DNA from: Gryganskiella cystojenkinii
Taxonomy: Eukaryota; Mortierellomycota; Mortierellomycetes; Mortierellales; Mortierellaceae
DNA length: 57,189 nt
Assembly (NCBI GenBank): GCA_015852425.1
Contig: JAAAIG010000149.1
Coordinates: 1-57,189, forward strand
Direction of reading: 5' to 3'
Under the pieces are notes generated by a model. That model had not been told where the DNA came from and did not search any database. It saw nothing but the letters and a program-made list of their open reading frames with translations. Within the stretch, counting starts at the first letter, position 1, and each line of letters begins with the position of its first letter. The position numbers and the translations under genes were made by a program. Shown here piece after piece: positions 1 through 57,189 of this stretch.

Positions 1-1
1 C

Positions 2-91
2 TCTGGACGTATTCGTAAGGGACCCGCACCACTCAACCTTGAGATCCCTGCCTACTCTTTCGAGGAGGGTGGCAAGATCATTATTGGTTAA
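2..91 (+). CDS. 3' end of an unidentified gene
   Basis: An open frame enters from the left edge and ends at TAA 89-91 after 29 codons. The last residues read EEGGKIIIG. The base composition and absence of stops fit a terminal exon, but the visible piece is too short to assign to a family. Most of the gene lies outside the window. Confidence 0.5.
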   Translation, partial: SGRIRKGPAPLNLEIPAYSFEEGGKIIIG

Positions 92-702
92 ATTATAGAA
101 GACCTACCAGCTCTTATCAATACTACTTTTTTCAGCATTTCCATCCCAAAAAAAGAAAAGACAACGACGCAGATGAAAGAACCCAAAGACCGTAGAAAAG
201 CAGAGGACTGCATAGTCCCTCTTCCCTCCTTTTCCTCCCCTCCAAATACACACACCCTTCCTTTTTATGCAATCCTAAAATATTAAAGCATCTTTTAATA
301 TGAAACGTGGCCTTCTTCCGACGCGTTTCTGACGTTGATGCCGAAGTCTGCGGACTCGAATAACAAAGAGGAACTGTGACCTTCACAATGAAAAACGAAA
401 AATTGAACAATAGCCTATCGAGCATGGAGTGTCTCCAAGAACGAACACTTCACTCCGGCATGGAGCAGTTGACGTGTGTGAAAGGAGGATGAAACGAGTA
501 TCCTGGACATGTTTATTTTGTTGCTGTTCAAAAAATTGGTGGCAAAACAGGCTGGACAAGTAGTGTTGGACAAACAACCCGTAGAAAAAAAAACACCGAG
601 TCAAAAATGGTGGCAACTCGAAATAATTTTGAGTGCCCCTGTTCCATGAAGTAGTAACAATCACTTTTTCGTTCCACCCAAAGCACAGTGCTCTTTTCCA
701 CC
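92..702. other. Intergenic region upstream of the AAA ATPase
   Basis: AT-rich spacer between the preceding 3' end and the FIGNL1-like gene. It holds only stop-interrupted frames and pyrimidine/purine tracts. The 3' end of the left gene and the promoter of the right gene must both lie here. I saw no clear TATA box or RNA gene. Confidence 0.6.
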
Positions 703-3622
703 ATGTCGTCTCCGAATCCAAAGGACAAACGAGCATTTCATTCCGCTGTCCATGCCATCAGGGCCCAGGCAACCAGGGATCTCCCCGTGATCTCAGCATC
801 TCATCACCAAGCCCTCCAGCTCCTCCTTTCAGTCGAGGCCAATGATGCTCAGCTCACAACAGAACAGCGACAGAATGCAAGGAACCTTCAAAAGCATTAC
901 TACCGACAACATCGACATGCCTGTATGAATCAAACCGCAGCATCCCGTCACGAACGACGTCAACAACATCTGGATACTGAAGGCAGCGGAATGCCATCAG
1001 GAACAATAAACAATGGCCATGCCAACAACAACAACAACAACAATATTAGCGCCACGTCTATCCAGGACCGTGTACGGCAACGGGTCGAGAAAACCTTGGA
1101 ACGCAAAAAAACCACAAAACGGTTTGTCTCGATCCTGGAACCTCAAAGTGGACGTGCCATGACCGATTTCACGATGCAGATGACTGATCTTCAAGCACTG
1201 GTAGGCACTCAAAGGCTTCTGCTAGAAACTATTCCCCTGTTTATTTTTATTTGAGAGTCTTTGACGCGCTATTAATTTGAGCCAAACATTCTATCTTTGT
1301 ATTATTACCAGAAATGCCCACCAGAGAGAGATATTCGGGTTGTACCAGTGCCGATAAAGACTCTCAAAGACCGCGCAAAGAAATATGCAGAGGACAAGGA
1401 GGCAGAGGCGAAATCAGCTCAAGAAGCAGTCGCGCAGGTCATAGCCAAGAAACGAGCCATCGAAAAGGAAGCAATGGCGAAAATCAAAGCCGAAATCCAG
1501 GCTGAAGTACGAGCACAAGTTCGGGCCGAGGTTCAAGAGGAGCTAAGGGCCGAATTGGAAGTCAAGATGAGAACCGAGATTCAAGAAAAGATCGTGGCGG
1601 AGGATGCTACCCGGTATGCCCGGAGGAAGAAGGAGGTAGTAGAAGAACTGGAAGTGGAAGAACAGACAGAGGCAATGACGAGAGAAACTCCTACAAACTA
1701 TGCAGAAAGACTTGCAAAAGCCAAAACTGCCTTGGATTCGACGGATGCGATACCGCCGACGACGAACGATAATTCAAAGGTGCGAGGAGCTACAGGACTT
1801 TTGCCTCGAGAGTACACCATCACTGCTGCACGGGGTTATCATGCATCACCGATAGCCACCCGTGGTCAGGGACAAGGAACTCAGCCAGCATCACCCAAAC
1901 CGAAATATGGCAACTATGCAAACGACGATGAGGACGAAGAGGACGAAGATCGAAACGATCCAGTTGTCCCCTCTGTTCACAAGTCAGCTGCAAATAGTCT
2001 CGACCGTCGTAACACAAAGAGGGTAGGCGACGTTGACCGAGATGTTGATTCGGAAATGAAGGCGCAAATCGAAGGTTACTAACAATGTTCGCCTTCGACT
2101 ATTCAATCATAGTTCAAGAGCGATGGTCCGGACGCCTCAACCGGTCCACCTTCGTTCATTACTGCCAAGGAGCAGATGGTAAGGTTTACTTTTCTAGTTA
2201 CTCGTGGCGATATAACCTTGTAGAACATGATTACGACCGCAAGTTTGTAACCTCGAATATTCCTTTAGGTTATTGACGAGCAACATCAGGAAGCAAAGTC
2301 GTATCAAAACAATATGAGTCACTACCTCAATCGAGGCGGGTTCAATGCACCATCAACCAATGGTCAGAGAAACCATGGGAACGGCACCAACGCCCAGACT
2401 CTCATTAATCCGTATAGACCCGCCGCGCATGTTCAATCTTCAGATCAGACACAACAGGCTGCCCCCGCTGCAGGAATGCTCAGACCAAAGATTGTTGCCA
2501 CAAAAAGACCCAAATTCAAATCCCCTATCAATCGCGCCAACAGCGCTGAGAATTCCGAGGACAAGTCTGGACAGGCTCAGTCAAAGAGTTCGAACGGCAT
2601 TGATGAGCCTGTTGATGATAGACTAAGGAATATCGAGCCCAAGATGATCGAAACCATCAAGAATGAGGTAAAACTGCGCTTCCGTGAATGTTTCCCGATT
2701 GGCACATTGCCAGGTGAGCACTCGACCTTTTAACCTTGACCTCGTTTCATCCCCTGCTTAGATCATGGAGTCCTATCCAGTGGTGACATGGGACGACATT
2801 TCGGGCTTGAAACACGCAAAGGGCACAATCCGAGAGGCGGTTATCCTTCCCATCATGCGACCCGATATATTTACAGGATTGCGACGACCTCCCAAGGGTT
2901 TGCTTCTTTTTGGACCACCAGGAACGGGCAAGACGTTAATCGGCAAATGTATTGCCAGTCAAGCCAAGGCAACATTCTTCAGCATCAGTTCCTCGTCATT
3001 GACCTCGAAATGGGTCGGTGATGGTGAAAAGATGGTCCGAGCCCTGTTCGCAGTCGCGCGGTGTCACCAACCAGCCGTGATCTTTATGGACGAGATCGAT
3101 TCACTTTTGACTCAAAGAACGGACGGTGAAGTCGAGGCCTCGAGAAGGATCAAGACCGAGTTCCTGGTCCAGTTTGATGGTGTAGGCGTTGGCGGGGATG
3201 AGGATAGAATTCTGATTGTTGGTGCAACAAATCGACCCCAGGAGATTGACGAAGCCGCCCGCAGACGGTTCCAGAAACGACTCTATATCCCGCTTCCAGA
3301 GTCTGAAGGTCGACACGGCATGATCACCAACCTGCTCAAGGGTCAGGATCATGATTTGACAGAGGAACAGATCCAAGATATTTGTGAGCGAACAAAGGGT
3401 TATTCGGGATCGGATATGAATGGACTCTGTCGAGAGGCTGCGTTGGGTCCTGTTCGGTCGATCCAAGGCGATATCCTGGAGATTGGGTTGGATGCGTTAC
3501 GACCGATCCAGCACAAGGATTTCATGGATGCATTGTCTCAAGTCCGAGCGAGTGTCAGTGATCGAGATCTGGAGATGTACCGCACCTGGGATGCCGAGTA
3601 TGGTTCTATGGACAAGCGGTGA
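703..3622 (+). CDS. FIGNL1: Fidgetin-like AAA ATPase (FIGNL1 family)
   Basis: Five exons: 703-1200, 1312-2022, 2113-2178, 2269-2667 and 2762-3622, giving 844 aa. The start sits in a good context (CCACCATGT). All four introns are phase 0 GT-AG; the second carries TACTAAC near 2078. The C-terminal 280 residues are a meiotic-clade AAA module: Walker A GPPGTGKT (about 609-616), Walker B VIFMDEID (about 664-671), sensor [10 protein letters not shown] and a Vps4-type C-terminal helix. The linker [12 protein letters not shown] and the IKNEIMESYPV entry into the AAA domain match FIGNL1 and fix the splice choices at 2668 and 2761. The middle (about 180-300) is a strongly charged K/E/A coiled coil, unlike animal FIGNL1, and there is an Asn run from an AAC repeat near 1024. 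Family members are hexameric ATPases: FIGNL1 disassembles RAD51 filaments, while relatives sever microtubules. Which role applies here is inference. Confidence 0.92.
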
Positions 3623-3671
3623 TTCACCTACAATGCTGCTACACTTTGATGTTATCCGTTTTCTGGTATGA

Positions 3672-3677
3672 AATAAA
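3672..3677 (+). terminator. Probable polyadenylation signal of the FIGNL1-like gene
   Basis: AATAAA lies 50 nt after the stop codon, followed by a T-rich stretch. It is the only canonical hexamer in the 104-nt gap before the convergent thioesterase gene. Confidence 0.5.
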
Positions 3678-3726
3678 CAACGATATTTATTAGTTGTTTT
3701 CATGCCATGGGCTCTGGAGTCATATC

Positions 3727-5400
3727 TTAGAGCTTGGGCTCAGAAGGGGTCCTGAAGCGAACAACGCCTTCCTGAGCGACAGAGACGGCCAGGGTACCAT
3801 CCTCTTTGTATATCCTTCCAAAAGTCAATCCACGATCACATCCTGAACGGGGACTAATATTTGATATAATGAAGTTGTGACAAGAATTTTGTGTAAGTGT
3901 CAAACTTCTCACTGTCAGGCAAAATTGAAGACAAAGCCTTGATGTGAAACTTCAGCTTACGTTTCGCAGACATAGAGCATCCATTCGTCAGCACGGAAGG
4001 GACAGTGGAACCACATGGAATGGTCCAAGGAGGCCATCATAGCGATCCTTGTGCTACGGGAGAACCAAGTCGCTCCATGAGCCAGAGGGACAGTTCCGAG
4101 AAGGTTGTGATCCGACCCATAAGCGACCACACACTGGTGCAAGGCCAAAGCATCGCCCAATTGACCCTTTGCCCTGATCCAAAACGTTTGCGTGGTACGC
4201 TTAGGTGGTTCAGTGATGTCCCTGAGACTGTGTTTAGTCGTATCCTTGAACTCGAGTGCCACAGGCTAAAATCGGAGGATCAAGGTTGTAAGAGGTTAGA
4301 CCTCCATGACAATAAGATAATCAGGAATGAGTAGGCAATACTCTAAAAACAAAAACAATCGTAGTCGAGTCATAGACTTTACCTCCTCCAGACGCAACTT
4401 CAAATACTTTGTATAGTTCTCAGGAACCTTGGGGTTATCGATCATGGTCTGGATCAACTCCTCTTGACTGGGAAGCGTGCTGTGATGTGGGACATCTGGC
4501 ATAGGGTATTGATGACTTGGGGAAGTGGGTGCAGGGACCTGGAAACTGGCTGTACAGACAAAGATACTCTTCCCTCTTTGTTTGGCTGTCACAGTTCGGG
4601 TGCAGTACGATTTGCCTGTAACAACACGAAGCAAAAATGAAGAGTATAAGCACCAATTCTTGTGTTATTTACGTCCTCGAGTCATGGTCAGATGCTCACC
4701 ATCTCGGACACGCTCGACTTGGTACAGGATAGGAACTGAGTGATCGCCTGGTAACAAAAAATAGGAAGAAAGAGACTAAAAAAAAAAAAAAAAAAGACAT
4801 TTTGTTTCTGTTAGCTACTACTCTGGCGTAAAGTGTCGCTAAAAAAATCTTCGTCATCATTTCTCGATGTTCTTTAGAGCGTTTGATGCGCAGGCACTTG
4901 CATGAACCGAGTATTTCGTATCGACTGTGTTGGTAGCAGCGACCAAGGCCTGGCCGACGACATTGCCTCCTATTCACGGTAGAAGGGAGAAACAAGCTGT
5001 TAGATTCTCTTTTGACAAAATAAACATAAAAATTGTGATTGTGAGACATCAATTAGAAAGAAGGTAAAATTTATGCCTCCCATACCAAAGACCCCGCGGG
5101 CACCCCTCGGGAGCCAGAGTTTCTTGGATCGGTACAAGTCAATGTCGATCTCTTCCAGATCCAACATAGACTCAATAATAGTGTTGTCTGGTTTTGTTTG
5201 CAAGAAAATGTATCAAATGATCAAAAATCGGACCGGTTAGTTTTCAGTTTTCTCCACGGGTGTGGAGCGCGTACAAGCGGAGTTCTTTGCATGAACCTCA
5301 AACTGTCAATTCGAAAGACAATGCTGAATGCCGAAGCAAGGTAATGCACAAATGTCTTACTGGTAGCGCCATCAGGCGAAGGTGGGATAGTCGTTGACAT
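3727..5400 (-). CDS. TES1: Acyl-CoA thioesterase II (TesB/ACOT8 type), probably peroxisomal
   Basis: Seven exons on the minus strand: 5400-5361, 5187-5086, 4969-4902, 4775-4700, 4615-4383, 4265-3961 and 3853-3727, giving 316 aa, a usual TesB length. The product has the tandem hot-dog fold signatures: GGNVVGQALVAAT near the N-terminus, PILYQVERVRDG, then MASLDHSMWFH and VAQEGVVRF in the C-terminal half, which carry the catalytic Asp and Gln of the family. It hydrolyses acyl-CoA to free fatty acid and CoA. The C-terminus is PKL, close to but not a canonical PTS1 (SKL-like), so peroxisomal import is likely but not certain. Intron 3 (4901-4776) begins GCAAGT and ends AG, a GC-AG intron: only this splice joins YSVH to SLSSYFLLPGD in frame as the family demands. 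The gene converges on the FIGNL1-like gene. Confidence 0.92.
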
Positions 5401-5805
5401 GAGGGAAGGCTACTGCCGCCGTTGTTGTTGAATAAAATGGATACGAACGAGTTGAATGGAGAAAGGAATGGGTTCAAAAAGGGTAAGAGTATATTTTAAT
5501 TTTTTTGGGTGGAAAAGGACGGCCTCAAACATGACTCGCTCGCGGCAAACGCAACGGTTGTCGCCGTTTGTGGGGCGCAACGGATGAAATTTCCCCGTTC
5601 CAGGCTCCAAGAACAAGGCCCTGCATCAAATAATATTCTCATTCCTTTTTGATGAGCCTATGATTTCGTTTGAACCGACCAAATCAACACGGCGCCCTCT
5701 CTCTGTCTTTATATGCTGTTTTTTTTTGCTTGCTAGAAGATCAGGTCTGGAGATCCGTACTGCAGACTCGAGCAAGTCCCTGACACTCTGCCTTTTTCTA
5801 TTTAT
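5401..5805. other. Promoter-bearing spacer between two minus-strand genes
   Basis: Holds the 5' flank of the thioesterase gene and the 3' end of the F-box gene. A GC-rich block near 5525-5600 stands out from AT-rich surroundings, but I see no coding signal or RNA gene. Confidence 0.5.
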
Positions 5806-7647
5806 TTAGCGGCTGACACGACACATTGTCAGCTTCGGCCAAACTCTTAAAAGACCAGGACCGACAGGCATCTTGGCAATATTCTTTTGACCGCCGATTT
5901 CATCAGACCAATGAATCTGTTCCCCTTCCTCGATCATCTCTGTCAGATCTAGACCCATATATCCTGGGTATTTCACCGGATTAAACCCGTACGATCGATT
6001 CCTCCCTTCAGGGCAAATGTTGATCTCTTCCAATTCCTTCAGAGCAGCGAGTCGGTCAAAGAATTGTCGATGGGCATCAAATCCTTTCTTGTCCCTTTTC
6101 TTTAGTCCCTTGGTTGCCTCGTCGTCGTCACTATCGGACTCAATCACGTCTGACATGCGGTGATAACTAATCCGGAAGACACGAAGTCGATGACAGACCC
6201 AAGGCTTGGGTGGTTTTTCGGGTGGGGACCAACCCACCAACGAGGCCACCTCTTTTTCAATTTCCTCGTCCGTCTTGCTCCTGTTGTTGTTGCCACTCTT
6301 GACCTTTTGCCGTATGATCTCCAGTTGTGACCTGGCTTCCTCGATCCTCAACTTTCTCGCGTGCGCCCCAGAGACGACTTCGAATTCCCTCAGGGTTCCG
6401 CCCCGGATCTCTCGTAACTGTGGGAAAGACGCAAGGATTTCTTGAACCATCCAACGCCAGTTCGAGAGATGAACGACTTCAATCGTTTCGAAATAACCAC
6501 GTTCTCGCAACATATTCCAGGATTCGATCCCAATCGCACAATTCGGGATGCTCAGTCGTCGGAGTAGGTTAGGCCAGGCCCTGATCATTTGGGCGAGTGG
6601 GGTATCCGTCACAATGGCCGCTCGGTCTTCAGTGTCGATATGATGAATCCTGATTGAATCCAGTCGAGGTCCAAAGAAACTGCTGGTGTTGCTGCTGCTC
6701 CTAGAGCCATGATGGTTATTGTTGACCACGCCGTCAGGATGATGCAGCTTCTGTTGTCGTGAGCATTGAAGGAGAATATCGGTGATCGCCTCCACAAACG
6801 TGTCGGCATTTCTGATCTTACGAAAGACGGTCCAATTCAAGGACTCGAGTTTTGGCGACTTGGCAAACCACTGTAGCAGATCTTCGCATTCATACTTAGA
6901 CGTGTTCTTGACTTTTAGGACCCGTAATTCCGGAAAGGCTGGCCAAGAAGCCGCAAAATCCTTGTCGTCCGTCCAAGACTCCGAGCTGTCATCGCTGTTG
7001 CTGTTCATTTGAGTGCCATTGATTTTGGGAGGATAGGGTTGACAATAGATCAAATCGAGTCTTTTCAGTCTCGGAGCCAAGGCTTTCAGTTGTGTCAAAA
7101 GCGGGCGGTCCAACTTTAAATGTGAGAGCCGTACGTCTGTAAGTTGTGCACAGTATTGGGTTACGGTCTCAAGGATCCTTGGGTCCGCTGGGTGCGGCAT
7201 CTCGGCTTGAGAGAGAATCAATTGACGGATTTGAGGGTTCTGTCGGAGAAGCGGTATGAGAATAGGATCCAGGTGCAAAGTCACACTGCAACATAGTCTT
7301 TTTAGCGACCGACAGTGGGCCAGGAGATCGACGGTCGTCTGCTGGCCCACATCTTGAGGCGCAGTGGCTTTAGTCGTGGTCGCAGTGTTGGTCGTGGCGA
7401 TGAGGGACGCCAGTTCGAGGGATCGGACATGATCGAGGTACTCTCTGTGGAGGAGGAATGTAGACCAGGAGAGTGAGGAAGGATGACTTGTGCAGAAATG
7501 GTAGAGGAGTGGAATAAATGATTCATGCCAGGTTCTGTTAACGCGAACAGAACAGGTTAGGTCATGGTTGGTGAGAAAGGTACCGACATGAAGGCGAATC
7601 TCGAAGAGGTCCATCCGTGGAATTAAATGAATGTGAAGAGGAAACAA
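5806..7647 (-). CDS. F-box/LRR-like protein
   Basis: Intronless 613-aa frame. The N-terminus (about residues 8-50) has an F-box-like pattern with IPRMDLFEIRLHVG followed by a TCSVRVNRTWHE segment. The rest alternates Leu-rich segments such as LKRLDLIY, LRVLKVKN and LESLNW, typical of irregular leucine-rich repeats in the large fungal F-box families. F-box proteins bridge Skp1 to substrates in SCF ubiquitin ligases; the substrate cannot be told from sequence. An acidic insert (DSDDDE) lies near residue 520. The first Met precedes the F-box by only about 10 residues, as usual for the family, so the start is well supported. Confidence 0.8.
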   Translation of the reverse strand: MFPLHIHLIPRMDLFEIRLHVGTFLTNHDLTCSVRVNRTWHESFIPLLYHFCTSHPSSLSWSTFLLHREYLDHVRSLELASLIATTNTATTTKATAPQDVGQQTTVDLLAHCRSLKRLCCSVTLHLDPILIPLLRQNPQIRQLILSQAEMPHPADPRILETVTQYCAQLTDVRLSHLKLDRPLLTQLKALAPRLKRLDLIYCQPYPPKINGTQMNSNSDDSSESWTDDKDFAASWPAFPELRVLKVKNTSKYECEDLLQWFAKSPKLESLNWTVFRKIRNADTFVEAITDILLQCSRQQKLHHPDGVVNNNHHGSRSSSNTSSFFGPRLDSIRIHHIDTEDRAAIVTDTPLAQMIRAWPNLLRRLSIPNCAIGIESWNMLRERGYFETIEVVHLSNWRWMVQEILASFPQLREIRGGTLREFEVVSGAHARKLRIEEARSQLEIIRQKVKSGNNNRSKTDEEIEKEVASLVGWSPPEKPPKPWVCHRLRVFRISYHRMSDVIESDSDDDEATKGLKKRDKKGFDAHRQFFDRLAALKELEEINICPEGRNRSYGFNPVKYPGYMGLDLTEMIEEGEQIHWSDEIGGQKNIAKMPVGPGLLRVWPKLTMCRVSR

Positions 7648-7876
7648 TGAAGGGACAAGAGTAGAATGCAGCCAGCAGAAGAAAAGGTCAATAGAGAGAG
7701 CACCGCCCAGAGTGCAGCGTACTTCTGTGCAGCCAGGATCACATGGTCCGTATCCCGTCCATAAGGTGGCACCGACATAGATCCCTCTCTATTAGATGTT
7801 GGCATCATTCGTCAGCAGCACCCTCCGACCAGACCCGTTCCCGTTTCCGTTGATGCTCTTCCTTGGGAATCGATCT

Positions 7877-8850
7877 CTATATCGCGTCTAACCGATGCGC
7901 GTCTTTGCGAGCAATCCCAATCAAGACACTGGACCAGTCAACATCATCTTCAACCGGTTCCCGTTCGCAATGATCATAGGTACAACTCCAAATGCGATAT
8001 AATCCCAGACGCGCGTCGTGTCCAGCGTATGACCCACGGGTGCAAGATCGAACCGGGATCTGGACCAAAAGTATCAGGTACTTGTCGATTTCCCAACAAG
8101 GTCCGATCACTGAATCCTTTTGCTTATCGAATCCGTTCCTGAGCAACGAACGCACTCCTGCAGAATAGACATTGGTCGATTCCACGTCCTGGTAACGTCC
8201 TCCAAATAGAAAAATTACATCCTGACGCTTCTGATGAGAGAACCCATCTTAGGTCAAGCATTTCGATTGATCGGCCTTGATCAGATTCAAGGGTGCAGCC
8301 GCTAATGAAATCAGGTGTTTTTGTACCTTTCTCGCGCCTACGACCGACGCCGACAAGGAACGAAGATCACCAATTTTGTCATAAAGGTCGCATTCTCTAG
8401 TCTCCTTGGTTTGGAGGGAGATCCTGTCCATCGGGTGAACCATTTATGTGGTCCTCGCCATTGGATCGTTTCCAGTACAGATTCTTGTCCTGAACGAACT
8501 GCATCCACGGCTTGACATACTCTTCGTCGACGTCACAATTGTCCCTTTCGCCCAAGATAAAAACACAGTGGTCAAGGTACAGTGGGCCTAAGAACGGGAT
8601 ATAAAAGAAGTTCGGCCTCCTCCGGGTTGCTGGTCACATAGTTCTTGTATGCACTCTTATGCACTGGAGGTCGAATCCCGTATTTGTTCCAGAAGGATTC
8701 ACTTTCGAGGAGCTGACGGCGTGGTTGAATTTGAGGACGGTCAGCGCTGGAAAGTGGAGTAGAGGATCAAAAGGGTTAAAATTGAACTGGTCGTAGTAGG
8801 TGATATTGTGGAGAGGACGAGCAGTTTGAACAGGGGTAGAGGACTCGTTT
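7877..8850 (-). pseudogene. Exostosin-like (GT47) glycosyltransferase pseudogene
   Basis: Minus-strand blocks in different frames line up in the order of a fungal exostosin domain. They are a Phe/Asn-rich N-terminal block (8735-8800), FWNKYGIRPPVHKS (about 8665-8705), FLGPLYLDHCVFILGERDN (about 8530-8600), MVHPMDRISLQ (about 8410-8443), RFDLAPVGHTLDTTRVWDYI (near 8000-8050), then FGVVPMIIANGNR and finally EDDVDWSSVLIGIARK ending at a stop near 7877. Consecutive blocks sit in different frames with no usable splice sites between them, so at least four frameshifts are needed and several stops intervene. Intact relatives are Golgi/ER type II glycosyltransferases. This copy looks inactivated rather than mis-spliced. 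Confidence 0.78.
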
Positions 8851-9064
8851 TGGAAATGCGCAGGTGGATGACGAGTTCGCTGCTGAGCTTATTTCTCGTG
8901 GGAATGAGTCGAGAGAGGGATGAGAGAGTAGGTGAATGAATGAAGGGTGAATGCATCGAGTTACAGTCGACAGGCAATCCCAGTCAGCAGTCTCTTTTCT
9001 TTCTTTTTATTTCTCTTAGTTTTTACAACTAATTTTCAATCCCTGCTTTGGCCAGGATATCTCT

Positions 9065-9475
9065 AGCCTTTCTTCTCCGTCCAGATCAAAGAAATACACG
9101 TCAAGCTCGGCCAACCCTGTCGTTATATACTGAGCGTATTCTAGTGACCGGAATTAGCTGTGAGGATCTTCCAGGCCTTGAGATCGAATCCCGTTTTCGC
9201 CCAGGCGTAGCTCTGTCGATCGATCAGCATTGAGGATCAGGACTGAGAAATCTTCAATGTTGAAAAATAGGTTGGGTATTGAAAATGCCTCGAGAGGTTG
9301 ACAACTGTTTCTGGAATGGATTGCTTGGGCCAACAAAGCCATGGGTACGGATTCCGTTTTTGGTCACTGCGTGTTTTTTATCTGTCGTGTGCTCTGGAAC
9401 CCAGTGAATTCGTTCGAGTCCGGGACATTGCTCTATCTGCCAATGCTGGGCCTGGACCGAGACCTTGGTGATCAA
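9065..9475 (-). pseudogene. Decayed coding fragments, family not recognised
   Basis: Two or three minus-strand pieces look coding but are out of frame with one another. One contains NGIRTHGFVGPSNPFQ (about 9310-9360), one contains FFNIEDFSVLILNADRS and LGENGIRSQGLED (about 9155-9275), and one contains LAELDVYFFDLDGEERLEI and ends near 9030 with a stop. They lie directly upstream of the exostosin relic on the same strand and may be its N-terminal part or a second dead gene. I could not assign a family. Confidence 0.4.
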
Positions 9476-9479
9476 ACCC

Positions 9480-11022
9480 GAATACCATCACCTCGAGAAA
9501 GAAATTTAAGAAGCGAAAACAAAGGGTACGGGGATCTAGCGTAGATGACCCGAACCTAGAAGAGGGCTGTGATCACGCGCACCGTAGCAAGTCCTCACCA
9601 TGATGTATGAGGGGAACCCCAGTGCTCTGTGGGGAAAACGCAATGGCGTTTTGGGCAGAGCGCAGAGCGCAGGACTTCAAAAGAAGTACTTTAAAAGCGC
9701 GCCTTTCCCTTGTTCCTGAATTGAAGGTGTTTTTTTTTGTGTGACAACATTGTTGCCGAGAAAGGAACAAAAAACGGGTTCCTGTGAAAGATAAATAGGC
9801 GTGGATCGGGGAATCCTCTCTCTCAAGGATTCTCTAGTGCGAATATCCCTTCGCGCTCTCGCAAACAAAGAGGGGCTTCTACTGAAAGCGATGATGGCAA
9901 TGACGAAACATTATTTTTTTGAATCGTGGAAATTGCATTTTAGAATAGCCTTGAGTTTGAGTTTGTCCACCGCATTGGGTGGATCGGGGTAGTAATCAAT
10001 GCGACAAAGGAGGAGGGACGAACTCTGTGTTCATTCAAACGGCTGGCTGCTGGGTGGGATACGTACAGAATGTTGATATATAACCAGAAGGGACACCTGT
10101 CTTCCCCAGATTCACGGCCTTTCTTTTCCTTCTTTTCTTTTCCTTCTTTTCTTCTCTCTGCTTTTTCACCACAACCGTTCATTTTGTCGTTTTTTTGCTC
10201 AATCATTTCACTCATTACATCCCAGTTCTCGGTTTGCATCTCATTTCATTCCATCTGTTTTTTTTCAGGCACAATTTTACCCATTGTTCAAACCCGTGTC
10301 CCCACTTTCCTTATTGCACCTGCAGCAAAATTATATCCAAACGGACAGATTTTTTTTAAACGCCACCATTTTCACGGCCAGACTCTCTACGCATAATTAT
10401 GAAGTTCACAAAGCGGCAGAAAGGTATATTCCCCATCCAACATTTACCTGATAATTGCATTGTCAGGGAGTACGCTCGAGCTCCGAGAAATACGGAAAAG
10501 TAGACTTGGCCAGACGACAGGCACACCACAGGCACGACTTTAGGAACAACAAATTGAAGAAAGCGCGGGGTCCCTGAGCCGCAAAAAAAAATTCAACAAA
10601 GCAAACAAAAAGAAAACAACACCTGGCATTAAGAGAATAGTTTGTCGATCCCAATGGCCTAAGAGTAGAGAACAGGGGTCCACCCTAGCGCACCGATTCT
10701 CTGTCCCCTGATTCTCTGTCCCCTTTCACTCGTTCAGGCAGCAAAATTGCTCTTTCCTCTGTTGTTTCGCTGACACTAGTGCCAAAAATGGACACTAAAG
10801 AGAAAAAAAAAGTTTTAAAAAAAATGTGATGAATCGAACAATTGGAAAACAAAACTACTTTTGAAGACAAGGACATCGATACTCCTCTCTCCTCCCTCGT
10901 CGACAACTCCAGCGATGATGCATCTGGTTCGGAAAATCAGCATGAATGAACAGTAACCTGTTCATGAGGAACGCGATTTCTTGCTTTGTTAGCTCGCGCG
11001 TTCGTATCCGCGCGCATGCAAG
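9480..11022. other. Gene-poor region and promoter of the channel gene
   Basis: Contains a TATA-like TATATAA at 10077-10083 followed by a CT-rich leader (10110-10260), which suggests a plus-strand transcription start near 10100. A candidate short two-exon frame begins at 10399 (listed separately). The stretch 10855-10945 also reads as a short acidic coding-like piece and may be an upstream exon of the channel gene. Confidence 0.45.
10399..10577 (+). CDS. Candidate short basic protein or 5' exons of the channel gene
   Basis: ATG 10399 follows a TATA-like box and CT-rich leader. If an intron 10424-10470 (GTATAT...GGGAG) is removed, the frame reads about 43 residues, very rich in Lys, Arg and His (for example KYGKVDLARRQAHHRHDF), and stops at 10575-10577. 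Alternatively these are untranslated or differently spliced 5' exons of the mechanosensitive channel downstream. No family is recognised and the splice choice is not independently supported. Confidence 0.2.
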
Positions 11023-14000
11023 ATGAGACAAGAGCTCGACAATGGATGGACCAGAAAAAAAATTGAAAGGGACTCTGAAAGGGACACTGACAGAAACGTA
11101 AACTTGGTGTGTGACTGCAACTTAGATATTCCCGTATCCTCGCCGTTGGCAAGTAACGACGGTAACACACCACCGCCACTACTGGCCCCACCCATTGTTG
11201 TCCCGCCTCCGGACCTGGTCTCCACGAACGCCAGGATGCCGCTTCCACCAGTCTCTGAAAACAGTACCCTGCAATCATCGACATTGGCTTCGGAGCAACA
11301 AGCCACCCCTCCAAGAGCCTCGGCCACTTATTCCCGTCCGGCCTCGATCCAAAACATGCCCCAGTTTGCTTACTCGACCATGCCTCATCCACACAACACC
11401 CCCGCCGGCGCCTACTTCCCTTCCACGATATCTTCCTCTACGACCGCTCCATACCTCACGACGTCGTCCACGACCCCACCCCCGCTCTTTAGCCACAATA
11501 CCTCCACCAAGATCGATATGGACCGGATCATGAAACAGGATGAGGCCGCGATGAACGATTTTGTCCCACCCCGACAGGCCATGAACAGTGATGAGTCTGA
11601 TTTCGATTGGGATGAGGATATCAATATCGATGACAAAGGTGCGACCAACAAGAAGAAAAAGGACAAACAAGAGTCGAATTCGAAGTGGAGACGGCTCTCC
11701 CCATTCTTGAGGATGGTTATAATGATCCTGATCGGTTGTCCCATCATTGCATTGCCCGCGATCTTGACTCAGTATCTCCGAGATGACGATGCACCTCTTC
11801 CCGAGGACTCGACTCAGCCGCATCCACCGGTCCCCAAAGGAACGATTACCATGATCTTTGTCTGGCTCTCATTCATGTGGGGAGTTATCTTTTTGACCAA
11901 CTGGGGTATTGATATCGTGCCCGTGGTTGTGGTCAAAGCCACCTCAGTCGTCAGTGGCTCGAGACTCGAGAATATCAAGTCAAGGCTGTTGGTAAGCCTA
12001 TCATTGCCTTTTGTCAATGCGCTTACCCCACTGTCTTAAAAACTCTATTGGCTGACGACCACTATGCATATGTTTTCTCTTCCCCACTCCCACCACAATA
12101 GATCCTTGTCGCAACCAAGAAATATCTCAAGTGGTTGTTGGCATCCTGCTGGGCGATTGGTTCTTTTGCACTCTTGTCCAAGGGACCTTATTCAAGAACA
12201 GATGAAAAGTTGAACCCCGTCTTTCTCGAGGTTCTCGGATCTATCGTCGCCGGTACAACGTTGGTCTTTATCGAAAAGATCATGTTGCACATCATCTCGA
12301 CCAATTTCCATCAGACCGCTTACGCGGATCGTATCAAGGAGAACAAGTACGCGCTCGCCGTCCTGGATCGCTTGAGCAGTTCCAAGAAGAATGTCAAGAA
12401 AACTGGTGGACGACCAACACATAGTCGAAACAACACCGATCTTGCCGGGGGTAATGCTGCTGGTGATTTCGGATACCCATCTGGATACCGGTCCACGCTG
12501 CCCTCTCGTTCCAACAGTATAGAGATGAACGGCATGAACAACAATACGGTTCACAGTATCAGCAACTTGAACAGCGGTATGACCAGCAACGACGAGAAGG
12601 AGGTCTTGCATGAGATACAAGGCGCATCTTCTCCTCAAAAGTTGAGCGAGGCTCAAATCCTCAACTCTACGCCCCTGACAACTCCAACGGACACGATCAA
12701 CGGTGCTAACGGCAATGTCAACAACAGCCGCTACTCGACTTTGGTCTCGACTGGGGGCCGTCATCATCACCACCCAAGAGGCCACCGTGACAGCAAGACT
12801 CCCCGACCAGAGAACACAAACAACATCTTCAAGGCTGTCAACCGTCGTCTCCATGGCATCGCCCTTGCGAACAAGAGTTCTCCCTCCAAGGACGTGGGTT
12901 CGACCGCGAACGCGAAACGACTGGCCAAGACGCTGTTCTACAATTTGATGAGGAACTCGCATGGATACCACGATCGTGTCGAGCTCGTCGTCCAGGATTT
13001 TTATCCTTATTTCTCGACCGAGGAGGACGCCCAGGCGGCGTTCACCATCTTCGACAAGGACGGGAACGGGGATATCTCCAAGAGTGAGATGAAGGAGAAG
13101 ATCTTTTATGTCTACAAGGAACGCAAGGACCTTCACACGTCCTTGAGAGATCTCAGTCAGGCCGTGGGCAAATTGGACGTGATCTTTTTGACCATCGTGG
13201 CCGTGATCTGGTTATTGATAGTGTTGTCAATCTTTGGAAAGGACGTGGTTAAGAACATGTTGTCAATCGGTTCGTTCTTGGTCGCCCTCAGTTTTGTCTT
13301 TGGCAACTCGCTCAAGATCCTATTTGAGAACATTGTCTTCTTGTTCATCACTGTAAGTCTTTATATATACATATACATATACATTCTGCCTTGCTTCTCA
13401 TGTATATTTACTAATGTATTCTACCCCTTGTCATTATTGGAACACTTAGCACCCGTATGACTCTGGTGACCTCGTGAGCATCGACGGCAACGACATGTAC
13501 GTTCGAGAGGTCGGGTTGAACAGCACCACGTTCGTTACCTGGGATGGCAAACGGATGTATTACCCCAACAACCTCATCTCGACGAAACCCATCCACAACG
13601 TCCGTCGTTCTCCCAACATGACTGATAAGATTGTCCTGAATGTAGATTGTTACACCACACAGGCGCAGATCTTTGAACTCCGGGCCCGTATGCGCGATTA
13701 TCTTATCAAAGAGTCCAAGGAGTTCTTGCCGGATCTTGAGATTCAGATCCAAGAGATGGATATCAAGCTCAAGATCAGTATGTGTATCGAACACAAGGGC
13801 AATTGGCAGGATTCAGGCCGTCGGTGGGCCAGAAGGACCGCGTTCAATTATGCGCTTAAGGAGGCCGTGGAGGATATTGGGATCAAGTACTATGCGTTGC
13901 CGCAACGGATGGAGATTTATGACCCTTACACGGGTAACAGCAACAACAGTAGCAACAACACCAACAATAACAGCAATGGTCATGGATCGAGAGGAGGCTC

Positions 14001-14121
14001 TGGTGGGGACAGAGACGATCAAGATACGTTGGCGCCTAACTCACCTCTCCGACAATATTCACCCGAGCAGGTCGCGCGATTGTACCGTCGAACGACTATC
14101 AACCGACCTCAAGGAGAGTAA
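11023..14121 (+). CDS. EF-hand mechanosensitive ion channel (MscS family, Msy1/Msy2-like)
   Basis: Exons up to 11991, 12102-13352 and 13450-14121 give 963 aa if the start is ATG 11023. However, a clean acceptor (CTGCAACTTAG, ending 11125) suggests the true start is in an upstream exon, so the first 34 residues are doubtful. The protein has a disordered Pro/Ser/Thr-rich cytosolic N-terminus, TM segments (MVIMILIGCPIIALPAIL; IFVWLSFMWGVIFLTNWGI; further ones after 12102), a low-complexity loop, one canonical EF-hand loop (DKDGNGDISKSE, near residue 640), then VIFLTIVAVIWLLIVLSIF and the MscS pore/beta region (SIGSFLVALSFVFGNSLK, DGKRMYYPNNLI). This order matches fungal Msy1/Msy2 channels, which reside in the ER and shape calcium responses to hypo-osmotic shock. 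The tail is Asn/Ser-rich. The gene is complete at the 3' end. Confidence 0.88.
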
Positions 14122-14572
14122 AATAAGAAATGTTGTCTTGTTACTGAACTTGGATCATAATAAAACATATTATTATATAACCCCACGAAAGAGAAACTAC
14201 ATTATAAAAAACAGGGGGGGGGGGGGGGGGGGAGTTCCCAGATGTTTTTAAAAAAAAAAAAAAANNNNNNNNNNGAGTTCAATGATGTTTTGATTAGAGA
14301 AAGACAAAACTTGAATGGCAGCCTCCAAATTTATCTTTCGATGGCCTGTACACCTCCCAGAGTCACTCCAACCCTTCCTTCTCTCTAACGAGTATTCGTT
14401 GCTGTGTTGTCCATAGGTTGGGGTTTCCTGTGCAGTTTTATTAAGATAATTTTCGATTAGATAGAGAACTTGAGCAGCACGAGGTGCTCGAGTTTTTTTT
14501 TTGTCAGATAGATAAGGATCAAAAATGATTCAGGGAATAGGGTTTCTTTGCGATTCTCTCTTCCCCGTTGTT
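14122..14572. other. Convergent intergenic region with poly-G, poly-A and an assembly gap
   Basis: Contains AATAAA at 14158-14163 (likely poly(A) signal of the channel gene), a run of 19 G at 14214-14232, a poly-A run and ten N at 14265-14274. The rest is the 3' flank of the minus-strand membrane protein gene. No gene is visible. Confidence 0.7.
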
Positions 14573-16404
14573 TTACTCTTTCTTGGGTTCCGTAGAAGAC
14601 GGAGGTGGTACGCCTGAACTAGAAGATCCTGATCCCGACCCATGGGTCGAAGAAGCCGACGAGGCCGGTAGCCGTTCCTTGGTATAATCATCGCCATAGA
14701 GTGGATGGGGTGTACTGACTGGGGACGAAGAGGAAGATCCTCGTGCGCCAGCAGCAGCCTCAGTCTCGAATGGGTTACGCTCTTTTTCTGTCGTCTTAGT
14801 GCTTCCTTCGGGTACCGTTGCATCGTAGGAAGGGGGTAACATTCCTCCAGCCTGAAGACCTGCCGCTGTAATATTAGCAGTTGGAGAGGCAGTCGCGGCT
14901 GCCGGCCTTGGGGTCGCAATTGCTGCTGCCGCGGCGGCTGATACGGCTGCAGCTTGAGCCTCCTCGGCACTCTGATGCAATGGTGGAGGATCTGAAGCTG
15001 GGGGCGGGTAAAGAGCGTTTCCAGCTGGTAGATCCGAAAATACGTTGTTAGTAAGACTTGGATGGGACATGGGGAAGGGGTAATTATGCTGGACTGGTCG
15101 ATCGGCTCTAGAGGTAGGCGCTGGGTATGCGCCAGCTTGAGGTGGTGGTTGAGGTGCGCCTTGTGTAGTCGAGAACGAGTACATGCCAATTTCCTCTGCT
15201 GCCTGTCCTACAATTCTTTCATCCCTTCGATGGTTCCCGTAAGAAGGCAGCTCGCCATTGTCGTTGTCATCTAAAAAGAGAGTTTGTAAGAAGGAAGAGA
15301 GGCCGTTAGACCATTATTTTGCCATACATTGTTTTCGCCCAGATTAAAAATCCATCGATGGATAAACGAGACAAAACGACCAAAAAAAAAGGCCTATCCG
15401 CACAAGTCGTCAACGGAAATCCAGGAAACTCGAGATAACCGAAACCTGGCCTGCAACTTTTCACTTTTCTTTTCCCTCTTTCCGTACTCCGCAAAAAAAA
15501 GGAAGGATTCCTGGTTTTTCATTTTACCTGGCGCACGATTGACTCCTCCTCGGGTCGTGTAGATGGCTGTATTATCATAGGGCTGAACCGTGTAAACCAT
15601 CCGCATGGCTTCTTGACGTCGACGCATCTTCATCCGTCTGTACCAGAGATACAAAAAGATCAAACAAAACAGCAGGAGTGACGCCAACAGATAGGTCTTG
15701 GCCGTCCTCTGGACTGAGAATGGGTTGTCATCATCCAAGCTACCAGAACCGGCTTTTTGGTCCTGACATATCCCCACAGGGTTGAGTGTATAATTGGTCG
15801 AAGTTTGAGGTCCACAGCGGTATTGATCATTGTTCCAGGTCCGGTTGGCACTGATATGCCATCCTGTACACATGTTGGAGGATTGGCAGGGCTGGTTCGC
15901 TGCCCGAAGAGGTTGGCAGGTTCCGGGAAGTGAGCCCTGGACGTTGAATTTCCTCTGAGAATAATCCGTCTGAGTGGTGTTGATGGGTTGGCTCGGTTGA
16001 CAGTAAAAGTCCTGGGCACAGTTTCCCCGGTATTGAACCAAGGTCGAGGAAAAGCCTTGGTCGAAATCGAGCGAAATTATGCTGCCGAGGTCAATACTGA
16101 CAATTAATCGGACCAGTGAGATGTAAAGGTCGTTTTGGGGGACAGGGATGGTCGTACAATTAGCGCCTGCAGTTTGGTTGGTGAGGTCGCCGGTGTATCG
16201 AATGGAGGGGTAGTTTCCAGCGACGTACCATCCGGGAGGGTTGACGATGGTGGCATTGGCACCGGTAGCTGGGTAAGTTGGGGGGGTGAAGGGCTGACAG
16301 ATTGTGCCGCCACTGTAAAGGAAGCAGGTCGAGCCTTTTGGACAACCTTGTTGTCCACCACAGTGGCTGAGGCCGTCCGTTGGAGGAGGATTGAAGGTGG
16401 ACAT
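14573..16404 (-). CDS. Single-pass membrane protein with Cys-rich extracellular-type domain
   Basis: Two exons, 16404-15528 and 15270-14573, joined in phase 1, giving 524 aa. Residues 1-230 are Cys-rich with many N-glycosylation sequons (NAT, NQT, NCT, NTT, NRT, NYT) and segments such as SHCGGQQGCPKGSTC and GNCAQDFYCQPSQP. A TM helix follows (about 236-255, LLASLLLFCLIFLYLWY) with a basic stop-transfer RRMKMRRR. The remaining 260 residues are a disordered Pro/Ala/Ser/Thr tail, including PPSYDATV, a possible PPxY ubiquitin-ligase motif. No N-terminal signal peptide is seen at the chosen start, so either the first exon is missed or the single TM acts as a reverse signal anchor. The family is not recognised; a cell-surface sensor or adhesion role is inference. 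Confidence 0.72.
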
Positions 16405-17233
16405 TATAATGCCTTCTTTTTCAATGGAGTGATTCGAATGCTGTTTGATGCAGGGGATAACCTAAGAATTCAGAGAAAGGAGCAGGGCAGATTTGGATTG
16501 CTGAAGTGAGAAAAGAGAGCAGACGAACAAGTATATGTAAAATGGAGGAGAAAGAGCAGGGGGAGGGGAGAGGGAAATAAAATACAGAGGAAAGAAGAAT
16601 GAGAGTCGACCCTGAAATTCAAAGTGAAATGACGACAATAAAGGATTTGAACGGAGAGAGGGAGAAAGAAGGAGAGTCAAAGGTTCGTTGGGGTCTCCGA
16701 GAGTCGATTCCTGTTCTTCAATTCAATTCTTCCCACCAACATCAGCGAACAACGGCTGCCCTGCCACCCGTCCGTCCGTCCACCGCAGCCTACTGCTCAC
16801 ATCCCTCCACCCCAACGACCTTCTCCTTGTCCCTTTTTTCTTTGCTCACTTTTCAGTCTGCCATCGCTCCGCCCACTCAAAAACCAACAGCTGTCAACTT
16901 CGCTGTCGCAAGCCGTTCTTAATCGCAATTTTATTCCCGTCTCGATCATTTCCTTCAAAGTTGCGGGGAGGGGGTTCTGGGCTTGTGCCTTTTTTTTGTG
17001 CCTGTGATGCCTTTTTCTCACAACCCGCACAACCACACAAACACACAGACGAGGAATCGCCTGACTGCCTGATTGGACCCGATTGTTTTTGCTCGGGGGG
17101 TGTTTTTTTTTTTGTTTTTTTTTTTGATAGGGGACAACCTGTTGCACAGCCACAGCCAACTGTTCGTCATGAATTCACATCAAAATGACTAGGTGCCAGG
17201 AAGCTGTAGCTTGAGTCGGGGATGCATTCAGTG
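16405..17233. other. Intergenic, low complexity
   Basis: Purine-rich then pyrimidine-rich tracts form the 5' flank of the minus-strand membrane protein gene. Poly-T runs occur near 17100-17130. Plus-strand frames here are low-complexity artefacts. Confidence 0.5.
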
Positions 17234-17389
17234 TCATTTACCGCTGACTATAACCACGGGGGTACTACGACGATTGGTCACGACTGAGCCGATGAAGGCA
17301 CTCGTAGATCCTCGGGTGTAAGCAGCATCGAGTTCGGCCTGGAGATCAAGGGTAACTCCTGGACTATACTCGTCTTCTTCAGTGGCATC
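17234..17389 (-). pseudogene. Orphan coding-like fragment
   Basis: A minus-strand frame of 51 codons with ordinary coding composition (EEDEYSPGVTLDLQAELDAA, then RGSTSAFIGSVVTN) ends at stop 17236-17234. The same frame continues upstream of an in-frame TGA (17392-17390) for about 20 more sensible codons. It could be a terminal exon with an acceptor near 17388 or a broken gene fragment. It lies just downstream of the O-fucosyltransferase on the same strand but does not join it in frame. No family is recognised. Confidence 0.35.
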
Positions 17390-17571
17390 TCATTTGTAGT
17401 CAATCAGCACAGATATTGTCGATAAAGAACCACAAATCGTCAAGTTCAACCTTGACTGAGCCCTGCCCTGGATTCGAGAACGAGGATGGAAAACAATTGA
17501 GAGTGTGTTTTAATGGATGCAGAAGATAGTAAGATTAAAGCTAGTTCTATGGATAAAGTTGTTTTGAATAT

Positions 17572-20000
17572 CTACATCAACATGGTTATATGGTTATGCC
17601 AGGCCTTGCCTCGTTGCGTTGCAAGGATGCTCATCCTCGAAACACTCATTCCAATCAGGTAATCCCCCCTCGTCAACAAAACCGCATCCAACATCGATGG
17701 ATACCAGGGTCCCATCCTCGACTCAGTCCCCAACTTCTTGGTCTTTCCTTCCTTCACAGCACCCGTCTTGGGATCCTTCTCAACATCGCCATGATCCAAC
17801 AAGATCCATCCCAACGCGTAGAGTTTCTCCAGCTCGCTCTCGCGTTGTTCGTTTGTGGTCACAAGGACTGGAAGGGCCTTGTAATGCGATAACCGGTTCT
17901 GGTCTTGAAACTTGACACGGCGTTGCTTCTCAATCTCGTCGACTTTCTTAGCAATCGCCTCAATCTGGACCACACATTCGACCTCAGACTTGCCCGCGGG
18001 GCATTTGGATACGATATCTCCGCGACGGAGATGGATGACAATAAACTCGGGGTGAGGGCGGAAGGTCTCCTTTGAGACTGGGACCACAGAACCATCGTCA
18101 TTGATTTTGGGACCCAACAGGGTATCGAGGATATCATCGACCATGGCCTCCGTCTTGTCATTAAACCTCAGATGAAGGCCCACCTCGGCCCAAGTTCTAT
18201 CCGACACGTTGGGACCGCCCAAAAAGTATGGACAAGAAAGACACTTCCACATATTGGGATCGGCTTCTCCGGCGACTGCAGGAGTGTTCTTGATGGGATC
18301 CTCGTCCTTGAGGAGTACATCGCGTGCGTATTTGAAATCCGTGGATTTACCTTGGGTCGTGTCCGCTGGAGAGAAGACGGGTCGATATTTGAGCAAGAAC
18401 TGGGGGCGGAACTTGTCATAGAGAGAATGATCATTAACGCCAATGTTACCATTGGGTGTGCAGGGGAAATCCTCAGAAAAGTCGGCCCAATGACGATTGA
18501 AATCGCCGGGGACGTTCTCAGGGGTCTGCTTGACATCATGCCATTCGATCACAGGGATCCCAGACTTGGTCATAAACGTGTCGAGGTCGTAGAACTGTGA
18601 ATACCGAGGACCAGCCCAAGTCTAAGTAGCAAAAAGGACATAGAATGATTCCAAAAGTAGAAGGAAAGGGGCCAAGCATGCGGTACTGTTAGTTTGCTGC
18701 AAAGGAAGAGGTAATGGTGGCAAAAGCGATATTTTTTGCGGGCCTTCATTCAGAGCACGCAAAGGAAAGCTCTCAAGAGACGATTTGAACCGATCGTGGC
18801 AATTGGGGTTTCGAGAGCATTGGCGTCAAAAACTAATAAAAATGCAGCTCCTTTTTTTTTTTTTTTTTTCTTTTTTACGCCAAAAAGCCATCTCATATCC
18901 CGGCGGCTTCTACGCCTACTATCCCGCACCTGAAGATCGTTGACTAATTTTAAACTGGGTCCTCTACCTTTTTTTTTGTTGCTCCTTTCACTTTTTCATC
19001 GCATAGGAAGTCGTTCCGACGATCAAAAGATCCATGTTACATCTTGCGGTCAAAAATAACTCTTTTCTCTCTCTCTAGAAGTCTCCCTTTGTATCCCGAA
19101 AACCGAATAGAAAAAAAGCCAGGAAATCCGCAATAGCCCAAGAAAAATGGCCAAAAAAGATAACAAAAAAAAAACTGTGTCTTCTCTTACCTTGATGTGT
19201 GAGTTGGGGCTGATGGGTGGCATGATCAGTGTCCGTTTGAGATCCTTGGCCAGGAGAGCGGCTTTTTGCAGAGATGTGAACTGGTTGTTACCACCGCCCA
19301 TAGGCAAATACGTAAAGAACCGGCCGGACGTCATTGTTGACACGCCATCTTTCTTGTCACGCTCATCGTCCTCTTCTTCCTCGTCATCCTCTTCACTGTC
19401 ATTATTTTTGTCGTCATTGCTCTTGTCAGACTCCTCAAAGTTCTCGCCCTCGTTTTCGAGCAGTTCCGAGACCCACCAGGACCGAGTTGCCAACGTTTGC
19501 ATAATGGATCCCATCTCCTTCTTGGCCTCCACGGGGTGTTTGAAGAAACTGGGTTTGAAGGTCTTGTGTTGGGTTCCGTTCTCGAACCTGAGGGTGGTCG
19601 TCAAGGTCGTGTCGGAAAGGACCACGCCACGGTTGTTTTGCTCTTCTTCTTCAACTTTTTTTGGTGGTTCAGTGGTGGGGGGTGTTTCTGGTGCTGGGGA
19701 TGGTGGCGTTGGTGATTCTACTTTGCCAGGTGAAGTGATATTTGGTTCCTTTTTCTCCTCATCGTTATGACTAGGGTCAGGGTGCTTCTTGGAAGGTGGT
19801 ACATATGGTGGCTCACCGTTTTGTAATGATGATGATGTCGATGGTGAAGTTGTAGTAGTGGTGTCAGTCGTAGACTGCTCTTTGCCGTAGTAAGAATATT
19901 TGTTGGTATAGCTCACATGAAGGACTGCGAGCATCATGAAGGATACGCTGACCAGCAAGATGGCCTTTGCGATCGAGATCCGGTTCGTCTTTTGCTGCAT
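17572..20000 (-). CDS. GDP-fucose protein O-fucosyltransferase-like type II membrane protein
   Basis: Two exons, 20000-19191 and 18621-17572, phase 0, giving 619 aa. A signal anchor (about residues 10-30, AKAILLVSVSFMMLAVLHVSY) is followed by a Thr/Ser/Pro-rich and then strongly acidic stem, the usual layout of a Golgi/ER glycosyltransferase. The catalytic part starts with FFTYLPMGGGNNQF, the O-FucT-type donor-binding Gly-rich entry, and carries IHLRRGD (about 466-472), the conserved Arg-Gly-Asp block of GDP-fucose-dependent transferases. The C-terminal part has SMLDAVLLTRGDYLIG and SVSRMSILA. The splice is supported because TWAGPRYSQFYDLDTF continues the domain directly after PPISPNSHIK. The 569-nt intron is long for this genome. 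Whether the sugar is fucose and which acceptor is used cannot be told. Confidence 0.82.
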
Positions 20001-23000
20001 GGTTCTGAGATATGATTGCCTGTTGTGATATATGCGTGTTTTGCAGATGAAAGGTAGAAAAGTGAAGTAGTCGAAACAGACTGGAAGTTACGTCGACCTT
20101 AATCAAAGGAGATTTGTGGATGGCGGAGTCGTGTTCCACGTTTAGTAAAAGGCGAAATGTCTGTGTTGATGAGAGGAACTGTCTTGGCGGAGGTAGTCGT
20201 GGACGTGGACGTGGTCGTGGTCGTGGCCTTGGTGAGTTGATGTAAACAAGGAAATGTTTCGTTATAATATAGATGAGGCTTTAGAAGGGAAGGGATGAGG
20301 TATGCGGACGTAAATAAAATGGATGGAGACAGAGAGAGGATATGAAGAAAATAAGGGAAGGGCAAAATGTCGAGTGGAGGAACAAAGAAAACTGGGGAGT
20401 GAAGGGAAGAAAGAGGCGAGAGAAAAGGCAGCGAAGAAGTGGTGCCTGATAAAAATACCCTTTTTTTGGGGGGGGGGAGGATGAATGCGAAAAAGTGACC
20501 GAGGAAAAACGTGCCACTCAGGGTTCAACACGAACAAGCGAGGAAGTTTCGATGTGATGCGAAAGCAGAAAGAGATGAGTGGGAGAGAAAACATGAAATC
20601 ACCTAAGAAGAAAGAGGGCGGTGGGCGAAGAGCGGGCGTTTCCCACTTTTGTTCGAGCGGTCCAATGGATCCTTGCTCAAACGGGGATCTAAATATATGT
20701 ACTTCGATCTAATTGTTTGATCTGCTACTCACTCGCTCTCTCGTTCACTCGTACACTCTTTGTACTTTTACTTTCACTTTCACGCATCCCCACCTCACCA
20801 CAACCAAACGAACCAAAGAAACGCATTGAAAACACACAAACATGAATGAAAAAAATTAGAACACGCAATCATCCCGACCATGCTTTTCTTCCGGGAAACG
20901 GCAAGAGAGCCGAAGAAAAAAACCCGAGTTCTCTCAATTTTACTTTGCGCCACTGAGCCAGGGCATTTTGAAAAAAAAAAAAAAAAAAAAAGTAAACTCT
21001 GAATCCCAGCCCTGCACCTTCGCAAAAAAAAAAAGTCTAGCCACCACACATACTTGTAAACCTTTTCTACCATCTCAAGCCTGGAAGGTGTTCTGTGCCT
21101 GTGGACAGAAAAGATATATAGGCATTATCGGTGCAGTTGTTAGGCGGGTTCTTAACCGCAAGTCTAACTTTAATAAATTTTTCTCCTGATTTCATTTTCT
21201 GTCATGAAATTGGCTGTTGTTGTATAACTGAAGTACAGTATGTGGGATGTCCCATGACAGCTACTGTACTTTGTTCAAATGTATTCAATGGCGATGCCAA
21301 TTGGACGTCAACATCGTTTCTTTCGTAAGACCTTATTTTCTAAAACTAGCTTCCAAAGTCTCATCGAATCATCCATGGTGTCTGTTCTAAAATGAAATAA
21401 AAGCAAGGGCGTGAAAAAAAAAGAGAACTAAGACGCATTGAACAAAAATTCCAATAAAAAAAGGAGTCCAAAAGAAAGACGAGGAACAGGTGGACAATTT
21501 TGCCCTTTTAGGCTGAAATAAGGGGAGTCCGAGTATTTCTTAGTTCATGTTTCAACTCTAAGCAAGCGAGCAGGGACAATGTCTCATCTTAGATCCTGGC
21601 CCTTGCATTTTTCATTCAAGATAACCCGGAAGGTGCAAAAAAGCGTAAATATTCCATCGTCGAAACCCGAGGAAACAGGAAAGAGGAAAGAAAGTGGTCA
21701 GGGACCTTGACCAAATTAAAACAAACAAACCCACAAAGGTCTGTCCTCCATCCGCGCCATCCGCCTTTCACCCACACAAATAAATTCATCATGTTTAGAA
21801 ATCTTGTAGAGTGGGGCGTGCATATGGTCGAAATGGAAGGCACGGCGTCGAGTGAAGGTCGAGGAGAAGGGAATCAAACAGATCTGTGGGCGTAAAGCAA
21901 CACAAAAAAAATTCGAAAAAATCAATCATGCTTTTGTCATCTCAATTGTGGCACGCAACAGTGGACGAAGAGGGCACATCGTGCATAACCGAGAACAAAA
22001 AGAAAAGAAAAAGGGCTCACAGTGTTTTCACCTTGTATCTCACGCTCCTTCGCCTCAAGCACTTTCAATCACAGCGTGTGCAATCAAACCGAGAAAAGCA
22101 TAAAATGCTCTCCTTGTTCTTCTTTCTTTTTCGCTCAGCCTATCTCTCTCTTTTTGTGCAAATACTCTTGAGTCCAAGAAAGTGCTCTCAAGAATTGTAC
22201 AGCTGTTGCATTCAAAAGAAAGAGAAATCCCAAGGGCGCACCTCTTCTTCAAGCCTTAGAAATAGAATAAGGTTGACCCTTTTTTTTTTGTGTCCAGGTG
22301 GACAAAAAGGGAAACAAATTTCTAAATGAGGAAAACCTAACGTTGGTTCACTCATCACTTTCATTGGTTTGCAACCTCACGTCCCTCACTTTTTGATTGA
22401 TCGAATGTCCGCATCGCATCAATCGGTTCCTCAGAGAGAGAGAGAGAGAAGAGAGAGAAGGATAAAAGAACATGGCCTGGACAAAAAACAGGGAGAAGAA
22501 CCACAAATCAGCCTTTTCTTCTCACCAGTCGATAACCCACCTCGCACATCCTTCCCCATGCAAGGGAACAAGACCATTACGAAAATACAGAGCGAGCAAC
22601 AGGACTGCTCGACTGCCAAATATTCCCAGGGACACCAAAAAAAAAAATACGTTCACTTGTAGCGCATGAGCGGCGAGAGTGAGCTCCAACCTAAGGGAAC
22701 TACAACATAAATTGCAATAAACCCAATTAGGCCATTAAACATCTGCCTCTGCTTCGTTACCCCAACTTCCTCCTCCATCCTCAAGATTGTCAGCTCATGT
22801 GGACATTCATTCATCCGTACATCCCTCTTTCTCTTGGCAGCACCTCAAAGGTTCACAACTGAGGTCTAATTGGTACGAATCATGATTAGATTGGCGTTGG
22901 CCCCTAAAATGAAATTTTGAATGTTCATTAACTCACTGACAGTAACCAGGCTAGTTTGGGGACGCCTTGCGTTTCACGAATCGAACCTATTTTATGAAGA

Positions 23001-23112
23001 CAAAAGTGAAGAATCTATTTACAAGTTGACGAGAACTACTCAGGAAACTATTGTATTGTACACAGTACCAAAACAAGAACAACAAAAAAAACACAAAACA
23101 AAAAAAAGAACT
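20001..23112. other. 3.1-kb gene-poor region
   Basis: The left edge is the 5' flank of the O-fucosyltransferase gene. It holds a GTGGAC/GTCGTG minisatellite (20196-20227), poly-A/poly-T tracts, a GA repeat near 22434-22452 and many short purine-rich frames without homology or splice support. I see no credible gene, tRNA or repeat boundary. Confidence 0.5.
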
Positions 23113-26100
23113 TCAGAACTGAGCACTATATCCAACTTCAAGATCCCGAATCGTGTCCTCGCACGCTTTATCACCAGGGATGACCGTCACCGAGGACTCG
23201 CTAAAACCCTTGCTGAAAAACCTAGACGAGTTGTCAGACAAGTCCTCTTGCACAAACTCGTGCTGTTGCCTCCGCTTGTGAGAATAATGATGAGGGTCAA
23301 GATGCTCTTGTTGCGACTCGTCCGAATCCGAGTGCTCCTCGACCACATGCTCTTGTTCATGATGGAGATCGTGATCGTACGCATACTTATTGTTTACGTC
23401 TTGGCCAGCACCGATATCATAATTGTGGTACTCGCCGTCACTTTGGTGGTAATCATACTCTGTACTCTGACGACGGTACCCTCTAGTGTTCTCAGACGAA
23501 GGGGAAGAGTACTGGGCATCTTGATCCATCATATGAGACGACCGCTGTACTTGATGTTGTTGATGTTCTTCGTGGTAGTAAGGTCGCTCCCGATGAACAT
23601 GGAGATGAGGACCCCAAAGTAACTGCTCGATTGATCGGAACGCACTCGTTTGCAAGAACCTAGGCCCATACAACGCTCTCAGCAACTCGATCGAGACCTG
23701 TCCTGGATGACGAATGGACAACAAAAACGACATTTGCGAACTCGTTGGCATGGGAGGAGGGGGCGCCATGGGTTCCATTGCGGTTTCTGTCGAAGACTCA
23801 GTGGTGTCCTTCATTGCAGTTGAGTATCCTGAGGCTGCGGAGGATCGAACGAGGGATCGTAGATGGATTTGGAGATTGATGACCACGTTGAGTTGTTCTC
23901 GCATGCGGTGCAGCATCCGCGTGCATTCGTCTCGTGCTCTAGATTCCTCCGCAGGCCAAGGCTCCATCATGGTTGAACGGCGGAGTTGATTCAGGCCTGG
24001 AATCGAGCCTTGATGTGGGAGAATAGTTCCATCCTTCCACGGCTTGTAATCAGCGAGGTCGTATCCTTCTGAGAGTGCATGAGCTAAGCATACGTGCCAG
24101 AATTATAGAAAAAAAGTTATTTCATTGTCGGTGCTTTTCTCAAGTGCGATAAGAAATATCATGAGTGCGCAATCATGTACATACTCCAAAAAGACTTACC
24201 AGGAACAGCCGTTGCAGTACCACTCTTTCTTCTCGCAAGCTCATCATACTCGGCCTGGCTTGTACCAAGAGTCTGATCTTTCAGTTCCAACTCCGGCGAG
24301 GTCGGTGGCGACATCCAAGATGAGGATGATGAATCGGACAACGACGATGACAATGATGATGGCGATAGTGGTCGCTGGAACAGGGTATCAGATTCCTTGA
24401 GCATCGATCGAGCAGGGATGCGTAAGGCACCGATACGGGGAAGGGGTTTTCTGTTCAGAATCTTGCTCCTCATCGGCTTGTGAACTCCATCCGGAATCAT
24501 CTGTCGCTGTCGACGAATCTTTTCCTCTTCTTCCCAGAGTCCCTTCAACAACAGGCCCGCACTCGGATGCTGCATCACTATCTTTCTCGTCCTAAAGTCC
24601 GCGATAGTTCGTTGCGGACACTGTTGCTTTCGTTGATAGGTTTCGGCGACAGAAATAGGGACTTCTTGGTCAGAGGAAGAATGACGGTCGTTTGAGACTG
24701 TTTTCGTCTGTTGCTGTGCCATCTCTGACTTTGCTGTGCAGCCGCTGTTTTTCCGCCACTTTCTCCAGTTGATGACGGTGGACCGCGAGCTTGCATTCAG
24801 GACCGTCCATAGATCGAGCCAAGAGAGATCCACCCGGGTCTTCATCACGTCCCAAAAGTCGCGCATCGAACAGAGCTTGACGTACGGGGAGGGTGAAAGA
24901 GTCGAGGTCCAACGCATGGGGAAGTGGTGAACCTTTCTCCGTTTGTTCGACTCGAACCATCCAGAATGATCAAGTGCGGGATCGTTTCCAAGTGGACTTG
25001 TGAGTTCAATAGCGTCTTCAAACGATCGCTTGAGTGGTTTGATCGCAGGAGGAGGTTGGATGGGATGCTGAGGAGACAGGTTTTCCAACAACGAGACTGA
25101 AAAGGTGGGGTCTTGGCTGTCAGTTGATTCGATGGGGTTTGGTGGTGGTGATGGTACTGAGGTCACTGGCTCATGACGGTCAAGGTCGATATTGAGGTCT
25201 GCTCCCTCGGAGACCAAGGCTGATGTGGCAGAAAGCAGACTCAACGATGATGTGTCCAAGCTGCAAGGTTGTTCAGAATCGACGGTTGAAGCAGACTGGT
25301 GTTGTTGATGCTGAGCCCGATGTTGCGAAGTTTCGTGCTGTTGCTGGTGCTGATGGTCCTCGTGGTCGCTGTCGGGCTCTGGCAGTAAACTCCTCCGTTT
25401 CCGTGCAGGCCAACTGGACGGTCTCGAGGATGAGAGACGTCTCTCTGCAGTCAGGTGAGATGGTGAGCTTGCTCCATCGCCAAAGCTTAATTGCGTTCTT
25501 TGCCTTAACCTCTCTGTCTCTGGACTAGATCGATGCCCTTCGCCGCCAATAGACTCAAGCTCATCCACGCTCATTTTTCTCCGCTTGATCGATAACGGTC
25601 GGTGCTGTTCCTGGACCCGCTTCAGCTCTGGATCAGAATCGTCACTCTCTTGAGAGAAGAACCCTGTCCGTTCCTCCAAGGCGCCATCGTCCTCAATGTC
25701 GTCTGTGGCATCACATCGTTCTTGATAGTTCTCCCAAACACCGTTCCCAGAGATTGGCGCTTGTGGCTCTTCATCGATGTTATATGCACAGGGTATCCAG
25801 GAGGAGGAGGAGGAAGAGGAAGAGGTAGAGGAGACGAAAAGATGTGGTAGTGACGGTGGTGACATGGAAGTTGATTCTGGAAGTTCTTCGTTACTGTAAG
25901 TCGTGTGTGGGTAGACGAGGTGCGAGTGATAGTCGAGAAGCTGGCTCTGACAAGAAAGAGTTGATGTTGATTCCGGATCAGAGGCGTTGATTGTGGAAGA
26001 AGAAGAAAAGGGATTTCTTTTTGTTTCAAGATTGCTGTTGTTGTCCCCAATAGATGGAATGGGCAATTGTTCTCCTGTCAGTGTAGCATCGGATGATCGT

Positions 26101-27701
26101 AGTGGGCCTTGAGGCTCTTGTGACAATGTCGGTGTTGTTGAAGGAGGAGGGGGAGGGGGTAAGGAGGCTGAGGCGTTGGAACCGGACAGGCGATGGAGAT
26201 GGGTCAAGTGAAGAGTCGAATCGACAACCGTCGTTGTTGTTTTTGTTGATAATGGTGATATTGTTGTTGTTGGATCGGACAGGATCGCACCCTCTTCAGG
26301 ATGTGTTTCAACGCTCAAAGGAGGAGGACGAGGAGGGCTCTTGGGTAAGGTCGAAAAGGAGTTGTCGACGAGAGTGCTGCTGCTGCTGCAGGAGGCGGAT
26401 AGAGATTGAGCACTGGAGAACGATGACCAAGCGGTGGCGGAAGATGAGGAGAGAGAAGAAGAAGATGATGATGAAGACAGCCAGGATGAACGTTGTGAAG
26501 ACGGTGAGCAAGAGGGTGAACAGGACGAAGAGGAAGTGAAAGAAGAGGAAGAAAAAGGATCCGAGGAGAACATCGTTGGTGTGAATTCAAATTGGGACGA
26601 GGGTTGCAAACTCAAATTGAGATTTTGGGCTGAGGGAAGAGGAGGTCGGCCGATGGGATCGCCTTCAGGGAAACCTTGTTGCTGCTTTGGTTGCAGTTGC
26701 TCTTGTTTTTCTTGCTCTGTCACTGCTGTTGCTGTTGTGAGTGTTGTAGATGTTGATGATGGTGATTTCCTTGAAGACAACAAAGAGGAAAAAGAGGTAG
26801 CGAGATGTGAAGAAGATGAAAAGGGTGCTGGTGTGGCAGTAACATCAGACGACACGAACGAAAAAGAAAAAGACTGTGACAAAGAAGGAATGGTTGAAGG
26901 AGGACATGCATGTGCGGTGGCGACGGTAGTGACACGAGCAGCGGCACGATCAAGGCTTGTGCGACAAACACGACAACCCATCCCTTGTCTCTGACTGGTG
27001 CATCTGTCCGATTGAATACACGTTTGTGCTTGTGCGTCAACAACAAAAATATCCCTTGTGCTGTAGTTCATGTCAACAATAGCAGCTCTCTCCGCCTCTA
27101 CCCCTTCTTGCTCTTTTTTGACGCCACAGAAAATGGAAGAACTATAATCGTCTTCCGTGTCACCACTGCCACTACCATTGTTCATGCTCTTATCCTGCTT
27201 CGTGTCATGATGACAACAACAACATTCTTGGCGGGCTTTGTCCGCGGAACTTTTGCTGGACGAGACCAATGATGAAGAGAATGCAGGAAGAGAGGGCGGA
27301 GAAAACGATGCAGAAGAAGAAGAAAAGGAAGAGAAGGAAGAAGCTGCAGCTGCATCTTTTGATGCAGAAGCAACAGACTCAGCAACGGGAGGAAATGGAT
27401 CTGAGCCCAAGAGAGGAGGAGTGCATGTTGAGCGTGTGGTTGCAGTTGATGTCTTTGCTGTTGCTATTGCTCCTGCTGAAGCTGTTGTTTGTAATGGTGA
27501 TATTTCTACTGATAACGGCGATGAAGGTGATGAGAGTGATTGGGGAAAATTGATGGCTTTTTGGGCATTGCCATCATCACAGTGTTCCATAGTTGAGTTC
27601 GTTGATGCTGTTCCTACAGTCGTCTGAGGAAAATTGTTGTTCTCGGAGGCGGTGGTGGTTGTGTGAATGATCATGTTGTCGCACAAGACAGTGGTGGTCA
27701 T
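23113..27701 (-). CDS. Very large Ser-rich, probably nuclear protein of unknown function
   Basis: Two exons, 27701-24200 and 24083-23113, phase 1, giving 1490 aa. The donor is GTAAGT and the acceptor TATGCTTAG; the join reads TAVPAHALSEGYDLADYK. Residues 1-720 are almost entirely disordered (Ser, Thr, Pro and Gln runs). Bipartite-looking basic clusters (IKRRKMSVDE, ESNKRRKVHH) suggest nuclear location. A more ordered segment runs from about 900 to 1130 (CSMRDFWDVMKTRVDLSWLD, then HPSAGLLLKGLWEEEEKIRR). The C-terminal exon has a helical stretch (CTRMLHRMREQLNVVINLQI) and a His/Tyr/Glu-rich tail. I do not recognise a domain. The unbroken 3.5-kb exon in a genome with many short introns shows selection against stops, so the gene is real. 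A regulator or scaffold role is only a guess. Confidence 0.75.
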
Positions 27702-30037
27702 GGACTAGGGGGAGACAGATAGACGCGAATTTCTTTTAAGGACGACAGATAGAAAAAAGGAAGAGAAGGAGGCGGGTAAGCAAAAAGAGAGAACTTTGAC
27801 GTGATACCAGGGGCAGTAAGCAAAGTGGAGGAACATAAAATAAAAGAGAGTTTATAATATTACCGAAGACAGAAATAAGTAGGGAGTAGAAGAAGGCACA
27901 GCTGGTGAGGAACACCAAACGAGTGCGAACCTGAAAAAGAGTGATTGGCGACCTCGGCGTTTGAAAGCGGGCTGAGGATGGACGAGTGAATGAACGATGT
28001 TGATGGGGAGAAAAGAAAATGGATGAAATCAATTCGATTGATTGGAAGCAAAAAAAAAAACTTCGCCAGCGTTCGCGTACTCTTCGTGTCGTGTGCGTGA
28101 ATGTTTGTTTGTGAGTACGAGTGGGGGTCGAGTGGTGCCGAGATGAAAAGGGATAAAAGAAAAAAAGTAGTGGGCAGGGAGGCAGGGAGGAAGTTGAAGG
28201 AGTTTTTGTGCAAATCCAAGGATATGAAAAGAGAATGGCTGATGAAATAAAGAAAAGAGAAAGAGAGAGAGATGTGCGTGCGTTCGTGGGGGTTGATTTG
28301 TTTTATTTATGTTCGTGCATGGGTCCCTTGCTCTGTTTATGGTTTTTTTGCATTGCATTGGGGTCTGGTCCCTGTGAGTGGTCTCTTTTTTGTTTTTTTG
28401 TTTGCTCTCATGTCATTTTTTGTTTGTTTTGGATCACCTTCATCCCCGAACACAAAACCGTATTTTTTTTTTCGATCCCCAGAAAAAAACGAAACGAAAC
28501 GAATGAACAATGCCTTGGGACCAGAGCAAAAGAAAGTCTGGGGATGGAAAAAAAAAGAAAAAAAAAAAAAATGCGGAACAGGGAAAGGCGCGGTTGACCT
28601 TTGGGGTTTGGATATTCCATGGTTGTTGGCAATCACACCCTCAATTGCCTAGAAACAAGGAGACAGAACCGACAGAAAGGGAACAGGGTTTCTGATTCCG
28701 GCGGGAAGAGGGGAAGAGAAGGTGGGGGGAAGCATGAGATACGCAAGGCTGACCCGATCGTGTGCAAAATATTTGATGCAGGGGAATCAACAAAAAGGAA
28801 TCGACAAGTCAAACAAGAAGTGGAGAGGAGTTGTTGCGGTGCAGACGCCCAAAGGATACATGACTCTGCAATGCATGATCTAAGAAAATGGAAATCATCA
28901 GGTCAAAAGAAAAGAAAAAAAGGGTGCAGAGAACGAGGGCGATAGAACCCAAGGGGAGAGAGAAGACATGCAGAGGAAGCAACAACCGGGAAGAGAAGAT
29001 ACGAGACAATCTTGTATTCTTTTTTTGAGAAAAAGTTCCTCTCTGCTGGACTCTTCGTGAAAGAGACTTTTGAGTTGAGAACAGAGAAGAGCTGACACTC
29101 GACAAAGCGACCCTTGGCATATGTTTTTTTATTGATTCCGTCGGAGGTTTTCTCTACGGATGCACAGACGTTCATAACCACACTTAGTTTGTGATTGCTC
29201 TTTGCTTTGCACATCTGTGTTTATTTTTCTCTCATTCTCTCTAGACCATTACAAATTGATACACGTTTGCAGGTAAAGAAATCGTGCAGGTGCAGACACC
29301 ATTCGGGTCCAGTCGAGTCCAACCGATTGGAGAGAAGGCACTGAAAAAAGAGAGTTCGAGAGCAAGAGGTTTCCTGTGTGACGACCCGACGAAACCAGAT
29401 CCTCAATTTTAACCCAAAATGCAGATAATGCTGTAGTCTAAAGTCAGGGTCGGGAAGGTAGGGACGACTGTAACTAAATTCATAGCAAATCCTTCAGAGC
29501 AATCGCTTGAAACTCTGAAGTTGGTGTCGAAAGATGAACCAGCTAACCTGTGCAAGAGTTCTTCTCGTGTTGGCGTTGACAGTAGGCAAAGGTCAAATTA
29601 AAACAGATGATGTACGCCGTCCAAGGAGCAACGCTAAATGGCTGAAAACACGCCAACGAGGGAAAAAAAAGTTTGAGAGCGCTCAACAAGAGAGCAAGCG
29701 GACAAGGGCAACAACAGTTACAAGATAACGAGAGCGAGCGGCGAGTACTGTATTGTGCAAAGGACTGAAAGCCCAAAAGCGCGGCTTTTTTGTTCAGCCT
29801 CCTCGAAAAAAAAATCTATTTTTGATTTTCCAAGATTTTCGGGACACAGCCGCAACCAGTACTTCTCCACAGAACTCCCCTACCCCTTCATTCATCATCA
29901 TTCCTTTTTTTTGCAGCGTACACATTCTTCATTCTGTTTACATTCTACATCATCAAACGCCAACATTATCCTCTTGACCTTGGTTGTTCATTCCTATCAA
30001 TTCTTACTTTTGTGAATTTGAGTTTATTTGCGACGAA
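27702..30037. other. 2.3-kb divergent promoter region
   Basis: Lies between the divergent large Ser-rich gene and the Sel1 gene. It contains purine/pyrimidine tracts and poly-A runs. A 64-codon frame at 29534-29728 begins with a hydrophobic signal-like stretch and becomes very basic, but lacks other support. No RNA gene is seen. Confidence 0.5.
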
Positions 30038-32382
30038 ATGGATTTCAAAGCAGAGTACACATCTCCACCTGCTCGGCACACGGTCCCGGCAACACACGAG
30101 TCTTCCGGCTTTGCAAGAAAATCGAAGTAATTTATTTCAAACCCCTTTCTTTCTCTATTATTTCGTTATTATCTGAAACAAAGGCGATGGACGTTGAGTA
30201 CTCTGCCGTCAACATTGGTGTCTTCTCCTGGTCCTTTTTTTTTTAAAAAAAAAAACTTCCCCTATCGACCTTAGTTCCCCGAGCAATGTGGACGATCTTG
30301 CTATCGAGGGTCTCTCGATCAGTCAAACATTCCCACCGAGTCAGTACCATGTCCCACAATCGGAACAATTTCATCCGCGCTATTTCCCGCCTCCGCCACC
30401 AATTCAACAGCAACAGCAGCATCAACAACAACAACAGCCACCCCATCCCAATGTTCAACTGCCTCCTCTTCAGCCCAGGCCACCAAGAAGTCACGAGTGG
30501 GATTTGTATCAACATCATCAACACCAGAAGGCTGAATTTCAGCAAGACCAAAATGAGCAGCTTCTACAGCAGGAGTACCAGAACCAGCACACATACACAC
30601 AGCCACCACACGGTAGCCAATATATCCCATCGCAAAAACATTATCAACAACAGGATAATCACCCGTATGCACCTCCAAAAACGGATCCACGACCCGTGGT
30701 TATCATTGGCAATAGTCAAGCCAATCCAAAGGTCATGACGACTATCACCGCCACCATCGATGACAGCGGTGAAGGTGGCAGCCGGTCTCTTTCCTTTGAG
30801 GAGGCCAGAAAAGTCCCTAAGAAAAAGACCTCGCAACAACTCTCACCCGCCATGGCGGCCAAAATTCTGACCCCAGCCCAGCAACGCGAGGCTGAGGCGG
30901 ATGCGTATATCCAACGTGCGATCGAGCTCCATGAGGACAATCAGTTAGAGGAGGCGACATATTATTTCCGACTCGCGGCTCAGAGTGAAAATCCTGTGGG
31001 TCAGCTCATGTATGGGCTGTCGCTTCGTCATGGATGGGTAGGTTGAAAATAATAATGATGAAGAAACACGCCACCTACTCTGCATGATGTTTCATTTTTT
31101 TTCCCGAACAATTTGCAGAGCAATTGGTACTAACCGAGTAGGAGCTTTCCTAAATCGTCTGCATATTTTTAGGGTTGTAAAGCGAATCCCAAGGATGCCT
31201 TGTTTTACCTTCAACGCGCCGCCGAGTATGCGATGAGTGAGCTAAAAGAGTTGAACCCTTCAACATCGGCCAACGTTCGTGTCCTTCAGCAGCATGCGTC
31301 TCGACATCAGCAACGACCGCCGCAGCAGCAGCAGCAGCAACAGCAACAACCTATCGGATCATCAGGTCATAATAATCTGGCCCTTCAATCACAACCCCTG
31401 TCGCCTACTTATGCGCCACCCTCCCCAACACATGGGACGTCGGCATTGAAGCGTATGAACACTGTGGCGAGGAAATCAGCGACTGTGACCGCGCGCAAGG
31501 AACTCGTTTTGGCCCTGTACGAATTGGGCATGTCCTTCCTGAAGGGTTGGGGTGTCGCCAAGGACAAGGTTATTGCGTTCAACTACTTTAAACTTGCCGC
31601 TGATTTGGTAGCTATCCTCAATTAGAGATGAAATGCTTGATTTTTTTTTTTTTTTTTGNNNNNNNNNNCGAGAGACTTCGTGTTAACAGACTCTATATTC
31701 TCATATCTAGGGCGATCCTGATTCTCAAAACGAGACAGCCCAGTGCTTTTTGGACGGTATAGGAACAGAAAAGAATAACTTTGAGGCAGCACGATATTTC
31801 CGAATGGCTTCTGCTCAAGGTGCCTCTCAGTTGGGTAACTCTTGGATTTTCAAGCCTAAATACGACCAATATTGCGAGACTTTTGCAGTGAACGAGGCTG
31901 CAGCCTCGGCAGCTCGCAAGCAAGGGCAAAAGATCCTGTCAGGGGCAGGAGGACTATTGTCGCCCACGTCTCCTACAGGGCCTATGTCCTCGATCGCCAT
32001 GGGACTCGCAGCGGCGACCGCTGGTGCAGTTGCACCCTCGGCACAAATGGCGTCGTCTCTCCCATCAAAATCTTGGATGCCCTCACTTGGCTATCATCAC
32101 CCTAACCAGAGTATTGGTCAGGGTATGCCTCCGACACCAACCGGACTGACCGGGAAAGCGGACGTTCGGCCCAATCGACCCTATAGTATTGCGGGTGACT
32201 TGATCTCGTCGAGTCAATTGGACTTGAAGATAAAGCAGGCAGAGCAATTGACGCATCAGACGGTGCTGCCCTTCTTGAATGGGCAGGCACCACAGCCATC
32301 AGAGTTGGGAGGAAAGAAGAAGCATAGGTGGAGTCTATTCCCTCATCATGGCCATCGTAAGACTCCTTCGGCTGGATACTAG
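30038..32382 (+). CDS. Sel1-repeat protein, Nif1/Dsf2-like
   Basis: Four exons, 30038-30126, 30275-31037, 31173-31607 and 31711-32382, giving 652 aa. The first exon is supported by phase: its last two bases plus T at 30275 give Asn and a continuous frame. After a Gln/Pro/His-rich disordered N-terminus, Sel1-type helical repeats run from about 225. Examples are EEATYYFRLAAQSENPVGQL, GCKANPKDALFYLQRAAEYA, VLALYELGMSFLKGWGVAKD and a last one with CFLDGIGTEKNNFEAARYF, closing with GNSWIFKPKY. This repeat order and the GNSW motif recall S. pombe Nif1 and yeast Dsf2, linked to cell-cycle/morphology control; Sel1 proteins act as adaptors. A poly-Gln run lies near 31320. The third intron contains an assembly gap but its splice sites are intact. 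AATAAA follows at 32413. Confidence 0.82.
31659..31668. other. Assembly gap inside an intron
   Basis: Ten N following a run of 17 T. The true length is unknown. It lies within intron 3 of the Sel1-repeat gene and does not affect the coding frame. Confidence 0.95.
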
Positions 32383-32903
32383 AGGTTATATATATCGACA
32401 TAGGGTCTAAACAATAAACATACAAAAGGATCAGATAGGCTGTCTCTTAGCATGAATTCGAAGTGCCTCTTCGGGTACATGCCCACAATCCTTATCAGAT
32501 TAGAGAACAAAAATGGCATCGGCTGGTCTGCTCAACGGTGGCGTGGGACAGTTGACCAAAGAAAAAAAGAGTGGATCGGGGCAACCCTTTTTCGACCTTT
32601 CAATTTTTCAGGGCACAAAAAAGTCACAAAAAAAAGTGGGCTGACAACGAAATCAATCAGGCCACAAAAAGTACCCACCCACTGCTCTTGCAAGGCTCTG
32701 TTCCTCCTTTTTGCTGTTTTTCTGTGCGATCGATCTGCGCACTGTCAGCCAAACCCGTTTTTTTATCTTTCCCAGGGACCTGTCCTTCACCAATCTTCTT
32801 CGATTGACCCTCTTTTTTTTTTTTCTTCTTTCGTTTACATTCCATTCTTTTCTCCTCATCAACCCCCCTTTGTTGGCATCGACGCTGATCACATCTCACC
32901 ATC
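32383..32903. other. Intergenic spacer between Sel1 gene and sterol desaturase
   Basis: Holds AATAAA at 32413-32418 (poly(A) signal for the Sel1 gene) and a CT-rich leader just before the desaturase ATG, typical of highly expressed genes here. No gene is visible. Confidence 0.6.
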
Positions 32904-34576
32904 ATGGACTTTGTTCTCGAGGTGACCGACGAGTACTTGCTCAACTCGCTCTACCCTCGCTTTCCCGCCATCCCCATCCCTGATCTCGTTGCTGGTCTCG
33001 CCGCCATCCCTTCCTGGACTGATTTCCAGACCCAACTCGCCTCATCTGCATCCCCTCTACAGGCCATCACCTCGACTCTCTCCAATGTCATCTCTTCCAC
33101 CTTCCTTGCCTCAGAGTTGACTCTCTCAAATCTCCCACATGATAACTTTATCCGTCAAGTCCTCTCCTTGTTGACACTCACATACATCGGTGCGTTGGTT
33201 ATGTACTTTGCCTTCGCTACCACCTCCTACTTCTTGGTCTTTGACAAGGCTCATCAAAAGCATCCCAAATACCTCAAGAACCAGGTCAAGCTCGAGATCC
33301 AAATGTCGATGAAAGCCCTCCCTGGTATCGCAGTTATGACCTTGCCCTGGTTCCTGGGTGAGGTCCGCGGCTGGAGTCGTCTGTACAACCATATCCATCT
33401 CAGAGACAGCATCCTGGCCGCTTCGAAGGTGACTGCAACCTACAACGCTCCTGCTTCCTCGATCCAGGAGACGTTCGCTGCTGTCATGTCCTCCAACACG
33501 GGCTTTAACGCGACCGCTGCCGCTGCCGAGGCTGCAGCTGCCTCTATTGCTGCTGCTCAGGCCGCTGCGGATGCCACGATCGCTGCTCGCGCTGCTTACT
33601 TTGGACCCTTGGCCCCCTTGGTCGCTCCCTTCATGGACGGCTGGGGTTATGTCGCCTTCACCATTGCTGCCTTCTTATTTTTCACTGACTTTGGTATCTA
33701 CTGGATCCATCGTTGGTTGCACCACCCCCTTATCTACAAGCGTCTTCACAAGGTAAAGATCACACTCGTTGCCATTGTTGCTTCGTACTTTTTTCCAGTT
33801 GATTGTCTCTTTTAGTAGCTACTCTTGAAACTCAGGACGGCATCATCCCAAGATCTAGACTAAGAAAACAGGGCAAAATTAACAACATGAACAAAGCGGA
33901 AACGCGTACGACTCAGTGACAACGTGGAAACAGTAAACATGTGTATTTTATGCACAGTTAACGGCCTGATCGTCATACTTGGGGACACAAGGATTTTCGT
34001 TTCGAAAAAAAAACGTGGACTGGTGCTCTCGACACCCAAAGGCAGAATGACAGTCCACATACGTTCCTCGGATACTAACCTATATTTTTTATTGTTCCTA
34101 TCTAGCCTCACCACAAGTGGATCGTTCCTACGCCTTTCTCCTCCCATGCTTTCCATTTCATGGACGGATACTCCCAGTCGGTTCCCTACCACTTGTTTGT
34201 GTACCTGGTCCCGATGCACCAATTTGTCTACCTTGGTATGTTCACATTCGTGAACTTCTGGTCGGTCTTGATCCACGATGGCGAGTACCTTGTCTCACAC
34301 CCGGCGATCAACTCTGCCGCCCATCACTCTGTGCATCACTTATACTTTAACTACAACTATGGACAGTACTTCACTCTCTGGGATCGTGTCGGAGGCTCTT
34401 ACCGCAAACCCAGTGAAGAGCAGTACAACGCCAAGGTCCGCATGGACCAGTCTACATGGAAGAAGCAGGCTAAGGAAGTCGATGCATTTGATGAGTTTGG
34501 TAAACCCACGGAGGCCTCGGACGCGAGCATGAAGGACAAGAACTTTCAACAAAAGAAGGCCACCAAGGTCTTGTAA
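32904..34576 (+). CDS. ERG3: C-5 sterol desaturase
   Basis: Two exons, 32904-33752 and 34106-34576, phase 0, giving 439 aa. It belongs to the fatty acid hydroxylase/sterol desaturase superfamily, introducing the C5-C6 double bond in ergosterol synthesis at the ER. The three His clusters that bind the di-iron centre are present: HRWLHH, HKPHHKW and HHSVHHLYFNYNYG. The intron splits the second cluster between HK and PHH. TM stretches include LTLTYIGALVMYFAFA and GYVAFTIAAFLFFTDFGIYW. Oddities are an Ala-rich insert of about 40 residues (about 192-235) before the last TM pair, not usual in ERG3, and an N-terminus longer than yeast Erg3. The start ATG follows a CT-rich leader in good context (CACCATCATGG). 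Strong codon bias suggests high expression. Confidence 0.92.
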
Positions 34577-34731
34577 AGCTTTGAGAGGATGTTGAAAAAA
34601 AGCACAATAGCATATTATACAAAGAGAAACTTAAAAAAAAACATATATCCCCCACTACCTCATAGAATTAACATCAAAATATTTGTTTTAGCATCCATAC
34701 GAAACGAACGAGTGTAGTGGATGTTTTTGTT

Positions 34732-34772
<41 letters not shown>

Positions 34773-35211
34773 AATTTGGTGGCAGGATCAAAAGTCTGTC
34801 CAATGGTAATATCTCTGCTGGATAGACGGTTCGTGGTAGTGCCTGCTCCACTGCTTTCAACTTTTCATTCTTGTGAGCATCCTTCCTCTTCCTCTTTTTG
34901 TGTTTCAGATCATTTTGCTCCGGTAATCTTTTGCTTCGAAATCCCAATTTTGTCCATCCGTTTTTGGACCATCGGGCAAGGTCGCACAACATTACTATAT
35001 CGTTTAGTTGTTTCCGTGGGCGAAGATCAGACTTGTGCGGAAGACATATGGAGAAAGAAACGAACTTTGAGAGAAAAAGCGTCATTTCGAATGTGGGCGA
35101 ACTGATTCACTCTTCACCCTTTCTTCCTCATTCTTTTTTCGATTTCTCTTTCTTTCCGCCTTTTCTACCCCTCTTTTCTCTCTTTTTCTTTCTCTCGACA
35201 ATACGCTAGTC
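34577..35211. other. Intergenic with GTT microsatellite
   Basis: Contains a (GTT)n microsatellite at about 34732-34767 just after the desaturase 3' end and a long CT-rich leader (35105-35205) preceding the monooxygenase start. No gene is visible. Confidence 0.6.
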
Positions 35212-37273
35212 ATGACAAACATCAGTACAACGAGAAAGTCTCCAGGATCATGTCCAGAGGTCATCATCGTCGGTGCAGGTCTTGGTGGTCTCACTCTGGG
35301 TCTCCTTCTCGAGGCAGCCGGTGTGCCCTACCAGATCCTCGAACGGGCATCGTGCGTCCGACCCTTGGGTAATAAAATCCAGGCGTTATCCGCGAAAATT
35401 ACCTGTCTACTCTTTCGACCTTAATTATCATACATGTTGGCCAACCTTACAACTTTTTTTTTCTAGGATCGGCTATGTCAATCGGTGCCAGCCTCATGCC
35501 GCTGTTCATCCAAGTCGGCATCTTTGATGAAATTGTTGCTGCTGGCAAGCCCATGGGTGTCATTGGGATGCATGATGATCGGTGCAATATCTTATTCGAA
35601 GGGGATCTTGAGCCTCGAAGACATTTGTAAGAAAGGAAATTCAAGAAAAAATGAATCAATTATGTTTGAAAGGTCGCTGATTCACTTGTAGTTTTATTTT
35701 TATTTGTTTGTTTTTAGTGGCGGTTTCGACCATTTAATTATCCCACGTCCTCTCATGTATGACATTTTCTACAACAGAGTTCCCAAAGAAAAGATCTTTC
35801 ACGACAAACGCGTACAAACTATGGTTGATGGAAAACGAGGAGTGCGTGTCGAGTGCTCGGACGGGTCGGCTTACCATGGCGATATTCTTGTCGGAGCTGA
35901 TGGTGCTTATTCTGCGGTCCGTCAGGGAATGCACAAGACACTAAAGCGGGAAAAGAAGTTGCCTGCTCCGGATTGTCTACCCTTGCCTTATAGTTGTATC
36001 TGTCTCGTCGGTCAGACGGTTCCCTTGAATCCAGAGCTATACCCGTGTCTCAAGGAACCCAAATGTATCTTCAACAACATGAATGCTACCGATCCAAAGA
36101 AACCATATTGCGTAAGGATACGAGAGAAAAAAAAGGAACATCCGTCCCAACCTTCTTCATCTTCACTCGATTTCTAATATCTTGTTAACCTGATGTACAA
36201 GAGATAGTGGATCACGTTCACGACCAAACAAAATACGGTGTGTTGGATGGTTCTTCAGTACTTGACCGAGATGATGAGCAAAGAAAATCAGGACGACAAT
36301 GCGCGAAATAGTGAATGGTCGCCCGAGGCCGCTCATTCCATGTGCCGAAATGTCGAAGATTTCCCCATTCTCGTTGGCGAGGGCAAGCAATCCACGCTTG
36401 GTGATCTCTTTGAAAAGACACCCAAGAGCTTGATCTCCAGAGTCGTTTTGGAGGAAAAGGTGTTTAAGACTTGGTACTCGGGACGGACCGTACTCCTTGG
36501 TGATGGTAAGAAAATGAAAGGGGAAGGCAGAAACCCTTCTTTTTTTTATTTCTTCTATTATCGCGCGAAATTTTGACCTTTTTTTTCAAAATCCCACATC
36601 TTGCTTGCCATCCGGTTGTTCTCTCTCCATGCGTGTTTAGCTTGCCACAAGGTAACAAAGGACAAAAAAAGGAAAACTGAAATGGCCTCTCCCTTTAACA
36701 ATTTAATTATTCTTGACATTTTATCTCAGATGAGTCCTACTGGCGGCTCGGGCGCCATGTGCGCAATTCAGGACGCGGTGTGTCTCGCAAACTGGATCAA
36801 TGTCCTCCCTAGCAGCACCGTCAAGAACATTGAAAAGATCTTCAAAGAGTATCATACTGAGCGATACCCGATTGTCATGGACGCCTATCGATCCAGTCTA
36901 CTCTTTGCGGCCAATGGAGAAAAAGTAAAGAAAAAAATCGAGTGGCCTCAGCTACTACACTTTATTTTACCACCAAAATGCAGAAATGGATTTGTCTTTC
37001 TAACATTATCAGATTATCTTCTTGTTGTGTTTTTATTGCTATTTCTAGAATTGGCAAGGTGCTCTAGTCCGGTCCTTCTTCACCAACATCCCGAAATGGC
37101 TCTGGTTATACTTTCTCAAGAAGATGGTCCAATCCCGACCCTTGGTTTCGTTTCTACCTCCCGTCGAAGACAAAGGCACGTCACCCCCGATCCCTCAACC
37201 GAGCTACGTCAAGACGCGAGCGATCCTCGATCAGTGGGTCCTCAACAACACTATAGCTGGGAGAACAGAATAG
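35212..37273 (+). CDS. FAD-dependent monooxygenase (PHBH/salicylate hydroxylase-type)
   Basis: Seven exons, 35212-35368, 35467-35626, 35718-36111, 36208-36505, 36641-36651, 36730-36924 and 37049-37273, giving 479 aa. The three class A flavoprotein fingerprints are present: VIIVGAGLGGLTLGLLLE (GxGxxG, about 17-34), the DG motif VGADGAYSAVR, and the GD motif LLGDACHKMSPTGGSGA. Substrates of such enzymes are aromatic or terpenoid ring systems; the actual one cannot be told. Exon 5 is only 11 nt (CTTGCCACAAG) and supplies A-C-H-K in the middle of the GD motif, so its existence is forced by the family consensus. The C-terminal hydrophobic stretch (IPKWLWLYFLKKM) suggests membrane association, common in fungal homologues of meroterpenoid or polyketide routes. 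No biosynthetic cluster is visible around it. Confidence 0.88.
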
Positions 37274-37303
37274 ATTTATTTGCCCCTGTTCCGCAACAAA
37301 TAA

Positions 37304-37714
37304 AGTTGTCTTCGCCACGACGTTGTCATTGAGTTCTTGTATTACTTGATACCGATAGTTGGCTCTAGGATTTCCCTGACCCCATCCGTCAACGTGATTC
37401 CACCGACAGACCGCAGCCCTAACCAATGTTCCCGCACCCAGCGCGCCTCTTCAGGCCCTCATCTCATTGCTCCTGATGGTGCGTTCTCCCCTGCCACTGC
37501 CGTTGTCATTCGTTGACATCGATGTGCAGTGAGCTACCGAGACGGCGCAAAGATTCGAGGCGACCAAGCGTCTTCAACTGATCCAGCCCTCTTGAGGGCA
37601 ATAGCCAAAGATCGCATTCTCCGAAATTCAGATAATCATCCTCCAAGACCTAACAACGGAGCTTCGTCAACGTTGACAGCTTTGCAAGGAGGAGCAATTG
37701 CGAAGCTGATCTGA
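37304..37714 (+). pseudogene. Orphan spliced coding fragment downstream of the monooxygenase
   Basis: An open frame from just after TAA 37301-37303 reads VVIEFLYYLIPIVGSRISL and continues to a donor GTGCGT at 37479. A 51-nt intron ending GATGTGCAG at 37529 restores a frame reading SYRDGAKIRGDQ and ending at TGA 37712-37714. Both splice sites are canonical and the frame is kept, which is unlikely by chance. No start codon is available and the preceding gene stops at 37273 in another frame. It may be the remnant of a longer monooxygenase C-terminus or of another gene. Family unknown. Confidence 0.4.
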
Positions 37715-37808
37715 AACGTAACCTAAAGATCAATCGGCGTTATTATATCTTTGCATTTTACCCAAAGGTAGTTATTATTGTTTTGTAAGGGGTATACATA
37801 ATATAGTA

Positions 37809-40005
37809 CTACATCTGCGAGTTCAATCCGCACAATTTCTTGTTCCAAGGCTTGGGAGGGGAACGTCTATACAGCGAATGAAGACCCGAAGGGTCCGCAA
37901 GACTAGCCATCATTAACTCTTCCTCCGTCATATTGGCCTCGGCCTCGTCCAAATCTCTCTTGATTCCAAACGAGACGTTCGAGCACGCATCCGAACTCTT
38001 GCCCGCTCTCAAGTCACAAATCATCTCGGCAGGGCATGCAGAACCAGCAGCGCAGGCTGGAATGCGACCTGCAGACTTGCCACGGTACAACCAGTACTGC
38101 TGGAAAGCAGCATCGTTCTTCTCAAACACGGTCGTGACATTGTGCCACCAGGAAGCACTCAAAGGAGCATCCGCGGCGATGGGAACATAGGCACCATAAG
38201 CCTGACGGGCCGAGTACTCCAGGTGCCAGTTAGGGGTAGTTCCCTGAGCATCCCACTGGGGTGCCTTGTCCAGATCCGCAACGTAGGTCTCGGAATCGAA
38301 GACATTCCAGGAGCCTGTATCGACCTTGTAAACACGGAAACCGGGGTTCAGATCCGTATAAGGCGTGACAGAGGGTCCGATCCAAGCAGTCGAGATCGCG
38401 TTTTGGGTGCTCTTGGCGCCAGGTCCATAGTACAACGCAAATTCGTCATAGTGAGTATGACCAAAGAACTGTTCTGCAATGACATGGGGCGAGTAACGTT
38501 GGATGGCCTGGTAGTAAAGCGACGACCAGTTTTGAATGCAGTCGGTTTGAGAAGGACCGACGTGAGAGATGATCCAGACGCGCTCATTCGCATCCTCAGC
38601 GGCCTGAAGTTGAGCAACGAGCCACTTGAGCTCTCCGTTGGGATCGTAGTCCTTGGTGTGTCCATATAGGTAAAAGTTCATGTTGTAACAGAAATTGTTG
38701 TTCAACGAAATAATGCGGAATCCAGGGCGGGGTGAGACTGTGTAAGCTCCATAATTACGGACAGAGTTGACAGCGTCTGCGGGCAACCAACGAGACCAGT
38801 CATCGGCCAAGCCAGCATAGAGCCAATCGTTGTTGACACCCGTGGCAGGGGTGGGGAACAAGTTAACGGGACCGGCCTCGTGGTTACCGACGGTGGGGTA
38901 AACGGTCGACGGCAAGCCGCCCTGGATGACATCATACGCGGCCTTCTCTTGGGGCAAGACCGAGGTTTCATTCGCAAGCCAGAGATCATGAGGAGGGATA
39001 TCACCAGTCAAGATGGTAAAATTGACGTTGGCGACCTTGGGAACAAACTTAAGCATGTCCTGACCCAGTTTGATGGGGGAATCACAGTTGTAATCACCCC
39101 AAGAAGTCGCGGCGCGTGTGGGTGTCAAAGGGGAATCGTCGAACTTACGACAGCACAGGGGCTTGTTGCAGGCACCCTCGGATCCAGTGACGTACTTGTC
39201 ATCGACGTGCCAACTAGAAAGAACATAAAAACAAGTATTGGTCAGGACGAAGAGTCGAAAAGTGTATCAACAGCCGTGAAAATGTATTGATAAACCTTAC
39301 TCAGACAAATGAAGGACATCAATTCGGTCGCCGCTGTGGGCAGGGGCAGTGGCGTTGGCAGGTTTGGGCTTGGGGAAGGCCAAGGTGCCGGAGGTGACAC
39401 CGGGGGCAGGGCAGATTCCGAGCATTTGGAAGCACATAAACTTGCCATCCCCCGAGAGCAAGCTGGCCGACATGGCAGCGTTGATCAAGGCAGGCCCTTG
39501 CAAAGCAACCAGTCCTTGACACTATTTTCCATGAAAAAGGGGTGATTGATCATCCAGGCAAATAACCGTTAAATGTATGTCTCACTGGGAAATTGGTGGC
39601 GCTCAGGAACATAAAAAAATATGCGAGATCACTGTTCATAGGACGAAACTGATGGGAATCATAAAATGAAAATAACTGTTGATGTATAAATGATCAAGTC
39701 TCTATTACCACGTCCTTATCCATGAGCTTGAGGTCTGTGCAAAGAGAGGTGGCAGCGTCAAGAACCCAGTTGTGGTTCAGGTACGCAATGTCCTTGGCAG
39801 CGACCAAAGCAGCAACACAAGCACCACACTCGAGCGACTTCAGGGCCTTGGTAAAGATGGGCTTGAGCTTATCCATGACCCAGCCTCGCTTCTCGATATG
39901 AGACAAGTGAGCTGGAGGGATATGATCCTTGTAAGCTGGGGCTGTGGGGACCGCCACAACAGCGGTTGCGGCCACCAATGAAAGGATGACCGAGGTGAGA
40001 CGCAT
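37809..40005 (-). CDS. Secreted acid sphingomyelinase-like phosphodiesterase with saposin domain
   Basis: Three exons, 40005-39709, 39521-39301 and 39213-37809, giving 640 aa. A signal peptide (MRLTSVILSLVAATAVVAVP) is followed by a saposin B domain with six-Cys spacing (ECGACVAALV ... SLCTDL ... VCQGLV ... MCFQMLGICP, about 60-145). The calcineurin-like metallophosphoesterase domain has HLSDWHVDDKY (Asp173/His175), GDYNCDSP, TGDIPPHD, VGNHE, ISHVG and GHTHYDEF, i.e. all metal-binding blocks of the ASM family. A Cys-rich C-terminal part (CAAGSACPAEMICDLR) follows. Such enzymes cleave sphingomyelin or related phosphodiesters and in fungi act outside the cell or in vacuoles. Join phases 0 and 2 agree with the domain order. 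The start is set by the signal peptide; the longer upstream frame is untranslated leader. Confidence 0.92.
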
Positions 40006-40190
40006 GGTTAGAAAGGTAGGAGAGTGTAGTGAGAGCCTATGCTTGGTTGAGATGAGAAGAGTTCGCGCAAGAAAGATCAGAGGGAGACTCGGAAGGGTGA
40101 TGAATGGAGAAACGGTCAGGGACAAGGAGACAAAAAACCAAAACAGAGAAGAAAAAAGTAGATCCGAAAAGAGGGATGCCCAGGTTACTC

Positions 40191-40198
40191 TTTTTATA
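40191..40198 (-). promoter_or_regulatory. TATA box of the sphingomyelinase-like gene
   Basis: TATAAAAA on the minus strand, 186 nt upstream of the ATG and followed by a purine/pyrimidine leader. Strong TATA boxes mark the inducible secreted-protein genes in this window. Confidence 0.6.
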
Positions 40199-42498
40199 AG
40201 GATCGAGCCAGGAGAAAACAATAACGAAAAAAATAATAAAAAATAAAAAAAAAACGGCGCAGGGCTGGCGAAAGGATGCCATGTGCCTTCTGCTTGTTTT
40301 GAGTTTTCTGCTCAATGAGAAGCGCAGAAGTACGTAAAAGAGCATAGTCTACAGCCGATTGTATCCCTTGCAGAGGAACCTTTAAAAACTCTACTTTCCA
40401 GCAAGGTTCTTTTAGTCTCCAAAAACATTCGAGGGCGAAGGATATCACCCACGAAACCCACGAAGAGGGTTAAAAAGAAACGAAAAACAAAAAAAAAAAA
40501 ACCAACTTCAGCTAGCTGCAGGATGAGCTGTGGGGCATCAAGCTTTGGACGGCGATTGAATTGAAAGCTTGTGGGAGATTCAATATTGACGGATATATGG
40601 TCGACAAGCCCAGCCCTGCCATTGTCGCTCCAGCAGGGGCAGAGGTTTGCTCTCCCCTCGGCAGTTGTCTTTAATTTTTTACAGAATCAAGTGTACCTGC
40701 TCCGTCTTGGAGAAGAAAGACAGCTGGGCGGTCCCTTTCCATCGAAGTGCTCTTGGAACGAAAGCATTTGTTTTTGACCCTTCTGTGATTGTGTTCAACT
40801 GTTTTTGACCACCGGAATGAATGAGAGCACTTTTTTCGGTTTAGTTTCTTTTCTTTCTCCCATAAAACACCAAAAAAAAGAGAGCAGAAAAACAGGTTGT
40901 TCTAAAAAGGTGAGAGAATGGGAAAGTGTTGGTCAAGTCACCCATTTTGTGACGGATCGTGCACCTGGAATGTCATTTTTCTGCCGCGACGGTAACCCTA
41001 GTCTTGTGGAGTGAAATTTACGCCGAAGTAGGCATGTTTTGCAGCTGTCAAAGTACTGTACTCAACCACCAACAAAAAAAAAGAAAAGAGCTTCTTTTTG
41101 GTCATAGGTCCTTAAAGCAGAGCCAAAACGAAACCTTGAGAAAAACAAAATAAAAAAAGACTTGACCGTGACAAATCGTATTCCTTTGAAGATCAGTTCG
41201 GAAAGGAATTACCGAAGTCGTGTCAGCAATTATAGATAGTACTTATGCCTTGTCTTACCATGGTTTCCTTTTGGTTTTCTGGCGAGTTCTTTTTTGACGC
41301 TAACTACAGTAGACTAACGCCCCTCGCCCACAAACCGTTGGACTGTCGTCTGTCGTCATCCTTTTCATCCTTTTATTCGCCACAGCAATAATCTATGCAG
41401 GCTATATTGGACTTGTATCTCAAGAGCCATACATGTGCAAATCAAGTATTTCCCCACATGTGCAAAACCTCGACCTCGGCTCCCCCACCATGGGACCAAC
41501 CCTCTTTTTGTCTTTAATCCTAGGCGGTTTAGAGATCTTCTCTCGGACCGAAGAGCACATGCAGAGAAAGAGAAGCGCGCCCGCCTTTTGGAGCACCCTC
41601 CATAGTTCTGTTTCTGAACATCAACAGCAGAGATCTACACCTATTTGGTAGGGACGTGTTTAGGTGGCTCATGTTTTTTCCAGATCCCGGCCAGAGGCAA
41701 CCAAGCGGGTTGCTGCGAAAATGACTATAAGACCCCTTGCTCCCTCGCCCACCTTTAGACGTTAACCAACACTAATGTGGTGTAAGCTAGTTTGACGTTG
41801 GATTGGAAGAACCAGCTCGGGTTTACTTTGACACATTTCTTTCTGAGTCCATACAACGGTTCCAAAGCCCTCTGGAAGAATGATCGTTTATTGTGTATAT
41901 CATTCGATGACATGGCACCATGTCATCACATCATGCTGATCAAGACGACTTGTTGTTTTGCTTTCTACACCTTTTCACCACCTCGCATTCCACTTCACAA
42001 ACCTCGCTAGGTTTGAGAGAGAGCCACGCTGATGTTGCCTCTGTTTGTCACCTCTTATTTACAGACAGCCAGACTACTAGCAGGTGTGGTCGAGAACTTG
42101 AGCATCTTTGAAAAGCTTCTCAGAAAAACAAAACCTTGTTTGTCATCGTTTTTGACCAAATAGGGATTGTCAAGGGCTTTTTTTGTAGGTTGAGTTTCTT
42201 GAGAGCAAACAAGAAAAATATCCATGGTGAGGTGTGGAGAACGAACAAGGCCTGGCTTTGAAAGAACCTAAAAAAAAGAAAATGAATTTAAGAAAACAAT
42301 GCCAAAACACAAAAGGCAAGGAAGTACCACGCGAGTACAGTATTGTACGTCCTACTGTCCTACTGTACCTTCGAAAAACGAAGTCGCACGGGTGCAATTG
42401 ATGAGGTGAATCAAACGGGTCGTTTGAGATGAAGTTGAGGAAACTAAATTACAATATTTTTGGTGAAAACTGTAAATTGATCCAATCGGTCCTTTATG

Positions 42499-42578
42499 TT
42501 GTCGTTGTCGTGATCGCTGTCATTGTCGCTGTCATTGTCGTTGTCATTGTCTTGGTCGTTGTCGTTGTCGTTGTTGTT
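42499..42578. repeat. Hexanucleotide-type minisatellite (TTGTCG/CTGTCA variants)
   Basis: About 13 imperfect copies of a 6-nt unit. One reading frame of the minus strand gives an artificial Asn-Asp/Ser-Asp stretch that is not evidence of a gene. Confidence 0.75.
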
Positions 42579-42836
42579 CAAAACTCTTTCCTTTACATAT
42601 GAAAATACAAAACAGCCTAAGCCATTTATCGAAAGCAATAATAACAAAACGAAAGTAAAGTAACGAAAAAGTCCGGAGACGAGCTACTTTACTTCACGAA
42701 AGCCGGTTGCAAACCGTCTCTTGAACAGGGTACGAGACTGAGGCCAAGTCAGGTGTAAGCTCTGAGACTCTTAAGCCGTCATACATGCCACTTAGGGAAA
42801 CGACTTTACTGGAGGCGTGTCTTTTGTATAGAAATC

Positions 42837-42913
42837 GGTCATCAAATAACCAAAAATCGGTCGTCGAATAACAGGAAAAGACCCTTGTCGACAAATAAGG
42901 TGGTCGTCAAATA
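42837..42913. repeat. Degenerate short repeats around GGTCGTCAAATA
   Basis: Four variants of a 12-14 nt unit: GGTCATCAAATAAC (42837), GGTCGTCGAATAAC (42859), TGTCGACAAATAAGG (about 42886) and GGTCGTCAAATA (42902). Spacing is irregular (about 16-27 nt). The unit does not match telomere repeats or a known element that I recognise. Confidence 0.6.
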
Positions 42914-43285
42914 GTGAGCACTGGTCTACAATTAAGAACTGAAGACCCGGTCTACACATAGCAAAATTGCAACGAGAGCCCTCGAGCAAAATGATAGCCT
43001 GTCGTTGATTATGTTGTGTTGAGGAGGAGATATTTTCCTGTTGCTTTGTGCTGGACTCTTGTCGATTGTTGCTGTCGTTGCAGTCGATGTTGCACAGCAG
43101 ACAAACAGATCAATCGATAGATAGAAAGGCGCTCTGTGTTCCCCACCGCAGTTTTTTCTTCAAACTCAAGCAGTTTTTTCTTCGTTGTTTTTGTTGCTCT
43201 CGTGACACAAAGAACGCGCCTTTTTTTATATGAGTGCGGTAGACCGACGCGAAATGGGATGATAGTCCAGATTTCAACCCCCCCC

Positions 43286-43295
43286 NNNNNNNNNN
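43286..43295. other. Assembly gap
   Basis: Ten N after a poly-C run, in the intergenic region downstream of the secreted-protein gene. True size unknown. Confidence 0.95.
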
Positions 43296-43488
43296 AAGAA
43301 CCGCGAACATTCACCTCTTTACCCCTCTCTCTCTTCGCATTACTTCTTTTAAAAAGACGTGTTTAGAATTGAATACACAAACGCTTTTTGAACCATAACT
43401 TTCAAGGTTATCGTTCAGAAAGCTGGAGCAGTATTTTATTCTAGTTTTTTTCTTTTTCTTTTTTTTCTAGGTGGGAGGGGCCACAGCT

Positions 43489-44780
43489 TTAGACATAGTT
43501 GCCACCGAGGACTTTCTCGCATCCATGGGTGCTCTTGTTGACAGGGCAATCCAGTTTTGACGCGCAGCATCTAATGCAGAAGATCTCGGCGTCCGGCTCG
43601 GTCAATTGAACGAACGAGTTGTATCCAGCGCACGAAGCTCCAATGGGGGCGCGCATATCATATTGCTAAAAAAATTAATCGAAAAAAATTAATTATCCAT
43701 CTTTTTGAATTCATCTTTCAGCAAAAAGAGAGTGGTACTTACTCCGCCTCCATCAGTAGGGGCAAGTCCATATGCAGAACGGTTGATTCTTCCAGTGATC
43801 TGGACCCAGTCGGCAGTCGCGTTTCTCAGAAAGTGAGCCGACTGGATGAATCCCTTGGGGATGACACGGGATCCGGGAACCAAGGTTGCACTGGTACAGA
43901 AGGCAACAGCACGGTCTTCGTTCAAAGCGATATCACCACCTATTTATTGAACACAAATAAAAACGGTCGCGAAACAAATGAACGCAAACGAAGTCATAGA
44001 TGAGTTACTCCTGCCTAGATATTGTCATGCGCAAAGTGCTTTCTTTTTCGGAATATCAATTGTAAACGTACCATAAGTAGGAGGGAGGAATACACAGTAG
44101 TCCTTGGCACTCTTGATGGTACCAGTGAAACCTTTCTTGCCAGGGACTCCAGTCGGTTTCTATAATAATATAAAGAAAACGAGATGGACAAAGAAAAATA
44201 AAGAGAAGTGGAAAGAAATGGTCAACAAAAAACAATTGTGGTAAATGAGGAGAAGGCCCGATGTTTTTGTGCCACCTTCGAAAAACTGACGTGTTACGCC
44301 AAAAAAAGCCGACCCAGGTCGCGATTGATGTTGAGAAAAAGAAGATCTTTCGGCGAAAAACAGAGGCAAGGTTCACGACAGTTCTTTCGGTTACGGATAT
44401 CGTGGAAGAAGGAAGGAGGAGGAGGAGGAGGAGGAGGGAGGGAGGGAGGGTAGTGCACTTACAGGCTTGGTAGAAGTAGTGTGAGGCTTGATCGTGGTCG
44501 TCGCCTTGTGAGGAACCGTCGTGGTGGTCGCCTTGGGATGGGGCTTCTTAGTTGTAGTAGTCTTGGGATGAGGCTTTTTAGTCGTAGTGCTTTTATGGTG
44601 AGGTTTTGTCGTGGTATGGATGACATGCTTTGAGGAAGAGGAAGAGTGATGCTTCTTGGTCGTAGTCGTCTTTCCCTTGTGATGAACGGCCGTGGTTGTG
44701 TGGGAGGGGGCAGCAGCAGCCATGGCAATAAAGGCCAAAAGCATGGCAGCAAGAACGACCGCAAGTTGAGAACGGATCAT
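43489..44780 (-). CDS. Secreted Cys-rich protein with Thr/Lys/His-rich linker (paralogue A)
   Basis: Four exons, 44780-44463, 44159-44072, 43939-43743 and 43665-43489, giving 259 aa. A signal peptide (IRSQLAVVLAAMLLAFIAMAA) is followed by about 85 residues of Thr/Lys/His/Pro repeats (HPKTTTTKKPHPKATTTT type), likely O-glycosylated. The C-terminal domain of about 150 residues is shared with the gene at 48389: YCVFLPP, NEDRAVAFCT, GFIQSAHFL, WVQITGRI, DGGGQYDMRAPIGASCAGYN, IFCIRCC and CPVNKSTHGCEKVLGGNY. The Cys pattern and FLPP start resemble the fungal macrophage-activating-glycoprotein-like family, but I hold that link loosely. The introns after LPP-x-Y and at GGG/QYD are shared in place with the paralogue; the one inside the linker is unique. 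Confidence 0.85.
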
Positions 44781-44973
44781 AGTGGGAGAGAGAGTGAGAG
44801 AGGGAGATTGGGTATTGGGAGATGGTTGAGGCAGAATAAAAAGTGTGTGGGGGGGTCAGAAGCAGGCAGATCTTAGCGAAAGAACCAAAAGCAGATCTAC
44901 TTGCTGTGTATGAGGAGGAAGTGAAAGTGACAAAGAAAATAAAACACAGCAAGAACGGAGAAAGCTCGGGTCA

Positions 44974-44979
44974 TTTATA
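44974..44979 (-). promoter_or_regulatory. TATA box of secreted paralogue A
   Basis: TATAAA on the minus strand, about 195 nt before the ATG, a spacing similar to that at the other secreted-protein genes here. Confidence 0.5.
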
Positions 44980-47090
44980 CGATTCCTTGCAGCTCAAGCT
45001 CAGGGTACCCAGGGGTTTCTCCCCCAAGCAGCGGCGCCGAGCAGAGGGACAGGGGTTGCTAAAAATAAAAGAGAACTACAGCACCGACTAGCACACTAAA
45101 CCAAAAACCATGAAATTTTCATAAAAAACTAGAAGGGGAAACAGAAAACGTTTGATAGGGAAGAACCACAGCCAGTGCGCAAAAAAAAGCAAGGCTCTCA
45201 AATCAACCAAACTTTCAATTTCGCCCAATTTGAATTTTCTCTTCTGTTCTTCATCATTTTTGGTCAATGTGGGTCAGTGGTCCAAATCTCGCTTGGGTCT
45301 TCGTTGGTCCTGCTGGACACCATGGAATGTCTCAGCTATGCTGCAAAAACAGAACCGGGCATATCACTGCATTCCCCACCTACTTGCAGGGGGTTTTTTT
45401 TAAAAAAAATCCTTCTTTTGCACCGATCTACAAAAAAGAAATGTGATCAGAAATTACAAGGGAGCGAGAGCAGGCATTGTTCCCTTCTTTGACGCTGGAA
45501 GGAAAGAGACAAACCCACAGATCAGAGACCATGCGCACGGGAAGTTCCTTCTTACTTGGACGACAGCAGCATGCGAGATCGGAAGAAAGTCATGCAGGAA
45601 AAGGAAGGGATGTTCGCGTTGTTGATTACAACATGTTTCGGATAAACAACACGAAACGTGGAGAAAGTTCAATGTGGTATTTTTCTTTTTCTCTACCAAT
45701 TGTTCTCCTTGGTCCCTTCCCCTTGTATTCAGAAAAGTCGGATTTTCTTCAGTTATTTTGCTTTTTTTTATCACTCTCTGTAGCAGAAACACCAGAAACA
45801 GTTACACTATTGGAAGTGACCAGATTATTTCTGGTGAGGAGTACGCCCTGGTTGTTATTTTTTTTTTGATACAGTAGCCGTCATGTAAAGAGAAACGGTA
45901 AAAAGATACCTATCTGTTCGTATGTTACGCCCTATCTATTCTCAATTGTCTTTGTTGGCGCCACTGATATCTTTTAACCCACCAACGGGGAGAGTAAGGG
46001 GCGCGCGGCTGTTCGCTTGAAAGAACAGCACAACTCTCGGCGGTCTCTTCCAGGTTCTAAACTACAAATTGTCCCTTTCCGGTGGAACGGCGTTCTGTCT
46101 ACGAGCAAAATGGACATACAACACACCAAGTGCGCCCGGGCGCTCGTTCTCATTTTTTGTATAAGTCTCCAGATTGACGCCAGGCTTATGCAATGAGTAT
46201 CATCCCTACAAAAGCATAGAGAAACGCGCATACTGTGCAAGAAACGTGCACAGAAACGTCGGTCCCTTATCTTCTTTTAATGGGTGCTCTCATCGATCAA
46301 CTCTAGGCCTGGCGTAATGAGCTAGGTTGTTAGCATATTGACCTATGTTCAGCTTAATATAGCATAAGAGACGTTCTTCACCAGCGCTAATTGTGGCATT
46401 CATCTTCGCAACGCTAAATGGGCTACAGTACCTCTTTTTTTTTTTTTTTTTTGAGGCGTTGAAAATAGTCCTCGGGGTGGACAGCAGTCTCTCCTGCCAG
46501 AGGCATATGCTTGTTGTTTCCTTACTTGTACAAACAAAATGAGAGACGGCAGAAACAAAAGGGCTAAATGTTCAGGTTCACGAGAGCCGTTTGCGTGTAA
46601 AGCAAAAAAATGGAAGCTTGGGAAGGGAGAGATCCCTCTTCGGTTTATGTTTTGAGCAATCTTTTTCATTTTCTCTCGCTTCATTCAAAAATAGATAAGA
46701 GACGCCAGAAGCTACGAAAATCAAAATCGGAAAATCTCCCTTCAAGATTTTAGTGGCCCACCGATCAAAGACGAGGATTGCAATCCCGCTCGAGATGAAT
46801 TTGATTTTATTATCAAACCCAAATCAAGGGTCCAATAAAAATTCTAACCAAAGCTGGGACTTTCTTACCTCGGAACTAAACAAAAGTTTAGTCCCAAACA
46901 ATGGCACTATCGCGGACCATATTTTGCATGGTGAACGGAAGAAGCAGAAACATGAAGGGGTGGTTATCATGGCCTTTTCGTTTTCCTGATTTTATAATGT
47001 TCGTCAACTACCCTCTGTCTGTCGAAGTACCAAAAGGGTCGCCTTCCAAATGGATAGTATCGCTCCTTGGGGGCATTTGCGTTGTATGGT

Positions 47091-47134
47091 GTTATGTTGT
47101 GTTGTGTTGTGTTGTGTTGGGGAGGTGACACCTC
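47091..47134. repeat. GTTGT array followed by palindrome
   Basis: Five to six GTTGT units (47091-47120) followed directly by the perfect palindrome GAGGTGACACCTC (47122-47134). A similar array plus hairpin occurs in the bHLH intron near 52968. Confidence 0.7.
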
Positions 47135-48240
47135 ACAGGTCACAGCGCCATGTTTGTCTTGGCCTTGGGCTTTGGAAAGGAACGTGTTTGTTCCTACTCA
47201 CCAGATGGACACGATATCCCTTTGGTTTAAAAGTGGCCCTTTTGGACATGCATGGCTGTTGTCCACCTGCATTCACTCCGCCCAACGTGCACGAAAAATA
47301 AATAAATAAAATGAATTAGGCGCATATGTTTAACAGCTCAAGAGACCAGTGAGCAAAGGCAACTCACCACTCCAAGAATACTTTATATTTTCTTTGATCG
47401 AATAATGCTTCAGAGCAGGAAATGGACCGTTGTTTTGAGGAAACGCAGTTGTAACAGTGATAGCTTCCACTTTACGCCTCCTTTCTAGAACCCTTAACAC
47501 AATTGCAAGCTCAAGGTGAGTTTTCGACTACCGAAGTTGGACGTTGAACGGCAAACGACGGTCTATAACCGAGCTGCCGAAAATCCTTCTGATTCTTCTA
47601 GGGTAGAGGGAGGGAGGGAGGGGGGAGGAAGCGTACAGTAGGAGGTGGAGACCGGACACCTCAGTGGTGGCCTAGCCTTGTTATGCAACATGCTTGTTAT
47701 CTAAAGGGAGCGAACCCAAAAGGAAAAAATAGAATACGGAGACGGGTTCTCTTTTGCGCGAGCGTGTTGTTTAATGCAGTGCTGACCGTGTGTACCGAGA
47801 ATTGGCCTGATATCTCTCCCTCACTTTTTGATCTTACCCAGGATTCAACACACCTACTTCTGTGCCGAGGTGGTACGGACTCTCAAATGGCGAGTTTTTT
47901 TGAGAGCACTTTCTTTTTTTGACAATTTTTTTTAAATAGAGCAATCCTCGGAACGTCGAAGAGAGACGAGAAAAAACCTCCAAGAGCTGTTGGCCTGTTT
48001 TAACCAAGCAAACGAGGATAGAATAAGGGAAACTTCCATTCTTGCAGCTGGATGGAGCACGCGGTTGACCACTCGCAAAAAAAGCCGTTCGTCTCTGGTA
48101 AGCCCACAGATCGATGCAGCTCTTTTTGTGGGGGTTTACGTTTGAGATGAGCAAAACAAAATACAGTAATTCAACTCAACCATGGTTTTGGGGGAGGAGG
48201 GTTCACGTCAAGAGGAGGAGGGGGCGTTCAACCTCGAAAG

Positions 48241-48247
48241 TATAAAA
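48241..48247 (+). promoter_or_regulatory. TATA box of secreted paralogue B
   Basis: TATAAAA 148 nt upstream of the ATG, followed by a C/T-rich leader (48290-48388). It suggests a strong focused promoter. Confidence 0.65.
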
Positions 48248-48388
48248 GCAATCGACCTCCCCCAAGTCAGCTCGAGTTCTTCTGTTCTCTACACACTCTC
48301 CTCCCAGTCTTCAAAACAAAACACTCACGAACCCCCCATTTTATACCTAATCCCCTAATCCTCTCTCCACTCATCCTCATCTCAAATA

Positions 48389-49285
48389 ATGCTTTTCTCA
48401 AAGTCGCTTCTCGTTTCAGCCCTCCTCCTTGCAGTCCTCTCGGTTTCGGAGGCTGGAAAGAAGGCCCCAGCCAAGCCCTCAAAGGTCGTCAAGGGCCAAG
48501 TCGGGGCCTTGGAAAACTCTACAAACTTCTGTTTGTTCCTTCCCCCTGTTGGTTAGTCAAAAACTACATGGAGAAATTATCAAATGGCACTCTCCCCTGC
48601 CTCCTTTCTCAAGACTGACCGCTTTACTCCTTCTCGGCTTCATTGTTAACATGAAATAGCTGGAAAGGGTACCATCGCTGAGAACGAGGATCGTGCTGTT
48701 GCTTACTGCACCAAGCCCCTTGCCTCTGCTCCTGGTGCTGGTCTCTTGCCCGCCGGCTTCATCAAGTCTGCCAACTTTGTCCAGAACACCCAGGCTGGAT
48801 GGAAGCAGATCACCGGTCGCATGGACGGAAAGAAGTTCAAGATGGACCCCAAGGACGGTGGCGGGTAAAATACACTGATATGAACTCTTGTCCTTTCATC
48901 ATTGATCCGTTCTCTCATACCGTCTCCTTTTGATCGAGTAACTAACTTGATGTCCGCTGCTCTTCTCGTCTCATCTCTTCTTCGGTTACATAGACAGTAC
49001 GATGTCAAGGCCCCCGTCGGTGCCAAGTGCGCTGGTTTCAACTACTTTGTCGAGTTGGTCGAGCCCGATTCCAACATCTACTGCATCAGGTAGGTCTTGG
49101 TTTTTGTTGCATTTTATTTAGGAGCGTGAAGGAGGGTGTAAGCGAAACGGACATGAAACAAAAAAAATTGATGTTGTTCTCCAAATCTCGCCTTTTAATA
49201 TAGATGCTGCAAGACCAAGAGCGACTGCCCTGTTAACAAATCAACTTATGGATGCAAGAAGATCCTCGGTGGTAACTACGCCTAA
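48389..49285 (+). CDS. Secreted Cys-rich protein (paralogue B)
   Basis: Four exons, 48389-48551, 48660-48864, 48994-49089 and 49204-49285, giving 181 aa. Signal peptide LFSKSLLVSALLLAVLSVSEA, a short Lys/Pro linker, then the same domain as the gene at 43489: FCLFLPP, NEDRAVAYCT, GFIKSANFV, WKQITGRMDG, DGGGQYDVKAPVGAKCAGFN, IYCIRCC and CPVNKSTYGCKKILGGNY. It lacks the Thr/His-rich linker of paralogue A and has an extra intron at CIR/CC. The GGG/QYD intron is phase 2 here and phase 0 in paralogue A, an apparent splice-site slide. Codon use is biased to C-ending codons and the promoter has a clear TATA box, so expression is probably high. The function of the family is unclear; a cell-wall or secreted effector role is inference. 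Confidence 0.88.
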
Positions 49286-51319
49286 AGAGGTTTCTAAAGG
49301 GTCATTGAGAGCTTTCAAAAAAAGTGCAGAAAGTCATCTAGATAAAAAAAACTCGTCCTCTTATTCCTTTGCTTTTTTTTGTTTGCAAGAACGATTTATG
49401 ATTAATTGGAAACCTCAGAAGCACGTGACATGACGCCAAAAAGACCCCTGAAATCCTCAACCTTTTTTTCTACGTCGGCTTGCACGAACTGTATTGCTTC
49501 TGCAGGTATTCCAAGGACGCCACTGGAAGGCTGAGTAAAGCGGCAGGATACGAGAAAATGAAAGGGATGCAGATGAGGTTGAAAGGCGAATTGTTACAAT
49601 GTTCGGTGGGTTCGAGAGAGAGACACTGTTTTTTTATTTTCATTGTTTTCCCTTTGCGAAGCAAAAACGGAGAGAAACTCCATTGTGGTTTTTCCCTCCC
49701 TCATTTTCTCTCCACAAAACAAAAAGAAAAAGATAAACGATGACATCGCTCGCGGGCTATTTTCTTGATGTAAAAGCGTGTTTTCTTGTGTTCTTGCTGT
49801 TTTGTTGTTGTGTTGTTGTTGTTTACTTGTTGGGTGTTGTTGTTCCTGGACTCTTGTGTGACCAAAAAAAGGGGGGGACGTAGGATAACGCTTGTCAAGG
49901 GGCAAGGATGAGCCAACAACAAGTTGCCGCCAAAGTTAAGTGACGATCCTGCTCAGCGGAGGAACAAAAAAATATTTGTTGGTGAAGCAACCTTTCCCCT
50001 CCCCCGTCAGAGCCTTTTGCCCTTCCGTCTTGGGATCAAGTGGTTCGTCATAGCGGTGCCAAGGTACGGTTTGATCAAGTTGGCTTGAGGTGGGTGGGAC
50101 GGCTCAATGATGATAAATTGTAAAGTAATGAGGAGGAGAGGATGATCGATGCAAGTGAGGGCGGGTGCTCGTTCATTGGCATGTACGATGATGCCAGCTT
50201 GAAGGACAAGAAAAGGAAAGGGGTAAATTGAACGAGTATGGGGTGATCAGAATCCATTGTGGACCTGACCTGGATATGGCTGGGTTGGGTCGACAAGTCC
50301 TCGTCTGTAGAGCATTTTGTATGCATTAAAGCAGTAAGAAGATCGCGGCTCGAGGCAAAAAAAATGTCCTCGGGAGTAGAGGCAAGAAGAAGAGCGAATG
50401 CCGCAGTGCTTCCCTTTTTCTGGTCTACAAACCAGTCCAGACCCATTCTCTGCGAGACTGAAGGCTTTATCGCCTTTTTTTGGAGGGAAGAAAGAAAGAA
50501 AGGGGTGTTGTCACTCCCGAGAACAAAACAAAGAAAAAAAAACTGGAATGAAAGTGCATTGCAATTCACAGCCATTTGGTTTGTGTTGAACCCCCTTGCA
50601 ATTCCACCTCTCTGAGACAATGTGTGCGTGTACATGGTTGTCATTGGGTCAGGAATTCACCATTTATAATTCTCCGAGTGCAAATAAAAAAACGAGGGAT
50701 AAAAGGTAGAAGCGCTTCGTTTTCTTTCTTTCTTTTTTCTTCACCCCTCGAATCGAATCGCAAAAATACAGGCTATAATATCCAATCCAGGAAGAAGACA
50801 CTCCCATCCTTCTCGCTTTCTCACATATCAAATCAAATCACAGCAAATCACCACCTTCTTGGCCCCATCCCCCGCCCCTTTCTTTTTTCTCTGTCCTCTT
50901 TTCTTTTGCCATCTCGACTTTGAACCCTTCTCTTCTTATTCCCTCCTCTTCTTATTCCCTCCTCTTTACTTCTTACCAAACCTCTCATCGCTCTTTCTTT
51001 CTTTTTTGCTAGTCTACCCAATAGCCCTTCGCTCTCATCGCATACACCCCTTTCCCCTTTCGTCCTGTTTCTCACCCTCTTCCATCCACTTTTTTTTTTT
51101 TTTTTTTTTTTCGTTATTTGTCGGAGTCACAAAACATACAAAAGAACGTGTTCCCCCTCTTTGCTGTCGTGTCTGTTCGCGTCCAGCTCATTCTCTTTTC
51201 AGCTACTCTTCCTTTGCCCCCTTCTTCCCTTCCATTACATTACCCCCTCGTCCCACTGTTCTTGACCCCAACCCTTTTTTTATTTTTTCTTTTTTTTCTT
51301 TTTTTCTTCTTCCATTACA
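49286..51319. other. 2-kb region with long CT-rich promoter
   Basis: The right half (50715-51319) is a long pyrimidine-rich stretch leading to the bHLH start codon, a probable promoter and 5' leader. The left half has GTT-type repeats (about 49796-49850) and poly-A. Frames here are low complexity and not supported as genes. Confidence 0.5.
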
Positions 51320-54035
51320 ATGTTCAGCCAGCAGCAACACATTCCGCAGTCCACACAGCCGACGCGATTGTATTTCCCCACAAACTTTCACCTCCAGCAG
51401 GTTACCAAGCAACAGCACCAGGGACAGAGCAACAATAGCCAACAACAACAACATTCCTTGGCCATGCCCATGCCATTCCATAATCACCAACACAACCACA
51501 GTAACGGTAGTGCCACTGGCACCCCCAACAACTCGTTTGCAGGCACGATCGATCCCGGTCTGCTCCAAATGACCATGAACGGTATCGAGAACAACAGTAA
51601 CAACAACAGCCAGCTCCATGGCATGGGTCAACTCTTCTCTTCCTCAACCTCCGCCTCTTCGATCGCGTCCCTGACCAACAGTGGAAGCCATGGACACTTG
51701 AACGGCGGACACCACCCGCCCTCCGCTCTCGGTCGAGGTAGCCTTGGCAGCAAACGTAACAGCAGCAACTCGAACAGCAATGTGGCTATCAAGAAAGAAG
51801 CTGGTTCGCCCGATTTCTTGGCATCAGAGATGGATTTTGGTGAACCCGGCAACATGCTTTCGCCAGGATCGAGCTCCCCTCAGAACGATTTTGACAGCGC
51901 AGACGATTTCACGGTCACAGGAAACGGTGGTCTTGGCGGAATATCCTCCCAAGGAGGCGGTGGACCTACGCGACCGATGCCGATGAATTTCCATAACCAA
52001 GGTTCCTACGGTGAATCACCCGGGAACGGTTCCTTGTATTCACCCGTCGAGTCTGATTTCTTCCCCGAGGGAGATTTCAGTCTGCCCAACAGCTCAAGAG
52101 CTCTGGACATGAAGTTTGGTCGGCCGATGCATCAGGGTTCGCTCCCCAACAACCCGTACAGCATGTCGATGCCGGCGCAACGATCAGACTGGTTCGGTGC
52201 AGCTGATGGTCATGTTATCGGATCCTTTGAGAATCCGGCCGGTCTTCATTTTGCCACGGGCGAAAGAATGATTTTTGACGAGGATGGCGATCACAAGTAA
52301 GTCTTCCTTCTGGAGAGTTTATACTATTTGTTGTCTGATATATTGGGTGTTGTTATGATATATTGGAGGAGTTTTTCTTTGTTGTTGTTAATGATCGACC
52401 ACGCATCTAGGAGAGGCGAGCAGATGGCGTTTGGATTAGACAAAAAATATGCAAAAATGTTTGTTGGTGAGCGAGCGATGGTGCCACGAGGAAGACTTCA
52501 ACACAGAGCAGACTGTCGTCATCTTGGTTGTGTGGTGTTACGAGAGCGGAGAGTTGGTTGGTGCAATAGGGGTTACTTTTCTTGATTCGAATCTTTGAGT
52601 TTGAGGTCGAGCAAGAGAGGAGCAAATCAAGAGCCCCACCTTCCATTCGCATCGCAAAATCTTGAGTAAGAAGCAATTGTCAATGCCCAGGATACCCTTT
52701 CACGAGCCAAGAGAGAGCGAGAGAGAGAGGAACGAGGGAGGGAATGAAGCAGTGAACCTGAAAGAAAAGGTGTATGCGGCAAGGGGAAGAAAGCATACGA
52801 AATAGAGCATGCTAATATTTTTATCGACTATTGTTCAATTGCCTATTGAGCCCTGTTCGTGTTTTGTTGTTGTAATAGCTGTTGTGTGGGTTGGGTTTCT
52901 TTGTTTGCGTTGGGCACGGCATGGCATGTCCGTTCATGCAAGGCAACTCATATTGGCTTGGTTGGGGGTTGTGTTGTGTTGTGTTGGGGGTGTCTGACTA
53001 CACACCCCCTTTCGAACCCCTTGTTTTTGGATTTGTTTTTCTTTCCTCGATTTCTCTTCACCCTCTTCCTTCCTGTGCCGCGATCGCTCTTTCTATCCGC
53101 TTGCGCAAGAACACGCCCGAATTACTTCGCTTTATTGTGTGTGTGTGTATGTGTGTGTGGTATCGCGTGAAAAAGGGGCTACAGAGACACAGGCACAAAA
53201 TCAAAAGAAAAAAATAGACAGCGTGGACAAGAGTGACCAGTGAGAAGAGGGGTAGAAAACAAATTTGAAGATCAACAACAAACACGTCATACAGCATGCG
53301 ATACGCGTGTTGTTACTCTGAAAGAGATAAAGAGTGTGAAAGAATCGAAAGAGAGAGAGAGAGAGAGAAAGAGAGAACAGGGGTTCCATTCTTGCATGGC
53401 GCATTGCTGGGTCCGAGGAAAAAATATTCGCAGTCAAACTAACAAACTTTTCTTTTATACATTGACTCTGTCATCCACTACTGTGTCTCAGGGGTAACAG
53501 TCGTGCCCATCTCATGAACGAGAAGAGACGAAGACGCCGCGAGAGTCACAACGCAGGTAAGAGCCTTCGTCAGCCAAAAAAATAAACCTTTGCTTTGATA
53601 TGTTGATCCCGGCAGGCATACTGACTGTCTATCATCCTCGCTTGGAATTTTGTCCTTTTTTTTAAAATAGTGGAGCGCCGTCGTCGAGACAACATCAACG
53701 AAAAGATTCAAGAACTGGCGACGTTGTTGCCCGAGGTCTATGTTGATACGGCCAACAAACCCAACAAAGGTGTGATCCTTCGAAAGTCTGTTGATTACAT
53801 TCGTCACTTGCAACAATTGGTGGCGTCTCAGACGAATCGGAACCAGGAACTTGAGGCTCAGCTCCAAGGCCGGTCCGGATCCACGTCTTCACAATCTGGA
53901 AGCAACAACATCTCCAACAACGAGGATCCGAATGGATCTAACGTCCCAAGTCCAGGTCCTCAGCTCCAACAAGGTTTTGGCATGATGCGGATTGTCTCGA
54001 GTGGGAACATCAACTCGAACGGCGGACAAAACTAA
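51320..54035 (+). CDS. bHLH transcription factor
   Basis: Three exons, 51320-52296, 53492-53556 and 53671-54035, giving 468 aa. Residues 1-325 are a Gln/Asn/Ser/Gly-rich disordered region with an acidic patch ([11 protein letters not shown]), as in activation domains. The bHLH (about 333-400) has basic region [20 protein letters not shown] with His, Glu and Arg placed to read an E-box CACGTG. Helix 1 is [11 protein letters not shown], the loop contains NKPNKG and helix 2 is [16 protein letters not shown], running into a short Gln/Glu coiled coil, the layout of USF/MITF-like factors. The first intron (1195 nt) is far longer than others and separates the activation part from the DNA-binding part; the second splits the basic region (HNA/VERRRR). 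A long 3' UTR to about 54700 is likely (AATAAA at 54683). Confidence 0.88.
52968..53009. repeat. TTGTG array and perfect hairpin within bHLH intron 1
   Basis: Three to four TTGTG units (52968-52985) run into GGGGGTGT (52986-52993), an 8-nt loop, and ACACCCCC (53002-53009), a perfect 8-bp stem. It resembles the array at 47091. Confidence 0.65.
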
Positions 54036-54791
54036 AGGCGACCGTCCCCATTGGGCAGGTTCCCTTTTCGTGAGTCGACATCCGGACCCTTCTAGACCAA
54101 AGACCAACGAGGATGATATGGTCTTTTGTACCGCCAGCACTGTGTATATATAACGTCAGTTTTTTTGCCACCACTTTTTCTTGCTTTTCAACACTTTCTT
54201 GCTTTTGCTTGTTTTTTTTGCTTTTTTTGTTCTATTACCATGCCAAAAACGCGACGACCAAACATGGGCTTACGACAAAAAGGCAGGACGACCAAAAATA
54301 CCCCTCTTTCTCCCAAACCATCAATGTCTTCTTTTCCGACCGATAGGCCAGCCACAATCAACATACCTACTCACAACCATACCAACAAAAACACGTATCA
54401 CATTATGGCAGCGATTCTGCGCCCTCTTTTATCTCTCTCTTTCTCGAAATGTTCAGCCAGTCCACCAACCAACCAACCTTCCTTCTTTTCCTCACACGCA
54501 CCTCATCGGATTTGTATATTTTCTTGCTTCTCTCTCGCTCCCCACACTTTTTTTCTTTCAAGATTTATTTTTTCACCCCCTTCTTTCATTCTAACCCTGC
54601 CCCTATCCCCCCTTCTGAAGCCCGTATGACTTTTTCTTCTCTATTCTCTGCTCTCCTTCCAGATGATGATTAAATCTGTACCAATAAACATAACAATTGA
54701 ATACCATGCAGCGTCCTTTTTGAAAATAATATTTCGTAATTGAAGGATTGGTGGCGTGAAGCAGGTACAAGGAAGAAAAAAATGTCTAAGT
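54036..54791. other. 3' UTR of bHLH gene and convergent spacer
   Basis: T-rich and stop-free frames here are low complexity. AATAAA at 54683-54688 is the likely poly(A) signal of the bHLH gene, giving a 3' UTR of about 650 nt. The transporter gene ends just beyond, in convergent orientation. Confidence 0.55.
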
Positions 54792-56040
54792 CTAATGCTG
54801 TTTGGGAGCGACGATGGTGGTTCTTTGCCTCGTCGAAGTTGTTGTCGTCGTCGTCGTGGAAGTGGTAGTGGTACCATTGCTTCCGGTGTGCTTCTCTGCG
54901 GTCGAGATTGTCTCAGTGGTTGTTGATGAGGTCGAAGAAGCCATCTTGGCGATCTTCTCAGATCGTTTGACATATGCCTCGAGCCCGATGCCTGAAAAAA
55001 CGACTGCCACCATGATCCACTGTTGAGGGTTTAACTTGTGCCCGTATGCAACAACAGACAACAGGATCGTGAACAATTTGCGAGTGACCGTGACTGTAAC
55101 AAGGGACAAGGAACCGTACTGTTCCAGGGTATAAAAAATGAAGCATTGACCAACAGCACCACAGATCGAAAACAGGATAATATCCTGCAAGATCGCTGGG
55201 TGCGTCTTGACAAACTGCAAAGCCATCGACAATTCTGACGTCGGTCCGTGAAGAAGTCCGAAAAAGAGCAACCAGCCAGTCATGAACGCCGACATGAACA
55301 GGTTCATGAAACACATCATCTGTTGGCCCGAGACCTTGAACCGATGGAAGATTTGATCCTGCGTCGAGTTGGTGACTCCGTCCAATGTCAAGTTGATCGC
55401 AACCAGGAACAATCCGTAGAGGGAGCTGTTGACGGCGCCCTTTTTGCTAGCCTTGTGTTCATCCAGTGGAGCGAGGAGCATGAAACCGGAAACACCAAGG
55501 GTGATCAAGATGACACAAACGTATTTGTACAAAGGAAATTTCCTCCTGTACAAGACAATGTTCATCAACATGACTGGGATCAACTTGCAGGATTTGGTGA
55601 GGATCATGGTCGGGTAATCGATATGCTTCAGAGCCGCATACGAGAACGGAGAGGCGACGACGGCGATTAGGGCGACCTGGACATATTTGGCGATCAACGC
55701 AGGAGTCGGGGCCGGGTTTAGCAGCGATTTCCGGTTGAGGAGCAAATAGAGATAGGCGATCGCAGAGGCAAAGATGGCCTGGATAAGGTTCAGAAAGATG
55801 AAATGTTTGAATTTGATGGCGTCCTGTCCGTAGGGAGTTGTCGAGACCTTTTCTTGATAGTAGCCCCAGGTCAGGAAGCATGTGTAGATGCTAGAGTAGA
55901 GACATTTGTAACAAGAGCAGAGGGCAATTGTCAGCATTCCAAGGTCAGGAATGCAAAAAAATAAAAAAATAAAAAAATAAAAAAACGAAGACAACAGATT
56001 GAATGACCTACCCAGCGACGCAGCCAGCTAAGCGAAGCAT
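54792..56040 (-). CDS. HUT1: ER nucleotide(-sugar) transporter, SLC35B1/HUT1 type
   Basis: Two exons, 56040-56012 and 55890-54792, giving 375 aa. The 29-nt first exon encodes MLRLAGCVAG and joins in phase 2 to IYTCFLTWGYYQE, the HUT1 signature at the start of TM1. About ten TM helices follow, with family blocks SPFSYAALKHIDYPTMILTK, SCKLIPVMLMN, ISLYGLFLV-like NLTLDGVTNSTQD and ILFSICGAVGQCFIFYTL, then TVTVTRKLFTILLSVVAYGH. Members carry UDP-galactose or UDP-glucose, or exchange ATP/ADP, across the ER membrane to feed glycosylation and protein folding. The C-terminal cytosolic tail is a Thr/Ser run followed by PKQH, with Lys at -3 rather than a textbook KKxx signal. The family is well supported; the exact substrate is not. 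Confidence 0.9.
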
Positions 56041-56376
56041 CGTGAAGGTTGTGGGTGCTGTGAGAGTGGAGAAGATGAGAGGGTATAAAGGAAGAGAAGA
56101 GATGGATGAAAAAAGGAATGTAGACAGGGTTCTGACGAAACAAAAAGGTTTCTTCTCGAACGCTGTGCTATGCGCTGGCACCAGCTGGCTGGCTCAGGAT
56201 TGGCTGCCAAAATTGCAATTGACACTACATATGCTACAGAACAGGTCACCTATTCCCAAAAAAAATTGAAGAAGTTGGTAAACAAAGTAATGACGCCAAG
56301 GATGGCTTAGCCTTTGATATTACAAACTCACCTAGAGGCGAGCCACACCGTAAAAAATGGCTTGAAATCATTGCTT
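56041..56376. other. Spacer between HUT1-like gene and the Fanzor 3' end
   Basis: Both neighbours are on the minus strand, so this is the promoter of the transporter gene and the 3' flank of the Fanzor gene. A transposon right end or a guide-RNA scaffold may lie here. I see no clear terminal repeat, and its partner would be outside the window. Confidence 0.4.
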
Positions 56377-56381
56377 TCAAG
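56361..56381 (-). other. Perfect hairpin overlapping the Fanzor stop codon
   Basis: On the minus strand CTTGAAA, a 7-nt loop (GCAATGA), then TTTCAAG. The stem covers the TGA stop (56379-56377) and is followed within a few bases by six T (56358-56353). It may be part of an omega-RNA scaffold, an element end or a 3' processing signal. The structure is seen; the role is inferred. Confidence 0.5.
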
Positions 56382-57189
56382 CGTCATTGTTGTTGTTGTT
56401 GTTGTTGTCCTTTGCCTTCTGGAAATCCAGAGGAGGGGGCCACTCCCTCTCACGAAGAAAGTGCAGGACGGCATTTGACATGTTGGTCCCAGCGTTGTGA
56501 TCCCGGTCGCGGCTCCAATTGCAAACCTCACAGATCACTGTTCGACCTTCTGCTTTCATTCGGTAGTGACACGAGCAGCAAAAGACCGAGGTCCTAAACT
56601 CAGGGATCTTGACCAGTTCAATTGCCGCAGGCTTCTCCTTGCTCCTGGCCAGATCCTTGATGAGATCTCTAGTCTAGTTATCCAAGCAAAGACAAATATT
56701 AGAAGACACTCAATCGTTGTTGACTTCACTCACCAAAAGTCTGTTATACTTGCCTGTCGAATCAAGCTTTGATTGAATTTGCTTCCTCCTCTGTTTTGGC
56801 CACCCCACTTTCGATAATCGCCGTCGCCGATACCGATAATGAGAGGTGACCTTCGGAAAGACTGGCGCTCCTCCGCCGACAGACGGCTTAGGTTCAGAAA
56901 ACCCCGTTTGAAGAGGGACTTGGCCATTTTGTGCAGACGTTTTGAGACAGTCGTTAAAAAAGCGTCGCGCTTAGCTCCCGAGTATCTATCCGCTTCCTCC
57001 ATGAGTTCGAGATATGGTGCCAAGTCATAGTTGCTGGTCCTCGGCAACTTCGCGACAAACCTCTTCGCGGCCTCTTTATCATCCTTAACAGAACGGATAA
57101 TATCCTGGAGATCGTTCTCCGTGGGCTGCCGATCAGGAATGGCGTTTCTCATCTTGAGAATTGCAGAGGTGGATTTGTCGAGGTCATGG
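56377..57189 (-). CDS. Fanzor (eukaryotic TnpB homologue), C-terminal half, truncated by window edge
   Basis: Two visible exons, 57189-56754 and 56673-56377; the gene enters from beyond the right edge, so the start and first half are not seen. The visible part (243 aa) has a helical region, then LIIGIGDGDYRKW (RuvC-II region of Fanzors) and KIPEFRTSVFC leading to a zinc ribbon with two CxxC pairs (CCSC and CEVC). RDRDHNAGTNM follows, the RuvC-III Asp-x-Asn-Ala-x-x-Asn block of TnpB/Cas12-type nucleases. The C-terminus ends in an Asn run from a GTT microsatellite (56387-56408). The intron 56753-56674 starts GCAAGT and ends TAG: only this GC-AG splice keeps SLIRQ/TRDLIKD in frame. Fanzors are RNA-guided DNA endonucleases (OMEGA systems) carried by transposons. 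All visible catalytic-end residues are intact, so the gene could be active. Confidence 0.85.

Follow-up and report, generated by a model that had tools for sequence, protein, structure and literature searches.

The minus strand at the right edge of a contig of the fungus Gryganskiella cystojenkinii reads as the C-terminal end of a Fanzor, which raises the question of what kind of RNA-guided nuclease is encoded here and how its guide RNA would be made. The stretch analyzed, which we call the window, is 57,189 nucleotides long and coincides exactly with the contig, so RuvC-I and all N-terminal sequence of this copy are absent from the assembly at this locus. Related copies occur on other contigs of the same genome (1,050 contigs, 35 Mb), which are denoted by C-numbers. 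The reading that we favor, and consider fairly probable, is that the window holds the 3' end of a Fanzor gene that is present in multiple copies, likely mobile and likely fused to a FEN1-like nuclease, and whose predicted omega-RNA runs over the stop codon and is likely spliced. Its elements, as far as they can be read from sequence, are a Fanzor C terminus, a shared terminus, a covarying hairpin, the complementary segments TACGG and CTGTA, an intron-like insert and, in annotated relatives, the fusion.

A Fanzor gene at the contig end

The preliminary description had read a fungal Fanzor gene with introns from a minus-strand product of 243 residues that contains FRTS, a CxxC/CxxC zinc ribbon and RDRDHNAGTNM, and these points are borne out. 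The frame (57188-56377) is stop-free, open to the contig end, and reads through two exons to a TGA stop at 56379-56377 (Table 1). PEFRTS, the zinc finger and RuvC-III all lie in the open frame, in agreement with the intact C terminus proposed earlier. A profile search confirms the identity, since PF07282 matches the window protein with 35.8 bits (E 8.9e-9; cut-off 26.3) in a query whose provisional exon junction was off by a few residues, and matches the window exon itself with 38.6 bits in a search of the genome. The penultimate exon is 55% identical to that of C625 and 53% identical to that of C398. The coding intron has a GC donor (GCAAGT) and a TAG acceptor. At the shared position, the donor is likewise GC in C625, C495, C748, and C560, and GT in C398.

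Table 1. Features of the Fanzor locus, in positions of the window

Feature	Position	Strand	Remarks
Penultimate Fanzor coding exon, cut by contig end	56754..57188	-	open frame, 145 codons
GIGDGDY block, old RuvC-II region, without catalytic Glu	56814..56834	-	
GC-AG coding intron, 80 nt	56674..56753	-	position shared with C398, C625, C495, C748, C560
Last Fanzor coding exon and stop TGA	56377..56673	-	PF07282; 98 codons (56673-56380)
PEFRT, alternative catalytic Glu (codon 56599-56601)	56590..56604	-	six residues ahead of zinc finger
C4 zinc finger CCSC...CEVC	56521..56580	-	
RuvC-III, RDHNAG	56488..56505	-	
Hairpin SL1, GCTTGAAA-loop-TTTCAAGC	56360..56382	-	predicted start of omega-RNA core
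7-nt linker CATTTTT	56353..56359	-	between SL1 and stem 2
Predicted stem 2, 5' side	56332..56352	-	TACGG (56348-56352) can pair with CTGTA (56235-56239)
Predicted 3'-UTR intron within stem 2, 82 nt, GTGAGT...TAG	56250..56331	-	
Right end of the element, GTGACCTGTTCTGTA, predicted 3' side of stem 2	56235..56249	-	related form at 13 loci
Predicted guide segment, first 15 nt of flank	56220..56234	-	by analogy with SpuFz1
Downstream host gene, nucleotide-sugar transporter (UAA family)	54792..56040	-	PF08449, 153.5 bits for 54792-55889

The GIGDGDY block, which had been taken for a match to RuvC-II, does mark the old RuvC-II region, but the catalytic glutamate lies elsewhere, in PEFRTS. In Fanzors, this residue sits six positions ahead of the zinc finger (PMC10711439), so GIGDGDY is not the catalytic RuvC-II element. 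The alternative Glu position is one of two Fanzor fingerprints, the other being DPG in RuvC-I (PMC10711439). The window has the first (PEFRTSVFC); DPG is present in C398, C625, and the related proteins P0005-P0009, its place in the window copy being off the contig. The product also contains the pattern [TS][TS]xx-C4 zinc finger-X(5,50)-RD (PMC3627910), in the form TSVFCCSC...CEVC-NWSRD-RD. SpuFz1 of Spizellomyces punctatus has an acidic D-E-D site (D383, E541, and D606; PMC11423790), as does the window family, whereas in GtFz1 of Guillardia theta the third catalytic residue is Asn in place of the Asp of the window copy. The large, multi-exon protein suggests that the window Fanzor is likely of the Fanzor1 type. 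A structure model of the Fanzor part (P0008) had a pLDDT of 43.2 and was set aside. Among the window, C398, and C625, the three pairs differ at 74-78% of synonymous and 22-25% of nonsynonymous sites, which marks them as old copies shaped by purifying selection.

A dispersed family with a common right terminus

A related form of one right terminus, AGGTG...CTGTA (with a CTGGTA variant in C495), is found at 13 loci, after which the flanks diverge. These loci are C164, C437, C747, C344, C10, C185, C927, C625, C398, C748, C483, C812, and C495; the right-end counts exclude the decayed copies in C441 and C560. Scattered copies that share one end are the mark of a mobile element, and with 13 shared right ends beside differing flanks the window copy is a member of a dispersed family, not the recently domesticated gene that had been suggested. 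Judged by these sequences, the gene is multi-copy and likely mobile. The genome yields 19 matches to PF07282 and 20 to the window protein (the window's own two exons included), several of its Fanzor copies carry stops, and sequence similar to the window 3' region lies at the ends of other contigs. The terminus pattern itself has 16 matches, seven of which show no hairpin SL1 in the upstream stretch that was inspected and were not counted (C128, C179, C497, C635, C761, C929, and C987); read backwards, it has two. Among the counted loci, contig ends account for the lack of SL1 in C344 and C10, and SL1 is partial in C927. In C635 (L067), Fanzor coding sequence runs from before RuvC-I directly into the right-terminus motif, perhaps as an internally deleted copy.

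No consistent left end emerged from pattern and DNA searches for a left inverted repeat, from an alignment of four upstream regions, or from 24 local alignments of six right-end sequences with four upstream regions. Among the matches listed from these alignments, which comprise the best four of each region, the lowest shuffle fraction was 0/300, reached when one stretch in C550 was aligned with the C495 end; the stretch TACAGTTATCACCTA in C550 had a fraction of 0.07. The left-end and flank searches established neither a target-site duplication, such as the TA of Tc1/mariner-like elements, nor a TAM, and a search of viral contigs gave no match.

A hairpin over the stop codon and a predicted guide RNA

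The hairpin SL1 is formed by the last codons and the first bases of the 3' UTR, with the stop (56377-56379) inside its 5' arm. Across 10 copies (7 distinct sequences), 56/56 pair cells are standard, and three pairs have changes on both sides (G-C/A-U; A-U/G-C; A-U/G-C/C-G). The stops TGA, TAA, and TAG each occur with a compensated 3' arm. None of 500 shuffles reaches the observed percentage paired, number of cells changed on both sides, or covariation score; the two remaining measures, pairs changed on both sides (152/500) and further pair types (479/500), do not rise above the shuffles. When the partner is slid by 1 to 3 columns, pairing falls to 16-63%. G-U states occur as U-G in 3/7 rows at one pair and as G-U in 1/7 at another. 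The decayed copies in C441 and C560 have no recognizable SL1 and were left out of the covariation rows.

Beyond a short linker, TACGG is complementary to CTGTA, with which the element ends, and the two segments can pair as the base of a predicted second stem. The sixth position of this stem is a T-A pair in C398, C748, C483, C812, and C625, an A-T pair in C185 and C927, and a T-T mismatch in the subfamily of the window (C164, C437, and C747); stem 2 of C495 has only three basal pairs. By analogy, SL1, linker, and stem 2 resemble the layout of the SpuFz1 omega-RNA, and we predict that they form a guide RNA. The guide RNA of SpuFz1, which belongs to the SPu-1 element, a Fanzor1, likewise lies 3' of the ORF. 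Its 75-nt scaffold has two stems joined by a 6-nt linker (A29-C34) and is followed by a 15-nt guide that begins at U76 (PMC10432273), scaffold and guide being reported as one RNA of 88-90 nt. Stem 2 spans about U35 to A75 there, up to the scaffold end; the window element has a 7-nt linker and a predicted stem 2 that closes at the last base of the element. Contacts of SpuFz1 stem 2 are given for U35, G37, A72, and A75, and its distal part contacts no protein and is dispensable (PMC10432273). Unlike in SpuFz1, SL1 overlaps the stop codon in the window element. Overlap is also described for GtFz1, in which the omega-RNA extends over 17 residues of C-terminal coding sequence. A search of Rfam gave one match below threshold (15.5 versus 60 bits).

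An intron-like insert in stem 2

The two sides of stem 2 are separated in all 11 copies by an insert of 65-106 nt, which lies between TACGG (or a few bases on) and the terminal 13-15 nt. It begins with GTACGT in C398, C748, C483, and C812, with GTGAGT in C164, C437, C747, C185, and C927, and with the weak donors GTAGGC in C625 and GTAAAG in C495, and it ends with CAG or TAG in 11/11 copies. GT and YAG thus stand at the chosen ends in every copy, and a GTRNGT donor, a YTRAY branch, and a YAG acceptor occur together in 8/11, a coincidence seen in no more than 0.3% of the 2,000 dinucleotide-shuffled versions of each copy, with the donors and motif definitions picked after the sequences had been viewed and the 11 copies being related. 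A YTRAY match is missing in the window copy and in C495. In length and motifs, the inserts are like the coding introns of this gene family, nine of which measure 79-101 nt. Excision leaves a terminal piece that folds compactly as a hairpin; shuffled pieces matched its stability in a fraction of at most 0.008 for C398, C748, C483, C812, C625, and C437 and of 0.04-0.16 for C164, C747, C185, C927, and C495. The scaffold after excision would measure 53-72 nt in nine copies, counted from six bases before SL1. From these features, we infer that the insert is spliced out.

The principal alternative is an ordinary Fanzor1 element with an unspliced omega-RNA. The insert would then be no more than an extended loop of stem 2 that drifts quickly, and its intron signals would arise by chance or mark an mRNA 3'-UTR intron that has nothing to do with the guide RNA. 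An alternative GT within the insert gives a longer and more stable product in 11/11 copies, so folding energy does not single out the donor. The basal helix already has 5-6 bp unspliced in 10/11 copies, its pairing being independent of splicing, and the unspliced folds are unremarkable (z -2.3 to +1.0). These observations, together with the dispensable distal stem 2 of SpuFz1, give the unspliced loop its place, and the length of omega-RNAs differs among species (PMC11423790). Against it stand the joint occurrence of donor, branch, and acceptor described above and the longer uninterrupted helix after excision (7-8 bp instead of 6 bp), seen in only 5/11 copies. The acceptor AG also falls within the conserved terminus. 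Weighing both sides, we regard an unspliced guide RNA as rather unlikely.

Introns and mobile elements have been combined elsewhere. Some IStrons, a group of bacterial insertion sequences, carry TnpB. IStrons likewise join an intron to a mobile element, but theirs is a bacterial, self-splicing group I intron (PMC4227781), whereas the intron predicted here would be spliceosomal and lies within a guide RNA. The words intron and introns are absent from PMC10432273, PMC11423790, and PMC3627910. A literature search for Fanzor and intron returned, among the titles listed, none on an intron in an omega-RNA. We found no description of a layout in which the predicted guide RNA begins at the stop codon and probably contains an intron. 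To our knowledge, there is no earlier case of a Fanzor guide RNA that depends on pre-mRNA splicing.

The motif GTCACGTG is present in the inserts of C625, C398, C748, C483, and C812 (L029, L030, L031, L063, and L065) and may be a regulator site. It also occurs upstream of the C335 start (L074, about 730).

A FEN1-like domain fused to Fanzor in relatives

In two divergent protein models of Entomortierella parvispora, a domain of predicted FEN1/EXO1 fold is joined to a whole Fanzor. In three more species (E. lignicola, L. selenospora, and G. cystojenkinii), protein models have the FEN1-like part in frame with the N-terminal part of Fanzor. The N-terminal part is 12-18% identical to the structure-specific nucleases FEN1, EXO1, and XPG, which unlike it are not joined to a Fanzor. 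Pfam XPG_I matches it weakly (best E 0.021, 6/16 members), and a predicted model (pLDDT 68.5) has a FEN1-type fold by Foldseek (TM-scores 0.25-0.6). PDB sequence searches gave chance-level matches or none for the XPG-like part and one chance-level match for the Fanzor part. The N-terminal part of P0005 (EMPS_10318) has IDGS, YDG, QFD, TDSD, and NDYD, which may belong to an acidic two-metal site as in FEN1-type nucleases. Two contigs of the window's genome look like the halves of one intact fused gene. Because the N-terminal part of the window copy lies off the contig, its fusion is read from these relatives; by this comparison, the window copy is likely also fused to an N-terminal FEN1/EXO1/XPG-like nuclease.

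It is improbable that the FEN1/XPG-like part is a separate neighboring gene of the element that was merged with Fanzor by annotation only. Annotated models can fuse neighbors, the FEN1-like exon is an open frame of about 450 aa in metagenome data that ends near the same junction, and BLAST leaves the linker unaligned in C560 and C335 of this genome. The two E. parvispora models, however, cover both parts despite their divergence, and the joins in the other three species are in frame. In C335, moreover, the FEN1-like exon can splice in frame to the next open stretch, with ALTRR before and CRQQHQ after the junction, and the decayed C560, in which the first part of P0026 (BGZ83_008232) is read, has the same ALTRR-CRQQHQ motif read through without an intron; this join in C560 and C335 rests on a short motif judged by eye.

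A fused nuclease sets the favored reading apart from known Fanzors. SpuFz1 is described as one ORF of 638 aa that has no N-terminal nuclease. PpFz1 of Parasitella parasitica is comparable, being likewise a Fanzor1 from an early-diverging fungus and carrying an additional domain, but this domain is inserted in RuvC and binds cyclophilin (PMC11423790), and it is not an N-terminal FEN1-like nuclease. Literature searches for Fanzor with Mortierella or XPG, with the loci of Jiang et al. 2023 (Sci Adv) outside the search, and for Mortierella with TnpB and transposable elements found nothing; papers returned for Fanzor with flap endonuclease were unrelated, judged by title only. In P0018 of Mortierella claussenii, a FEN1-like start is joined directly to the zinc-finger end of Fanzor, which looks like an internal deletion.

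A model for guide RNA production

In the spliced, fused reading that we favor, the transcript of the window copy would include the N-terminal nuclease; the mRNA would give the protein, and its trimmed, likely spliced 3' end would give the guide. Trimming would leave SL1, linker, stem 2, and about 15 nt of host flank, the omega-RNA running from the stop-codon hairpin to the last base of the element, and the spliceosome would remove the insert to yield a compact scaffold. The complex would then cut DNA that matches the flank, as found at the empty insertion site, and this cutting would favor retention of the element. Such cutting of empty sites, favoring element retention, has been proposed for TnpB. 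The FEN1-like part may process flaps or ends at the break. That hairpin and terminus work purely at the DNA level, as inverted repeats recognized by a transposase, or else signal the 3' end of the mRNA, with Fanzor a decaying, guide-less passenger, is very unlikely: both are inverted repeats as DNA too, the guide RNA is a prediction from DNA sequence, and several genome copies carry stops, but the protein is under strong constraint, the constraint on SL1 includes G-U states that fit RNA over DNA pairing, and the layout matches that of SpuFz1.

More tentatively, and with somewhat less than even confidence, we propose a Mortierellaceae class of Fanzors in which one polypeptide of about 1,700 aa combines FEN1-type and RuvC nucleases and the spliceosome matures a guide RNA with the stop codon in its scaffold. 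If so, splicing would couple the making of guides to mRNA processing in the nucleus, in the first known Fanzor guide RNA to need pre-mRNA splicing, which bears on how guide RNAs are produced in eukaryotic cells when they overlap a protein-coding mRNA. In one natural protein, an RNA-guided nuclease would gain a second nuclease function, the two acting in turn on one target by cutting and then flap trimming, a combination relevant to break resolution and editor design.

Host flank and other Fanzors in the genome

The likely ATG of the downstream UAA transporter, read by eye, lies 194 nt past the element end. At six places (L029, L030, L031, L054, L056, and window 56040-56234), a right end lies upstream of a likely host ATG in the same orientation, at distances of 24 to about 720 nt by eye. 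With such ATGs downstream, the terminal AG/GTG could double as a splice acceptor into host genes. The right ends in C437 and C344 are in the opposite orientation to the host gene.

The genome also holds a second, different Fanzor family, represented in C2 (L040:2462-4399) by an open frame of 646 aa with VNEYMTSKMCPVC, DPG, and a PF07282 match of 42.2 bits, with shorter pieces in C37 (L038) and C340 (L043). A Fanzor-like zinc-finger piece of a third type, VNEYYTSKKCPVC, is present in C201 (L041).
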